NCBI GenBank assembly: GCA_947169385.1
Contig: CAMVPR010000003.1
Coordinates: 1-64,000 of the forward strand
DNA length: 64,000 nucleotides
Direction of reading: 5' to 3'
From: an uncultured Lachnospiraceae bacterium
GTDB lineage: Bacteria; Bacillota; Clostridia; Lachnospirales; Lachnospiraceae
The notes below the pieces were generated by a model. That model saw only the letters and a list, made by a program, of their open reading frames with translations, searched no databases and was not told the origin of the DNA. Of the stretch, positions 1 through 64,000 are shown piece by piece (position 1 is the stretch's first letter; each line of letters opens with the position of its first letter). The position numbers and the translations under genes are program-made.

Positions 1-342
1 GCTCTTGCTTATGTCGGTGATACGGTTTTTGATCTTATTTTTAGGACTGTTGTTGTGAGTCGACATAATATGGCTGCCAACAAGTATCACAACGAGGTTA
101 AGAATTATGTTAGCGCGGTTGCTCAATCGGAGATGGTTGAGAAGATGAAGGAGCATTTTACTGAAGAGGAAGAGAGAGTGTTTCTCAGAGGAAGGAATTC
201 GAAGCCTTATAATAAGGCGAAGAATGCTTCGGTTATTGAGTATCAGAGGGCGACCGGGTTGGAGTGTTTAGTGGGGTATTTGTATCTAAAAAAGGATATG
301 AAGCGTGTAATTGAGTTGATTCACTATGCGGTGGATGAATGA
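1..342 (+). CDS. mrnC: Mini-ribonuclease III (5' truncated by window edge)
   Basis: Frame is open from base 1 (ALAYVGDTVFDLIFRTVVVSRHNMAANKYHNEV...), matching the MrnC/RNase III-like N-terminal pattern; stop at 340-342. Confidence 0.9.
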   Translation, partial: ALAYVGDTVFDLIFRTVVVSRHNMAANKYHNEVKNYVSAVAQSEMVEKMKEHFTEEEERVFLRGRNSKPYNKAKNASVIEYQRATGLECLVGYLYLKKDMKRVIELIHYAVDE

Positions 343-678
343 ATAATTTATATGTCATTCTGAGTGAACCTCATTCTGTCATTCTGAGCGAAGCGAAGAA
401 TCTTTATCCTGAACGAAGTGAGGGATAATTAATTATGACGAGCCCGGCAGCACTATGCTATGTCGGACACGCTCTCGCTTCGTAAAAACGTAGCGGTACT
501 AAATTCGTACTTCGCGATGCTTGTACTCATTAAGTACCGACGTTTTTAAAGAGTCCGACGTAAGCATATGTGCTGCCGGGCTCTGTATGGTATAGAAAAC
601 CTGTCATTCTGAGCGAAGCGAAGAATCTTAATTAATTACACTCAGGGTGGCGGAGCCACCGGGGAAAGGTATGATGGT

Positions 679-1419
679 ATGGAGAAGAATATTGGTACTA
701 TAGAGGGTAGGAACCCTGTGTTAGAGGCTTTTAGAGCTGGCAACGCGGTTGACAAGTTATACGTTCTTAAGGGATGTTTCGATGGCCCGGTGCAGTCTAT
801 TGTCAGGGAGGCCAAGAAGCAGGGAACTCTTATTGATTTTGTTGATAAGACAAGGCTTGATCAGATGTCTGAGACAGGACACCATCAGGGTGTTATCGCC
901 AAGGTTGCAGCCTACGATTATTCAAGTGTTGATGACATTTTGGCAAATGCTAAAGACAAAGGTGAAGATCCTTTTATTATTATATTGGACGGAATTGAAG
1001 ATCCGCATAATCTTGGGGCGATTATAAGAACAGCCAACTTGAGTGGTGCTCATGGCGTTATTATTCCTAAGCACAGAGCTGTGGGGCTTACTTCTACGGT
1101 TGCCAAGACTTCTGCCGGGGCACTTAATTACACTCCGGTTGCTAAGGTTACCAACCTATCACAGACTATTGATGAGCTTAAGGATAAGGGATTATGGTTT
1201 GCCGCTGCTGCGATGGATGGAGATGTTATGTACAGAGCCAATCTTAAAGGGCCTATCGGTCTTGTTATAGGTAATGAAGGCAGCGGGGTTAGCCGTTTGG
1301 TTAGAGAGCACTGTGATATGACAGTTTCAATCCCGATGAGCGGAGATATTGATTCGCTTAACGCTTCGGTTGCTGCCGGAGTACTTGCTTTTGAGGTGGT
1401 ACGACAGAGGATGTCATAA
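679..1419 (+). CDS. rlmB: 23S rRNA (guanosine-2'-O)-methyltransferase, SpoU/TrmH family
   Basis: SpoU motifs: ILDGIEDPHNLGAIIRTA, GLVIGNEGSGVSRLV, IPMSGDIDSLNASVAAGV. Confidence 0.95.
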   Translation: MEKNIGTIEGRNPVLEAFRAGNAVDKLYVLKGCFDGPVQSIVREAKKQGTLIDFVDKTRLDQMSETGHHQGVIAKVAAYDYSSVDDILANAKDKGEDPFIIILDGIEDPHNLGAIIRTANLSGAHGVIIPKHRAVGLTSTVAKTSAGALNYTPVAKVTNLSQTIDELKDKGLWFAAAAMDGDVMYRANLKGPIGLVIGNEGSGVSRLVREHCDMTVSIPMSGDIDSLNASVAAGVLAFEVVRQRMS

Positions 1420-1434
1420 CGAGGAGAGGTGTTA

Positions 1435-2028
1435 ATGAACGAGGCTAAAGAGCTTGAACTTATCAGAAAGAGTAAAAACGATGATTCTATAGCTATGGAG
1501 ATTCTTTTGAATAAGTATAGGGGTATGGTTATTAAAGAGAGCAGAAAGCTTTATCTCATTGGAGCCGACGAGGAGGACCTTATCCAAGAAGGAATGATTG
1601 GTCTTTTCAAGTCTATCAGGGACTATGATGAGTCGGCAAATGTTGATTTTCTGGGCTTTGCAAGCATTTGCATTAAGAGACAACTTGCAAGCGCGGTTAG
1701 GCGCGCTAACCGGGGCAAGTTTAAGATACTTAACGATGCTTTATCTATTGATGCGACCGCCGACGAGGAGAATGGCGGAAGCATAATGGACTATCTTGAT
1801 TCGGATGTTTTAAGTCCCGAGGATAGGGTTATTGAGATGGAGAGGATTGACATGATTTGGGAGTCAATCAGGAACAATCTCTCAGACTATGAGAAGAGTG
1901 TGCTTGAGCTTTATCTTGATGGCTACAAATACGACGAGATAGGCAAGAAACTCGATAAAGATACCAAGTCAATAGACAATGCCATACAGCGCATCAGGAG
2001 TAAGCTTTCAGTGGCTATTGATGAGTGA
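1435..2028 (+). CDS. sigH: RNA polymerase sigma factor, SigH-like
   Basis: Region 2 (EEDLIQEGMIGLFKSIRDYD) and region 4 (LYLDGYKYDEIGKKLDKDTKSIDNAIQRIRSKL); ATG at 1435 preceded by gaggagaggtg. Confidence 0.85.
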   Translation: MNEAKELELIRKSKNDDSIAMEILLNKYRGMVIKESRKLYLIGADEEDLIQEGMIGLFKSIRDYDESANVDFLGFASICIKRQLASAVRRANRGKFKILNDALSIDATADEENGGSIMDYLDSDVLSPEDRVIEMERIDMIWESIRNNLSDYEKSVLELYLDGYKYDEIGKKLDKDTKSIDNAIQRIRSKLSVAIDE

Positions 2029-2090
2029 TTTCAAGGGAGTATACGGAATTATGGGTGTAACTAGCAGATATTAATTGCATTAATTATAGT

Positions 2091-2128
2091 AAACGCAACA
2101 CTTTTATGGTGTTGCGTTTAACTTTTTT
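2091..2128 (+). terminator. Rho-independent terminator after sigH-like gene
   Basis: AAACGCAACAC / GTGTTGCGTTT stem followed by AACTTTTTT. Confidence 0.8.
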
Positions 2129-2191
2129 GAAATTTTTAAAAATAATGCTTGCTAAGAAATATAAAATGTGATATTATACCGTTTGTTGAGT

Positions 2192-2264
2192 GCTTCCATA
2201 GCTCAGGTGGTAGAGCGCATCATTGGTAATGATGAGGTCACGGGTCCGACTCCCGTTGGAAGCT
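2192..2264 (+). tRNA. tRNA-Thr (anticodon GGT)
   Basis: Cloverleaf: acceptor GCTTCCA/TGGAAGC, anticodon stem-loop CATCA-TTGGTAA-TGATG, T arm ACGGG-TCCGACT-CCCGT. Confidence 0.95.
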
Positions 2265-2268
2265 TTAA

Positions 2269-2309
2269 GGCTTAAATCCTTGATAATATAGGATTTAAGC
2301 CATTTTTTT
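2269..2309 (+). terminator. Rho-independent terminator after tRNA-Thr
   Basis: GGCTTAAATCCT / AGGATTTAAGCC stem then ATTTTTTT. Confidence 0.85.
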
Positions 2310-2395
2310 GTCATTTTTTTAAGCTTTTATACTTTATTTTTGTTATAGAAAATGCTATAATACTGACATCTATGTGATTACAAGGATGATGTTTT

Positions 2396-2983
2396 ATGAA
2401 TTATAATATTTATAAAAGAATAATATCCATTCTTATAGCGATTCTGCTGGTGTTATCGCCTGTTAGTGTTTACGCAGAGGATAATCCGACAGACGCTTTA
2501 TTTATGGACAATATAGAAGTTTATTCGACAACGATGACACCGAGATATTCATATGATTATGGTGCGAGTGACCTTAAGATTATGACCTGTATCATTTACG
2601 CCGAGGCAGGTAACCAATCTCAGAAGGGTAGAGTTGCGGTCGGCAATTGCATTATGAACAGGGTTAGAGATCCGCGATTCCCTAACAATATTCATGATGT
2701 TGTATATGCTAAGAATCAGTTTACGGCAGTTACAGGCGCTCATTACAAGAATGCGCTTAAGCAATACAGCAAGATTAATAAGACCAACACAATTGTTGCT
2801 AAGACAATGAGGAAATGCAAAACTGCGGCCAAGACAGCTATGGGAGGAACCAGTTATATCGGAACTTATCTCTTTTATGCGAGGTATGATAACTGGCTTG
2901 CGAAGAAGGCGCTTAACGATCCTTCTGTGCACACCAAGCGTTTGGGCGATCATGTATTTTTTGACGAATATCCTAAGAATTAA
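2396..2983 (+). CDS. Secreted cell wall hydrolase (Hydrolase_2/SleB-like)
   Basis: Signal peptide, then DLKIMTCIIYAEAGNQSQKGRVAVGNCIMNRV, typical of SleB-like hydrolases. Confidence 0.85.
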   Translation: MNYNIYKRIISILIAILLVLSPVSVYAEDNPTDALFMDNIEVYSTTMTPRYSYDYGASDLKIMTCIIYAEAGNQSQKGRVAVGNCIMNRVRDPRFPNNIHDVVYAKNQFTAVTGAHYKNALKQYSKINKTNTIVAKTMRKCKTAAKTAMGGTSYIGTYLFYARYDNWLAKKALNDPSVHTKRLGDHVFFDEYPKN

Positions 2984-2998
2984 TAATAGGAGGACATT

Positions 2999-4696
2999 AT
3001 GGCTGAGGATAAGATTATTACAGAGAATGAAGACAAGGAAGTAGTTTCTAAGAACTTCATTGAGCAGGAGATAGATAAGGATTTAGCAGAGGGTGTTTAC
3101 GACAAGGTGGTTACAAGATTTCCACCTGAGCCTAACGGATATCTTCATATAGGACACGCCAAGTCTATACTTCTTAACTACGGTTTGAGCAAGAAGTATA
3201 ACGGTACATTTCATTTGCGTTTCGATGATACCAACCCTACCAAGGAGAAGACTGAGTTCGTTGAGTCAATCAAGAAGGATGTTGAGTGGCTTGGTGCAGA
3301 TTTTAAGGATCATCTTTATTTCGCATCTGATTATTTTGACAAGATGTATGAGGCAGCAATTACCCTTATCAAGAAGGGTAAGGCTTATGTATGTGATCTT
3401 TCACCTGAGGAGATTAGAGAATATAGAGGAACTCTAAAGGAGCCCGGTAAGAACAGCCCTTATCGTGATCGTTCAATTGAGGAGAATCTGGACCTTTTCG
3501 AGCGTATGAAGAATGGAGAGTTTCCTGATGGTAGTAAGGTATTAAGAGCTAAGATAGATATGAGCGCAGGTAACATCAATATGCGTGACCCTATCATTTA
3601 CCGTATTGCAAGGATGACTCACCACAATACAGGAGATAAGTGGTGTATCTATCCTATGTATGATTTTGCTCATCCTATTGAGGATGCGATTGAGGGTGTT
3701 ACACATTCAATCTGTACGCTTGAGTTTGAGGATCACAGACCGCTTTATGATTGGGTTGTAAGAGAGGTTGGATTTGAGCATCCACCTAGACAGATTGAGT
3801 TCGCTAAGCTTTACCTTACCAACGTTATTACCGGTAAGAGATACATCAAGAAGCTTGTTGAGGACGGAATTGTTGACGGTTGGGATGATCCAAGACTTGT
3901 TTCAATAAGCGCATTAAGAAGAAGAGGTTTCACGCCTGAGTCTATCAAGATGTTTATGGAGCTTTCAGGTGTTTCTAAGGCTAACTCTTCGTCTGATTAT
4001 GCTATGCTCGAGTACTGTATCAGAGAGGATCTTAAGCTTAAGAAGCCTAGAGTTATGGCAGTGCTTGATCCTATTAAGCTTGTCATTGACAATTATCCTG
4101 AGGGACAGACAGAGGAGCTTGAGGTTGACAATAACCTTGAGAATGAAGAACTTGGTAAGCGTATGGTTCCATTTTCAAGAGAGTTATATATTAACAGAGA
4201 TGACTTTATGATTGAGCCACCTAAGAAGTATTTCAGACTTTTCCCTGGCAATGAAGTAAGACTTATGAATGCTTATTTTGTGACCTGTACAGGTTATGAG
4301 ACAGATGATGACGGCAATGTTACCGTAGTTCATGCTACTTATGATCCTGAGACCAAGAGCGGTTCCGGCTTTACAGGACGCAAGGTCAAGGGTACTATTC
4401 ACTGGGTTAATGCAGCTACTGCTATCAAGGCAGAGGTTAGATTATACGAGAATATTGTTGATGAAGAGAAGGGTGTATATAACGAGGAAGACGGAACAGT
4501 TAATGTCAATCCTAATTCTTTGACGGTTCTTAACGAGTGTTACTTAGAGCCTTCATTGAAGGATGCTAAGGCGTATGACAGCTTCCAGTTCGTAAGACAG
4601 GGTTATTTTACTGTTGATGCTAAGGATTCTACTCCGGATCATATGGTATTTAACCGTATTGTTTCCCTTAAGAGTTCATTTAGACCTGGCAAATGA
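2999..4696 (+). CDS. glnS: Glutamine--tRNA ligase
   Basis: Class I HIGH motif ([14 protein letters not shown]) and GlnRS blocks ([17 protein letters not shown]-like SGVSKANS region); RBS taggagg. Confidence 0.95.
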
Positions 4697-4712
4697 TATA
4701 GGAGGAATCTAG

Positions 4713-5534
4713 ATGGGTTTATTTTCCAAGAACAAAGCTCCTGAAACAGTCGAGCCTGTTAAGAAAGTTGAAGAAGTTAAAGAGATAGTCATAAGAGATG
4801 AGATTATTGCAAATGAAGACGAGTATATTTTCGATAAATCATTTCAATGTCCTCTTTGTGACAAGAATTTCAAGATGAAGAAGATGCGAATTAACAAGGA
4901 CAGAATTATGTCTCAGGATACCGATCTTAGAAATGTTTATTCTAAGGTGGACCACTACAAATACGGTGCATTGGTGTGTCCGAGATGTGGCTATGCGGCT
5001 CTTGATGATATGTTTAAGCCACTTGCCAAGTCCAGAAAAGACATGGTTAAAGAAGGGATAAGCGCTGAGTTTAGTGGGCTTGATCTTCCGGATGGACCGT
5101 TTTCCTATGATGATGCGATAAGAATTCACGAGCATATCAATAAGTGCAATGACGTTAGAGAGGCTAAGGCGAGCGAGAAGGCATTTAGCTATCTTAGAAT
5201 GGCTTGGCTTTATAGAGGTAAGAATGAGTGTACCGAGTCTCCAAGTGCCAAGGCTGATTTGCAGGCTAAGGAAGATGAGTACATTGCTAAAGCACAGGAA
5301 GCATTTGTCGAAGCGATAGGCAACGAGACATTTCCTATGTGTGGTTTAGATGAGCAGACAGTCAATTATATATTGGCAGATCTTTCGAGAAAGCTTCTTA
5401 AGTTCAATGATGCTTTTCAACTTATAAGCAGAATTGTGGTCTCTAATTCCGCTCCTGCACGTCTTAAAGACAAGGCGCGTGATTTAAGAGAGATCATGGA
5501 TGAAGATAAGAAGAGACTTGGAATAGAAGATTAG
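4713..5534 (+). CDS. DUF2225 family zinc-ribbon protein
   Basis: N-terminal CPLCDKNFK...VCPRCGYAALDDMF typical of DUF2225. Confidence 0.8.
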   Translation: MGLFSKNKAPETVEPVKKVEEVKEIVIRDEIIANEDEYIFDKSFQCPLCDKNFKMKKMRINKDRIMSQDTDLRNVYSKVDHYKYGALVCPRCGYAALDDMFKPLAKSRKDMVKEGISAEFSGLDLPDGPFSYDDAIRIHEHINKCNDVREAKASEKAFSYLRMAWLYRGKNECTESPSAKADLQAKEDEYIAKAQEAFVEAIGNETFPMCGLDEQTVNYILADLSRKLLKFNDAFQLISRIVVSNSAPARLKDKARDLREIMDEDKKRLGIED

Positions 5535-5551
5535 GTAAATGAGGACTGATT

Positions 5552-6244
5552 ATGAGTACAGATTGTGGAAGTCGTAAAGTATATATCGTTCTTAGTCGTA
5601 CCGGAACATTTGTGGCTAAGGGAATCAGGAGATTTACAGGCGAGCCGTATTCGCACAGCTCGATATCATTTGACCCTGAATTGAGAGTTATGTATAGCTT
5701 TGCAAGGCGAGGAATATACAATCCGCTTAATGCAGGTTTTATTGAGGAGAGACTCGATACAGGTATATTCGGAAGAGAGACAGAGACCGGATGTGCAGTG
5801 TATTGCCTTGAGCTTTCTAACGAGGACTTTAAGAAGATTGAAGATGTAGTATCTACAATGGTTGCTAATAAGGAAGAGTATGGCTACAATTTTACAGGGA
5901 TGTTCTTAGCGGGCATTAATTATCCTGTTACTGCAGATAAAGCATTCTTCTGTTCTCAGTTTTTGGCATGGCTTATGGGACAGGTCGGAATAAGTATCGC
6001 CGACAAGGAATACTCGCTTGTTAAGCCTGGAGACATAAGGGATAGATTGAAGTCTTATATGATATATGAAGGAGTGTTGCAGGAGTATCCTGAATATCAT
6101 AGAAAGCATAATAATATCGATAACAAGTCAATATTAGATGTGGATTATCTTAAGAACAAGGCATATAAGAAGATGGAAGATCAGCATGAGAGTCTGGTCA
6201 AGAGACTTAAAGGTGTGTTCTTAGGACACCAGGAAGCAGTATAA
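5552..6244 (+). CDS. Permuted papain-like (YiiX/NlpC-P60 superfamily) protein
   Basis: VYIVLSRTGTFVAKGIRRFTGEPYSHSSI and downstream FFCSQFLAWLM: His/Cys arrangement of permuted NlpC/P60 enzymes. Confidence 0.6.
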   Translation: MSTDCGSRKVYIVLSRTGTFVAKGIRRFTGEPYSHSSISFDPELRVMYSFARRGIYNPLNAGFIEERLDTGIFGRETETGCAVYCLELSNEDFKKIEDVVSTMVANKEEYGYNFTGMFLAGINYPVTADKAFFCSQFLAWLMGQVGISIADKEYSLVKPGDIRDRLKSYMIYEGVLQEYPEYHRKHNNIDNKSILDVDYLKNKAYKKMEDQHESLVKRLKGVFLGHQEAV

Positions 6245-6245
6245 C

Positions 6246-6275
6246 AAACCACCGGGTTTATAGCCCGGTGGTTTG
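6246..6275. terminator. Bidirectional terminator between convergent genes
   Basis: AAACCACCGGG-TTTATAG-CCCGGTGGTTT between convergent CDSs. Confidence 0.8.
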
Positions 6276-6276
6276 T

Positions 6277-7011
6277 TTATGACATAAAATGATTGGTTTT
6301 GTTGATCATTCTTGGGATTGCGTCCCTTGAGTTTTTAGGGTCGGCGCCTTGATTTCTGTAGTCGTTAAGGTCGATGAACCACTCGATATCTCCGTTGACT
6401 CTGGTCATTCCGTCGAAGAATACCTTGTCCACTGCAGATAAGAACTCGTTTAGTTCATTGTCTTTAAGGTTCTTAGGCGCTTCCTTATAAAGCATTCCGT
6501 AGTGGTACACGCAGAATCCTTTAGATGAAGTAAGCTTGGCTCTGAATGCTGTATCCTTCTTCCACAGCGCGAATATCGTTCCGATATATCTTGAAAATGA
6601 ATCCTCTATTCTGTCACACACAAAGCATTTGCCTTCTAATGCATCAACGTAGTCACTTACGGAGTTGGTACCGCCTGCCTTCTTAAACAGACCTGCGGAA
6701 CTTGAAGGCTTTTGGTTAGACAGACCTTTAAGGTCTCTTATAATCTTCTGTGAGTGGGTGTCAAGCATGAGAGCCAATCCCAGTCTGTTCTTCTGCTCGT
6801 AAAGCATTCTTATGTGCTTATAGCAGAAACCTTTCTCGTCTGTTACGGCTCTGTTGTCATCTTCCATGTAGCTTGGGCCCATGGTAAAGTCTATTGCATT
6901 GTCCTCTAACTGCTTATACATAGCGCATACCGGGCATTCGCAATCTGCGTCAAATGCATCATTTACCGGAATTGTATATAATTGCTCTTTCATAGTAATC
7001 CTGCCTTTCAA
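6277..7011 (-). CDS. DUF6062 family protein
   Basis: CECPVCAMYKQLEDNAIDFTMGPSYMEDDNR...GFCYKHIRMLY pattern with repeated CxxC / GFCxxH; family name from memory. Confidence 0.7.
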   Translation of the reverse strand: MKGRITMKEQLYTIPVNDAFDADCECPVCAMYKQLEDNAIDFTMGPSYMEDDNRAVTDEKGFCYKHIRMLYEQKNRLGLALMLDTHSQKIIRDLKGLSNQKPSSSAGLFKKAGGTNSVSDYVDALEGKCFVCDRIEDSFSRYIGTIFALWKKDTAFRAKLTSSKGFCVYHYGMLYKEAPKNLKDNELNEFLSAVDKVFFDGMTRVNGDIEWFIDLNDYRNQGADPKNSRDAIPRMINKTNHFMS

Positions 7012-7116
7012 ATATAATCGGGTTCTTCTAACATTTTACCATAAACATACAGCTAAAAAAAGTTAAAAAAAGGTCTTGATTTTTTTCTTATATACGAGTA
7101 TTATATGTATTGATGA

Positions 7117-7143
7117 TTAGCACTCGATTTAAGTGAGTGCTAA
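7117..7143 (+). promoter_or_regulatory. CIRCE element (HrcA operator)
   Basis: Perfect TTAGCACTC-N9-GAGTGCTAA upstream of groES. Confidence 0.98.
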
Positions 7144-7191
7144 CAAACAGGATTACAGAATAAGAATTAATATTTTAAGGAGGTCTTCGTT

Positions 7192-7479
7192 ATGAAGTTA
7201 AAACCATTAGGTGACAGAGTTGTATTGAAGCAATTGGCTGCAGAAGAGACTACCAAGTCTGGTATCGTTCTTCCTGGTCAGAATAAGGAGAAGCCACAGC
7301 AGGCAGAAGTTATCGCAGTTGGACCTGGAGAGGTTGTTGATGGCGAGACTGTACCTATGGAGGTTAAAGTTGGAGATAAGGTTATCTACTCTCGTTTCGT
7401 AGGCAATGAGATCAAGGTAGATGACGAGGAAGTTATGGTTGTCAGCCAGAAGGATATTTTGGCAATTATCGAGGAATAA
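7192..7479 (+). CDS. groES: Co-chaperonin GroES
   Basis: MKLKPLGDRVVLKQL...TKSGIVLPG..., downstream of CIRCE, upstream of groL. Confidence 0.98.
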   Translation: MKLKPLGDRVVLKQLAAEETTKSGIVLPGQNKEKPQQAEVIAVGPGEVVDGETVPMEVKVGDKVIYSRFVGNEIKVDDEEVMVVSQKDILAIIEE

Positions 7480-7502
7480 TATCATTTTCATATAATATTT
7501 AG

Positions 7503-9143
<1,641 letters not shown>

Positions 9144-9163
9144 CGATAACCGATTTAGAAGGC

Positions 9164-9203
9164 AAAAGTCCCTATCACGCTTGCGTGGTAGGGACTTTTT
9201 CTT
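9164..9203 (+). terminator. Terminator after groL
   Basis: AAAAGTCCCTATCACGC-TTGCGTGGTAGGGACTTTTT. Confidence 0.85.
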
Positions 9204-9221
9204 TCTAAATCGAAACGATAT

Positions 9222-9402
9222 GAGCGCGAAGAACGAGCAAAGCGAGTTCGAGAGCGCGAATAGCGAAGAATTGCGAGAGCGAAGCGAAGCAATTCGTGTT
9301 ATCGTTATAAAGATAAAAAACAAATCCAAGCGCGAAGAACGAGCAAAGCGAGTTCGAGAGCGCGAATATCGAAGAATTGCGAGAGCGAAGCGAAGCAATT
9401 CG
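9222..9402. repeat. Two copies of an approximately 75-bp GCGAA-rich repeat
   Basis: gcgcgaagaacgagcaaagcgagttcgagagcgcgaatancgaagaattgcgagagcgaagcgaagcaattcg at about 9224-9297 and 9330-9402, differing by one base. Confidence 0.9.
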
Positions 9403-9426
9403 TTATCGTTATTTATAGATTTTTTT

Positions 9427-9578
9427 AGAGCAATATATGTTATTTTCGTGGGCGCCTCTCGGCTCGATTGTGCGCAGCTCACGTTACTAAACGCATGCCC
9501 CCAAATGCTAAAGCATCTGGGGGCATTTGTTAAGTAACGAGGCGCACAAACGCCACGAAAGATAACATATATTGCTCT
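9427..9578. repeat. About 150-bp fold-back element
   Basis: Arms AGAGCAATATATGTTATTTTCGTGGGCG / CGCCACGAAAGATAACATATATTGCTCT, with nested GTTACT...AAGTAAC and a central ATGCCCCCAAATGC...GCATCTGGGGGCAT hairpin. Confidence 0.9.
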
Positions 9579-9780
9579 TTTATGTTGGTGAACGGTTATC
9601 GTTACATCTATACCATGCCGGTTTTTTTCAGAGAAAAAATGAGTATAGTTTTTTGAGGTTTGTCATTCTGAGCGTTAGCGAAGAATCTTTTTATTGAAAG
9701 ATTCGCTAAAATAATGTACATTAATTATAGTTGAATCAAGAGGGGTAATGCACATTAATTATTATGAAGGAGGGTATAAT

Positions 9781-10506
9781 ATGTACAGATTTGAACGCAG
9801 TATATCATTTTTTCTTATTGTAGTAACAGCATTTCTTTTAGGGGTGCCGTCGATTGTGGCATTTGCAGGAGATACTCCGCCGGCTCCCGATAACTTGAAG
9901 CAGGTATCTTGTACTGAGGATTCAGTCACTGTTGCTTGGGAAACAACCGGTAATTGGAATACATATCAGATTATAATTAGAAATACCAAACAAGAGAATC
10001 CTCAATTTGGTGACGAGTGGATTAATTGCCGAGACGTGAACAATATGAAGTATACATTTAATCATCTTAATTGTGGGCAGACATATTATGTATATCTTAG
10101 ATCTGCAGATGTTGAGATGACCAATATATACGAGGATGGGCATCCTGTAACAGTGTGGGATATTTATGGAAGCGAAGTATTATCTATTACCGTAACCCCT
10201 AAGAAAGAGAATCCAATCTCTGTTACCGGTAAGACTGCTAAAGTAAAGTATAGTAAGGTTAAGAAAAAGACACAGTATCTTGCAGTGTCCAAGATTATGA
10301 GAATAGAGAATTCTAACGGATCCTTAACTTACAAGAAGACTTCCGGCAATAAGAAGATTACAATCAACAAAAAGACCGGAAAAGTTACAGTTAAGAAGGG
10401 GATTAAAAAGAGTTTCTACACAGTGACAGTTGATGTAAGTACTAAGGGGAATGATTCATATTCTCCTGCTACCAAATCAGTAACATTTTATATAAATGTA
10501 AATTAG
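9781..10506 (+). CDS. Secreted fibronectin type III-like domain protein
   Basis: Signal peptide (MYRFERSISFFLIVVTAFLLGVPSIVAFA) then FN3-like PPAPDNLKQVSCTEDSVTVAWETT; strong RBS gaaggagggtataat before ATG 9781 (ORF track start 9748). Confidence 0.75.
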   Translation: MYRFERSISFFLIVVTAFLLGVPSIVAFAGDTPPAPDNLKQVSCTEDSVTVAWETTGNWNTYQIIIRNTKQENPQFGDEWINCRDVNNMKYTFNHLNCGQTYYVYLRSADVEMTNIYEDGHPVTVWDIYGSEVLSITVTPKKENPISVTGKTAKVKYSKVKKKTQYLAVSKIMRIENSNGSLTYKKTSGNKKITINKKTGKVTVKKGIKKSFYTVTVDVSTKGNDSYSPATKSVTFYINVN

Positions 10507-10512
10507 ATTATT

Positions 10513-10541
10513 AAAGGGCGGAGATTGACTCCGCCTTTTTT
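10513..10541. terminator. Terminator between convergent genes
   Basis: AAAGGGCGGAG-ATTGA-CTCCGCCTTTTTT. Confidence 0.8.
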
Positions 10542-11139
10542 AGAATGTTAGTAACTCGTGATATACTCGAGATATCGGTAGACCGACCACATTGTTATAA
10601 TCGCCCTCGATTCGGTCAACCAAGATTGCGCCAAGACCCTGGATTCCGTATGCGCCGGCTTTATCTAAAGGTTCACCGGATGCAACATACATATCGATTA
10701 TATCATCAGTATAATCTAGCATATATACGAGAGTCTCCTCGTAAAAAGATTTTGTTTCAACAATCTCCTTATTGTGTACTTTGGCAAATGTTACTCCTGT
10801 AAATACGCTGTGGCTGTGCCCTCTTAAGTCGCTTAGCATACGCTTGGCGTCTTCTTCATTTGCAGGCTTACCGTAGATCCTGTTATCATTTGCAACAACT
10901 GTATCGGCACCTATTACAATTACATCGTACTCCTGGGTAGGGAGATTCCTTATTACTCCCTGGGCTACGTCAAGGCACTTCTGCTCGGATAACTCTAAGA
11001 CAACATCTGAAGGGATTGTCTTGGTTACAACTTCTTCTACCTCACTCGGGATTACTTCATATTCAAGTCCGACTTGAGCCATCAGTTCCTTTCGCCTTGG
11101 AGAATTGGAAGCTAATATTATTGCATCTGTCGTATTCAT
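10540..11139 (-). CDS. maf: Maf family nucleotide pyrophosphatase
   Basis: IILASNSPRRKELMAQVG and IGADTVVANDNRIYGKPANEEDAKRML. Confidence 0.95.
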   Translation of the reverse strand: MNTTDAIILASNSPRRKELMAQVGLEYEVIPSEVEEVVTKTIPSDVVLELSEQKCLDVAQGVIRNLPTQEYDVIVIGADTVVANDNRIYGKPANEEDAKRMLSDLRGHSHSVFTGVTFAKVHNKEIVETKSFYEETLVYMLDYTDDIIDMYVASGEPLDKAGAYGIQGLGAILVDRIEGDYNNVVGLPISRVYHELLTF

Positions 11140-11408
11140 AATTACCTCCGTAAGTACCCAAAGGGGGCTGTCCCCACTGAGTAGTTAATTGCTAAGTAGC
11201 CAAAGGGGACTGTCTCCATTGGGTACTTAGTGGAGATATTATAGCATTTAAAGTAAAAAATCTCAATTTTATGTATAATATATTTGAAGTTTAACGAGAG
11301 TTATGGTACAATACATAATTGTATTTATAATATTTATGCATATTTGAAGTCTCAATATTGCATTTTAAGTCTTTGGTTATAAGACTTACTTAAGGAGGAA
11401 TACTAAGA

Positions 11409-12227
11409 ATGTACAAGATTTTAGCAAAGGAGACTCTTAACAGTGCTGTGGAACTTATGGAAGTTGAAGCTCCATATACTGCAAGAGCCTGCGAGCCTGG
11501 ACAATTCGTTATCATCCGGGTAGATGAGGATGGTGAGCGTGTACCGCTTACAATTGCTGATTACGACAGGGAGAAGAATTCCGTAACTATTGTTTATCAG
11601 GTGCTTGGTTATTCGACAACCAAGTTAAGCCAGTTAAATGTTGGAGATTACATTCATGATTTTGTTGGACCTTTAGGTCAGCCTGCTCCACTTCACAAGA
11701 TGGAGAGAGTTGTAGGTGTAGCCGGTGGCGTCGGAGCTGCTCCGCTATATCCGCAGCTTAGAAAGCTCGCTGAGATGGGAACTAAGGTCGATGTTATTAT
11801 AGGTGGAAGAAGCGCAGAATTCGTTCTTTTCGCTGATAAGTTCAAGAAATTCTGTGATAATGTATTTATTACTACAGATGATGGTTCGCTCGGCATCAAG
11901 GGATTTGGTACTACCGTTTTACAGGAGCAGATTGATAAGGGTGTCAAGTATGACGAGTGTATTGCAATCGGACCATTGATTATGATGAAGAATGTTGTCA
12001 AGGTTACTAAGCCTTACGACCTTAAGACTATGGTAAGTCTTAACCCTATTATGATAGATGGAACCGGTATGTGCGGTGGTTGTCGTGTTGTTGTTGGCGG
12101 CGAGACCAAGTTCGCATGTGTAGACGGTCCTGATTTTGATGGATTTGAAGTTGACTTTGATTCTGCAATGGTGCGCCAGGGATTATTTAAAGAAGAAGAG
12201 CACCAATGTAAGATAGGAAGGGGTTGA
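11409..12227 (+). CDS. Ferredoxin-NADP+ reductase-like subunit (NfnA / glutamate synthase-associated FAD/NAD-binding)
   Basis: FAD/NAD(P)-binding reductase with C-terminal Cys cluster DGTGMCGGCRVVVGGETKFACVDGPDFDG; adjacent to gltA-like gene. Confidence 0.88.
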   Translation: MYKILAKETLNSAVELMEVEAPYTARACEPGQFVIIRVDEDGERVPLTIADYDREKNSVTIVYQVLGYSTTKLSQLNVGDYIHDFVGPLGQPAPLHKMERVVGVAGGVGAAPLYPQLRKLAEMGTKVDVIIGGRSAEFVLFADKFKKFCDNVFITTDDGSLGIKGFGTTVLQEQIDKGVKYDECIAIGPLIMMKNVVKVTKPYDLKTMVSLNPIMIDGTGMCGGCRVVVGGETKFACVDGPDFDGFEVDFDSAMVRQGLFKEEEHQCKIGRG

Positions 12228-12231
12228 GACC

Positions 12232-13623
12232 ATGCCTAATATGAGTTTAGAGAAAGTTAAGATGCCTGAGCAGGCACCTGACGTTAGAAATAAGAATTTT
12301 GAAGAGGTTGCTCTTGGTTATACCAAGGAGCAGGCTATTGAAGAGGCAACAAGATGTCTCAATTGTAAGAATCCTCTTTGTATGCAGGGATGTCCTGTCA
12401 ATGTCCCTATTCCGGGATTTATCGAGGCTGTTGTAGCTGAGGATTTCGAGAAAGCATATGAGATTATCACCAGCGAGAATGCACTTCCTGCTATCTGCGG
12501 AAGAGTGTGTCCTCAGGAGAAGCAGTGCGAGAGCAAGTGTGTGAGAGGTATCAAAGGCGAGCCTGTATCTATCGGACGATTAGAGCGTTTTGTTGCCGAT
12601 TACCATATGGCACACGCTGAGGCTGTAACTCCTGATATCAAGAAGAACGGCAAGAAGGTTGCTGTAATCGGTTCAGGTCCTTCAGGTATTACATGTGCCG
12701 GTGAGCTTGCTAAGCGAGGATATGAAGTTACTGTGTTTGAGGCGCTTCATAAGGCCGGTGGAGTTCTTTCTTATGGTATTCCTGAGTTCCGTCTTCCTAA
12801 AGATTTGGTTGCCAAAGAGATTGCCAATGTCGAGAGACTCGGTGTTGATATTGAGACCAATGTTGTTGTAGGACGTTCAATTACAATTGATGAGCTTATA
12901 AATGAAGAGAAGTTTGACGCTGTCTTTATCGGCAGTGGTGCAGGACTTCCTCGTTTCCTTAATATACCTGGTGAGAATCTTCTTGGTGTTTATTCTGCCA
13001 ATGAGTTCCTTACACGTGTTAACTTGATGAAGGGATACAAGTTCCCTGAGGTTCCTACACCTGTTAAGGTCGGCAAGAAAGTTGCTGTTGTCGGTGCAGG
13101 TAACGTTGCTATGGATGCAGCAAGAACTGCTAAGAGACTTGGAGCTGAGGAAGTATATATTGTTTACCGTCGTGGCGAGGATGAAGTACCTGCAAGAGCA
13201 GAAGAGGTTCATCACGCTAAGGAAGAGGGTATCATATTCAAGCTTCTTAACAATCCATGTGAGATTCACGGAGAAGATGGATGGGTTAAGTCCATTGAGG
13301 TTGTTAAGCAGGAACTTGGCGAGCCTGACGCTTCAGGACGTAGACGCCCACAACCTGTTGAAGGTTCTAACTATGAGATAGAAGTTGATACTGTTGTAAT
13401 CGCAATCGGACAGAGTCCTAACCCTCTTATCAGACAGACTACACCTGGTCTTGATACCAAGGAGTGGGGTGGAATTATAGTTGACGAGAATACCATGAAG
13501 ACTTCTAAAGATGGTGTGTATGCAGGTGGAGACACAGTTACAGGAGCCGCTACCGTTATCCTTGCAATGGGTGCAGGTAAGACTGCAGCTAAGGCAATCG
13601 ATGAGATGCTTACCTCTAAATAA
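12232..13623 (+). CDS. NADPH-dependent glutamate synthase small subunit-like / NfnB
   Basis: CLNCKNPLCMQGCPVNVPIPGFI, KVAVIGSGPSGITCAGELAKRG, VAVVGAGNVAMDAARTAKRLG. Confidence 0.92.
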   Translation: MPNMSLEKVKMPEQAPDVRNKNFEEVALGYTKEQAIEEATRCLNCKNPLCMQGCPVNVPIPGFIEAVVAEDFEKAYEIITSENALPAICGRVCPQEKQCESKCVRGIKGEPVSIGRLERFVADYHMAHAEAVTPDIKKNGKKVAVIGSGPSGITCAGELAKRGYEVTVFEALHKAGGVLSYGIPEFRLPKDLVAKEIANVERLGVDIETNVVVGRSITIDELINEEKFDAVFIGSGAGLPRFLNIPGENLLGVYSANEFLTRVNLMKGYKFPEVPTPVKVGKKVAVVGAGNVAMDAARTAKRLGAEEVYIVYRRGEDEVPARAEEVHHAKEEGIIFKLLNNPCEIHGEDGWVKSIEVVKQELGEPDASGRRRPQPVEGSNYEIEVDTVVIAIGQSPNPLIRQTTPGLDTKEWGGIIVDENTMKTSKDGVYAGGDTVTGAATVILAMGAGKTAAKAIDEMLTSK

Positions 13624-13636
13624 TTACTGTACTTAC

Positions 13637-13670
13637 AGCCATCGGGGATTATACCGCGATGGCTTTTTTT
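13637..13670 (+). terminator. Rho-independent terminator
   Basis: AGCCATCG...CGATGGCTTTTTTT. Confidence 0.8.
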
Positions 13671-13681
13671 AGGAGAATGAT

Positions 13682-14263
13682 ATGATTAGTTTAAATGATG
13701 ATTACGCTGAGTTTTCCGTAAAAGGAAGAGATCACAACGGAGGAGTGCTGTTTACTTTTCTCATTGTGATTGCGGTTCTTTGCGGAATGGGTGCTGTTTT
13801 ATATATTAATCTGTTCTTGTATTCTAAGCATCTTGGAACGTTGGGTGCGATTATTGTTATCGCTTATATTCTATTCGGAATACCTTTCTTGTGGAGGTTA
13901 AGGTCTAAGAAGAGCACTGAGTATGATTATCTTTATGTTGAGAATGACTTAGAGATATGCGAGGTCTACAATGGCTCTAAGAGGAAGCTTGCAATCACGG
14001 TTCACCTTGATCACGCTAAGTGTATTGCACCGCTTAACAGTCCAACGGCTCTTGAGTACGAGAATGTAGGAATTACGAAGATTAAAGATTTTTCGGCTTA
14101 TGAAGAAGATGATGACGACTCAAATGAAGAGATTGAGAAGAGAAGAACCTATGTTATCATTGTCGAGAAAGACGGCGTTAACGTTGAGATTCTAATAGCC
14201 GGTGATGATCATATGCTTACCCTTATGAAATACCGCAATAAAGACAGATTCTTTGAAGATTGA
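13682..14263 (+). CDS. Hypothetical membrane-anchored protein (DUF6106-like)
   Basis: Two predicted TM segments then acidic soluble domain; RBS aggag upstream. Family assignment weak. Confidence 0.55.
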   Translation: MISLNDDYAEFSVKGRDHNGGVLFTFLIVIAVLCGMGAVLYINLFLYSKHLGTLGAIIVIAYILFGIPFLWRLRSKKSTEYDYLYVENDLEICEVYNGSKRKLAITVHLDHAKCIAPLNSPTALEYENVGITKIKDFSAYEEDDDDSNEEIEKRRTYVIIVEKDGVNVEILIAGDDHMLTLMKYRNKDRFFED

Positions 14264-14292
14264 TTATCTTACCCCGAACTTGTTCGGGGTAT

Positions 14293-14646
14293 TTATATTT
14301 CTTCATAATCGGTGATACTGATAAGTGATACGTCTCTGCCCCTTATTATCTTGCTGTTAAGGCTTCTACATTTAGGGCAACAGTAGTTATTAGAAGCGTT
14401 TGGCTCATATGTGATATTGCAATCGTTACAGAGTGCGGTAACATTTGCCGTGGTGATATCTAATGTAGAGCCTTCGAGTATGGTGCCTTTAGAGGCGGAA
14501 GTGTAAGCTTCTATAAGCAAATGAGGAAGGACTCCGGTCATCTGTCCAATCTCTACTGAGACAGAATCTACATTGTCAAGATTATTGTCTTTAGCCGCGC
14601 TAAGTGCCATATTAACAAGCCTTATTGCATAACTCATTTCGTGCAT
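14293..14646 (-). CDS. hypA: Hydrogenase nickel incorporation protein HypA
   Basis: MHEMSYAIRLVNMAL start and zinc-binding CNDC...CCPKC. Confidence 0.95.
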   Translation of the reverse strand: MHEMSYAIRLVNMALSAAKDNNLDNVDSVSVEIGQMTGVLPHLLIEAYTSASKGTILEGSTLDITTANVTALCNDCNITYEPNASNNYCCPKCRSLNSKIIRGRDVSLISITDYEEI

Positions 14647-14812
14647 GTACTACCTCCTAGTCTACTTAATGTAGCGTATTATGAATCTGATAAAATGTCA
14701 AGGGAGCTTCATATAATATATTACTCAGCCGGGCAGAAATGTCCGGTTGTTTTTTTAGGTTAGGCATAGTATACTAATTATCAGTTCGAAGAATTACGGG
14801 AGGTAGTATAAT

Positions 14813-15874
14813 ATGGCTATTATTGATAATCTTGATAATTATGTAGTTATTGATGTTGAGTGTCCTAATGCCAAGTGTGATTCGGTTGATGCATTTGGAT
14901 ATGCGGTCGTTAAGGGTGGAGTGATTGAGAGCTTTAAACTATATTATGTTAATCCGGAGGATTACTTTGATTCGGTGTCTCCAAGGCTTAACAATATTAG
15001 AGAGGAGCAGGTCAAGGACGCTCCTACGATTGATCAGATATGGGGCGAGGTATCGCATTTGTTCACAGAGAATTTTGTTGTGGGACACAATGTGACTTAT
15101 CTTATGACTGTTCTTGCTAAGGCGCTTAAGAAGCATAATATCGATCTTCCTGAAGTATATTATGCCTGCACTATGGAGCTTTCTATGAAGCATATTAACA
15201 GTGCGTCATACAGGCTTCAGAGTATCGCTAAGCAGTGTGGTGTGGAGTATAAGTCAGTTGCGCCTCTTGACGGAATCAAGGCGGCGTATGGCTTGTTTGA
15301 ATATATCAAGAAGCAGAATACATTGGATATCGATATTCTTAAGAAGTTTCGCCATGTTCAGAAGTTGGCTGACAGGATAGATGCTGATATGACAGAGCAG
15401 CTTAATGTGTTAAATGGTATCGTTAAGGGCATAACTGCTGATGGTGTGGTTACCGAAGAAGAAGTTAAGCTTATTGAAGACTGGGGAGCAAGGAATATCA
15501 AGTATCGCGAGAATGAAGCATTTGCCGAAATATTTAATGGAATTGACGATATTCTTGCTGACAAGGTTGTCTATGAATACGAGGGTGTTAAGCTATTAGA
15601 GCTTACCAAGAATGTTGTGACTTCTAAGGCGTACAATAAGACTTTGGTTGCGCTTCAGGTGCTTAAAGGTCTTGTTATGGGGCTTTCTGCAGATGGACGT
15701 ATCAAGAACAATGAAGTTGATGGACTTCATATGTGGCTTAAGGATCATGATTATCTAAGTGGGGTTCACATCTATGATGAGATTTCTAAGGTTCTTTATG
15801 AAGTGTTAGAGGACAGTGTGTTAGATGATGATGAAAGGGCGAAGTTATTAGAATTATGTGATAGTGTAAAATAA
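14813..15874 (+). CDS. DEDDh exonuclease-like domain fused to TerB-like repeats
   Basis: N-term YVVIDVECPN...FVVGHNVTYL...; C-term two TerB-like blocks (NGIVKGITADGVVTEEEVKLIEDW; LKGLVMGLSADGRIKNNEVDGLHMW). Confidence 0.65.
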   Translation: MAIIDNLDNYVVIDVECPNAKCDSVDAFGYAVVKGGVIESFKLYYVNPEDYFDSVSPRLNNIREEQVKDAPTIDQIWGEVSHLFTENFVVGHNVTYLMTVLAKALKKHNIDLPEVYYACTMELSMKHINSASYRLQSIAKQCGVEYKSVAPLDGIKAAYGLFEYIKKQNTLDIDILKKFRHVQKLADRIDADMTEQLNVLNGIVKGITADGVVTEEEVKLIEDWGARNIKYRENEAFAEIFNGIDDILADKVVYEYEGVKLLELTKNVVTSKAYNKTLVALQVLKGLVMGLSADGRIKNNEVDGLHMWLKDHDYLSGVHIYDEISKVLYEVLEDSVLDDDERAKLLELCDSVK

Positions 15875-15929
15875 TAGCGGATGCTAGATTAGCATATGTC
15901 TGTCACTTAACAGACATACGCTAATTACA

Positions 15930-15965
15930 ATCCTCAGGGTGGTGGAACCACCGTGGGGATTTTTT
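15930..15965 (+). terminator. Hairpin repeat (GGTGG/CCACC) with T tract, terminator-like
   Basis: AATCCTCAGGGTGGTGG-AA-CCACCGTGGGGATTTTTT. Confidence 0.75.
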
Positions 15966-15966
15966 A

Positions 15967-16013
15967 TAGTAACGAGACGTGCCAACGCCCTACGAAATAA
16001 CATACTATGCTCT
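15967..16013. repeat. Solo right arm of the 9427-9578 fold-back element
   Basis: agtaacgagacgtgccaacgccctacgaaataacatactatgctct aligns to agtaacgaggcgcacaaacgccacgaaagataacatatattgctct. Confidence 0.8.
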
Positions 16014-16018
16014 AAAAC

Positions 16019-16055
16019 TCCTCAGGGCGGCGGAGCCGCCGTGAGGATTTTTTTT
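16019..16055 (+). terminator. Hairpin repeat (GGCGG/CCGCC) with T tract, terminator-like
   Basis: CCTCAGGGCGGCGG-AG-CCGCCGTGAGGATTTTTTTT. Confidence 0.8.
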
Positions 16056-16172
16056 ATTTGAGGATTTTTTTTATTTATGACAAATGTCATATAAACTTAT
16101 GATTCAAAACACTTACATTTTAAGCAGGACAGTATATAATAAAGCTATAAAATCAAGAAAGGGCGGATTAAT

Positions 16173-17120
16173 ATGTCTCAAACTGTAGTTGAAATAAACA
16201 ATCTTGTAAAAAGATATAAGGAGCTTATTGCACTTGATAACTTTAGCTTAAAGATTGAGGAGGGAGAGGTGTTCGGTCTTTTAGGACCTAACGGTTCGGG
16301 CAAGACAACAACCATCAACTGTCTCTTGTCACTTCTTTCTTATGACAAGGGCGAGGTTAAGGTTTTTGGCGAAGCAATGAAACCGGACAGACTTGATTTG
16401 AAAGCGAGAATTGGAGTCGTATCGCAGAATGTTGCGGTTTTTAACGAGCTTACGGTCTATGAAAATGTTGACTTTTTCTGCGGATTATATATAAAAGACA
16501 AAAAGCTCAAAAAGCAATATGTAAATGAAGCGCTTGAATTTGTTGATATTATGGACTTTAAAAACTTTTATCCGAAGAAACTGTCCGGAGGTCTCTTAAG
16601 AAGACTTAATATTGCCTGCGGAATTGCTCATAAGCCGGAACTTATAATATTTGACGAGCCTACGGTAGCGGTTGACCCGCAGTCAAGAAACAGGATTCTT
16701 GAAGGGATAGCCGAGCTCAACAAAAACGGTGCGACCATAATCTATACCTCACATTATATGGAGGAGGTAGAGCAGCTATGCAATCGCGTTCTTATCATGG
16801 ATAAGGGCAAGATGATAGCGTGCGGGACATCCGATGAATTAAGAAGAATGATAAAGAATTCGGAGAGTGTTGTCGTTAATATAAAACGCCTTGATGAGAG
16901 TGTGATTGAGGATATCAAAAAGCTTAATCATGTGTATGATGTCAGGTACATGAATGATATTCTCACAATAAAATGCAGCGGCGGCAAGCATAACATTACT
17001 CACGTTGTTGAATATTTTGCGGAACGCCAACTTAACTATGACAGGATTTATTCAGAGCTTCCTACGCTCAATGATGTATTTTTGGAGATTACCGGCAAGG
17101 AGCTTAGAGATAAGGAGTGA
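16173..17120 (+). CDS. ABC transporter ATP-binding protein (LnrL-like)
   Basis: Walker A GPNGSGKTT, LSGG signature, Walker B LIIFDEPTVAVDP. Confidence 0.95.
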   Translation: MSQTVVEINNLVKRYKELIALDNFSLKIEEGEVFGLLGPNGSGKTTTINCLLSLLSYDKGEVKVFGEAMKPDRLDLKARIGVVSQNVAVFNELTVYENVDFFCGLYIKDKKLKKQYVNEALEFVDIMDFKNFYPKKLSGGLLRRLNIACGIAHKPELIIFDEPTVAVDPQSRNRILEGIAELNKNGATIIYTSHYMEEVEQLCNRVLIMDKGKMIACGTSDELRRMIKNSESVVVNIKRLDESVIEDIKKLNHVYDVRYMNDILTIKCSGGKHNITHVVEYFAERQLNYDRIYSELPTLNDVFLEITGKELRDKE

Positions 17121-17124
17121 TAAC

Positions 17125-18288
17125 ATGTTTTTTCACATTTTCATATCAAGACTAAAGATAAATATCAGGAATAAAGACGCAATTCTTTGGTCACTTGTAT
17201 TCTCGCTTGCGCTTGGAACATTGTTTTATTTTGCGTTTAATTCCATTTACAAGAATGCCAAGAGCACTACAATCAAGGTTGCTGTTGTTGAAAATGATGC
17301 CACCTCCGGATACATGGATTTAAGCAGCTCCTTAAGTGACTTAAAGTATGAGGATGGAAGCAAAATCCTTGATATTAAAAAGGTTGATTATGATGCGGCA
17401 ATAGAGCTTCTTAATAAGGACGAGGATGACAAGGACAGAGTCAGCGGAATAATTGATTTAAGGGACATAGAGGATGTAAAGCTAGAGGTTAAGGAAACCG
17501 GGACCGCGCAAAGCGTGTTGGCAAGTGTGGTCAGCGTATACAGGCAATATATTTCAATAATTGTTGAGACTATAAAGAAAGACCCTTCTAACATCAGTAA
17601 TGTCATTTCTGAATTTGAAAATGAAGCTGCTTCTTTAGTGGAATCTAAATCGCTTTCGGGAGATAATAAGGATCCTTATGTTACTTATTTTTACAGCTTG
17701 ATTACAATGATGTCGGTTATGGCATGTATGGCGGGAGTTATTGTTCCTGAAAGCTGTCAGGCTAATCAGTCGGATGTCGGCGCGAGGGTTGATGTCTCAT
17801 CGGTTGGAAGAATGACCTACGAGCTTGCCGGACTTTTATCAGCAGCAATTATTCAGGTCTCTATAACCATTATAGGTTTATTCTATTACACCAAAATACT
17901 TAAAGTCAATTTCGGCGGGGATGAGAATCTGGTATTTCTTACTGCTGTACTATCGACGATACTTGGAATATCTTTGGGCTTTTTTGTAGGCCATATCGGA
18001 AGACTCTCCCAAAAAGCGCGAGAGAATATACTTATGATATTCGTGGTTGCCGGTGGCTTCTTGTCGGGACTTATGGTTGCCAATATGAAGATATTGGTGG
18101 AAATGAAAGCGCCTATCGTCAATCGCATCAATCCGTCAGCTGTAATCACTGATGCATTCTACGCTCTTAACATGTACGGTGTCTCTGACAGATATTATCA
18201 TGCAGTGGCATACATAGTGGGACTCAGTATCATTTTCATAACAGGGGGACTTATAATGTCAAGGAGGAAGAGCTATGCAAGTCTTTAA
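17125..18288 (+). CDS. ABC-2 type permease (LnrM-like)
   Basis: MFFHIFISRLKINIRNKDAILWSLVFSLALG..., ABC2 membrane topology; start revised from 17005. Confidence 0.85.
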   Translation: MFFHIFISRLKINIRNKDAILWSLVFSLALGTLFYFAFNSIYKNAKSTTIKVAVVENDATSGYMDLSSSLSDLKYEDGSKILDIKKVDYDAAIELLNKDEDDKDRVSGIIDLRDIEDVKLEVKETGTAQSVLASVVSVYRQYISIIVETIKKDPSNISNVISEFENEAASLVESKSLSGDNKDPYVTYFYSLITMMSVMACMAGVIVPESCQANQSDVGARVDVSSVGRMTYELAGLLSAAIIQVSITIIGLFYYTKILKVNFGGDENLVFLTAVLSTILGISLGFFVGHIGRLSQKARENILMIFVVAGGFLSGLMVANMKILVEMKAPIVNRINPSAVITDAFYALNMYGVSDRYYHAVAYIVGLSIIFITGGLIMSRRKSYASL

Positions 18289-19426
18289 ATCGTTTTTTAA
18301 GATAGTTAGAAGCTATAAGTCAGGAATAATACTGTACGCTGCAATTACCATGCTTATGGCGATTCTTGTATCAAGCCAGTATGACAAAAGCGAAACCACG
18401 GCTTATTCCAACATAAAATTAAGCGTATTAGTCAGGGATTATGATAATTCAGAACTCTCAAAGAAGGTTGTTGATTATCTTAAGAGTCAGCATGATGTCC
18501 ATTTTGACGATTATGAGGACGACATGATAAAGGACCTTATATTCGGAGAGTATTATACAGCGTATATTGAGATACCAAAGGGCTTTATGGATAGTCATTT
18601 AAGTGACAATAAGAAGAATATTTCAATACTCTATGATTCCAACAAGGCCTACGGCAATTTTGTTGCACTTGAATTAGGCTCGTTTGTTGACGGTGTTGCC
18701 CGTTTTGAAAATGCAGGCTTTACGCTTTCGGAAGCGGTTAAGAATACCAACAACGCCATTGATACTGATAAATTCGTTGTCGCAGACAATGATGACGAAG
18801 GCAATACCAACAGCAAGGAATACAGTTTATTTTTGTTCCTGCCTTATGCTATAATGAGTATAGTTTTGTGGTGTCTTTTACCTGCGGTGTTAAGATTCAA
18901 CGGCAAGGATATCAAGGACAGAACAATGGTATCAAGGCTCAGTCCTCTTAAGAGAAATGTATGCCTGTTTTTGGGCTCAACTGTGGTGTCTATGATAGTG
19001 TACTTAGGCGTTATTGTTGTTACCGGAGTATTCATTGGCAGCAGCTTTTTCTCAGGCAAATGCCTGCTTTCGGCACTTAACCTTTTGATATTTACATTTG
19101 TCACGGGAACGCTTTTGATATTTATTGCTTCATTTCCTTCGGAGGGAGTGCTAAAATCAAGAGATGTGCTTGTTAATATCATAGGATTAAGCTTCTCTTT
19201 CCTCGGAGGAATCTTCGTGCCTTTAGAGATGTTAGGTGATAGTATCAAGTCTGTCGGAAGGTTTTTGCCGACCTACTGGTATGCGGTTGCATTAAGAAGG
19301 ATTGAGGATGGCGGAGAGCTTGACACTGTTTTTCAGTGCTTTGGGATGGAGCTTATCTTCGGAGTGTTCTGCCTGGCACTTGGCCTTGCAATATCGAGAG
19401 TGACAATCTATCTCTCAAAGAGTTGA
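18275..19426 (+). CDS. ABC-2 type permease (LnrN-like)
   Basis: ABC2 membrane topology; overlaps upstream permease by 14 nt. Confidence 0.85.
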   Translation: MQVFKSFFKIVRSYKSGIILYAAITMLMAILVSSQYDKSETTAYSNIKLSVLVRDYDNSELSKKVVDYLKSQHDVHFDDYEDDMIKDLIFGEYYTAYIEIPKGFMDSHLSDNKKNISILYDSNKAYGNFVALELGSFVDGVARFENAGFTLSEAVKNTNNAIDTDKFVVADNDDEGNTNSKEYSLFLFLPYAIMSIVLWCLLPAVLRFNGKDIKDRTMVSRLSPLKRNVCLFLGSTVVSMIVYLGVIVVTGVFIGSSFFSGKCLLSALNLLIFTFVTGTLLIFIASFPSEGVLKSRDVLVNIIGLSFSFLGGIFVPLEMLGDSIKSVGRFLPTYWYAVALRRIEDGGELDTVFQCFGMELIFGVFCLALGLAISRVTIYLSKS

Positions 19427-19456
19427 TATTACACCTCATAAAGATATGGTGGTATT

Positions 19457-20590
19457 ATGGAACGATTAATTGACAGAATAATAATATGTGTTCTTATGGT
19501 ATTTGTCGGTCGGGTGACTCTGACCGACAGATACCTTATTGTCGTTATATACGGAATGTTGTCGATTGCCTTCTTTAATTTCTTTTTCTTATACGATACC
19601 AATGCCAAAAAGAGTTTAAAGCCTAATGGCGCATATGAGATTATTGCATTTATTATTCAGATAATTACAGCTTTGATTGCAGTATTTAATCATAGCTTTA
19701 TTCTTTTGGTTCCTGTTGCGGTATATGATATGATTGTGCTTAGAAATGTAATAGGGATTATGATTTCGCTGTTGTCATTTTACTTATATTATGAAGATGT
19801 CGGGAATATAACTGTATTGGCTTCGCTTATGGCGGTTGCCTTGATATCGGTATATTTAAGCGTAAAGTCTGAGAGACTTATGGCTTTAAGAAGAAATGTC
19901 AATGAGCTTCGGGATGAGACGGTAATCAGGGAGGATTTGCTAAGAGACAGGAATATGTCGCTTTTAAAGGCCAAGGATGATGAGATATATTTAAGCACCC
20001 TAAAGGAGCGAAACCGCATCGCAAGGGAGATTCATGACAATGCGGGACATATGCTTACGAGGGCGATTTTGCAGCTTGGAGCGCTTATCACGATATGTAA
20101 GGATGAGAGCTTAAAGGGCGGACTTAATGAGCTTAAATCAACACTTGATACCGCAATGAACAGCATGAGAAACAGTGTGCATGATTTGAGGGATGAATCA
20201 ATTGATTTGCCGTCGGCGGTTAAGGATATTGTAAAGCCGCTTTATGATAACAAAACGGTCAATCTTGATATTGACATTTCCTCAGAGCTTGATACGAATA
20301 TTAAGTATGCTGTGATCGGTGTTATCAAGGAGAGTGTGTCTAATATCATCAAGCACAGCACCAATGATATTGTTGATATTATTTTTATAGAGCATCCGGC
20401 GTTTTATCTGCTGGTCGTTCACGATTACAGCACTGATAAGAAGGGTAAGAGCGCGGCACCTTCATTTGACAAAAGAGGAATGGGCTTGGAGAATATAAGG
20501 GCGAGGGTTTCAAATGTCGGCGGCAATGTGACGATAAGTGCAGAGGATGGATTTAAGGTTTATGTGACCATAAAAAAGGAGAGCGTTTGA
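19457..20590 (+). CDS. Sensor histidine kinase, HisKA_3 (NarL-type partner)
   Basis: H box ERNRIAREIHDNAGHMLTRAILQLGAL; G box RGMGLENIRARVSNVGG; multi-TM N-terminus. Confidence 0.92.
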   Translation: MERLIDRIIICVLMVFVGRVTLTDRYLIVVIYGMLSIAFFNFFFLYDTNAKKSLKPNGAYEIIAFIIQIITALIAVFNHSFILLVPVAVYDMIVLRNVIGIMISLLSFYLYYEDVGNITVLASLMAVALISVYLSVKSERLMALRRNVNELRDETVIREDLLRDRNMSLLKAKDDEIYLSTLKERNRIAREIHDNAGHMLTRAILQLGALITICKDESLKGGLNELKSTLDTAMNSMRNSVHDLRDESIDLPSAVKDIVKPLYDNKTVNLDIDISSELDTNIKYAVIGVIKESVSNIIKHSTNDIVDIIFIEHPAFYLLVVHDYSTDKKGKSAAPSFDKRGMGLENIRARVSNVGGNVTISAEDGFKVYVTIKKESV

Positions 20591-20591
20591 T

Positions 20592-21218
20592 ATGAAGATA
20601 ATGATAGTTGATGATGACAAGCTGGTGGCTTCTTCTCTTAAGATGATTGTTGAAGCGGATGAAGAGATTGAGGTTACAGGTGTATGTCACTCGGGGCGTG
20701 AGGCGGTTAAAGCTTATGATGAATTAAGTCCCGATATCCTCCTCATGGATATAAGGATGGAGGATATGAACGGGCTTGAAGCGTTAGAGGAGATTATTAA
20801 AATGCATGAGGATGCGAGGGTGTTGTTCCTCACAACCTTCAATGATGATGAGTATATCGTAAAGGCGCTGTCTTTAGGCGCTAAAGGATACATTATCAAG
20901 CAGGATTATGAGAGTATAGTTCCTGCACTGAAGGCGGTTTATGAAGGGCAGACTGTATTTGGAAGTGATGTAATAGAGAGACTCCCTGATATGTTAAAGG
21001 AGCCGGCTAAGAAGGAATTTGACTATGAGAGCTTCGGACTTAACGCTCAGGAGTATGAGATTATTGAGCTTGTTGCCATGGGGCTTTCCAATAAGGAATG
21101 TGCGGCTAAGCTTGCTTTGTCGGAAGGAACGGTAAGGAATTATATAAGCGGGATACTTAGTAAGCTGGAGCTTAGAGACAGAACCAATCTTGCGATATTC
21201 TACTATACCAGGTGCTAA
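20592..21218 (+). CDS. LuxR/NarL-family response regulator
   Basis: Receiver MKIMIVDDDKLV...LLMDIRM and HTH EYEIIELVAMGLSNKECAAKLALSEGTVRNYISGILSKL. Confidence 0.95.
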   Translation: MKIMIVDDDKLVASSLKMIVEADEEIEVTGVCHSGREAVKAYDELSPDILLMDIRMEDMNGLEALEEIIKMHEDARVLFLTTFNDDEYIVKALSLGAKGYIIKQDYESIVPALKAVYEGQTVFGSDVIERLPDMLKEPAKKEFDYESFGLNAQEYEIIELVAMGLSNKECAAKLALSEGTVRNYISGILSKLELRDRTNLAIFYYTRC

Positions 21219-21345
21219 CTTTACAATGGGGCTGTCCCAATGGGTACTTATTTCTCATATTTTTTTCGATTGACATTAGAATGTTTGAGGATATATGATA
21301 ATTAAGTAGAGTTATGTATGTAATCTTTAGTTAGGAGGTATATAG

Positions 21346-22632
21346 ATGAGATATAGATTATATAAGAGATTTGTAGCGTTTATGCTGGTTCTTTCGGTTG
21401 CATTTTCATTTTCAACGAATTCAATTGCAACTGATGGAGCGCTACTTACACCGGCAGAGACGACAACGGAGTCGCCACTTCTTACTCCTGTAGACAGTGT
21501 AGCGGGAACCGGTACGACAACCGAAGTAACAACAACAGAGGCAACGACGACAGAGGCGGCAACCACCGAGAAACCGGAATATGAGATTATCGATGATGTT
21601 GACAGACCTGAGACAATCGTTAGCTTTGAGGTTCAGAGTTACCTTTATGATGAAGTTACGATAAGATGGTCGGTTAACAGAAGGACTGCTACAGGATATT
21701 ATATTTATCGTAAAGATAACTACAACCCTAAGATGCAGCTTATCGCGTCAGGAACTCCAAGCGGCAACAATTTTGCAACCAAGTACACAGACAAGATGCT
21801 TGTTCCCGGCGTAACTTATTCGTACTTTGTTCAGCCGTATTACAAGCAGAGTGACGGAACCATTAAGAGAAGTGCTATCAGCAAGGAGTGTAAGTACGAG
21901 AGAGAGTTTACCACTCCTAGACTTGACAGCGCAACAAGGTCCAATAAGAAGGTTACATTAAAATGGGTTGAACAATCTAATTGCAACGGTTTCTTGATTT
22001 ACAGAGCTAAGGGCAAGGGCAGTTACAGTAAGGTCAAGAAGGTTGCGGACGGTTCTAAGACTTCAGCGACAGTTACGGGTAATGCATTAAAGAGCACATA
22101 TAAGTATAAGATTCGCGCATATGTTGTGTATGAAGGTCAATACATTTACTCGGATTATTCAGAAGTTCTCATGGTTGATACCAAGAAGAATTCTACAATA
22201 ACCGGTAAGTTTAAGAAGCTTAAGAAGAAATATCCTTCAGGATATTATTGGAATCATATGGGTGTATCTAATTATGATTCAACTACGATTACCAAAACTC
22301 CATGTGATCATGCAAGGTTTGGTTATACCTATTGTAACCTTTACAAATGTCCTACAGGCAAGTGGGGAGTTCAGTGTTATGGATTTGCATGGAAGATGAG
22401 CGACCTTATATACGGCAAGAAGACTAAGTACACCAAGCATAAGAAGTTCTCTAAGGCCAAGGTTGGTGATGTTATAAGGTACAGCGGCCATTCGGTTATA
22501 ATCACAGAGAAGCATGCGAACTACATTGTTGTTGGTGAGTGTAACATCGGTGGTACTTGTATTATCAGATGGGGCAGACAGATTTATAAGTCAGAGCTTT
22601 CGGGTGCAACGTATTTCCATAGGAAGTTGTAA
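21346..22632 (+). CDS. Secreted FN3-like protein with C-terminal CHAP/NlpC-like amidase domain
   Basis: Signal peptide, Thr/Glu-rich linker (TTTEVTTTEATTTEAATTE), FN3-like repeats, then GVQCYGFAWKMSDL ... VGDVIRYSGHSVIITEK (Cys/His pair). Confidence 0.7.
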   Translation: MRYRLYKRFVAFMLVLSVAFSFSTNSIATDGALLTPAETTTESPLLTPVDSVAGTGTTTEVTTTEATTTEAATTEKPEYEIIDDVDRPETIVSFEVQSYLYDEVTIRWSVNRRTATGYYIYRKDNYNPKMQLIASGTPSGNNFATKYTDKMLVPGVTYSYFVQPYYKQSDGTIKRSAISKECKYEREFTTPRLDSATRSNKKVTLKWVEQSNCNGFLIYRAKGKGSYSKVKKVADGSKTSATVTGNALKSTYKYKIRAYVVYEGQYIYSDYSEVLMVDTKKNSTITGKFKKLKKKYPSGYYWNHMGVSNYDSTTITKTPCDHARFGYTYCNLYKCPTGKWGVQCYGFAWKMSDLIYGKKTKYTKHKKFSKAKVGDVIRYSGHSVIITEKHANYIVVGECNIGGTCIIRWGRQIYKSELSGATYFHRKL

Positions 22633-22649
22633 TTTAATATGTTATTAAG

Positions 22650-22675
22650 CAGGGCATTCGCCCTGCTTTTTTGGT
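22650..22675 (+). terminator. Rho-independent terminator
   Basis: AGCAGGGC-ATTC-GCCCTGCTTTTTTGG. Confidence 0.85.
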
Positions 22676-22959
22676 TGTCACAAGCAAAGCTTGTGACAAA
22701 GATTCTTCGCTGCGCTCAGAATGACAGGGAGGATTGGTCAGAATGACAGATATAAATGATTAGAATGACTGTAAGAAAGCTCATAATGACAAACACATGT
22801 CATCCTGAGGAACGAAGTGACGAAGGATCTTTGACCTTCGTTAGAAGGTCAATTTATTAGTATTTATATATGGTAAGGTTATATAAAATATGCTATAATT
22901 ATACTTGTATAATTGCGTTAATTAGACGCATAAATTATCTTATACCAGGAGGTAGGGAC

Positions 22960-24864
22960 ATGGTGCCATTTCTTATTATTTTCCCTTTGGTATTAGCTGT
23001 CCTGCTATACCTTATTAAAGCGCCTAAGGTGCTTAACGTTCTGACTCTTATCGGCGGAACGGTTGTTATAGCAGGTGTTATCTGGCTCACTATTTCATGG
23101 GCTATGGATGGCTTTAACGCACAGCTTTTGTACAAGGATGCTCATCTTGCCGATCACTTTATATTGGCAGGAGAACTTATCTTGATGGTATTTGTAACCG
23201 TCATGTGTTTTATTCACAAAAGAGCTTTACTTAGCTTATTATCTATTATCCCAACGCTTGCAATTGCATATTTTGAGCTGTTTGGACCTAAGACAGCCGA
23301 GGTAGAGAAGATCAATCTTGACCATCTCTCTATTCTTATGTGCGATATCGTAGGAATTATAGGAAGTTTGATAGTTATATATGCCGTAGGATATATGGAT
23401 GGCTACCACAAGCATCACAAGGACGTGCCTGATAAGAGGAATTACTTCTTCTCGGTTATGTTCGTATTCTTAGGCTCAATGATAGGACTTGTAACGTCAG
23501 AGAGTCTTCTTTGGATGGTGTTCTTCTGGGAGATGACAAGCGTCTGCTCATTCTTATTGATTAAGTACACCGGTGAAGAACAGGCTATAATCAATGCGTT
23601 CAGAGCATTGTGGATGAACCTCTTAGGTGGCGCTTTTATGATATTCGGAATTATGTACTTTGGATATAGTGAAGGCTTTGTTGGCATGCATCAAATGATA
23701 TCTGCAGGCACAGTGTACACAACAATCCCTGTAGCTTGCCTTGCATTTGCAGCACTCACTAAGTCAGCACAGTTACCATTTACACCATGGTTACTTGGAG
23801 CGATGATCGCACCTACACCTTCATCGGCGCTTCTACATTCAGCTACTATGGTTAAAGCTGGTGTATATCTTCTTATAAGATTAGCACCGGCAATGAGCGG
23901 TACTTATGTTGGAATTATGGTATCGTTCATTGGTGGATTCACATTCCTTGTGACATCATTTATGGCTATATCTCAGTCGGACGGCAAGAGCGTGCTTGCG
24001 CTTTCAACAGTATCTAACTTGGGACTTATGGTTGCCTGTGCGGGCGTTGGTTCAGCAGATACTGTATGGGCAGCGGTATTCCTTATGATATTCCACGCTA
24101 TTTCCAAGTCTTTGCTCTTCCAGGACGTCGGTTCTACAGAGAACTCACTCCATTCAAGAGACATCGAGAAGATGCACGGACTCTTATATATGCTTCCTAA
24201 GCATGCATCATTTATGTTCATCGGAATTGCCGGAATGTTCCTTGCTCCGTTTGGTATGCTTATCTCTAAATGGGCGGCACTTAAGTCAGCAGCGGACAAC
24301 ACAGATTTACTGCTTATTATCTTCATTTGCTTCGGATCGGCAACAACAGCTCTTTACTGGACCAAATGGATGGGCAAGCTTATCGCACATCCTCACGGCG
24401 AGCCTAAGAAGGTTGAGAACGTTTCTAAGACGAGTGAGATGCTTTCAATGACTATTCACGTCGTAATGATGATTGCGGTATGTGCGTTGTTCCCTATTGT
24501 TTCAGGTGGATATGTCAACCCTATGGTTTCAGAAATGTTTGGTTACAACGGACAGGTTTTGTCAAATGTTGTACTTATGATTTTGGTTTCTATTATTCTG
24601 GTAGTATTTGCAATTCCTATGCTTGCTTACTTTAACAGCAAGTCAATGGATATTACCATTAAGAAAGCATATATGGCCGGTGTAAATGTCGGCGACAACA
24701 GTGCATTCGTTGACGCGTTTGGAGAGGACAAGGAAGCGTATGTGAGCAACTACTATTTCGAGAGTTTCTTAGGTGTTGAGCAGAATATGCGCAAGCTTCA
24801 ATTATTCACAACCCTGTGGCTCATAGTAAGCTTTGCAATAATTATAGGAGGTGAGTTCCTATGA
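22960..24864 (+). CDS. echA: Ech-type hydrogenase membrane subunit EchA (NuoL-like)
   Basis: NADH-quinone oxidoreductase proton-pumping domain (AALTKSAQLPFTPWLLGAMIAPTPSSALLHSATMVKAGVYLL); start revised to ATG 22960 with RBS ggagg. Confidence 0.88.
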   Translation: MVPFLIIFPLVLAVLLYLIKAPKVLNVLTLIGGTVVIAGVIWLTISWAMDGFNAQLLYKDAHLADHFILAGELILMVFVTVMCFIHKRALLSLLSIIPTLAIAYFELFGPKTAEVEKINLDHLSILMCDIVGIIGSLIVIYAVGYMDGYHKHHKDVPDKRNYFFSVMFVFLGSMIGLVTSESLLWMVFFWEMTSVCSFLLIKYTGEEQAIINAFRALWMNLLGGAFMIFGIMYFGYSEGFVGMHQMISAGTVYTTIPVACLAFAALTKSAQLPFTPWLLGAMIAPTPSSALLHSATMVKAGVYLLIRLAPAMSGTYVGIMVSFIGGFTFLVTSFMAISQSDGKSVLALSTVSNLGLMVACAGVGSADTVWAAVFLMIFHAISKSLLFQDVGSTENSLHSRDIEKMHGLLYMLPKHASFMFIGIAGMFLAPFGMLISKWAALKSAADNTDLLLIIFICFGSATTALYWTKWMGKLIAHPHGEPKKVENVSKTSEMLSMTIHVVMMIAVCALFPIVSGGYVNPMVSEMFGYNGQVLSNVVLMILVSIILVVFAIPMLAYFNSKSMDITIKKAYMAGVNVGDNSAFVDAFGEDKEAYVSNYYFESFLGVEQNMRKLQLFTTLWLIVSFAIIIGGEFL

Positions 24865-25724
24865 AGACATCTATAATTTTAGCAATCTGTTACTTTGTGT
24901 TTGCACCGTTGATAGGCGGGTTGTTGGAAGGATTTGATCGCAAGATATCGGCAAGGATGCAGAGAAGAGTAGGACCTCCTGTGCTTCAGCCTTTTTATGA
25001 CGTTATCAAGTTGTTCAACAAGGAGAACCAAGCGGTTTATCGCTCACAGACATGGCTCATGTACACATATTTTGTACTCATGATACTGACAGGAGTTATG
25101 TTCTTCGCGGGATTCGACCTTTTGTTATGCTTCTTTATAATGTCTACATCAGCAACATTTCTTTACTTTGCTGCATGTGTGACCGGTTCACCTTACTCCA
25201 ATATAGGTGCGCATAGAGAGCTTCTACAGATGACAGCTTATGAACCTGCAGTTTTACTTGCTTGTGTTGGTTTCTACCTTGTTAAAGGAAGCTTTGATGT
25301 GGTGACCATTGCCAATGGAAGCTTCAGTGCTATCAAGTACCTTCCTGGCTTCTTTATTGCATTTGTATTTATATTAACGATTAAGATGAGAAAGTCTCCA
25401 TTTGATACAAGTGCTTCTCATCATATGCATCAGGAGCTTGTTAAGGGACTTACCACCGAGTTCTCAGGACCTAATCTCGCATTGTTCCAGGTTTCAGAGT
25501 GGTATGAGAATGTGTTCTTGATGGGTGTTGTGGGACTCTTTATCATTAACAGCAATCCTGTAAGTATTGCGGTTGCTGTGGGCGTATGTCTTCTTACTTA
25601 TTTCCTTGAGATACTTATCGACAACTCCAATGCCCGTATGAAATGGCAGAAGATGTTGAAAGTTACATGGATTGTGACACTTTTGTGCGCAGGTGTTAAC
25701 CTCGCGGTATTGATATTTGTATAA
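24861..25724 (+). CDS. echB: Ech-type hydrogenase membrane subunit EchB (NuoH-like)
   Basis: NuoH-like: LLEGFDRKISARMQRRVGPPVLQPFYDVIKLFNKE. Confidence 0.88.
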   Translation: MKTSIILAICYFVFAPLIGGLLEGFDRKISARMQRRVGPPVLQPFYDVIKLFNKENQAVYRSQTWLMYTYFVLMILTGVMFFAGFDLLLCFFIMSTSATFLYFAACVTGSPYSNIGAHRELLQMTAYEPAVLLACVGFYLVKGSFDVVTIANGSFSAIKYLPGFFIAFVFILTIKMRKSPFDTSASHHMHQELVKGLTTEFSGPNLALFQVSEWYENVFLMGVVGLFIINSNPVSIAVAVGVCLLTYFLEILIDNSNARMKWQKMLKVTWIVTLLCAGVNLAVLIFV

Positions 25725-25760
25725 TTTAAACCATAAGATTCTTCGCTTCGCTCAGAATGA

Positions 25761-25812
25761 CGTAGCGGCGAACATTGTTCGCCATATGTGGAGCACACTG
25801 TGCTCCGCTACG
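25761..25812. repeat. Cloverleaf-like palindromic repeat
   Basis: CGTAGC-[GGCGAACATTGTTCGCC]-ATATGT-[GGAGCACACTGTGCTCC]-GCTACG. Confidence 0.85.
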
Positions 25813-25915
25813 GTTATAATATGTCATCCTGAGGAACGTTGTTCCGTAGTACCACGAGATACGCCCCTGTGGTACCGTATGTCCCTGTGGTATCCAGTGT
25901 TAAGGAGGATATATA

Positions 25916-26569
25916 ATGATTCTGTATCATGGTAATCAAGATAAGAATATGATTCCGCAATATGGAAAAGGTAATGTCCATAATGATTATGGGATAGGCT
26001 TCTATACAACCGTAGATATAGAACTAGCTAAAGAGTGGAGTTATAATAATTACGATCCTCAAAATATTAATATAGACAATCATTGGCTTCATACATATGA
26101 ATTGGATGAGGGTGGTGTTGAAATCTACGATTTAACAGAGTTGGATATTCTATATTGGTTAGCTCAACTCTATAAGTTTAGGTTAATAGATGGACTGACA
26201 GAGCTGCAAGAAGAAAGGAAGAATAGGTTTTTAGATAAATACTATAAGGATTTGACAGATAAGGATGTTATTTTAGGCTGGAGGGCAGATGATTCCTACT
26301 TTAAGTATGCCAGAGATTTTTTGAGCGTGGACATATATAAGGAAACTCTTGAAGAGGCAATTATGTTAGGTAATTTAGGAGAACAATTTTTTATACAATC
26401 TCAGAATGCTTTTGATCGACTTAAGATAAAGGATGAACCTGTTTTTGTAGAGGGATTTTATAAGAATAAGTACTTAAATCGAGACAAAATCGCTCGAAAT
26501 GAGTATGAGATCAAGAGGACCAATAATCAGTATTTGAAGAATAAGACAACTATTCTTGATATAATATAA
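25916..26569 (+). CDS. DUF3990 family protein (ADP-ribosyltransferase-like fold)
   Basis: ILYHGNQDKNMIPQYGKGNVHNDYGIGFYTTVDIELAKEWS, matching the DUF3990 LYHGS...DFGkGFYtT..xQAkxWA pattern. Confidence 0.8.
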   Translation: MILYHGNQDKNMIPQYGKGNVHNDYGIGFYTTVDIELAKEWSYNNYDPQNINIDNHWLHTYELDEGGVEIYDLTELDILYWLAQLYKFRLIDGLTELQEERKNRFLDKYYKDLTDKDVILGWRADDSYFKYARDFLSVDIYKETLEEAIMLGNLGEQFFIQSQNAFDRLKIKDEPVFVEGFYKNKYLNRDKIARNEYEIKRTNNQYLKNKTTILDII

Positions 26570-26580
26570 AGGTGATAACG

Positions 26581-27078
26581 ATGGATAATTACGAAAAATG
26601 GTGGATGAATTTTGATATGAATAACACGGGATGCTTATTCGAGAATTTATCTAGTTACTTTTTTGATAAATATAATGTTTATCCTAATATTGAAGCATTT
26701 ATTGATTATTATTCTAATTCGGAATTGAGAAAACAAATTGATATGCATCATCCCAGATTTTCAGTTTTATCTGGTAAAGAGATTATAGAATTGATAATCA
26801 ATTATGATTTTGATAAAATGATTCCCGATGAGTTTATAAGTACTACTCGTGTTGATGAATATTGTGATTATAAAAAAAATGAACTGTATTGGATAGGATG
26901 GTTTATTACATATTGTAAATATAAAAAGGATACAAGTTTTTCTTATATATATAATTACATAGGGTTTAGTGAACTTAGACGTTTATATATAACATATCAT
27001 GAGATGGATAATAGTGTATGTTATAATAAAATTTTTGCTAATGAATATAGTACCACGAGAACCGTCCCTGTGGTATAA
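26581..27078 (+). CDS. Hypothetical protein paired with DUF3990 (candidate partner/antitoxin)
   Basis: 12 nt downstream of DUF3990 stop, RBS aaggtgataacg; contains ELYWIGWFITYCKYKKDTSFSYIYNYIGFSELRRLYITYHEMD. Confidence 0.6.
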   Translation: MDNYEKWWMNFDMNNTGCLFENLSSYFFDKYNVYPNIEAFIDYYSNSELRKQIDMHHPRFSVLSGKEIIELIINYDFDKMIPDEFISTTRVDEYCDYKKNELYWIGWFITYCKYKKDTSFSYIYNYIGFSELRRLYITYHEMDNSVCYNKIFANEYSTTRTVPVV

Positions 27079-27092
27079 AAGGAGGATATAAT

Positions 27093-27539
27093 ATGGCTAA
27101 TATTACAAGATCACCATGGCTTTTGCACTATGACGGATCAAGCTGTAACGGTTGTGATATCGAGGTTTTGGCTTGTTTAACACCTGTCTATGACGCAGAG
27201 CGATTCGGAATTGTCAATACAGGTGACCCGATGCAAGCTGACATTTTCTTGATTACGGGTGGAGTAAATGAGCAGAATATTCCTGTGGTTAAGCAGCTTT
27301 ATGAGCAGATGCCTGAGCCTAAGGTTGTAGTTGCAGTCGGAGTATGTGCTTGTACCGGCGGTGTATTTAAAGATTGCTATAACATAATAGGTGGAGCGGA
27401 CCAGGCGATACCGGTTGACATCTATGTGCCGGGATGTGCAGCAAGACCGCAGGCTATTATTGACGGTATAGTTAAGGCGATTGGATTGTTCCAGGAACGT
27501 CTAGAGAATAGTGAGAAGGAGAGTGATAAGGTTGGCTGA
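27093..27539 (+). CDS. echC: Ech-type hydrogenase small subunit EchC (NuoB-like)
   Basis: Cys ligands SSCNGCDIEVLA, GVCACTGGVF, VPGCAARPQAIIDGI. Confidence 0.92.
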   Translation: MANITRSPWLLHYDGSSCNGCDIEVLACLTPVYDAERFGIVNTGDPMQADIFLITGGVNEQNIPVVKQLYEQMPEPKVVVAVGVCACTGGVFKDCYNIIGGADQAIPVDIYVPGCAARPQAIIDGIVKAIGLFQERLENSEKESDKVG

Positions 27540-27909
27540 TACTGTAACATTTAAGAATGAGATAGAAGAGATAGCAGTTGATTCATTGGTATCAAGAGCA
27601 GAAGAACTTATTAAGGCCGGCTATCGTTTCTCACAGGCGTGTGCTGCTTATATTGATGATAAGTTTGAGTTAAGTTATTCATTTTCAAATTACGACAATT
27701 ATGATTTGTTGAATCTAAGAGTAGTAATTGATACCGACACGGAAGTTAAGAGCATTACGACTGTTGTTCCTGCTGCGGTATTCTATGAGAATGAGATGCA
27801 TGAATTGTTCGGTGTTAAGATTGTTGATATAGCGCTTGATTATAAGGACAAGTTATATCGAATCAAACAGGAGTGTCCATTAGGACCTTCAGGGAAGGAG
27901 GAAGCTTAG
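27532..27909 (+). CDS. echD: Ech-type hydrogenase subunit EchD (NuoC-like)
   Basis: 30-kDa subunit-like sequence ...VPAAVFYENEMHELFGVKIVDI; start ambiguous (GTG 27523 or TTG 27532). Confidence 0.8.
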   Translation: MADTVTFKNEIEEIAVDSLVSRAEELIKAGYRFSQACAAYIDDKFELSYSFSNYDNYDLLNLRVVIDTDTEVKSITTVVPAAVFYENEMHELFGVKIVDIALDYKDKLYRIKQECPLGPSGKEEA

Positions 27910-27912
27910 GAT

Positions 27913-28995
27913 ATGGTTAAGAGAAGTGTAATACCATTTGGACCACAGCACCCGGTGCTTCCGGAGCCGATACATCTTGACCTTGTTGTTGAGGACGAGA
28001 GGATAGTTGAGGCGATTCCTTCTATTGGATTTGTACATCGTGGACTTGAGAGCCTTATAGAGAAGCGTGACTTTAATCAGATGACCTATGTTGTTGAGAG
28101 AACGTGCGGAATATGTAGCTTTCAGCATGGTATGGGTTATTGTGAGACGGTTGAGAAGATATTTGACGTTGAGATTCCAAGACGTGCTAAGTTCTTAAGA
28201 ACTATCTGGGCAGAGATGAGCAGGATGCATTCTCATCTTTTGTGGGCAGGATTGCTCGCTGATGCATTTGGATATGAGAATTTATTCTATCAGTGCTGGA
28301 GAATCAGAGAGAAGGTTCTTGATCTTCAGGAAATGACATCGGGCGGTCGTGTTATATTCTCTGTCAATAAAGTCGGTGGTGTAATCAAGGATATGGATGC
28401 CGATATGCTTAAGGCAATACTTGAGACAATCAAGGATGTCGAGAAGGAACTTAAGGTTATCAAGAAGACTTTCTTCGATGATTATTCGGTTAAGTCAAGA
28501 CTTAAGGGCGTAGGAATCCTTACTCCGGAACAGATTAACGCTTTAGGTGCTGTAGGACCTATGGCTAGAGCGAGCGGAGTGGAGAACGACATGAGAAGAC
28601 TTGGTTATGCTGCTTACAGCGAGATTGATTTTGAGCCGGTTGTAAGTAACGATTGTGATTGTTATGCAAGATGTTACGTAAGAATCATGGAGATATTCCA
28701 GTCTATCGATATAATCAGACAGGCGATTGCTAAGATTCCTGATGAGAGTGACCTATCTGTACCGATTAAGGGTAATCCTAACGGAGAGGCATTTGTCAGA
28801 CTTGAGCAGCCTAGAGGTGAGGCTTTCTATTATGTTAAGGCGAACGGTAAGCCTAACTTACAGAGGATGAGAGTCAGAACACCGACCTTTGCCAACGTAC
28901 TTGCACTTTGTGAGATGCTAAAGAATACTGAAGTTGCTGATGTGGGACTTTTGGTTGTAACTATTGATCCTTGTATAAGTTGTACCGAGAGATAG
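27913..28995 (+). CDS. echE: Ech-type [NiFe] hydrogenase large subunit EchE
   Basis: L1 motif RTCGICSFQHG and C-terminal DPCISC NiFe ligand motifs. Confidence 0.95.
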   Translation: MVKRSVIPFGPQHPVLPEPIHLDLVVEDERIVEAIPSIGFVHRGLESLIEKRDFNQMTYVVERTCGICSFQHGMGYCETVEKIFDVEIPRRAKFLRTIWAEMSRMHSHLLWAGLLADAFGYENLFYQCWRIREKVLDLQEMTSGGRVIFSVNKVGGVIKDMDADMLKAILETIKDVEKELKVIKKTFFDDYSVKSRLKGVGILTPEQINALGAVGPMARASGVENDMRRLGYAAYSEIDFEPVVSNDCDCYARCYVRIMEIFQSIDIIRQAIAKIPDESDLSVPIKGNPNGEAFVRLEQPRGEAFYYVKANGKPNLQRMRVRTPTFANVLALCEMLKNTEVADVGLLVVTIDPCISCTER

Positions 28996-29005
28996 GAGGT
29001 AGATT

Positions 29006-29464
29006 ATGGGTATTATGAAATATGCGCCTTCTGCGCTTGCTAATATGTTTAAGCCTCCTGTTACAACCTCATATCCTTATGAGCCTGCAGTTTATCCTGA
29101 GAGGTCAAGAGGTCATATTGAGATTGAGATTGATGAGTGTATCGGGTGCGGTCTTTGTGTGAGATGTTGCCCTTCCAATACTCTTTCGGTTGATAAAATC
29201 AAGGGCACCTGGACTATAGACAGGTTCGATTGTATCGCCTGCGGATATTGCGTTGAGAAATGTCCGAAGAAGTGCCTCTATATGAAGCAGGGATATCAGG
29301 AGCCGGGAGCCGACAAGACGCCGGTAACTTATACCAAATCTCCTGAGCAGCTTAAGAAGGATGAGGAACAGCGTAAAGCACTTGCTGCCAAGGCGGCGGC
29401 AGCCAAAGCGGCAGCGGAAGCTAAGAAGAAGGCCGAGGCAGAAGCTAAATCTAAAGAAGAATAA
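29006..29464 (+). CDS. echF: Ech-type hydrogenase 2x[4Fe-4S] ferredoxin subunit EchF
   Basis: CIGCGLCVRCCPSN and CIACGYCVEKCPKK, then an Ala/Lys/Glu-rich tail. Confidence 0.92.
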   Translation: MGIMKYAPSALANMFKPPVTTSYPYEPAVYPERSRGHIEIEIDECIGCGLCVRCCPSNTLSVDKIKGTWTIDRFDCIACGYCVEKCPKKCLYMKQGYQEPGADKTPVTYTKSPEQLKKDEEQRKALAAKAAAAKAAAEAKKKAEAEAKSKEE

Positions 29465-29609
29465 TATCTAAAGCTAAGGCTCCAGTGGGAACAGTTCCTA
29501 GTGGAGCCTTAGCGTTTAACTGATTATTTGGAGCTGTTAAAATTGATATTTAGAAGTTGTGGATAAAGTCAAGCAATACCATCTGGGTAATGTGGGGAGG
29601 AAGGGAAGT

Positions 29610-30218
29610 ATGAAGAGATTTTTGCTTGTTCTTATAATTGTATCTCTCGTTTTGATTTTTAAAGGTTGCAATAATATCCCAGTAAGCCATATGGAGTATT
29701 TTGAAAAAAATACAGGTGATTCGGATGACTCTGTTTCGGTAAGTGATGAAGATGTTGATACTGAAGGAGAAAAAAATGCCGAGGCAGTTTACACAGCAAT
29801 TTCCGATAAAAATGTTGAATTGTTAAAAAGTATTATTTCTCCATATACAGTGGAAAAACATGATATTGACGAAGAGTTTCAGAATTTGTTAAATAGTATC
29901 GACGGAAAGGTAATAGGATATAAGGAGATTAATGAGTTGGGTTGCTCTGGTTATAGTGACGAGCACGGGGACGTCTATAATAGCTACACATATGGAATAT
30001 ATAATATTCGAACTGATAGAGGCAAAGAATATTCAGTTACGGTATCAGGCATTTATAATTATTTTTATCAACCAGAAAAAGTTGGCGTTAACAGTATTTT
30101 TATCTGCAATGCGGATGAATACACATATGAGAAGAAAATTGCTCAAATGGGTAAGGCACTAAGATATGAATCTGATGCTGAAAAAGGCAATGATGGAGAA
30201 GCGAAGATAATGGAGTGA
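29610..30218 (+). CDS. Lipoprotein (DUF5104-like)
   Basis: Lipobox-like MKRFLLVLIIVSLVLIFKGCNN; start revised from 29559. Confidence 0.6.
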   Translation: MKRFLLVLIIVSLVLIFKGCNNIPVSHMEYFEKNTGDSDDSVSVSDEDVDTEGEKNAEAVYTAISDKNVELLKSIISPYTVEKHDIDEEFQNLLNSIDGKVIGYKEINELGCSGYSDEHGDVYNSYTYGIYNIRTDRGKEYSVTVSGIYNYFYQPEKVGVNSIFICNADEYTYEKKIAQMGKALRYESDAEKGNDGEAKIME

Positions 30219-30296
30219 GATAGAAGAATAAGACATTATAATATCAACCGGCGGGGTGAATCTCCGCCGGTTGATTAATATTCAGGTACTATAATA

Positions 30297-31703
30297 TTAT
30301 TCAAAAATTATCTTCATATCTGTATCATCATCCGGAAATGCTCCATCATAATATTCGACACTTTTGGGGATTGATATTTCTTTTATCTGTGTACCGGTTA
30401 TAAAATCAAACCCAAGGCTCTTGACTGATTGTGGAAGTATTAACGAGGTAAGTCCTGTATTCATAAACGCGTTGTCGCCTATCTCTTCTAATCCTTCATT
30501 TAGCTCAACCTCCTTAAGTGTCTTTAGATTAACAAAGGCTGAATTACATATTCTTTTTACATTTTTGCCCATTATAACTTTTTTAGTGGTGATGTTACCT
30601 ACTTTGCCCAGTGGGTTAAATATAGATACTTCTTCAACACAGTCGGGAACTATAGCGACTTCGTCATCAAGATAATAATGAAATGCCAGCTTGCCTTCTT
30701 TAGATATTTTACTATCAATAACTGTGCCATATTCATCCGTTGTCTCATCAAACAAAAGAAATCCGTTGACAAGAATATCATATCCTGCATCGTATAATCC
30801 TTTAATAACAGGCTTTGAATTGAGAGAAGCTTCAGCGAGATTATACACATCTTCTTTGGGAAGAGTTTTTGTTTTGATTATAAATTTTTCGAGCGAATAA
30901 AATGCACCTATATACGGCTCTTCTTCCTTAAAATCAAATCTTTCAACGCTCTCAGGAATAAATACAGAGTTGAGATATAATACAAGCTCATCCTCTGTGC
31001 CGTTATAATATTCATGAGTGAAAGCAGATGCATTGATTGTCTTACATTTGTCACTGATAACAAGGTCGTTTACTCCTCCAAGTACCCTTAGAAGTATAGT
31101 GCCATCCTTGGTGTATATTGCTCCGTTTTCGCTTATATAATCGTCAGAATCCAGTAAGGCAATATTCCGGGCTCTAACAATATTAAGTAAACTAAGTTTT
31201 AGATTAGTGGTGCAATGAATGCATTCCACGTTATCGTATCCTGTAATCACTCCCCATTCATCTTCCTTTTTTCCGTTCCATATAAATATCATCTCGCCAG
31301 GCATACTGACTTTTTTTATTAAATGCGAACCGCCTAGCACTCCGGAACCCATCTTTTTAACGGAGTTAGGAATTGTGATTGTGTCAAATGAGCATCCGTA
31401 AAAGGCAAATGCTCCAATCTCTTTTACGGTATTTGAGATTTTAACTTTATTAAGCTTTTTGCAACCATCAAATGCATAGGGAGGGATTTTGGTAACGCCT
31501 TTCATAATATTTACTTTTTTGATTTTTTTCTTTTGTTTTTTAGACGGAATCATTGAAGATTTCATTGAGCCTTTGCCCGACACTGTAAACGTACCGTTCT
31601 TGAGAGATGTTTTAACAGCTGCAGAAGCATTGACATTGTTAAAACAATATAATGCAGAAAAAGTAAGTATAAGCAATGCGATAATCATCTTATAATTCTT
31701 CAT
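30297..31703 (-). CDS. Secreted BspA-like leucine-rich repeat (LRR_5) protein
   Basis: Signal peptide and LRR_5 repeats (IPPYAFDGCKKLNKVKISNTVKEIGAFAFYGCSFDTITIPNSVKKMG). Confidence 0.85.
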   Translation of the reverse strand: MKNYKMIIALLILTFSALYCFNNVNASAAVKTSLKNGTFTVSGKGSMKSSMIPSKKQKKKIKKVNIMKGVTKIPPYAFDGCKKLNKVKISNTVKEIGAFAFYGCSFDTITIPNSVKKMGSGVLGGSHLIKKVSMPGEMIFIWNGKKEDEWGVITGYDNVECIHCTTNLKLSLLNIVRARNIALLDSDDYISENGAIYTKDGTILLRVLGGVNDLVISDKCKTINASAFTHEYYNGTEDELVLYLNSVFIPESVERFDFKEEEPYIGAFYSLEKFIIKTKTLPKEDVYNLAEASLNSKPVIKGLYDAGYDILVNGFLLFDETTDEYGTVIDSKISKEGKLAFHYYLDDEVAIVPDCVEEVSIFNPLGKVGNITTKKVIMGKNVKRICNSAFVNLKTLKEVELNEGLEEIGDNAFMNTGLTSLILPQSVKSLGFDFITGTQIKEISIPKSVEYYDGAFPDDDTDMKIIFE

Positions 31704-31780
31704 TTATCCGGACCACCTCTAATATGTTTTGGATGTTTTCATTATATCACAGAATTAACATGGGGTAAACGAGCCGTGCT

Positions 31781-31932
31781 TTATCGTTTTATGGTTTCGT
31801 TAATCTTGTCGATGAACATTTGCACAGCAGGAGGAAAAATCTGATACTTCTTCCAGATTAGCTTACCTGTTGTTTTAAACTCGGGTATAAGAGGTCTGAA
31901 GGTTAATGGGCTTTCCCCGGTTGTCCCCTTTG
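31781..31932 (-). pseudogene. Remnant of LysR-family regulator (C-terminus only)
   Basis: Minus-strand translation RGQPGESPLTFRPLIPEFKTTGKLIWKKYQIFPPAVQMFIDKINETIKR* resembles LysR effector-domain C-termini; no N-terminal part present. Confidence 0.65.
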
Positions 31933-31959
31933 TAAAGTTACTAAGGTATCAGATGTTAT

Positions 31960-32286
31960 TTAGGATAGTTCAACCTCTATATCGCTTATGACAGGGATTA
32001 TCTCCCCGTTAACCACTTTTAATTCTCCAAGGTCGTCAAGCACCTCACTTCTGTAAGTAAGCTCCTGAACATCCTGGAATCCTATAAAGCAAGTCATTTC
32101 TATCGCATCTCTGTTGAAGAACAGCATATCACTGTCACCGGCAATCCCTTCAGGATAAATGCAGCCGACATAATCATAGATATCCTCTTTGTTCTCCGGG
32201 ACAACTATTCTTCCGCATATCATAACCATACGCTCGGCATTGACGAGCTTAACTACAGAGCCTATTGGCAGTAAATCCTTGTACAT
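31960..32286 (-). CDS. DUF4176 family protein (T7SS-associated)
   Basis: LLPIGSVVKLVNAERMVMICGRIVVPENKEDIYDYVGCIYPEGI, characteristic of DUF4176. Confidence 0.8.
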   Translation of the reverse strand: MYKDLLPIGSVVKLVNAERMVMICGRIVVPENKEDIYDYVGCIYPEGIAGDSDMLFFNRDAIEMTCFIGFQDVQELTYRSEVLDDLGELKVVNGEIIPVISDIEVELS

Positions 32287-32296
32287 TTATTTATCC

Positions 32297-34324
32297 TCAC
32301 TTTCTTATGGTTTTAGATTCCTTTTTGTTATTGGTTTTATCTGGCTTTTTCTTGTTTTTAGCCTTCTCAAGCTCCTTGGCTTTATGAGAAGAATTAGATA
32401 TCGCTTTTCGTTCCTTATAGCGTTTATATCGTTGATATAATGAACGCCAGTCAACGGATAAATATATACCGCCTCCGAGACCTAACGCTCCTCCGACACC
32501 TATTTTTAATCCGCTGTTGGCGACAAATGTCGCTTCACCCTCAAGACCTGCTGCAATTGCTTTGCCTTGAGCTTCAAATGATATTCTTATGCCGAATACG
32601 CTAAAGCCTGTATACAGACTGCCGTTTAAGACAGCGGCGGTTGCACCGCCCTTCACACTTATGCCAAAACCGTCAGCTTCGACTTTACCTTTATTGTCGG
32701 TAATTGTAACATGACCTAAGCTTACTCCGCCACTCGCTTTAGCGTGAGCAACATGGCCGGATAATTTGACTGCAAGGTTCATATTGGAATCACCGAATAC
32801 AGCCTTGCCAACACCTCTTACGGCATATGCCTCGGCTGCTCCGACCAAAGACACCTTAGTGTCAAGCGGATGCTTTAATGAGAAGCCCAATCCTACGCTT
32901 CCCGCTGTCAGCACACCGCCTACTCCTGCATGCCCGCCGATTTCAACATGTCCGTGCTCGGACTTATATTTGGCAGAATATTTGCCAAGCTTGGCTTTTA
33001 GTAAGCCCGGCATATCGAAGTCGCCGTTTACAAGCTGTGCCTTAACATCCTTTCTTCCGTACCTTGACTGAATATTCAGGAACTTAAATTTGCGGGTCAT
33101 CTTGCCCCTTTTTACGGTTCGACTTATATGTGAAGCCTCGATTCTATGTTCCGGCTGTGTCTTCTTGGTGATGCCAAGCTGTTGAAGCTTTTTTAGTTCA
33201 TAGGCATTCTTTAACAGACCAAACAGCTCCTTGCCCGGTTTTAATTCATCAGGCATATTAGGGTTCTTGATGTTGTCCCTGTGTGATTTAATGTATGACT
33301 TAAGATTGTCCTTTGACATTTGCGTGAGATTCTTTAAATCGTCCATAGACATCTTGGTGAATTCCGGACTCGCACATATACCAATCTGCGCATCCATATG
33401 CCGTCCAATCATCTCAAGCGTTGATACCTTTTCTTCAAGATTTAGAAACTGCTTTTTAGTCAATCCTAGAATAGTTCTAAAGTCCCTGTATATCTCTCTG
33501 TCATTTGCATCGCCGTTCTTTTTCTTAAGCGCCCAATTATATATATCAACGACCTCTTTTATCTTGTAACGATAATCCCTGTAGCATTTAAGAAACTCAT
33601 CGTTGTTGTTGTAAGATAGAAGTGCAATTCTGTGAAGGTCGTTAATTACCATAAACTTTTTCTTTAGAGCGCCTAAGGTGGTTGTTTGACCTCTTGGGTT
33701 ATTTTTTATTGTTTTATGATATTCATTCCTCGCATTTATAGCATTAATCCTGAGCTCTAAGGCATCCATCTTGGATTTATTGGAGGTGGCAAATGTATAC
33801 AGATTGTAAGAAAGCTCATCATAGGATGCATCGGGCTCGCCAAGCTTTTCTTCGATTTTGGCATATTCTGGAGGTAAATTATTAATACTGTCAGGAGCAA
33901 AATCCTGCTCCGTCGCAATCGCCTTGTTGATTTTGAAAAGGCAAAGTAAGCGAAGCTCTTCAGATGCCTTAAGTCTTGTTCTTTTGTCACCGGTTGCAAC
34001 TGCCACACCTTTCCTTGGATTGCCTGTAAGACTGTAGGGAGATTTCTTCATGTTCTCCTTGGCGGATTCGTATAGAGCTGATTTTAGTCTGACACTTTCC
34101 GTAAGAGTGGCTATTCTTTTAAGCTGTTCTTTTGAGAGAGAGTCAAAGTTGTAATATATTGTAAGCAAATCTCTAAGAGCTGTTGCAGCAGCGTAAAGCT
34201 CGGAATTCTCTTTAGAATAGGTTCCGCTTATCATTGCTCCCGCACCGGTATGCAGATTGTTTCTCAGATTGTCGATTGTCTTAATCCACTGATTAATGGT
34301 CTTTTTGGTAATCATGGCATACAC
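32297..34324 (-). CDS. Large T7SS/LXG-like effector candidate with Gly/Ala-rich C-terminus
   Basis: Helical N-terminal half; C-terminal GGHAGVGGVLTAGSVGLGFSL...GVGGALGLGGGIYLSVDW; cotranscribed with DUF4176. Confidence 0.55.
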   Translation of the reverse strand: MYAMITKKTINQWIKTIDNLRNNLHTGAGAMISGTYSKENSELYAAATALRDLLTIYYNFDSLSKEQLKRIATLTESVRLKSALYESAKENMKKSPYSLTGNPRKGVAVATGDKRTRLKASEELRLLCLFKINKAIATEQDFAPDSINNLPPEYAKIEEKLGEPDASYDELSYNLYTFATSNKSKMDALELRINAINARNEYHKTIKNNPRGQTTTLGALKKKFMVINDLHRIALLSYNNNDEFLKCYRDYRYKIKEVVDIYNWALKKKNGDANDREIYRDFRTILGLTKKQFLNLEEKVSTLEMIGRHMDAQIGICASPEFTKMSMDDLKNLTQMSKDNLKSYIKSHRDNIKNPNMPDELKPGKELFGLLKNAYELKKLQQLGITKKTQPEHRIEASHISRTVKRGKMTRKFKFLNIQSRYGRKDVKAQLVNGDFDMPGLLKAKLGKYSAKYKSEHGHVEIGGHAGVGGVLTAGSVGLGFSLKHPLDTKVSLVGAAEAYAVRGVGKAVFGDSNMNLAVKLSGHVAHAKASGGVSLGHVTITDNKGKVEADGFGISVKGGATAAVLNGSLYTGFSVFGIRISFEAQGKAIAAGLEGEATFVANSGLKIGVGGALGLGGGIYLSVDWRSLYQRYKRYKERKAISNSSHKAKELEKAKNKKKPDKTNNKKESKTIRK

Positions 34325-34548
34325 CCCTGTTTATATACTGTTTGTGCACAAGTATACCTTTAATATTATAACAAAAGAGTAACATAAAGGAAATACAATA
34401 TGTTGAAACTATGTGATTTAAGCGGTATACTGAATGAAAGATAATGGATACCGGTATAGTGATTTATAAATAACCGGACTTTTGATAACCGTTCTGTGTA
34501 AAAGCCCACTTATTTAGAAACCGCTGTACTATATAACCGAAAGGACCT

Positions 34549-36906
34549 ATGATGATAAGATATAAACTCATAGTAAAAGGACTCGTTCAGGGAGTCGGAT
34601 TTCGACCTTATGTTGCCGGCCTTGCTAAAAAGCTATCAATTAAAGGTAATGTATACAATGCCGGCGGGATTGTGTACATTAATGGAATATCCGGTGAAGA
34701 TGCAATGAATGACCTGATTTATCGACTTATGCTTCTTGACGGCAATAATGATGAACTTCCTCTTGCTGATGTTACTGATTTTAAGCTCATACTTCCCAAA
34801 GAATATGAAGATAAGGCAAGACAGAATAGTGATTATGTACAGATAGGAGAGGATGATGAATTCTTAAATGAGGCTTCTTGTACCTCTTTTGATATTGTAA
34901 CGAGTAAGGACGATATCAACTTAAAGAGGATTCTTCCTATAGACATAGCGACATGTAAGGAATGTGAAAGGCAGCTTTTTGACCCGGATAACAGAAGATA
35001 CAGATACCCTTTTATAAGCTGTGCAAGCTGCGGCCCCAGATATTCACTGATGTATGATGTACCTTATGACAGAGAGCAGACTTCAATGAATAAGTTTAAT
35101 CTGTGTCCTGAATGTGAAGCGGAATATAAAAGAATCGGAGACGAAAGATGTTATGCTCAGACCATAGCGTGTGACACTTGCGGTCCGAAGCTTACAGGAT
35201 ACGATAAGGACGGTAATACTACATATAAGGAAGAGGCGTTTAAACAAGCAATCACTGTATTAAAGAGCGGAGGTATAGTCGCGATAAAGGAGCCTGCCGG
35301 TTATCATATAGCATTTGACGCAGATAATGTGGTTCATGCAGGCCTGCGCCTCAGAGAATATAAGAACAGGGAGAACAAGCCTTTTGCCGTAATGTATGAA
35401 AGTGTGGATGCAATAAGAAAAGACTGCGTTTTATCTGATAAAGAGGAGGCTTTGCTTACAAATGAAGCAAGACCGATAGTATTGCTTCAAAAAATTGAAG
35501 GTACTTCATTTAAAGATGAAGACGTGATTAAAGGAAGTAACAGAATCGGAGCAATGCTTCCCTCTAACCCTTTGCAGCTCCTTATTATGAGGGAGTTTAA
35601 ACACCTTGTTATGACAAGCGGCAACATAAGCGGGATGCCTGTTGCCGTTGATGATAATGTTATGATATCAGGTCTTAAAGAAGGATATATTGATTATGTG
35701 CTAAGCAACGACAGAGATATATTATATGGACTTGATGACAGTGTAGTTCAGGTTGTGAAGGGACACACGCAGTTTATCAGACGTTCAAGGGGGTATGTAC
35801 CCCTGCCGGTTAAGCTTCATGGAAGGCGGATAGATGAGGTCAGACTTTCCTTGGGAGGAGACATGAAGTCATCATTTGCGTATGGAATAGAGGATATGGT
35901 GTATCCCGGCGGATATTACGGAGATATTAAGGACTATGACAGTGCTCTAAGGCGTGAGAGTGCGATTGTTCACCTTGGGCAAATGCTTGGACTTGGAGAC
36001 GGTTATATAAGAATCGGAGATATGCACCCTGAGTATGAGTCTGCTAAAGGCGCGGATATTAAGGTACAGCACCATTATGCGCATATTCTTTCTGTTATGG
36101 CGGAGCATGGACTTAAAGAAGCTCTTGGAGCTTCATTTGACGGAACAGGATATGGAGATGATGGGAGCGTATGGGGAGGAGAGTTTTTGATATGCGATGA
36201 TGAGGGATATAAGAGGGTTGGAAGGATTGGTAAGGTCAGGCTTATCGGCGGAGATATGTCTGCAAAAGAGTGTGACAAGACTGCCATGTGTTTTGTCAAA
36301 GAATGCGAGAAGAGAGGACTTATAAAGGTTAATCCTTTTGCCGGTGATGACAGGTATAGAACTCTTTGTAAGGCTATTGACGCAGGCTTTAACACTATAG
36401 AGTCAACATCTGCGGGCAGGCTTTTTGATGCGGTTTCTGCAATATTAGATGTATGTCTAATCAACACTTATGAATCCGAAGCACCTGTAATGCTTGAAAT
36501 TAGTGCAGAGGAATATATTAAGGAGCATGAAGAGAAAGAGTGTCCTGATATCAAGTGTGTTATTCGATTTTTTGATAATGGCAGACTTTATGTTGCTGAT
36601 ACTGTAAGACTTTTTGCCGATGTATTAAGGTTAAAGTCTGAGGGATATGAGGCAGGGGCAATAGCGTATTCATTTCACAGGGCATTGGCCGATATGGTTG
36701 TTGATATGTTTAAACTTATATATGACAATCACAGGATATATGGAGTGCCTGTTGCTTTGTCCGGCGGAACAATGAATAACAGATTGCTTTTGTCCATGAT
36801 TATGGACAGGCTGGATGAGAGGGGATATAAGTACTACATCAACGAACAGGTAGAAGCAGGGGATGGGGGGATAACGCTTGGGCAGATGCTGATAACTACC
36901 CAATAG
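34549..36906 (+). CDS. hypF: Carbamoyltransferase HypF
   Basis: Acylphosphatase domain (VKGLVQGVGFRPYVAGLAKKL), paired zinc fingers (CASCGPRYS; CDTCGPKL), YrdC-like and Kae1-like domains (VQHHYAHILSVMAEHG). Confidence 0.97.
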   Translation: MMIRYKLIVKGLVQGVGFRPYVAGLAKKLSIKGNVYNAGGIVYINGISGEDAMNDLIYRLMLLDGNNDELPLADVTDFKLILPKEYEDKARQNSDYVQIGEDDEFLNEASCTSFDIVTSKDDINLKRILPIDIATCKECERQLFDPDNRRYRYPFISCASCGPRYSLMYDVPYDREQTSMNKFNLCPECEAEYKRIGDERCYAQTIACDTCGPKLTGYDKDGNTTYKEEAFKQAITVLKSGGIVAIKEPAGYHIAFDADNVVHAGLRLREYKNRENKPFAVMYESVDAIRKDCVLSDKEEALLTNEARPIVLLQKIEGTSFKDEDVIKGSNRIGAMLPSNPLQLLIMREFKHLVMTSGNISGMPVAVDDNVMISGLKEGYIDYVLSNDRDILYGLDDSVVQVVKGHTQFIRRSRGYVPLPVKLHGRRIDEVRLSLGGDMKSSFAYGIEDMVYPGGYYGDIKDYDSALRRESAIVHLGQMLGLGDGYIRIGDMHPEYESAKGADIKVQHHYAHILSVMAEHGLKEALGASFDGTGYGDDGSVWGGEFLICDDEGYKRVGRIGKVRLIGGDMSAKECDKTAMCFVKECEKRGLIKVNPFAGDDRYRTLCKAIDAGFNTIESTSAGRLFDAVSAILDVCLINTYESEAPVMLEISAEEYIKEHEEKECPDIKCVIRFFDNGRLYVADTVRLFADVLRLKSEGYEAGAIAYSFHRALADMVVDMFKLIYDNHRIYGVPVALSGGTMNNRLLLSMIMDRLDERGYKYYINEQVEAGDGGITLGQMLITTQ

Positions 36907-37025
36907 GGACAGTCCTAATGACATTTTTAATAATGAAGTTCCTTATCTTAATGGCATTGGGACATTACCCATTAGGTAGTTATTAGGTATGAGTTAGGGT
37001 ATGATTACATCTTCGAGGAATGATT

Positions 37026-37583
37026 ATGGACATTGAGATTATAAGATCCAAGAGAAAGAGTATAGCCATCCAACTTAAGGAAGCTGACAAGATTACGGTC
37101 AGGGCTCCGTTAAGGGTTAGTGACAAGGAAATCATGGCGTTTGTTGAGAGTAAGATGGCATGGATAATCAGCAACTCTTTTAAGCTTAAGATGAGGCAGG
37201 AGAAGCTTGATAAGGTCAAGCCGCTTAGTGAGCTTGAACTTGCCGAACTGTATAAAAGTGCCAAAGAAGTAATAGCATCAAGGGTACAATATTATGCTCC
37301 TATAGTTGGTGTGAGTTACGGCAGAATTACAATCAGAAGACAGAAATCAAGGTGGGGAAGCTGCAGCGCCAAAGGCAACCTGAACTTCAATGTAGCTTTG
37401 ATGAGAGCGCCGATAGAGGTGCTTGATTATGTGGTGGTTCACGAGCTTTGTCACAGGCTTGAGATGAATCACTCGGCGAGGTTTTACAGAGAAGTAAGAA
37501 GGGTTATGCCGGACTATGAGCAGGCAGAGAGATGGCTTAAGGTTCACGGCGACGAGATTATGGCGGAGGTTCACGGTAATTAG
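37026..37583 (+). CDS. YgjP-like (DUF45) metallopeptidase
   Basis: VVVHELCHRLEMNHSARFYREVRRVMPDY (HExxH-type). Confidence 0.88.
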   Translation: MDIEIIRSKRKSIAIQLKEADKITVRAPLRVSDKEIMAFVESKMAWIISNSFKLKMRQEKLDKVKPLSELELAELYKSAKEVIASRVQYYAPIVGVSYGRITIRRQKSRWGSCSAKGNLNFNVALMRAPIEVLDYVVVHELCHRLEMNHSARFYREVRRVMPDYEQAERWLKVHGDEIMAEVHGN

Positions 37584-37584
37584 A

Positions 37585-38346
37585 ATGACTACGATTAAGA
37601 AGAAAGCGCACTTAGGTGACAGAAAGCTTATCAATGAGACAATACCCGAAGGAATAACGACAATCGAAGATTGGGCATACGCTCACTGCAAATTGTTGAG
37701 CAAGATATATATTCCGACTTCTGTGAAATCACTGTCTCCCAGAACATTTGACGGATGTGATAACTTGTCGGAAGTCTTTATTTATAAGGAAGAGGATGTT
37801 CTTAACGATAATCCTCATTTGCTCGCATTATCTATTAAGATCTGGGCAAATGATATTAATGAGTTAGTATCAGCTGCCGCAGAACCAACTTGTTTCTACG
37901 CTGAGTACGACGCTAGACTTTTAAAGTATCTTGAAGAGAGTGATGATGTTGGATTCGATCCGTTTTTGGCGGGTGGCGAGGAAGATTATGAAGATGATGA
38001 CAATGACATCAATCTGTTTATCGCCAAACGCCAGGTAGAGAAATGCATCTTGATATATGAGCGCATATTAAGCGAGGATGCGGGTTATAGAATTGATAAG
38101 GATGCCAAAGACAGATATGTTGATTATCTTAAGAATAGAAGGTTAACCCACGCATTTGACGCACTGTTAAAAGACGATATCTACGCTTCACCGTACAGGA
38201 AAGTGTATTTCGCACTTGACCTTATTAATGCCAGAGAGGCGTCTGAATTATTAGAGGTGGCTAAGGATGACAAGGAACTGTCATCGATGCTCATAAATGT
38301 ATCTATCAGTGATTCAAGCGATGCAATAAGTGAATTCAAGCTATAA
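37585..38346 (+). CDS. LRR_5 (BspA-like) short repeat protein
   Basis: IPEGITTIEDWAYAHCKLLSKIYIPTSVKSLSPRTFDGCDNLSEVFIY; start revised to ATG 37585. Confidence 0.65.
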   Translation: MTTIKKKAHLGDRKLINETIPEGITTIEDWAYAHCKLLSKIYIPTSVKSLSPRTFDGCDNLSEVFIYKEEDVLNDNPHLLALSIKIWANDINELVSAAAEPTCFYAEYDARLLKYLEESDDVGFDPFLAGGEEDYEDDDNDINLFIAKRQVEKCILIYERILSEDAGYRIDKDAKDRYVDYLKNRRLTHAFDALLKDDIYASPYRKVYFALDLINAREASELLEVAKDDKELSSMLINVSISDSSDAISEFKL

Positions 38347-38379
38347 AAAAGAGAGGGTCATATGCCCTCTCTTAAGTAT

Positions 38380-39780
38380 TTATTTCCATACATCAGTGTT
38401 GTCAATTCCGATATTGCTCTCTTTAAATACCGGATCTTTGCCTTCTTTCTTCTGTTTTTCGTAATCTTCAAGAGTTTTAAATGCAATCTTCCCGAGCAGG
38501 ACGATTACTATGATATTGATAATTGCCTCAAGTCCCATGGTGATGTCTGCGAGACTCCAGGCAACATCCATACTGTTCTTGGCACCCATAAATACCATAA
38601 AAGCAGCAAGAACCCTAAAAACATTAAGGAAAGTCTTGTTCTTGCTTATGAACATGACATTTGCCTCGGCATAGAAATAATTACCGACAATTGAGGTGAA
38701 TGCAAAAAGGCAAACAGCAACAGTTATTGCGTGAATAGCCCAAGGGCCAAACTGCTCGGCAAGGCTCTGCTGAAGAAGTGGAATTCCGTTAAGTGAGCTG
38801 TCGGTCTTATAAGTTCCTGTAAGCAAGAGGATAAAAACGGTTGCTGTACATATCATGAGTGTATCGATGTATACCGAAACAATCTGCGCAAGTCCTTGCT
38901 TGGCAGGGTGCGAAACATCTGCGGATGCAGAGGCGTTAGGCGCTGAACCCATACCGGCTTCATTTGAAAAGAGTCCACGCTTGATACCGTAAACCATGCA
39001 CGATCCTGTGAAGCCTCCGAATATTGCCTTGAAGTCAAATGCTGACTTGAATATTTCGGCAAATACAGCCGGAATCTCGGTGATATTAAGGATGATAACA
39101 AGGATTCCCATAAGAATGTACATTGCCGACATTATCGGAACCAAGATTGATGAAAGCCAGCCAATCTTCTCTGAACCCGCGAAGAACAGGTAGATTGATG
39201 CGACGAAGAGCAAGCTTCCGATAACTAAAGGAACCGGTGATGAGCTTAGGTTAGGAACGTAGTATTCCATCGTTGATACGATATTGTATGCCTGTAATCC
39301 GTTGAATCCGAATGCGAATGTTGCGATTAATGAAATCGAGAAAATGATTCCTAACCATCTTGCTTTCAGAGCTTTCTCGATGTAGTAAGCAGGACCGCCT
39401 TTGTAGCCGCCTTCAGGGGTGTGCGACTTGTATATCTGCGCCAATGTACTCTCGACAAATGATGATGCTCCGCCTAAGATTGCCATAAGCCACATCCAGA
39501 AAGCAGCGCCGGGACCGCCTGTTACTATGGCGGTTGCCACACCTGCCATGTTGCCTGTTCCTACTCTTGATGCAGTTGCAATCATAAGCGCCTGAAACGA
39601 AGATATTCCGTCGTCTGAAGAACGTTTGGCAAACATGCATTTAAAGCAGTCTTTAATGAGTCTTATCTGTGCGAATCTAGTCTTGATAGTGAAGTAGATA
39701 CCTGCGCCGATAAGAAGATAGATAAGGCACCAGGTATATAGAATGTCGTCGAATTTGGTGAGTATTTCTGCAAATGTCAT
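38380..39780 (-). CDS. Sodium:alanine symporter family protein (AgcS)
   Basis: FQALMIATASRVGTGNMAGVATAIVTGGPGAAFWMW and multi-TM profile. Confidence 0.93.
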   Translation of the reverse strand: MTFAEILTKFDDILYTWCLIYLLIGAGIYFTIKTRFAQIRLIKDCFKCMFAKRSSDDGISSFQALMIATASRVGTGNMAGVATAIVTGGPGAAFWMWLMAILGGASSFVESTLAQIYKSHTPEGGYKGGPAYYIEKALKARWLGIIFSISLIATFAFGFNGLQAYNIVSTMEYYVPNLSSSPVPLVIGSLLFVASIYLFFAGSEKIGWLSSILVPIMSAMYILMGILVIILNITEIPAVFAEIFKSAFDFKAIFGGFTGSCMVYGIKRGLFSNEAGMGSAPNASASADVSHPAKQGLAQIVSVYIDTLMICTATVFILLLTGTYKTDSSLNGIPLLQQSLAEQFGPWAIHAITVAVCLFAFTSIVGNYFYAEANVMFISKNKTFLNVFRVLAAFMVFMGAKNSMDVAWSLADITMGLEAIINIIVIVLLGKIAFKTLEDYEKQKKEGKDPVFKESNIGIDNTDVWK

Positions 39781-39850
39781 AAATTAGCTCCTTTTTTACA
39801 TTTTCTCATAATTATATACTATACCAAGGTGTGATGACAAGGTAAATATG

Positions 39851-39873
39851 GTGGTGTATTTATGACACACCAC
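39851..39873. promoter_or_regulatory. Palindromic operator copy 1
   Basis: GTGGTGT-N9-ACACCAC, one base before hexamer TATGAT (39875-39880). Confidence 0.7.
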
Positions 39874-39935
39874 ATATGATATGATTAATGTATCAACAGA
39901 GAACATGTTTTGTTAACAGGATAGGAGTGATTAAT

Positions 39936-39983
39936 ATGTTCGCCACTACGGGTGATACAATTGAGTTAATCACAATTATATGA
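39936..39983 (+). CDS. Candidate 15-aa micro-ORF MFATTGDTIELITII
   Basis: SD ggataggagtg 5-10 nt upstream of ATG; downstream of operator copy 1; not in ORF track. Confidence 0.4.
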   Translation: MFATTGDTIELITII

Positions 39984-39994
39984 TACTATAACAT

Positions 39995-40024
39995 AAGCGG
40001 TGGCATTATTATGACCCACCGCTT
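39995..40024. promoter_or_regulatory. Palindromic operator copy 2
   Basis: AAGCGGTGG-N12-CCACCGCTT, overlapping TATAAT (40024-40029) just upstream of WYL gene. Confidence 0.75.
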
Positions 40025-40061
40025 ATAATGCAATGTAAAGGTGTTATTATTGGAGGCAAGC

Positions 40062-41048
40062 ATGAGAGGACGAAACCAGAAACTAAAGCTACTATACCTT
40101 GCCAAGATTATGCAAGAGAAGACAGACGATACTCATTTTCTGACTATGCCGGAGATTATATCGGAGCTTTCTAAATACGACATAGAAGCGCAGCGTAAGA
40201 GTGTATATGACGACTTGGACGCGCTCAATGACTATGGAATAGAGATTATCAAAGAACAGATAGGCAGTAAGACATATTATCACTGCGGAGCGAGAGAATT
40301 TGAGGCGCCTGAACTCAGACTTATTATAGATGCAATTGCGTCTTCTAAGTTTATAACCATCAGGAAGTCTAAGGAATTAATCAGGAAGCTTGAGAAGATG
40401 CTTAGCGTGCACGATGCCAAGTTGCTTGAACGAGAGGTCTACGTTCCGGGGCGTGTCAGAAACATGAACGAGAGCATTTTCTATAATGTAGACGTGATTC
40501 AGAATGCGATTATAAGCAATCATAGTGTGCGTTTTCAATATTATCATTGGAATGCTGATTATGAGATGGAACTTAAGCGTGACGGTGAGTTTTATGATAT
40601 AAGCCCATGGGCGCTTGTGTGGGATGACGAGAATTATTACCTTGTCGGTTATGATGCCGACAGAGAGGAGCTTAGGCATTACAGGGTTGACAAGATGCTA
40701 AAGGCAGAGGAGACTGATTCGCCAAGAAAGGGTGCTAAAGAATTTAAGAAGATTGATAAGGACAGATACAGAAATATGCATTTTCGTATGTTTGGCGGAG
40801 AGGAAGAGAGTGTTACTTTGCGCTGCAACAATTCGATGGCTAATGTTATTATCGATCAGTTTGGTAGAGGGCTTCGTTTTAAGAAGATTGATTCTGCGCA
40901 TTTCGAGGTTAAGGTTGATGTTATTATGAGCGACCAGTTCTTAAGCTGGGTGATTGCACTTGATGGCAATGTGGTTATAAAGTCGCCGGAAGACGCCAGG
41001 AACAGGATGAGAGAGTTGCTTAATAAGCATATTAGTGAATATTGTTAA
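40062..41048 (+). CDS. WYL-domain transcriptional regulator
   Basis: N-terminal HTH (LLYLAKIMQEKTDDTHFLTMPEIISELSKYDIEAQRKSVYDDLDALNDYG) and WYL domain (YDISPWALVWDDENYYLVGYDADREELRHYRVDKM); ATG 40062 with RBS ttggagg. Confidence 0.9.
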   Translation: MRGRNQKLKLLYLAKIMQEKTDDTHFLTMPEIISELSKYDIEAQRKSVYDDLDALNDYGIEIIKEQIGSKTYYHCGAREFEAPELRLIIDAIASSKFITIRKSKELIRKLEKMLSVHDAKLLEREVYVPGRVRNMNESIFYNVDVIQNAIISNHSVRFQYYHWNADYEMELKRDGEFYDISPWALVWDDENYYLVGYDADREELRHYRVDKMLKAEETDSPRKGAKEFKKIDKDRYRNMHFRMFGGEEESVTLRCNNSMANVIIDQFGRGLRFKKIDSAHFEVKVDVIMSDQFLSWVIALDGNVVIKSPEDARNRMRELLNKHISEYC

Positions 41049-41166
41049 AGTTGAGGTAGTACTCTAAATATGCTATTATATGTGAAATGGAATGAAGGAC
41101 AGCGATGATTGTGAACGTGGCTCGTTCATAATTATTATCGGAGTATTTGGAACAGGAAGTGGTTAC

Positions 41167-42294
41167 ATGTTTTATCTTAAACAGTACAACAAAACACTTT
41201 TGCAATTTGATATTGAAGAGGATACTCTTGATGGGCAAAGGATAGTATCACTTGAGGATGTCAGTGGATTGGATAAATATCTGATTCCTATTGGAGTTGA
41301 ACTGAATTCTGATAGTCTTATGAAATGGTTAATAAGCAGGATTATCCCTAAGAACAGGGAGTATGTTGATGCATTTCTTGCGAAAAACGGATTATCGCAC
41401 AATGACACTAGAGGGATATTGCAGGTGTGTAAAGGACTGTCATTAAATGATAGTTATTGGATTGTGGAAGATGAGTCAGAGAGATTTGAAGATTTCAACT
41501 TATATGATCATGATTTTATCAAGGCATTATCTATGATTGCTTATACCGGATATGGCAGTTCTCCGGCTAAGGGATTTACTTCATCGCCTGAGTTTACCAC
41601 TGCAGGTATGCTTAGAAAAGGGTGGAGAAGAATGAAGGGTAAGATTCTTCTTTATAAAGGTGGGACGACCGGTGCGGCTAATACCGGCAATGAGCCATAT
41701 TCTGAGTTTTATGCAAGCCAGATAGCCAGAAGAATGGAGTTGAATCACGTCGATTATACACTAGCGAAATGGAAGGGCGATGTATGTTCGGTGTGCGAGT
41801 TGTTTACTGATATTGATCATTCGTATGTACCAATATTCAGATTTGTTCATGACTATTCGCTCCGTAAAGTTGCAGATTATATAAAAAGCATGGGAGACAG
41901 TTATTACGATGAATTCGTTGATATGCTTATATTTGATGCTTTAATATATAATGAAGATCGTCATTTTGGTAATTTTGGTTTTATTGTTGATAATAAGACC
42001 AATGAACCGTGTGCTTTCGCACCTATTTTTGACAACGGATTATCACTGTTTAACTACGCTATGATGGATGATTTGGCCGATGTTAAAGAATATGCCAAGA
42101 CAAGAAGGTCTTCGTATGGTGTTCCATTTGAGAATATAGTAAGAGAGTTTATAACACCTAGACAGAAATCTAAATTGCGTCAGATGATAGGGTTTAGATT
42201 TGAACCGGATAACAACTATAATCTTCCGGCTAAAAGAATGAGGATAATAGAAAAGCATTTGCAGAGCAGAGTATCAGAATTGTTGGATTTATAA
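41167..42294 (+). CDS. HipA C-terminal-like kinase
   Basis: DALIYNEDRHFGNFGFIVDNKTNEPCAFAPIFDNGLSLF (HipA catalytic NxDRHxxN-like and DNG motifs). Start 41167 or 41092. Confidence 0.8.
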   Translation: MFYLKQYNKTLLQFDIEEDTLDGQRIVSLEDVSGLDKYLIPIGVELNSDSLMKWLISRIIPKNREYVDAFLAKNGLSHNDTRGILQVCKGLSLNDSYWIVEDESERFEDFNLYDHDFIKALSMIAYTGYGSSPAKGFTSSPEFTTAGMLRKGWRRMKGKILLYKGGTTGAANTGNEPYSEFYASQIARRMELNHVDYTLAKWKGDVCSVCELFTDIDHSYVPIFRFVHDYSLRKVADYIKSMGDSYYDEFVDMLIFDALIYNEDRHFGNFGFIVDNKTNEPCAFAPIFDNGLSLFNYAMMDDLADVKEYAKTRRSSYGVPFENIVREFITPRQKSKLRQMIGFRFEPDNNYNLPAKRMRIIEKHLQSRVSELLDL

Positions 42295-42336
42295 ATTGAT
42301 TTTTTAGCAGACCATAGCGGTCTGCTTTTTTTATTT

Positions 42337-42361
42337 TGGTGGCATTTTTATGATACACCAC
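42337..42361. promoter_or_regulatory. Palindromic operator copy 3
   Basis: TGGTGGCATTTTTATGATACACCAC, one base before TTTGAT (42363-42368), upstream of HIRAN gene. Confidence 0.65.
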
Positions 42362-42426
42362 ATTTGATAAGATTATAATATCAAGTGAGGGCTTATGTTT
42401 TATTGATTTAGAAAGGATGTGGGTAC

Positions 42427-42735
42427 ATGAAAGGTAAGTTTATCACTATTACGGGGATGAAGTATTATTACGGGCTTGCTCCATTTGCAATCGGTAAGAA
42501 GTTCACATGTGTTAAGGAGCCGGACAATCCATATGATGATGAAGCTATTATGGTTATCATGAAGCCTATCGGTAAGATTGGGTATGTTGCTAACAGCACT
42601 TATACCAAGGCGAATGGCACATTGAGCGCAGGCAGGATTCATGATCAGGTTAAGAAGAAGTTTGTTGTTAAAGTGGTTCTTATCACCGAGGATAAAGTTA
42701 TTTGTAAGGTGGTTAAGGGACTTAAGAAGGGTTGA
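42427..42735 (+). CDS. HIRAN-domain protein
   Basis: FITITGMKYYYGLAPFAIGKKFTCVKEPDNPYDDEAIMVIMKPIGKIGYVANS, typical HIRAN. Confidence 0.85.
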   Translation: MKGKFITITGMKYYYGLAPFAIGKKFTCVKEPDNPYDDEAIMVIMKPIGKIGYVANSTYTKANGTLSAGRIHDQVKKKFVVKVVLITEDKVICKVVKGLKKG

Positions 42736-42751
42736 TTAAGGAGGAAGATAT

Positions 42752-43078
42752 ATGTTTTGTTTATTTAGTGGCAGACCTCAAGATTTTGAGGATATTTCAT
42801 TGATTATTATTTATTTTGCAGTTTCGTTTTTGGTTTCGTTGGTATTAATCATTATTTGTGGCTACTTATGGAATTATTATATGATTAGGGAATTGAGGAG
42901 GTTAAACAGCTCGATTCAGTCACTTGATAATTCGATTCTTTCGGTTAAGAATAGCGTGGCGGCTAACAACTTTAGGAACCCTAATATGATACAGGGGAAC
43001 TATAGCCAGGGTGCACCTGGTAACAATAACTATAACACCGGAGGGAATACTTCACCAACTAAACCGTCCGGAATGTAG
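42752..43078 (+). CDS. Small membrane protein with coiled-coil-like tail
   Basis: One TM (LIIIYFAVSFLVSLVLIIICGYLW) and RELRRLNSSIQSLDNSILSVKNSV; RBS aaggaggaagatat. Confidence 0.7.
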   Translation: MFCLFSGRPQDFEDISLIIIYFAVSFLVSLVLIIICGYLWNYYMIRELRRLNSSIQSLDNSILSVKNSVAANNFRNPNMIQGNYSQGAPGNNNYNTGGNTSPTKPSGM

Positions 43079-43131
43079 AGTATTGGGGGCAAGGATACTT
43101 ATAAGAATGTTGATTAATAGGGAGGTTCGTT

Positions 43132-43194
43132 ATGATTAGTAGAAGGATTATTTTGGTTGTGCTGTGGGTTATTATTGCATATTTAGCTGCATGA
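43132..43194 (+). CDS. Candidate 20-aa hydrophobic micro-ORF MISRRIILVVLWVIIAYLAA
   Basis: SD gggagg 7 nt upstream of ATG; single hydrophobic helix; not in ORF track. Confidence 0.5.
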   Translation: MISRRIILVVLWVIIAYLAA

Positions 43195-43330
43195 TGATTA
43201 GTGAGGGACTCACATAAATACTAATGGATAAGAGTATTGAATACTTACACTCCTAAATGGCAGATTTCACAGTTGGTGAGGTCTGCTGTATTTATAATAA
43301 CCTAAGTAATATCGCGATTGATATATCATT

Positions 43331-43363
43331 CGTAGCGGCGAACATTGTTCGCCATATGTGGAG
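43331..43363. repeat. Truncated copy of the 25761-25812 cloverleaf repeat
   Basis: cgtagcggcgaacattgttcgccatatgtggag identical to the first 33 bases of the copy at 25761. Confidence 0.85.
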
Positions 43364-43537
43364 AGCATTTGATTTGTTGTCATTCTGAGCGAAGCGAAGA
43401 ATCTTTAACTGTGGAGAATATAGATAATCCCATACGATTGAAGTGATATTTAAGTCCATTAAAGATTGAGATAATACTATAAATATGCTATTATTACATG
43501 TGGGTTAGATTGTTTTAATCTATAATGTTTTATAGAT

Positions 43538-43813
43538 TTGAAGGGTAAGTATTCATTTCAATATAATGTTACATTTGAGAATTGTACAATCATCGGAACT
43601 CAGCTACTGTGTTATTGCAGAGGACTTAGACTTATAGATTGCAAGATGATTGGAACTGATTTGAGTTTTGAAAAGTCAGAAGTTGATGCAAGGATTATAG
43701 GAAGCATTGACAGTATCAAGAATCCAACATCAGGCACCATAAGTGCGGATGAGATAAAAGATATCATTATGGATAGTGAGAATCCGAGAGTTGTTCTGGA
43801 TGTTCGTGGATAA
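43538..43813 (+). pseudogene. C-terminal fragment of DUF3737-like right-handed beta-helix protein
   Basis: YNVTFENCTIIGTQLLCYCRGLRLIDCKMIGTDLSFEKSEVDARIIGSIDSIKNPTSGTISADEI; N-terminal bulk of the family absent. Confidence 0.65.
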
Positions 43814-43937
43814 TGACTCTGTCATTCTGTACTATCCCTCCTATCGTTTTGTGCCATCCCTCCTGTCATTCTGAGCGAAGCGAAGAATCTTTATCCCGAG
43901 CGAAGTGAGGGATAATTCCTCTGAACTAATTTATTTT

Positions 43938-43959
43938 TTTATCGTGTGTACACGATAAA
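43938..43959. promoter_or_regulatory. Operator-like palindrome A
   Basis: TTTATCGTGTGTACACGATAAA. Confidence 0.65.
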
Positions 43960-43969
43960 AACGCTTGAT

Positions 43970-43991
43970 TTTATCGTCCGTACACGATAAA
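43970..43991. promoter_or_regulatory. Operator-like palindrome B
   Basis: TTTATCGTCCGTACACGATAAA, 32 bp from copy A. Confidence 0.65.
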
Positions 43992-44045
43992 ACGGTTATA
44001 AGAGCCCTGTGGATTCAATTTGTGAATGTAAAGAGAGGAGTTTTT

Positions 44046-44492
44046 ATGGTACGAGAAGCAAGAAATGAAGATTTAGATGCAATACTTAAGTTATATTTAT
44101 ATTTGCATGAGGATAGTACTCCTGAGCTTGATGATCATCTTGAAAAAACGTGGAATCAGATTATCAATGATCCGAATCATCATTTAATTGTAAATGAGAT
44201 AGATGGCCAGATTATTTCTTCATGCGTATGTGTAATTATTCCAAACCTAACAAGGAATGTAAGACCGTATGCATTTGTTGAAAATGTTGTAACACACGCT
44301 GATTACAGAGGCAATGGATATGCCGGAGAGTGCCTGAATTATGCCAAGAGCATCGTGGAAAATGAAAACTGTTACAAGATGATGCTTCTTACCGGATCTA
44401 AGAAGCCGGAGACGCTTCATTTTTATGAGAAGGCAGGCTATAACAGTAGTGATAAGACTGCATTTATACAGTGGTTGGGGATGGATAAATAA
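44046..44492 (+). CDS. GNAT family N-acetyltransferase
   Basis: VENVVTHADYRGNGYAGECLNYAKSIVENENCYKMMLLTGSKKPETLHFYEKAGY; RBS agaggag before ATG 44046. Confidence 0.92.
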   Translation: MVREARNEDLDAILKLYLYLHEDSTPELDDHLEKTWNQIINDPNHHLIVNEIDGQIISSCVCVIIPNLTRNVRPYAFVENVVTHADYRGNGYAGECLNYAKSIVENENCYKMMLLTGSKKPETLHFYEKAGYNSSDKTAFIQWLGMDK

Positions 44493-44532
44493 TAAATAAA
44501 AAGCAACTATTTTTTGAAGAGAGGTAAATTAA

Positions 44533-44850
44533 ATGGCATCAAGTAAAGAGTATCTTAATTTCGTATTGGAACAGCTTTCTGAGTTGGATGATGTAACTTA
44601 TCGCGCGATGATGGGCGAATACATCATTTATTATGGAGGCAAGATTGTAGGTGGAATTTATGATGACCGTTTTCTTGTGAAACCTACCAAGTCTGCTGTG
44701 GCAAAGATGCCAAATGCAAGCATGGAACTACCGTATGAAGGCGCGAAGGAAATGATTCTTGTGGATGATATAGAGGATAAAGAGTTCTTGTGTGAACTTC
44801 TTGAAGCTATGTATGATGAACTTCCGGCTCCTAAGAAAAAGAAGAAGTGA
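44533..44850 (+). CDS. TfoX N-terminal domain family protein
   Basis: YLNFVLEQLSELDDVTYRAMMGEYIIYYGGKIVGGIYDDRFLVKPT. Confidence 0.88.
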   Translation: MASSKEYLNFVLEQLSELDDVTYRAMMGEYIIYYGGKIVGGIYDDRFLVKPTKSAVAKMPNASMELPYEGAKEMILVDDIEDKEFLCELLEAMYDELPAPKKKKK

Positions 44851-44913
44851 GATTGTAGATGTAGTAACCGATTGTAGAAGAATTATTTAGAACAGACGAA
44901 GCGTTAAAAACAA

Positions 44914-45408
44914 TTGTATATGAAGGAAGTGATAGATATGATAAATAAGCATTTCCCTGATGAAGAGATAGAATTCGACGACCTTTATTTTACTTGTTAT
45001 ATGATTGAAAGGGTTGCAAGAAATCTCCACCAGAGAAACCGATATGTTGTTAATTCAATTGGATGGGATGAATTTTATCATCTTATCAGTTGTGCAAAGG
45101 CACTTCACTGTGAAAATCCACTTCAAGTTGAACAGTATTGGATTGATGACTATAAATTGGAGAAAGGTAACTTTGATATTACGGATGTTGATGAAGAGCT
45201 TGCAGAAATCATTCCAGCACCAACGAAGATAGGTAAGGTATATGCTAAGTTGATTATAGACACTATGGGTTCTAAGGAGAATTATGTTGATGGCATAATG
45301 CGTGTTTATAATGATGAAATATGCGATACAATAGATAATTATAATTGCAGTGCTTTTTACGAACCGTCGTATGTTATTGCAAGAGCTTATCAGGCGGGTG
45401 GGTTCTAA
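44914..45408 (+). CDS. Conserved hypothetical protein
   Basis: Long ORF with RBS near ATG 44938 (gaaggaagtgatag); start 44914-44938 uncertain. Confidence 0.6.
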   Translation: MYMKEVIDMINKHFPDEEIEFDDLYFTCYMIERVARNLHQRNRYVVNSIGWDEFYHLISCAKALHCENPLQVEQYWIDDYKLEKGNFDITDVDEELAEIIPAPTKIGKVYAKLIIDTMGSKENYVDGIMRVYNDEICDTIDNYNCSAFYEPSYVIARAYQAGGF

Positions 45409-45648
45409 AATCTATATGATGCTATTATCAGACCTCACAGTTTAGTGGGGTCTGTTGTCATTATAAGACATCCTTCATGATATTCTGATCCATCTGTCAC
45501 GTTATTCTGATTTGCCCTTCCTGTCATTCTGAGCGAAGCGAAGAATCTTTATCCTGAGCGGAGTTAGGGATAACATCCACGAAATAATTATGGTGAGTAT
45601 AAGTGTTTTAATAGAATCGTATTTGTGGTATAATTACAGGTGATTGTG

Positions 45649-45740
45649 AAAAAAAGATAACCCCAGGCACATAGGAATGCTCAGTCTTACGACTTACCCC
45701 ATTCTGGGACCCAGCGTTACTCCTTCACGAGTTATCTTTG
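45649..45740 (-). ncRNA. Candidate small structured RNA with own promoter and terminator
   Basis: Minus strand: TTGCTA-N17-TATAAT (45775-45770 / 45752-45747), RNA start about 45740, closing stem AAAGATAAC...GTTATCTTT followed by UUUU, internal GAATG..AGTC-GTAA-GACT..CATTC hairpin with GNRA loop. Confidence 0.65.
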
Positions 45741-45845
45741 CAGTAGATTATATATTAATCGTAAAGAATTAGCAAGTGGTTTTGATTACTAATAGAAAAC
45801 ATAGTGACACATGGTGACGGGCACCGCATATATGAGCTGAGTATT

Positions 45846-45872
45846 CAGTTGTTCGAGATATTCGAACAACTG
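45846..45872. promoter_or_regulatory. Perfect inverted repeat upstream of hsdM
   Basis: CAGTTGTTCGA-GATAT-TCGAACAACTG. Confidence 0.6.
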
Positions 45873-45966
45873 TTAAGTAATTCTTAATAGTTCAAGAAAG
45901 CTGAGAGTACAATCTCTGGGGGTTTTAAGAGAGAAAGACAGAAATTGATTGGAGGATTTAACATAA

Positions 45967-47865
45967 ATGGATAACGCAAGTATTAAGAAATTAGAGGCGG
46001 ATTTGTGGGAATCTGCAGACTTACTTCGTGCAGGTTCAAAATTAACATCAAATCAGTATTGTATGCCTGTGCTTGGATTATTATTCCTTAGATATGCATA
46101 TAGTCGATTTAAGATGGTTGAAGAGGAAATATTAAAGACAAGACCCGTTAGAAACGGAAGACAGATGCCTGTTGAATCTAGCGATTTTGCAGCTAAAAGC
46201 GCACTATATCTTCCTAAAGAGGCTCAGTTTAGTTATCTTGTTAACTTGCCTTCAAATGTTTCATCAATGGGATTAGTAAATGTTGATGGACAGCCTATGG
46301 CAAGTCTTGGCGAAGTAGTAAACAATGCAATGAATTTGGTTGAGCAGCAGAGTGAGCAACTTACAGGTGTTTTGCCAAAGAGCTATACAGATTTTTCGGA
46401 TGAGCTGCTTGGAGAGCTTTTAAGAATATTCAATAACAATGCACTGGATGAGGTTGGTGGTGATGTTATTGGACGTATTTATGAGTATTTCCTTAATAAA
46501 TTTGCTAAGAATATTGCATCTGATGACGGTGTTTTCTTTACACCAAAGTCACTTGTAAAAATGATTGTTAATATTCTTGAACCTAAGCGGGGTGTTCTTC
46601 TTGATCCGGCATGTGGTTCAGGTGGGATGTTTGTTCAGACTGGTGATTTTGTAAATGAAGCAGGATTACAGGCTAATTCAAGCATGACTTTTTATGGTCA
46701 GGAAAAGGTTGAGTATAATGCCCAGCTTTGCTTGATGAATATGGCTGTGCATGGACTTACGGGCGTGATTAAGTCTGGAGACGAAGCAAATAGCTTCTAT
46801 CATGATGCCCATAATCTTGAAGGACAGTGCAATTATGTAATGGCAAATCCACCGTTTAACGTTGATAAGGTTAAAGCAGAATCAGCTACAAATGCAGGAA
46901 GATTACCATTTGGTGTTCCAAAAGAGAATAAAAAGAAAGAAATCGGAAATGCAAATTATCTTTGGATTTCTTATTTCTATGCTTATTTGAATGAAACGGG
47001 ACGTGCAGGTTTTGTTATGGCGTCTTCTGCTACAGATAGTCAGGGAAGTGATAAAGATATTAGAGAAAAACTTGTTAAGACCGGACATGTGGATGTCATG
47101 ATTTCTGTTGGTAATAATTTCTTTTATACAAAGAGTTTGCCTTGTTCATTATGGTTCTATGATAAGGGGAAATCTGACGCTATAAAAGACAAAGTATTAT
47201 TTATTGACGCCAGAAATTATTATACGGTTGTCGATCGTACATTAAATGAATGGAGTGAATGGCAGCTTAAGAATCTAAATGCAATTGTATGGCTATATAG
47301 AGGCGAGACAGAGAAGTATCAGGCATTGCTTGAAGAATATAAATCTACAATTGCCACGTTGATTTCAGAGAATGGAGAAACAGGATTAAATGCTGTCAAT
47401 GAGGATGTATTTGGAGAGGAAATAGAGGTTGTAAAAAAGCAACTAAAAGCATTAAAAGAGAACTCTAAAAAAGCTGTCGAGGCTGCAGATAGAAAAGATA
47501 AGAAGCGTGTTCAGGCAGAATGGGATGAAAAGATAGCTGACATTACAGAAATTGCAAAAATAGTAAAAGAGGCACATTGGCTTTACAGCAAATTTGGTAA
47601 TGGCACATATCAGGATATCCCAGGGCTTTGTAAGATTGCATATACAACGAATGACAAGAAGACAGATGAAAATGATATCAGTATAGAAGACAAAGGCTGG
47701 TCATTAACTCCGGGAGCTTATGTAGGTGTTGCTCCGGTAGAAGATGATGGAGTGGACTTTGAAGAAAGAATGGCAGAGATTCATCAGGAACTTCTTTCAC
47801 TTCAAGCGGAAAGTAATGAATTGATGGATGCTATCTCACAGAATATGAAGGAGATGGGACTATGA
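45967..47865 (+). CDS. hsdM: Type I restriction-modification system methyltransferase subunit
   Basis: LLDPACGSGGMFVQT and catalytic NPPF (YVMANPPFNVDK). Confidence 0.96.
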   Translation: MDNASIKKLEADLWESADLLRAGSKLTSNQYCMPVLGLLFLRYAYSRFKMVEEEILKTRPVRNGRQMPVESSDFAAKSALYLPKEAQFSYLVNLPSNVSSMGLVNVDGQPMASLGEVVNNAMNLVEQQSEQLTGVLPKSYTDFSDELLGELLRIFNNNALDEVGGDVIGRIYEYFLNKFAKNIASDDGVFFTPKSLVKMIVNILEPKRGVLLDPACGSGGMFVQTGDFVNEAGLQANSSMTFYGQEKVEYNAQLCLMNMAVHGLTGVIKSGDEANSFYHDAHNLEGQCNYVMANPPFNVDKVKAESATNAGRLPFGVPKENKKKEIGNANYLWISYFYAYLNETGRAGFVMASSATDSQGSDKDIREKLVKTGHVDVMISVGNNFFYTKSLPCSLWFYDKGKSDAIKDKVLFIDARNYYTVVDRTLNEWSEWQLKNLNAIVWLYRGETEKYQALLEEYKSTIATLISENGETGLNAVNEDVFGEEIEVVKKQLKALKENSKKAVEAADRKDKKRVQAEWDEKIADITEIAKIVKEAHWLYSKFGNGTYQDIPGLCKIAYTTNDKKTDENDISIEDKGWSLTPGAYVGVAPVEDDGVDFEERMAEIHQELLSLQAESNELMDAISQNMKEMGL

Positions 47866-48929
47866 AAGATAGGCAAGATTTAGAAGTAATCAAATACGAA
47901 AAAACAGCTGACATAGTCTCTGATGTAAAGAATATTATTGAATCTGCTCAAAAGAGAGCTTTTCAATCAGTGAATGCTGTGTTGGTAATGAGAAACTGGT
48001 TCCTTGGTAAAAGAATAGTAGAAGAGGAATTAAGTGGTGAACGTACGGACAGATATGGTAAGGAAATAATTGCATCTTTGTCAGATGAATTGACAAAGGA
48101 ATATGGAAAAGGGTTTGATAAGAGCTCTTTATATAAGTTTGCAAAGTTTTATCAGAAATATCCTCAGATTGTGGACTCAGTGAGTCCACAATCTAAGTTG
48201 CTGTCATGGACGCACTACAGAGTCCTGTTACAAGTAGAAGATACAGATGCCAGAGAATGGTATGGGAATGAGGCATTCGATCAGGCGTGGAGTGTGCGCA
48301 CTTTACAAAGAAATATTTCTACACAGTATTACTATAGAATGCTAAAGACACAGAATCCTACTGGCGTAGAACAGGAAATGAAAGAACTTACAAGCAAGTA
48401 TCAGAACAAATTGGAATTTATAAAAAATCCGGTAATTGCTGAGTTTCTCGGCATGCAGGAAGATACGTCCTACTTGGAGTCAGATTTAGAACAGTGCATC
48501 ATTGATAATCTTCAAAAGTTTCTTATGGAACTTGGCAAAGGCTATGCGTTTGTAGCGAGACAGCAGCATATCCATACGGAAAAAGAGGATTACTATATTG
48601 ACTTGGTATTCTATAACTATATCCTGAAGTGTTTTGTATTGATTGATTTGAAAACTAAGAAAATCACACATCAGGACGTAGGACAGATGGATATGTACAT
48701 CCGTATGTATGATGAATTGAAGAAATCTGAAGATGATAATCCAACTCTTGGTATCGTTTTGTGTTCAGATACAGACGAAGACATTGCAAGATATTCTGTT
48801 CTTCATGATAATGAACAGCTTTTTGCATCAAAATATAAGCTATATCTTCCATCAGAAGAAGAATTGAAAGCGGAAATAGAAACACAGAAGGAGATGTTCT
48901 ATCTCCAGAAGAAGGAGATGGAAGAATGA
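47862..48929 (+). CDS. YhcG-type PDDEXK nuclease (DUF1016)
   Basis: NWFLGKRIVEEELSGERTDRYGKEIIASLSDELTKEYGKGF...; FYNYILKCFVLIDLKTKKI (PDDEXK-like D..DLK). Confidence 0.88.
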   Translation: MKDRQDLEVIKYEKTADIVSDVKNIIESAQKRAFQSVNAVLVMRNWFLGKRIVEEELSGERTDRYGKEIIASLSDELTKEYGKGFDKSSLYKFAKFYQKYPQIVDSVSPQSKLLSWTHYRVLLQVEDTDAREWYGNEAFDQAWSVRTLQRNISTQYYYRMLKTQNPTGVEQEMKELTSKYQNKLEFIKNPVIAEFLGMQEDTSYLESDLEQCIIDNLQKFLMELGKGYAFVARQQHIHTEKEDYYIDLVFYNYILKCFVLIDLKTKKITHQDVGQMDMYIRMYDELKKSEDDNPTLGIVLCSDTDEDIARYSVLHDNEQLFASKYKLYLPSEEELKAEIETQKEMFYLQKKEMEE

Positions 48930-50125
48930 GTTGGGAATATAAAACACTAGATGAACTCGGTACAATATCACGTGGAAAATCCAAACATAGACCAAGGAAT
49001 GATGTATCTCTATTTGGGGGGGATTATCCATTTATTCAAACTGCGGATGTTAAGGCGGCTAATCTATATCTTACAGAATATGAAGATACCTATAATGATA
49101 AAGGACTAGCACAAAGCAAGTTATGGGAAGCAGGAACTCTATGTATAACAATTGCTGCTAATATTGCGGACACAGCAATATTGGGAATGAATGCATGTTT
49201 CCCGGATAGTATTATGGGTTTTCAGCCATATGAGGGGATTTCGAATGTTAAATTTGTTAAATACGCTTTTGATATGTTACAAAGGGATTGTAAGCAGATT
49301 TCACAAGGTGCCGCGCAAGATAATTTATCATGGAAGAAACTATCTACGATAGAGTTTCCAGCACCTGATATTGAAATTCAAGATAGAATTGTTAATATAC
49401 TTTCGGCTTATGATGACCTCATTGAAAACAACCAAAAACAGATCAAACTTTTAGAAGAGGCTGCACAGCGTCTTTATAAGGAATGGTTTGTTGATTTGAG
49501 ATTTCCTGGATATGAGGATTGTAAAATTGTTGACGGTGTTCCAGAAGGATGGAAAAGAAAAAAGATATCTGATTTAGGAGAAATCGTAACAGGAAAAACA
49601 CCATCCACATCAAAGGAGCAGTATTATGGAGGTGATGTTCCTTTTGTAAAGATTCCAGATATGCATAATTGTGTTTATCCTATAACTACTGAAACGACAT
49701 TAACAGTAGAGGGAGCCAACACACAGAAGAACAAATATATTTCAAAGAATAGCATAATGGTATCTTGTATAGCCACAGTCGGCCTTGTAAATATAGCTGT
49801 TGATGATTGTCAAACAAATCAACAGATTAATTCAATTGTTCTTAATAATGAAGAGGATTTGTACTTTGTTTATTCATCTATGAAAAGATTGAAAGCCTTA
49901 CTTGAGGGAGTTGGGAGTAATGGGGCTACTATGACAAATGTAAATAAAACAAAATTTGCAAATCTTGAATTATTATACCCTGAGGATAAAATAGTTAAGC
50001 TATATTATGATTTTTGTGAACCGATTTTTAAAAAGATTTATTCGCTCAGTCTTGATAAAGTTGAACTGTCTCAAATGAGGGATATTTTACTGCCAAAACT
50101 TATGTCTGGTGAAATTGAAATATAA
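48926..50125 (+). CDS. hsdS: Type I restriction-modification specificity subunit
   Basis: Two target recognition half-repeats (YDDLIENNQKQIKLLEEAAQRLYKEWFVDLRFPGYE; GWKRKKISDLGEIVTGKTPSTSKEQYYGGDVPFVKIPDM). Confidence 0.95.
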   Translation: MSWEYKTLDELGTISRGKSKHRPRNDVSLFGGDYPFIQTADVKAANLYLTEYEDTYNDKGLAQSKLWEAGTLCITIAANIADTAILGMNACFPDSIMGFQPYEGISNVKFVKYAFDMLQRDCKQISQGAAQDNLSWKKLSTIEFPAPDIEIQDRIVNILSAYDDLIENNQKQIKLLEEAAQRLYKEWFVDLRFPGYEDCKIVDGVPEGWKRKKISDLGEIVTGKTPSTSKEQYYGGDVPFVKIPDMHNCVYPITTETTLTVEGANTQKNKYISKNSIMVSCIATVGLVNIAVDDCQTNQQINSIVLNNEEDLYFVYSSMKRLKALLEGVGSNGATMTNVNKTKFANLELLYPEDKIVKLYYDFCEPIFKKIYSLSLDKVELSQMRDILLPKLMSGEIEI

Positions 50126-50141
50126 AAAAGGAGGGGGTATT

Positions 50142-52040
50142 TTGCGCCAAAGATATAACGGAATAAAATTATTAGAAAGCAATGATATGGTCTTTGGGCA
50201 CTATGTTGAAGAATCTATGAAATATATTGATTTATTTGATTCTTCAAAGGAATTTAACGACGTAAATGAAGTTATAGAAGCATATAATGTTTATCAGTTA
50301 TTATCACATAAGCACCTTAAGGAAGAGTTCGTGAAGGCTTATGCTACAAAAATAAAAGTACTCATGCCTATTGTGGCTAAGTTTTTTAAGAGTATATCAG
50401 ATGATAATTTTTTAAAGATATGTGATGAAGTGGATATTGGATATGTAGATGAGTTTTGGTTTCTTTTCGTGAAATTCAAAGTATATGAACGGATTGATGA
50501 GCGAACGTTTTCTGATTATATCGCTAATCCACATACTATATTGTATCATATTTTGCAACATAAAAGAATTGTAGAGTATTATGATGTTGTTATAGCCGAG
50601 TGCCTGAGAAAGTCTGAGCAGACAGCAGAATTGATTATGCACAATCACATGGAAAAACAAGATGACAGAAAGAAATACTATTTTCCAAAGTCATTTCATC
50701 CATCTGAGTATGAAGAAATACTTAGGAAATATGTTCATTCGTCACATCCAGGGGTAAACTCTCTAGGGGTTATAGAGATGTTTCAAAGCACTTCTGAGTG
50801 TCCAGTTTCAGATAAGCTTCGATTAGAGGCGAGGAAGAGACAAAAAGAGATGCTTACAGATGGCTCTGTTACGGTATTTAACTCACATATGGGGATTGGC
50901 GTAAGTTTTAGAGATGTTGCGGAACTTGTAACTGTAGAGAATACTCCTGAGGGACATTTGTTTATATATGACAGGCAATGGCTAAAACAGAATTTAGATT
51001 ATCCAACGTTATTAAATAATTTCATTTACATGTTTGGATTTGTGGATATGGAGTTTAGGAGTGTTTTTCCTTCTATTTCTTCTAAACTTGGTGTTTTTGA
51101 ACGAGTAATGGGTGTGAAAGGCATTAAAGAGTATCAGACAGGAAGCTCATTTACTTTTTATAACATGAAAACATCTGCAGATATTCATGGTTATATTGAA
51201 GAATTAGGGCGAAACAATATCCGCTTTGAAGATATCATAAAATGGTTTTTTGAAGCATACTTAGTTGAAGAGTTTAATGTAAAAGGTTTTTCATATGCTA
51301 CATCTTCAAAGGATAGTAGTTATTTAGAAATGTGTAGAAATCTAGCTTCCGAAATGGATGGTGTTTTGAAACAGTATAGATTATATGCTGAAAACGGTGA
51401 GATCGATAGAGAATTACTAGAAATGTCCTCACGTCCAATAGAGTTTGAGATTTTACCGTCCCTTCGTACTGAAAAGTATTGGTATGCAAACTCTGATGAT
51501 ATAAGAAAGGAAATGTATTATTTGTTCTCAGATCAGTGTTTGTTGTCATATGTAGAAAGAATTGGTGAGAAATATGAATGTCTTCATGATTTGCTGAGCA
51601 ATGAAGAATTATATCTTTCTGATTATACTAGGCAAGATGAGCTATACCAGATTAATTGGCTACTTCAGAGGAATACTCTTAATAATGATGATGGGATATT
51701 AAAGTTAAATCTACGTAGGGCATTTATTTTAAAAGATTTGTATGAACATGAAGTGATTTGTCCAGATTATTATCCCTCTTACATGAAATTGCTTTTAACA
51801 GAGATGAAATCAGAAGGGGATATATGCATTAAAAATACTTTTTTATCAGTTCCTGAATCAGATTACTTAAATTATGTGCTAAACAAGAGCCAATATAGTA
51901 ATGGCATGGATTTGCGGAATCGTTACATTCATAGCACATATTCTGCAAATGAAGAGATTCATAAACGGGATTATATAGAGCTAATGAAAATCATGGTTTT
52001 GATTGTGATTAAGATTAACGAAGAGTTATGTAAAAAATAG
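50142..52040 (+). CDS. Large uncharacterised protein with C-terminal HEPN-like RNxxxH motif
   Basis: TTG 50142 preceded by aaaaggagggggtat; C-terminus GMDLRNRYIHSTYSANEEIHKRDYIELMKIMVLIVIKIN. Confidence 0.6.
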   Translation: MRQRYNGIKLLESNDMVFGHYVEESMKYIDLFDSSKEFNDVNEVIEAYNVYQLLSHKHLKEEFVKAYATKIKVLMPIVAKFFKSISDDNFLKICDEVDIGYVDEFWFLFVKFKVYERIDERTFSDYIANPHTILYHILQHKRIVEYYDVVIAECLRKSEQTAELIMHNHMEKQDDRKKYYFPKSFHPSEYEEILRKYVHSSHPGVNSLGVIEMFQSTSECPVSDKLRLEARKRQKEMLTDGSVTVFNSHMGIGVSFRDVAELVTVENTPEGHLFIYDRQWLKQNLDYPTLLNNFIYMFGFVDMEFRSVFPSISSKLGVFERVMGVKGIKEYQTGSSFTFYNMKTSADIHGYIEELGRNNIRFEDIIKWFFEAYLVEEFNVKGFSYATSSKDSSYLEMCRNLASEMDGVLKQYRLYAENGEIDRELLEMSSRPIEFEILPSLRTEKYWYANSDDIRKEMYYLFSDQCLLSYVERIGEKYECLHDLLSNEELYLSDYTRQDELYQINWLLQRNTLNNDDGILKLNLRRAFILKDLYEHEVICPDYYPSYMKLLLTEMKSEGDICIKNTFLSVPESDYLNYVLNKSQYSNGMDLRNRYIHSTYSANEEIHKRDYIELMKIMVLIVIKINEELCKK

Positions 52041-52073
52041 TAATTCGGTCTATACAGAAAAGAGGGGTGGTAT

Positions 52074-52526
52074 ATGTCAGAGCAAGTTTTTGAAATATCT
52101 ATTCCGTTAGATGAAGAAGGTTTTATAGAGATGGAATGTGATTATTGCAAAACAAGATTTATGCTACATAAGGATGTATATGAAAATGAAGATAATTTGT
52201 TCTTTTTTTGTCCTATATGTGGTATTCCTAATAAAACTAATACATTTTTTGTCCCAGAGGTTTTAGAAAAAGCTCAACAGATGGCTGCGAATTATATGAT
52301 GGATGAGCTTGACAAAATGCTGAGTAAGAGCATGAAACAGATTAATAGAAGTGGGTTTATTAAAATGTCGGTTAAAAAGACAGAAAGAGTTCAAGAGAGG
52401 AAACTATATACCCCATTGGATTCCTATGTTAAATGTCGAAAAGTGTGTTGTGGTATAGATGTTAAGGTAAAAAATATTGATAAGGAAACAGGGACATATT
52501 GTCCTATTTGTGGGTGCGAACAGTGA
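52074..52526 (+). CDS. Double zinc-ribbon protein
   Basis: CDYCKTRF...FFCPICGIPN and VKCRKVCC...YCPICGCEQ; RBS gaggggtgg. Confidence 0.7.
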   Translation: MSEQVFEISIPLDEEGFIEMECDYCKTRFMLHKDVYENEDNLFFFCPICGIPNKTNTFFVPEVLEKAQQMAANYMMDELDKMLSKSMKQINRSGFIKMSVKKTERVQERKLYTPLDSYVKCRKVCCGIDVKVKNIDKETGTYCPICGCEQ

Positions 52527-53574
52527 ACAGAAAAGAATTACAGAAAATATCATTGAAATACAGAACTCTATCAGGACAGTTACTAAAGGTTAATGCGCAG
52601 AGCGAAATATATTGTATTCAGCAATTTTATGATTTTGTTAAAAACACACCATTACTTATTTCTTATATCAATGAATGTAGAATTACTGAATATGATTTTA
52701 AGAAGATTTTTTCGGAAAAAGGATGGAATAGTGTTCTTAGCCTTCCACCTGATGAGAAAGAATTAGTTAGCTATGGATATCAACTTTTGGAATATATTCT
52801 TGATGGACCCAAAGAATTATTTGGCCTATGTATGGGATATACAGATAGTAGAAAATTTTCGGATAACATAGAAGCGTTTATTAGAAAGTCAATCGAGCCA
52901 TTTGTTGTGGCATTAAGAACATATTTAGAAATTGAATTTATTGATGCTGATGATGAACAAACTCAAGATATGCCTATAGAGAATATTTCCTTTCATATTG
53001 TCAAAAGGATAGTGATATTGCTAATTATCTGGAGGGAAAATTACAACCTTTAATCGAGGGAAAAGCTACAATTTCACGTGATATTCGAGATGTTGAGTAT
53101 CATGAAAGTTTCAAAAGGTTTATGAATTCAATTGAAAAGCATGATTATGTAATTACATTGATTAGTGATAGGTATCTGAAGTCGAGAAATTGCATGTATG
53201 AGATGCTGGAAGTTGTTAAGGATAGTAATTTTTCAAAAAGACTAATTTTTATTGTAATCAGTGAAAAAGATAGGTCTCTTTACAAATCAGAACAAGAATT
53301 GCCTATCGAAGCAAGAGTATATACAGCATCTGGACAAGCAGAATATAGTAAGTATTGGAATTCTGAAAAGCATAAATTGGAAAAAGAGATTGAGGAAATT
53401 GGTAATCCTGTATATGCTATATCGCAAATTAAGGAAATGAAGATACTTGAAAAGATTTTGCTTGACCTATCCGATTTTCTCGAATTTATAAGGGATAATA
53501 AAGGTTTATCAATTAGTGAACATACAGAGGAAAACTATGCAAGTATGTTATCGTTTATGGGAATTAGAAAATAG
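52523..53574 (+). pseudogene. TIR-domain gene split by a -1 frameshift (or programmed frameshift)
   Basis: GTG 52523 overlaps zinc-ribbon stop (GTGA). Frame 1 runs to 53053; -1 frame from about 52957 encodes EYFLSYCQKDSDIANYLEGKLQPLIEGKATISRDIRDVEYHESFKRFMNSIEKHDYVITLISDRYLKSRNCMYEMLEVV (TIR). Confidence 0.75.
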
Positions 53575-53591
53575 CGAAAAGGGGTATCAAT

Positions 53592-56500
53592 ATGAGTTAC
53601 GATTATTCTGAAAATATATTAGTACAAGAAAGTGCCGGACATCTGCTAGAAGAAGAGTTAGGGTGGCAGGTAGAGATGGCATATAACCAGGAAGTCCTTG
53701 GAAAGAATGGAACTTTCGGAAGAAGGTCTTACAAGGATATTCTTTTGGTGCGCTATTTTCAGAAGGCACTTCGTACGCTCAATCCGTGGATTACAGATGC
53801 ACAGGTAATAGAAGCTCAGAATACTTTTGAAAAACATCTATCAACTTCATCTTTAATGCAGATAAACGAAGAAAAGTATTCCCTCATTCGAGATGGAATT
53901 CCGGTAACAGAAAAGAAATCAAATGGGCAGACGGAAGAAAAGAGAGCCATGATTATTGATTTTCAGCATCCGGATGATATGGAACGAAATCATTTCCTGG
54001 CGGTAAAGGAAATGAAAATCCATGGTGATTTATATCGTAGGCGTACAGACATTGTTGGATTTGTAAATGGTATACCTCTTTTGTTTGTAGAGCTAAAGAA
54101 AAATTCCGTAGATGTTCAGAATGCATATACAGATAACTACACAGATTATTTGGATACAATACCGCATCTGTTTTATTACAATGCTTTTTTGATGCTTTCT
54201 AATGGAGTGGAAGCAAAGGTAGGTACTCTCGGAAGTAAATATGAGTTTTTCCATGAATGGAAGAGATTAAGTGAGAGCGACGAAGGAAGTGTGGCTCTTG
54301 AAACTATGCTTAGAGGTATATGTAAGAAAGACAATTTCCTTGATTTGTTGGAGAATTTTATCCTCTATGACCATTCCGGAGGACATACGATTAAAATTCT
54401 TGCTAGGAACCATCAGTATTTAGGTGTTAATGAAGCAGTAAAGGCTTATGAAGCACGTAAGCTTAATGATGGTAAGTTGGGTGTATTCTGGCATACACAA
54501 GGTTCTGGAAAGAGTTATTCTATGCTTTTCTTATCGCAGAAAATACGTAGAAAGTTTGCAGGTTCACCAACAATTGTTGTTTTGACAGACCGTGAAGAAT
54601 TAAATACACAAATCAGTGATACTTTCGAAAATTGTGGCCTTTTAGGTAAAACAAAAGCGTCACAATTTACTGCCACTAGTGGAGATGACTTAATAGAAAA
54701 ATTAAAGGGAAATCCAAGTTTTATTTTCACCCTTATACAGAAATTTAACAAGAAACCTACAGAACCGATATATCCGGATCATGACATTATAATCATGTCT
54801 GATGAGGCGCATAGAAGTCAGTATGGTATATTTGCGGATAATATGGTTGGGTTACTACCTACAGCTTCAAGAATTGGTTTTACAGGTACACCATTGTTAT
54901 CAAGCGACAATATTACTGAGCGTACATTTGGTGGCTATATATCAATATATGATTTTAAGCGAGCTGTAGAAGATAAAGCTACGGTTCCGTTGTATTATGA
55001 AAATCGTGGTGAGAAGATTCTTGATATCCATAATCCTGAGATTACAGATGAGATATTGGATGCGATAGAAGCAGCAGACCTAGATCCCGAACAACAGGAT
55101 AAATTAGAGCATGAATTTGAGAAAGAAATCCATCTTCTAACTGCCGAGCCTCGTCTTCGTTCAGTTGCAAAGGATTTTGTTCAGCATTATACAGACCTTT
55201 GGACGAGCGGAAAAGCGATGTTTGTATGCCTTAATAAAGTTACATGTGTGCGTATGTATAATTTCGTTCAGGAATACTGGAAAGATGAAATCGAAAGACT
55301 TGAGGAAGAAAGAAGGACTGCATCACAGCAGGAAGTGCTTGAACTAGATCGAAAGATTAAGTGGATGAAAGAAACCGAGATGGCGGTTGTGATTTCACAG
55401 GAACAAAACGAAATCCAGACATTCAAAAAATGGGATTTAGATATTAAGGTTCACAGAGCAAAGATGGAAAAGCGTGAGTTAGATAAGGAATTTAAGGATT
55501 CTGATAATCCATTACGTGTGGTCTTCGTTTGCGCAATGTGGCTTACCGGCTTTGATGTGAAGTGCTTGTCTTGCTTGTATTTGGATAAACCACTAAAAGC
55601 TCATACCTTGATGCAGACCATAGCTCGTGCCAATCGTGTAAATGAAGGAAAGAGCAATGGTTTAATCATAGATTATATTGGTATTGTAAAAGCTTTGAGA
55701 AAAGCTCTTGTTGATTATACGGCGAATACTGGAGGTAGAAATACTGATCCAACAGTTGATAAGGCTGAATTGATAGCTCGCGTGTTAGATGTTATTTCTT
55801 CTGCGGAAGAGTTTTTGGAAGAAAAAGATTTTGAGCTTAATGACTTGATATATGCTAAGGACTTTACAAAGCTTGGTATGTTACAAACGGCGGCAAATGC
55901 TGTATCTGATAGTAAGGAGTCAGCAAAACGTATTGCGACTTATGCTACTGAACTTATGCGTATGATGAAGTATTTGGATAGAGAAGATATATCTCAAGCT
56001 GATCGTGAACGTAAAGATGCAATAATTGCAATTTATGATGAACTAAAGAAAAAGAAAAAACACGTAGATACTGTTGACTTAATGGTTCAGATTAACGGCA
56101 TTTTAAGTGATTACATCCAAATTGATATTCAGGTGGAGGAAGATAAGCAGGCAAAACGATTTGATATTTCTAAAATTGATTTTGATTTACTTCGCAGGGA
56201 GTTTGCAAAGGTTAAGCATAAGAATCTTGTTTTGAAGGATTTGGATGAACTTATTCAAATCCGAATAGATGCAATGCTGAAAGAGAATCCTACTCGAGTT
56301 GATTATTACGAAAGATATCAAAAGATTATTGAAGAGTATAATCAAGAACAAGATAGAGCAAACATTGAGAAAACTTTCATGGAATTGATGGATTTGGCAA
56401 ATTCTATGAATGAGGAGGAACAACGTTACGTTCGTGAAGGATTTTCGAGTGATGAGGAATTATCTTTGTATGATTTGTTGTTTGATGAGAATCTATCAAA

Positions 56501-56735
56501 AGAGGATATCAAGGCAATTAAGAAGGTCGCAGTTGATTTACTTGAGAAGATTAAGGGTAGAATTGCTGAATTGGATCATTGGACGGATAAGCAAGAAACA
56601 AAGGCAGAGATTGATAATCTCATTAGAGATACTCTCTGGATGGAACTTCCAGAGAGCTATGATGAAATTCGTATATCTGAATATAGACAGAAGATTTATG
56701 AATATGTTTATATGAGGTATAAGAAAGTTGCGTAA
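53592..56735 (+). CDS. hsdR: Type I restriction endonuclease subunit R
   Basis: Walker A FWHTQGSGKSYSM, DEAH box MSDEAHRSQYG, N-terminal nuclease domain (IVGFVNGIPLLFVELKK). Confidence 0.96.
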   Translation: MSYDYSENILVQESAGHLLEEELGWQVEMAYNQEVLGKNGTFGRRSYKDILLVRYFQKALRTLNPWITDAQVIEAQNTFEKHLSTSSLMQINEEKYSLIRDGIPVTEKKSNGQTEEKRAMIIDFQHPDDMERNHFLAVKEMKIHGDLYRRRTDIVGFVNGIPLLFVELKKNSVDVQNAYTDNYTDYLDTIPHLFYYNAFLMLSNGVEAKVGTLGSKYEFFHEWKRLSESDEGSVALETMLRGICKKDNFLDLLENFILYDHSGGHTIKILARNHQYLGVNEAVKAYEARKLNDGKLGVFWHTQGSGKSYSMLFLSQKIRRKFAGSPTIVVLTDREELNTQISDTFENCGLLGKTKASQFTATSGDDLIEKLKGNPSFIFTLIQKFNKKPTEPIYPDHDIIIMSDEAHRSQYGIFADNMVGLLPTASRIGFTGTPLLSSDNITERTFGGYISIYDFKRAVEDKATVPLYYENRGEKILDIHNPEITDEILDAIEAADLDPEQQDKLEHEFEKEIHLLTAEPRLRSVAKDFVQHYTDLWTSGKAMFVCLNKVTCVRMYNFVQEYWKDEIERLEEERRTASQQEVLELDRKIKWMKETEMAVVISQEQNEIQTFKKWDLDIKVHRAKMEKRELDKEFKDSDNPLRVVFVCAMWLTGFDVKCLSCLYLDKPLKAHTLMQTIARANRVNEGKSNGLIIDYIGIVKALRKALVDYTANTGGRNTDPTVDKAELIARVLDVISSAEEFLEEKDFELNDLIYAKDFTKLGMLQTAANAVSDSKESAKRIATYATELMRMMKYLDREDISQADRERKDAIIAIYDELKKKKKHVDTVDLMVQINGILSDYIQIDIQVEEDKQAKRFDISKIDFDLLRREFAKVKHKNLVLKDLDELIQIRIDAMLKENPTRVDYYERYQKIIEEYNQEQDRANIEKTFMELMDLANSMNEEEQRYVREGFSSDEELSLYDLLFDENLSKEDIKAIKKVAVDLLEKIKGRIAELDHWTDKQETKAEIDNLIRDTLWMELPESYDEIRISEYRQKIYEYVYMRYKKVA

Positions 56736-56761
56736 TGCAAAATTGTAGATTATAGTTATAG

Positions 56762-57176
56762 ATGAATTATTGTAAAGAATGTATCACTAAGAAACTAAAA
56801 CAAACAGTTGAAAAATGTCCAGAGTGTAAACAGAACACATTATTGGTAGAAAATGGATTTGCAAAATGTAATAACTGTGGTTTTGGACGGGCATCTACAC
56901 CTGAGTTTGAAAAATGTGTTACAAAGAATAAATATATTATATCGGTCGATAAGCGATATAAGCCATTATTTACTTATATCAAGACTCTTGGGTATTAATG
57001 TTAATGCTGTAAAAAAGGCATTTGATAGTGGAGAAACCGTTCCCTTAAATGGATATACATATGAGATTCTGAAAAAGCTGTTCAATTCCGAAAATGGGCA
57101 AATACCATTATTGAAGAGTACACAATCAAAGGCTACGCAATGGATGATGAAAGACTCAGAAGGGGCGGAAGCATAG
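56762..57176 (+). pseudogene. Zinc-ribbon protein gene with apparent frameshift near 56990
   Basis: Frame 1: CKECITKKLKQTVEKCPECKQN...CNNCGFGR...YIKTLGY*; +1 frame continues LGINVNAVKKAFDSGETVPLNGYTYEILKKLFNSENGQIPLL. Confidence 0.5.
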
Positions 57177-57347
57177 CTACGCTCAGAATGACATGATGGT
57201 GATAAGGATTCTTCGCTACGCTCAGAATGACATGATAGGGATAAAGATTCTTCGCTTCGCTCAGAATGACAGAGAGAGGCAGAATGACAGATAATGTCGT
57301 AGAATGACAAATAGCAACAAACGAAAACAAAACAAAGGAGACACATT

Positions 57348-57521
57348 ATGAAAACACTTAAATCAGCATTTTCAATTATAGTATTAACTGCTTCCGTAGT
57401 TGCGGGAGTACTTATTATTCCTAGATTGTTCAAGAGGTATGAATCTAAGATGTACAAGCTTTCGTTAAAGAGAGACGAGATTGACTTCGATGATTTAGGA
57501 CCTGAGATTGTTAAGAAATAA
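57348..57521 (+). CDS. 57-aa single-TM protein
   Basis: MKTLKSAFSIIVLTASVVAGVLIIPRLFKRYESKMYKLSLKRDEIDFDDLGPEIVKK; RBS aaaggag; not in ORF track; 17 nt before GTPase gene. Confidence 0.65.
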   Translation: MKTLKSAFSIIVLTASVVAGVLIIPRLFKRYESKMYKLSLKRDEIDFDDLGPEIVKK

Positions 57522-57538
57522 GTTAGGAGAGTATGCGG

Positions 57539-58672
57539 ATGGGTGTAGATGTAGAGAAGGTAGCCGGGGAGGCTATTGATTTAATAAGAGAGCGAATCAG
57601 TAATCTCAGCAAGCTTAATATCATAGTTGCAGGTAAGACCGGAGTCGGTAAAAGTACGCTTATTAATTCGGTGTTTAGGGATAATCTCGCAGAGACAGGA
57701 ATGGGCAAGCCTGTAACAACTCACATGCGCAAGATTACCAAGAAGGATGTTCCACTTGCTATATATGATACGAGAGGATTTGAACTTGGTAAGGAAGTTC
57801 AGTCCCAGGTTAAGCAGGAAGTGATCGATACGATTAATGACGGCTTAAGTAAGCACGATATCAATGAGGCTATTCATTGCATTTGGTATTGCATCAACAC
57901 TGCATCCAATCGCGTCGAGCCTGAAGAGATTGAATGGTTAAGGGAATTGTCGGAGGCTAACAAGGTAACGAAGGTTCCTATTATTGTCGTGCTCACGCAA
58001 TCATTTTCTAAGAAGAATGCAAGCGCGTTAAGGAACATGTTGCTTAACGAGAACCTTGACATAGTGCAGGTAGTTCCGGTCTTAGCGTGCGATTACGATA
58101 TTGATGATGACTATGTTGCCAAGGCATACGGACTTGACGTTCTGATTAAAGTGATGGGGGAAACCTTGCCAGACGAGCTGATTGATACATTGCAGAATGT
58201 GCAGATAGCTAGTCTGGCGGAGAAGAAGAGAAGAGCGCATGCGGCAGTAGCGACGGCTATAGCATCAGCAACCGCGGAGGCAGCGGTGCCGATTCCGTTA
58301 GCCGACTCAACAATGCTTATCCCTACACAGATGGCAATGCTCACAACCATTACCGTTATATTCGGTTTTGATGTCAACAAGACTATCGTGAGAGCGGTGT
58401 TATCGTCAACGCTTGGCGCAGGTGGCGCTACAATTCTTGGTAAGACCATCGCGTCGAACCTTTTGAAAATGATACCCGGTGCCGGCTCTGTTGCGGGCGG
58501 TGTGATATCTGCAAGTACGGCAGGAGTTATAACTGCCGCTCTTGGTGAGGCGTATATAGCGATTCTCTCTATGGTCTTTAACGGAGAGATGAGCATAGAT
58601 GATATTGCTTCTAAGAAGGGTAAGGAGACTCTAAACTCCCTCTACAAGAGCTTTCTTAAGAAAGTCAAATGA
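57539..58672 (+). CDS. GTPase with C-terminal hydrophobic domain (YcjF/DUF697-like)
   Basis: G1 VAGKTGVGKSTLIN, G3 DTRG, Ala/Gly-rich hydrophobic C-terminal region. Confidence 0.82.
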   Translation: MGVDVEKVAGEAIDLIRERISNLSKLNIIVAGKTGVGKSTLINSVFRDNLAETGMGKPVTTHMRKITKKDVPLAIYDTRGFELGKEVQSQVKQEVIDTINDGLSKHDINEAIHCIWYCINTASNRVEPEEIEWLRELSEANKVTKVPIIVVLTQSFSKKNASALRNMLLNENLDIVQVVPVLACDYDIDDDYVAKAYGLDVLIKVMGETLPDELIDTLQNVQIASLAEKKRRAHAAVATAIASATAEAAVPIPLADSTMLIPTQMAMLTTITVIFGFDVNKTIVRAVLSSTLGAGGATILGKTIASNLLKMIPGAGSVAGGVISASTAGVITAALGEAYIAILSMVFNGEMSIDDIASKKGKETLNSLYKSFLKKVK

Positions 58673-58792
58673 CATACTTAGAAACATTTTATTTAACGAT
58701 GGTTATCTTGGCATTTTCACCCCGGTTATGCTATAATATATGCAGTTATCGATTCCGTTTTAATTAATTAGACAATTTAAGAGGGTGAAGAT

Positions 58793-59668
58793 ATGCTTAA
58801 GAAGAGTTTTATAAGCTTGTTCTTATGTTTTGTGCTTATTGTTTCGGGGATTCTATACACCAATCCCAAGGCTAAGATTGATAAGTCCATTATTGACAAC
58901 TCAGGCGGAGTTAAGATAGTCAATAACAACAAGCCTTCATTTACCAAGAAGCAAAAGAAGAAGACCAAAGCTTTTGAGAAGTATTCTAAGTTAGATAAGT
59001 ACGGCAGGTGCGGTGTTGCATTTGCCAATATATGCCCTGAATTGATGCCTACAGAGAAGAGGGGCGAGATAGGAAGTGTAAGACCGACAGGATGGCACAC
59101 GGTTAAGTATCCGGGAGTTATAAGTGATCTTTATCTCTATAACAGGTGCCACCTTATCGCTTTTTGTTTGGCGGGAGAGAATGCCAACAAGCGGAATCTC
59201 ATAACAGGAACAAGACAGATGAATGTTGAGTATATGTTGCCTTATGAGATGGAGGTGCTCAATTATGTTCAGTCGACTGGGAACCACGTGCTCTACAGAG
59301 TTACGCCGCTTTTTAAGGGCAAGAATCTTGTGGCGAGTGGAGTGCAGATGGAGGCGTATTCGGTTGAGGACAAGGGCAAGGGCGTTAAGTTCAATGTGTA
59401 CTGTCCTAACAAACAGAAGGGTATAAAGATTGATTATAAGACCGGAGAGAGCTCTCTTAAGTCAGATACCTCGGCAAATGTTACTACGACCGAGAGTAAG
59501 TCATATAATTACATTCTTAATACCAATACCAGAAAGATACATCTTCCGACTTGTGCGTCGGTTTATCAGATGAAAGACAAGAACAAGAGATATTCTACCG
59601 AGAGTATTAAGGCTCTTGAGGCGCAGGGATATTCGCCTTGCCACAATTGTCTTAGCAGTTATTATTAG
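58793..59668 (+). CDS. Secreted DNA/RNA non-specific endonuclease with Ada-like Cys C-terminal domain
   Basis: Signal/TM N-term; YNRCHLIAFCLAGENANKRNLITGTRQMN (NUC active site region); C-term YILNTNTRKIHLPTCASVYQM...GYSPCHNC. Confidence 0.88.
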   Translation: MLKKSFISLFLCFVLIVSGILYTNPKAKIDKSIIDNSGGVKIVNNNKPSFTKKQKKKTKAFEKYSKLDKYGRCGVAFANICPELMPTEKRGEIGSVRPTGWHTVKYPGVISDLYLYNRCHLIAFCLAGENANKRNLITGTRQMNVEYMLPYEMEVLNYVQSTGNHVLYRVTPLFKGKNLVASGVQMEAYSVEDKGKGVKFNVYCPNKQKGIKIDYKTGESSLKSDTSANVTTTESKSYNYILNTNTRKIHLPTCASVYQMKDKNKRYSTESIKALEAQGYSPCHNCLSSYY

Positions 59669-59683
59669 AAGAGAGGTAATGAA

Positions 59684-59932
59684 GTGAGATATTCATACAA
59701 GACTAAAGGAACGTGTTCAACACAGATAGATTTTGATATTGAAGATAATATCGTGACAAATGTAGCATTTACAAGGGGATGTAATGGTAATCTTCAGGCG
59801 GTTTCACGCTTGGTAGATGGCAAGACGGTTGATGAGATTGAGTCTTTGCTTGGTGGAATCAACTGTAACGGTAAAGGCACTTCATGTGGGGATCAGTTAG
59901 CTAAGGCGGTTAGAGAGGCAGCGAACAACTAG
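59684..59932 (+). CDS. TSCPD-domain protein (TIGR03905-like)
   Basis: TKGTCSTQIDFDIEDNIVTNVAFTRGCNGNLQAVSRLVDG...GINCNGKGTSCGDQLAKAV. Confidence 0.88.
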   Translation: MRYSYKTKGTCSTQIDFDIEDNIVTNVAFTRGCNGNLQAVSRLVDGKTVDEIESLLGGINCNGKGTSCGDQLAKAVREAANN

Positions 59933-59954
59933 TTTTGATGGAAGAGGTGCGGCT

Positions 59955-61397
59955 ATGAAGATGTCATTGCCATTGTATGACGATATAGTTAACATTTCGC
60001 AGGATTGTTTATTTTGGAAAGACAAGGAGAGGAGGTTCGTAGGTGTGAATCAGGCTTTCCTTGATTTTTATGGATTTGAGTCTGCGGATGTTTTGATAGG
60101 TAAGACAGATGAAGATATGGGATGGCATTCTGATCCGGAGCCTTTTAAACAGGACGAACTTAGGGTTTTATCCGGCGAGGCGACATATAAGGTTCAAGGC
60201 AAATGCATAATAAGAGGTGAAGAACGAGATATCATTGCATCTAAGAAGCCACTCTACTGGAACGGCGAGATAGTTGGCCTTGTAGGCAGCTTTATGGATA
60301 TAACCGACGTTTTGAGAAGAAGGGACACTAATAATCAGAACAAGAATGTTTACACGGTAGATTCTCTTAGGAAGTATTCATATTTTGACAAGGTTCTTGA
60401 TGAAGAGAATATAGCTAATGTCGTTGATCCGCTTACGGGTGCTATTTCAAGAGAGTATATTATCGGTTTCGCGCAGTCTTTGGTGTTTAATAACACTCCG
60501 TTTACATTTGTCATATTTGACCTTGATAATTTCAAGAATATTAATGATGGATACGGACATTACGCGGGTGATTACATACTTACGCAAGTGGTCAAGGATG
60601 TTGCGGAATATGTCAAAGGACGTGGAATCGTAGGCAGATTCGGAGGAGACGAACTCTTAATCATCAACCTCAAAGACACTGATATGCCGTCTAAGAAGGC
60701 GTTTTTTGATGGCATATATGCCCGTGGTGATATATTAAGAAGAAATATTGAGGTTGACGATCAGGATATCTTTGTTACTGCAACTTTAGGTTGCGCAACA
60801 TATCCTAATGATGCTGCTAACTATGAGGATTTATTTACCAAGGCAGATAAGACCTTGTATATCGGTAAGACTAAGGGGCGCAATTGCTATACCATCTATG
60901 ATGACGAGAGTCATAAGGATGTTGATATGACCAAGATTACCAAGCAGGGTATATTTGAGAGCATGAATATTATGTCTGAGATTTTTGAGAGTGAAGTCGA
61001 TCTTCGAGACAAGCTTAAGATGGCGCTTCCTTTCCTTAAGAGTGAGTTGAGAATCTCAGATTTATACTATGTTGACATTAAAGGGGAGGTTATCTCTATC
61101 AATGATAACTCCTATGTTGCAAATGTTGGGGATGTCAGCACAGTCATAGAAGGTGACATTTTCTTTGATAATGATATCGAAGGTATTAAGGATAGTAATC
61201 CTAGTTTTTATAATTTTTTAATTTCAAGGAATATAGAGGCTGTTATGATTGCCAAGGTTGCTATAGGCAAGGAGACATACGGATATATGATGTGTGCTGA
61301 ACCGGATACTAAGCGTATCTGGCAAGACAGCGAGTGTGGAATTCTGTATTTTCTTGCTAAACAGCTTGCTGTTGGAATTAAATATGAGAAAAGGTAG
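59955..61397 (+). CDS. PAS-GGDEF diguanylate cyclase
   Basis: PAS-like N-term and GRFGGDELLIIN (GGDEL). Confidence 0.92.
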   Translation: MKMSLPLYDDIVNISQDCLFWKDKERRFVGVNQAFLDFYGFESADVLIGKTDEDMGWHSDPEPFKQDELRVLSGEATYKVQGKCIIRGEERDIIASKKPLYWNGEIVGLVGSFMDITDVLRRRDTNNQNKNVYTVDSLRKYSYFDKVLDEENIANVVDPLTGAISREYIIGFAQSLVFNNTPFTFVIFDLDNFKNINDGYGHYAGDYILTQVVKDVAEYVKGRGIVGRFGGDELLIINLKDTDMPSKKAFFDGIYARGDILRRNIEVDDQDIFVTATLGCATYPNDAANYEDLFTKADKTLYIGKTKGRNCYTIYDDESHKDVDMTKITKQGIFESMNIMSEIFESEVDLRDKLKMALPFLKSELRISDLYYVDIKGEVISINDNSYVANVGDVSTVIEGDIFFDNDIEGIKDSNPSFYNFLISRNIEAVMIAKVAIGKETYGYMMCAEPDTKRIWQDSECGILYFLAKQLAVGIKYEKR

Positions 61398-61463
61398 AAT
61401 AGGCGGGGCCATATAGGTCCCGCCTTGAAATAGATTTATTTCTCTTGGTAGGAGGTAAATAAA

Positions 61464-63590
61464 ATGGGATATAGTTTTTATGGTTGGGAAGTGGCTAATG
61501 TTAAGGCTAAGAGTACCGAGTATAAGGATATAGAGACACCTATTGATCTGTATGATGCTCTTCTTAATATTTGGTGTGAATACTCTTGTGCTCCTAGACT
61601 CAGGAGCGAGTGGAGCAGCAATAATCCGACGCTTGGACAGTGCTCAATCACTGCGTTTTTGGTGCAGGATATTTTTGGTGGAGAAGTATATGGAATTCTT
61701 CGCCCGGGCGGTAATTATCACTGTTATAACGTTGTGGATGGAGTGACATTTGACCTTACCAGTGAGCAATTCGGTGATGAAGTTCTTTCTTATGAAGATA
61801 ATCCGATACAAGAGAGAGCGGTTCATTTTGCCAAAGAAGAGAAGAAACAGAGATATGATTTCTTATGTATGGCACTTAAGAAATACCTTGAAGGACATAT
61901 TCCAAGTGGTTTGCCGGGAGGCTTCTTCGTGTATGAGGAAGGCTTTAATGAGGAGATTTATTACGCGGACAAGAACGTTATTAATCTCTATGGATGTACA
62001 AGTTTGGATGAATTTAGAGAGTTTACCAACAATACTTTTGAGGGTATGGTTCATCCTGATGATTACAATAAGATTCAGAATCAGATTCAGGCACAGACTT
62101 TGTTTGGCGAGCTCAGACATGATTATGTAAGATACAGGATTAAGACCAAACAAGGCGAGATTAAGTATGTTGAGGACTTTGGACATTTGCTTCACGGAGC
62201 TAACGGCAAGAGTTATTACTATGTCTTTATAGTAGACGTTGACAGAAATGAATTCTTTAATCACAACAGGAATTCATATGCAGAGGCTGAGGTGTTGTCT
62301 GCCAATCATGAGACGGATTCTCTTACGGGACTTTTTAATATGTCATTTTTCTATCATACTGTGACATTGAAGCTTTCGTCTCCTGAGGGAAGGAGAGGAG
62401 AGACGTCGATTATCCATTTCGACATTCCTAATTTTAAACTCTTTAACGAGAGATACGGTTTTAAAATGGGTGACGAGTTGCTGTGTGATCTTGCTAAGGT
62501 GATTAAGAGAGAGTTCCCGAGAGAGATACTATCTAGGTTCTCGGATGACCATTTTGTTGTCTGCTCATCCAAGTCAAAAGAATCTATTATGGAGAGCATT
62601 TCCGCTGTTTATCAATCGATACTTCATTCTGAGGAGACAGCGAAACGAGTTAGAATTAAGGCCGGAATATACTATATGGAAGGTAACAAGATGGAGATCG
62701 GTCTTGCCTGCGATCATGCGAGACTTGCTTGTGACAGTATAAAGGGGCGACATGACATTTTCTATTGTGTCTATGATGATATGCTTAGGGAGAATTTAAG
62801 AAGACAGCAATACGTTATAGATCACATTGATGAAGCCATAGAGAATAATTACATTAAGGTTTATTACCAGCCCGTTATAAGATCGTCGACCGGCAAAATA
62901 TGTGGATATGAGGCGTTGGTTAGATGGGTTGATACTAATTTCGGTATGCTTTCTCCTGCTGATTTTATAGAGACCCTTGAGCAGTTTCATATGATACATA
63001 AGCTTGACATTTACGTTGTTGAGCAGGTGTGTAAGGATTACAACCGCATTATTGAGAGTGGTGATCCGGTTGTTCCCGTGTCGATTAACCTTTCTAGACT
63101 TGATTTCGAGTTGTGTGACATATTTGGTGTTCTTGAAGAAATAAGAGCTAAGTATAATATGCCTCGAAATATGCTTGATATTGAGATTACAGAGAGTGCG
63201 CTTAATGAGAATTTTGGGCATATCAAGGATGAGTGCAAGAAGATGCACGATTTAGGATATAGCATTTGGCTTGATGATTTTGGAAGCGGATACTCATCAC
63301 TTAATAATTTGGTTGAGTATTCATTTGACGTACTAAAACTAGATATGGTATTCTTACGAAGTTATGATAAGAACCCTAAGACATCAACTCTGATGAACTT
63401 TATCATAGAAGCCGGTAAGGCGATAGGAATCTCGCCTCTCTGCGAGGGCGTTGAGACCGAGGAACATTATAGGTTCCTTAAAGAAGCCGGTTGTGATAGG
63501 GTGCAAGGGTACTTCTTTGGAAAGCCTATGCCGATGGAAGAGACTAAAGCATTTACCAGGGCTAAGGGCATGGAATGGGAAGAGATGTAA
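61464..63590 (+). CDS. PAS / degenerate GGDEF / EAL phosphodiesterase
   Basis: GGDEF replaced by SRFSDDHFVVCSS; EAL motifs GYEALVRWV, DIEITESAL, DDFGSGYSS, CEGVET intact. Confidence 0.92.
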   Translation: MGYSFYGWEVANVKAKSTEYKDIETPIDLYDALLNIWCEYSCAPRLRSEWSSNNPTLGQCSITAFLVQDIFGGEVYGILRPGGNYHCYNVVDGVTFDLTSEQFGDEVLSYEDNPIQERAVHFAKEEKKQRYDFLCMALKKYLEGHIPSGLPGGFFVYEEGFNEEIYYADKNVINLYGCTSLDEFREFTNNTFEGMVHPDDYNKIQNQIQAQTLFGELRHDYVRYRIKTKQGEIKYVEDFGHLLHGANGKSYYYVFIVDVDRNEFFNHNRNSYAEAEVLSANHETDSLTGLFNMSFFYHTVTLKLSSPEGRRGETSIIHFDIPNFKLFNERYGFKMGDELLCDLAKVIKREFPREILSRFSDDHFVVCSSKSKESIMESISAVYQSILHSEETAKRVRIKAGIYYMEGNKMEIGLACDHARLACDSIKGRHDIFYCVYDDMLRENLRRQQYVIDHIDEAIENNYIKVYYQPVIRSSTGKICGYEALVRWVDTNFGMLSPADFIETLEQFHMIHKLDIYVVEQVCKDYNRIIESGDPVVPVSINLSRLDFELCDIFGVLEEIRAKYNMPRNMLDIEITESALNENFGHIKDECKKMHDLGYSIWLDDFGSGYSSLNNLVEYSFDVLKLDMVFLRSYDKNPKTSTLMNFIIEAGKAIGISPLCEGVETEEHYRFLKEAGCDRVQGYFFGKPMPMEETKAFTRAKGMEWEEM

Positions 63591-63608
63591 GGTGTTTGAA
63601 AGGAGATA

Positions 63609-64000
63609 ATGATGAAATTTCTTTATTTGTTACTTGTTTTTGTTCCTGTATCCATTATAGGACATTTTGCGGGATTTAGTGAGACTATGATGTTTATATT
63701 CTCAGCTCTTTCTATTATACCGCTTGCCGGACTTATGGGAACGGCAACCGAGGGTGTTGCTCATTATGCAGGCAACAGAGTCGGTGGTTTTTTGAATGCA
63801 ACTTTCGGAAATGCTACTGAGTTGATTATTGGCATTATCGGTCTTAAGGCGGGACTCTTTGAAGTTGTTAAGTCGTCAATCGCAGGATCTGTTATCGGTA
63901 ATATTCTGCTTGTGCTTGGACTTAGTATGTTGTGTGGTGGAATAAAGTTTAAGACGCAGACATTTAACAAAGCTGCCGTTCAGGTTACATCAAGTATGTT
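63609..64000 (+). CDS. Calcium/proton exchanger (Cax), 3' truncated by window edge
   Basis: Translated start MMKFLYLLLVFVPVSIIGHFAGFSETMMF...LMGTATEGVAHYAGNRVGGFLNATFGNATELIIGIIGLKAG. Confidence 0.9.
   Translation, partial: MMKFLYLLLVFVPVSIIGHFAGFSETMMFIFSALSIIPLAGLMGTATEGVAHYAGNRVGGFLNATFGNATELIIGIIGLKAGLFEVVKSSIAGSVIGNILLVLGLSMLCGGIKFKTQTFNKAAVQVTSSM

Follow-up and report, generated by a model that had tools for sequence, protein, structure and literature searches.

A fixed-spacing promoter box at a WYL-HIRAN locus of an uncultured Lachnospiraceae bacterium and its possible reading by the local WYL protein

WYL regulators are common in Clostridia. The locus described here lies on the forward strand of the window, meaning the whole 64,000-nucleotide stretch analysed from an uncultured Lachnospiraceae bacterium (GCA_947169385.1, contig CAMVPR010000003.1), and contains a WYL regulator gene (40062..41045, +) encoding 328 aa with the layout wHTH-WYL-WCX. 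Its WYL (7e-15) and WCX (4e-5) domains exceed their Pfam cut-offs and its structural model has an N-terminal helical HTH, which places it among the class A WYL transcription factors; its structural matches, spanning the full length, are DriD and PafBC, and three basic groove-region residues (R208, K211, and R222) do not vary across the WYL alignment. The next gene (41167..42291, +) encodes a HipA-family kinase of 375 aa with intact EDRHFGN and FDNG motifs, matching HipA_C (4.5e-7; 30.2 bits, just below the Pfam cut-off of 30.5), PDC-M03A (4e-21), and CtkA (3e-5), the last of these aligning with both motifs. It is followed by a gene for a stand-alone small HIRAN protein of 102 aa (42427..42732, +) that scores above the Pfam cut-off for PF08797 (1.4e-9), carries the NPYDxxAI signature, and aligns with the HIRAN domain of HLTF (2e-4); binding of DNA ends is predicted for it from sequence. 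Further downstream is the gene for a protein of 108 aa (42752..43075, +), which has a single hydrophobic segment near its N-terminus, belongs to no known family in the Pfam search, and is kept in the sister species as their alignment shows. A short ORF (43132..43194, +) that follows a ribosome-binding site would encode a hydrophobic peptide of 20 aa; it was read from the sequence and is likewise kept in the sister alignment (MISRRIILVVLWVIIAYLAA in one, MISRKIMLVMLWMIIAFLAA in the other). On the 3' side of the locus lie the hsdM and hsdS genes of a type I RM system, with a gene for a YhcG-type nuclease (PDC-S02) in between, in support of the proposed setting in a defence island.

The locus holds three copies of one element, as the original prediction had it, in the form of GGTG-N14-CACC boxes on the forward strand: copy 1 at 39850-39873 (GGTGGTGTATTTATGACACACCAC; motif scan, palindrome scan, and alignment), copy 2 at 39999-40022 (GGTGGCATTATTATGACCCACCGC; motif, palindrome, and promoter scans), and copy 3 at 42338-42361 (GGTGGCATTTTTATGATACACCAC; motif scan, sister-species alignment, and core scan), the last being the probable HIRAN promoter. 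The coordinates first given for the boxes are slightly off, at most by a few bases. Every copy has palindromic GGTG/CACC arms exactly 14 bases apart, which is the only spacing of GGTG and CACC with three matches in the window, while a long palindrome, with perfect 11-bp arms (ATAAGCGGTGG/CCACCGCTTAT), is found in copy 2 alone. At up to three mismatches, the window matches are these three boxes alone (mean of dinucleotide-preserving shuffles, 0.01), and the strict motif has no other match in the 2.76-Mb genome, so that all its matches fall at the WYL-HIRAN locus. A wider regulon of the box within the same genome was considered and rejected, the two-mismatch matches falling mostly inside coding sequence. 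The GGTG-N14-CACC form was not found in viral contigs.

The three boxes had been described as identically phased, with one base between CACCRC and a -10-like TATGAT, TATAAT, or TTTGAT. The single base is there in each, but the -10 phase that the sister species and related loci conserve sits 5 nt further on, at TATGAT (39880-39885, +) for copy 1 and TAAGAT (42368-42373, +) for copy 3, and only copy 2 fits the earlier phase better. Both hexamers are preceded by TG and begin 16 nt after a core, TATTTAT in copy 1 (sequence reading, genome motif scan, and core scan) and TTTTTAT in copy 3 (sister-species comparison and genome scan), and the sister species has TATGCT at the position of the latter. 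The 16-nt distance from core to TAnnnT is thus kept in copies 1 and 3 and at the site of the sister species (G200), whereas copy 2 departs from it, its -10 being in the other phase and overlapping a consensus TATAAT (40024-40029), as for a repressor site. The palindrome covers the -10 of the WYL gene's own promoter only in copy 2, and is gone in the sister species; copy 2 may be an autoregulatory site. No TTGACA is present at the box promoters, which supports the earlier suggestion that a weak -35 points to an activator. A strong intrinsic terminator found by terminator scan (42306..42332, +) lies between the kinase and HIRAN genes, immediately 5' of copy 3, which makes copy 3 the sole conserved promoter-like element before HIRAN.

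Copies 1 and 3 are homologous from the box through the -10 and the leader into the first HIRAN codons (local alignment score 82, with a shuffle maximum of 43); the leaders alone align more weakly, with a score of 35 that was equalled by four of 500 shuffles. Copy 2 has the box in common with the other two, but not the leader. Since the homology runs into the HIRAN start, the 15-codon micro-ORF behind copy 1 (39936..39983, +), originally put forward as a target gene, most likely represents, in this alignment, a duplicated HIRAN gene start that has decayed and not a gene of its own. Copy 1 being a partial duplicate of the HIRAN promoter, leader, and start, the three copies are not independent, and there are at most two independent sites in this genome.

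Conservation of the motif upstream of orthologs had been named beforehand as the test by which the proposal would stand or fall, and in the sister species it holds before HIRAN and fails before WYL. A search of four further genomes from the genus found the whole locus in one, G200, in the same gene order and with a WYL protein 93% identical. This genome keeps the box before HIRAN (GCTGGCATTTTTATGACCCACCAT) amid diverged spacer sequence; the box before WYL is absent, with a dispersed repeat and another palindrome in its place. Further afield, the box had 15 matches at up to two mismatches in 397 Lachnospiraceae genomes, of which three of the 11 outside the window and G200 adjoin WYL genes. A position weight matrix of the window box scored highly around 29 WYL relatives only at the G085 locus, besides two G034 loci that had been fetched by the motif itself, and most of the WYL relatives examined have no box of the window type within 1.5 kb. 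The G034 box precedes a terminator-like hairpin and cannot be an ordinary gene promoter.

The kinase gene had been counted in the same regulon, which is contradicted by its own sigma-A-type promoter-like sequence, TTGAGG-17-TATTAT with TG (41051..41079, +), which the sister species shares, and by the terminator that follows the gene; the promoter scan behind this sequence is a consensus match only, with 25 found against 14 expected in shuffles. The HipA-like kinase is probably outside the WYL/HIRAN regulon, a neighbour only. HipA orthologs were set aside as a guide to the system, since the approximately 50% homologs whose surroundings were examined are solitary or carry an XRE domain in frame, with neither WYL nor HIRAN nearby. 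The gene combination as a whole, which had been called unfamiliar, is so only in part, as the pairing of HipA with HIRAN has been described in hipIN and hipL (PMC8262856; also PMC11706625) and in the PADLOC candidate PDC-M03, whose PDC-M03A the window kinase matches, and the WYL-HIRAN pair recurs in other genomes. The window locus resembles hipIN/hipL (HipI-HipN, HipL) and PDC-M03 in having a HipA-like kinase gene beside a HIRAN gene; it differs in that its 102-aa HIRAN protein is without a HipS-like domain, in that a terminator stands between this gene and that of the kinase, and in that the relatives of this HIRAN protein pair with WYL, not with a kinase. A role of the window HIRAN as a HipN antitoxin was likewise rejected, as the HipS-like part is absent, only the HIRAN part of PDC-M03B is matched, and the terminator intervenes.

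HIRAN and WYL matches lie less than 1 kb apart at 11 places in 10 of 200 genera, where the rough expectation is far below one, although four of these 11 close pairs belong to a different HIRAN subfamily. The HIRAN relatives form a tight family of approximately 100 aa, bear an NPYDxxAI-type signature, and match the HLTF HIRAN domain. HIRAN-WYL pairs adjoin type I-C cas genes (L138) or hsdM (L135), and plasmid pCY186 of Butyrivibrio proteoclasticus carries McrBC-WYL-HIRAN with a more distant WYL. Members of the same WYL family (41-59% identity) are found beside Cas9, in the window genome and others. The loci with Cas9, type I-C cas, or McrBC are similar to the window in that a WYL gene stands next to defence genes, but lack the GGTG-N14-CACC form of the box. 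The company of WYL and defence genes is already known (PMC9122601). A non-exhaustive search of the open-licence literature returned neither the WYL-HIRAN pair, nor the fixed-spacing box, nor a binding site for this WYL family.

The original prediction had placed the WYL protein with CapW and BrxR, whereas DriD and PafBC rank nearer by fold. The structure search with the WYL model gave DriD, bound to ssDNA and cognate DNA, at 7e-15, PafBC at 9e-14, CapW at 3e-7, and BrxR at 2e-6; the AlphaFold2 model is middling (pLDDT 77.5, pTM 0.48), and because differing domain positions lower the TM-scores, the ranking holds for fold families and not for details. DriD activates transcription when triggered by ssDNA and has a pseudo-palindromic site of 20 bp (PMC12340889); PafBC, once ssDNA is bound, makes contact with a -26 motif and adapts sigma (PMC11804915). 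With DriD of Caulobacter and PafBC of mycobacteria, which are the top structural and profile matches, the window WYL shares the wHTH-WYL-WCX layout, a pseudo-palindrome like that of DriD, and an element held at a constant short distance before the -10 where the -35 is poor, an arrangement seen in eight of nine related sites and in copies 1 and 3, not in copy 2. It differs from them in belonging to Clostridia, in being local to a defence island with HIRAN, and in the motif sequence at the window locus; its activation and ssDNA binding are predictions. CapW (CBASS) and BrxR (BREX) are similar to it as WYL regulators beside defence genes, with a palindrome at their own and the neighbouring promoter, but their structural similarity is lower (3e-7 and worse), the conserved -10 of the window lies beside the box and not under it, and no CBASS or BREX genes were seen adjoining the window WYL. 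Lying at about -41 to -18, lacking TTGACA, and keeping a set distance to the -10, the window box resembles such activator-dependent promoters more than a repressor site over the -10 of the CapW type.

The best explanation, which we favour at slightly better than even confidence, is that the local WYL protein binds the boxes in promoters without a good -35, activates the HIRAN and membrane protein genes on ssDNA, and tunes its own gene; the binding of the box, the activation, and the ssDNA signal are what we infer here. The regulator would occupy the pseudo-palindrome as a dimer of the DriD/PafBC type, its WYL domains would bind single-stranded DNA arising from DNA damage or phage attack, and the housekeeping polymerase would then be helped at the fixed-distance -10. 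Copy 3, the only apparent promoter of the HIRAN and membrane protein genes, would switch them on, and the WYL gene would be tuned through copies 1 and 2. The HIRAN protein would then bind the DNA ends that arise in damage or infection, and the kinase gene in between would probably take no part.

It is possible, but on balance unlikely, that the WYL protein is instead a repressor of the CapW/BrxR type, sitting on the palindrome over the core promoters of its own gene and HIRAN until a ligand such as ssDNA frees them. The palindrome is about as long as that bound by CapW, whose sites overlap the -10 (PMC9122588), and copy 2 extends into a perfect TATAAT just after a canonical promoter-like TTGAGT-17-TACTAT that ends directly upstream of it; the defence-island setting with its type I RM system also fits. 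Related sites, however, conserve TTTTTA and not TTGACA at the -35, which would be odd for a promoter that needs blocking only, and the strict distance from box to -10 and the structural ranking of the activators DriD and PafBC ahead of CapW and BrxR likewise speak for the activator.

Evidence for the activator reading comes also from a wider core motif in other Clostridia. A common core, TTTTTAT-N16-TAnnnT, was recognised on reading the sequence 5' of WYL and HIRAN genes; as [AT]TTTTAT-N16-TAnnnT it occurs in nine of 68 such regions, where shuffles give 0.2 and the opposite strand none. The link of the element to such genes elsewhere is upheld. The nine include the window and its sister, and two more (L151, L155) come from motif-fetched loci whose genes were already present in the WYL and HIRAN search lists. 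Core sites mostly read TTTTTATnGGACA. Among nine TTTTTATnGGACA sites at loci fetched by protein similarity only, with the -10 not required, eight have TAnnnT at exactly +16, where approximately 3% is expected for each, and this is the strongest evidence for the element as a strictly phased promoter. At WYL promoters the core is rare (3-4 of 51). Within Lachnospiraceae, TTTTTATnGGACA-N10-TAnnnT occurs in 19 genomes, every one of which has the WYL family, compared with 122 of 200 overall, and Clostridia-wide the family is present in 13 of 18 motif genomes versus 128 of 382, three of the five exceptions being matches inside coding ORFs. The raw TTTTTATnGGACA pattern count across Clostridia was 20, not above the approximately 25 of the reversed-pattern control, so several matches are chance, and the argument here is built on spacing and gene context, not on the number of matches. 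Directly after the motif stand genes for WYL (twice before Cas9), HIRAN, Y-family polymerase, addB, and yneA-like proteins, with one site between lexA and a yneA-like gene; other sites precede XRE or ImmA/IrrE genes. Palindromic TGTCC-TTTTTATn-GGACA sites adjoin XRE repressors in phages or viral contigs and in mobile elements; another protein may read this variant, and we do not claim that WYL reads every site. The wider motif was rejected as a LexA box, as GAAC-N4-GTTC boxes stand separately in the same intergenic regions.

This variety of target genes, including XRE or ImmA/IrrE, Y-family polymerase, addB, and yneA-like genes, together with LexA-like boxes near some TTTTTATnGGACA sites, would fit boxes that are promoters read by another regulator, such as a repressor of the XRE/ImmA type or some additional factor of the damage response, with the WYL gene as one target among several; we consider this doubtful, given the WYL family in nearly all motif genomes and the confinement of the strict motif in the window genome to the WYL-HIRAN locus. 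That the three copies are mere remnants of a duplicated promoter with no common regulator is highly improbable despite the homology of copies 1 and 3 into the HIRAN start, since copy 2 has the box of copy 1 without its leader, the sister species keeps the box, and the core recurs by WYL/HIRAN genes of other genera.

Taking activation by WYL as the preferred reading, we also propose, tentatively and well below even confidence, an undescribed DNA-damage regulon of many Clostridia beside LexA, in which a WYL activator would read TTTTTATnGGACA-N10-TAnnnT promoters. Its targets would be HIRAN, the WYL gene itself (often accompanied by Cas9 or further defence genes), and repair genes, among them those for a Y-family polymerase, addB, and yneA-like proteins; the locus in the window would be a specialised branch with a box of its own. 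With a defined box and strict spacing, what was only a WYL gene in the company of defence genes becomes a switch that can be tested, one for which DNA damage is the likely trigger and the small HIRAN protein a prime target. Confirmation of the wider motif would mean a second damage response beside LexA in an important group of gut and rumen bacteria.

The sequence GTCATTCTGAGCGAAGCGAAGAATCTT is a dispersed repeat with copies in the 43384 and 43858 regions of the window, and in the sister species a further copy has inserted into the promoter region of the WYL gene (7495 region of the locus, L045), which is the place where the GGTG-N14-CACC box has been lost. The DUF3737 gene fragment at 43538-43810 of the window comprises only the C-terminal third, versus a full-length copy of 278 aa in the sister species (L045 11202-12038), which marks the window copy as a pseudogene.

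The leader of the HipA-like kinase gene possesses the palindrome TGAACGnGGCTCGTTCA (window 41106-41124), whose counterpart in the sister species is perfect (L045 ~8645-8665); it may act as a separate operator or an RNA hairpin. In viral contigs (L215, L216, and L217), palindromes of the form TGTCC-TTTTTATn-GGACA adjoin genes for XRE repressors that belong to phages or mobile elements. A conserved ORF of ~35-40 aa with the pattern MKGYxTxxGYMGxVxGxYxxFAS..DY, which has no family assignment, was found in three genera, located 5' of HIRAN genes or directly 3' of the TTTTTAT-core motif (L140, L127, and L167).

The genome that contains the window has a second WYL gene, 41% identical, which adjoins Cas9, Cas1, Cas2, and a CRISPR array (L048; contig 1, 3395-8608). 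The window also encodes a type I RM system (45967-50125), in which a YhcG-type nuclease gene, corresponding to PADLOC PDC-S02, lies between hsdM and hsdS.
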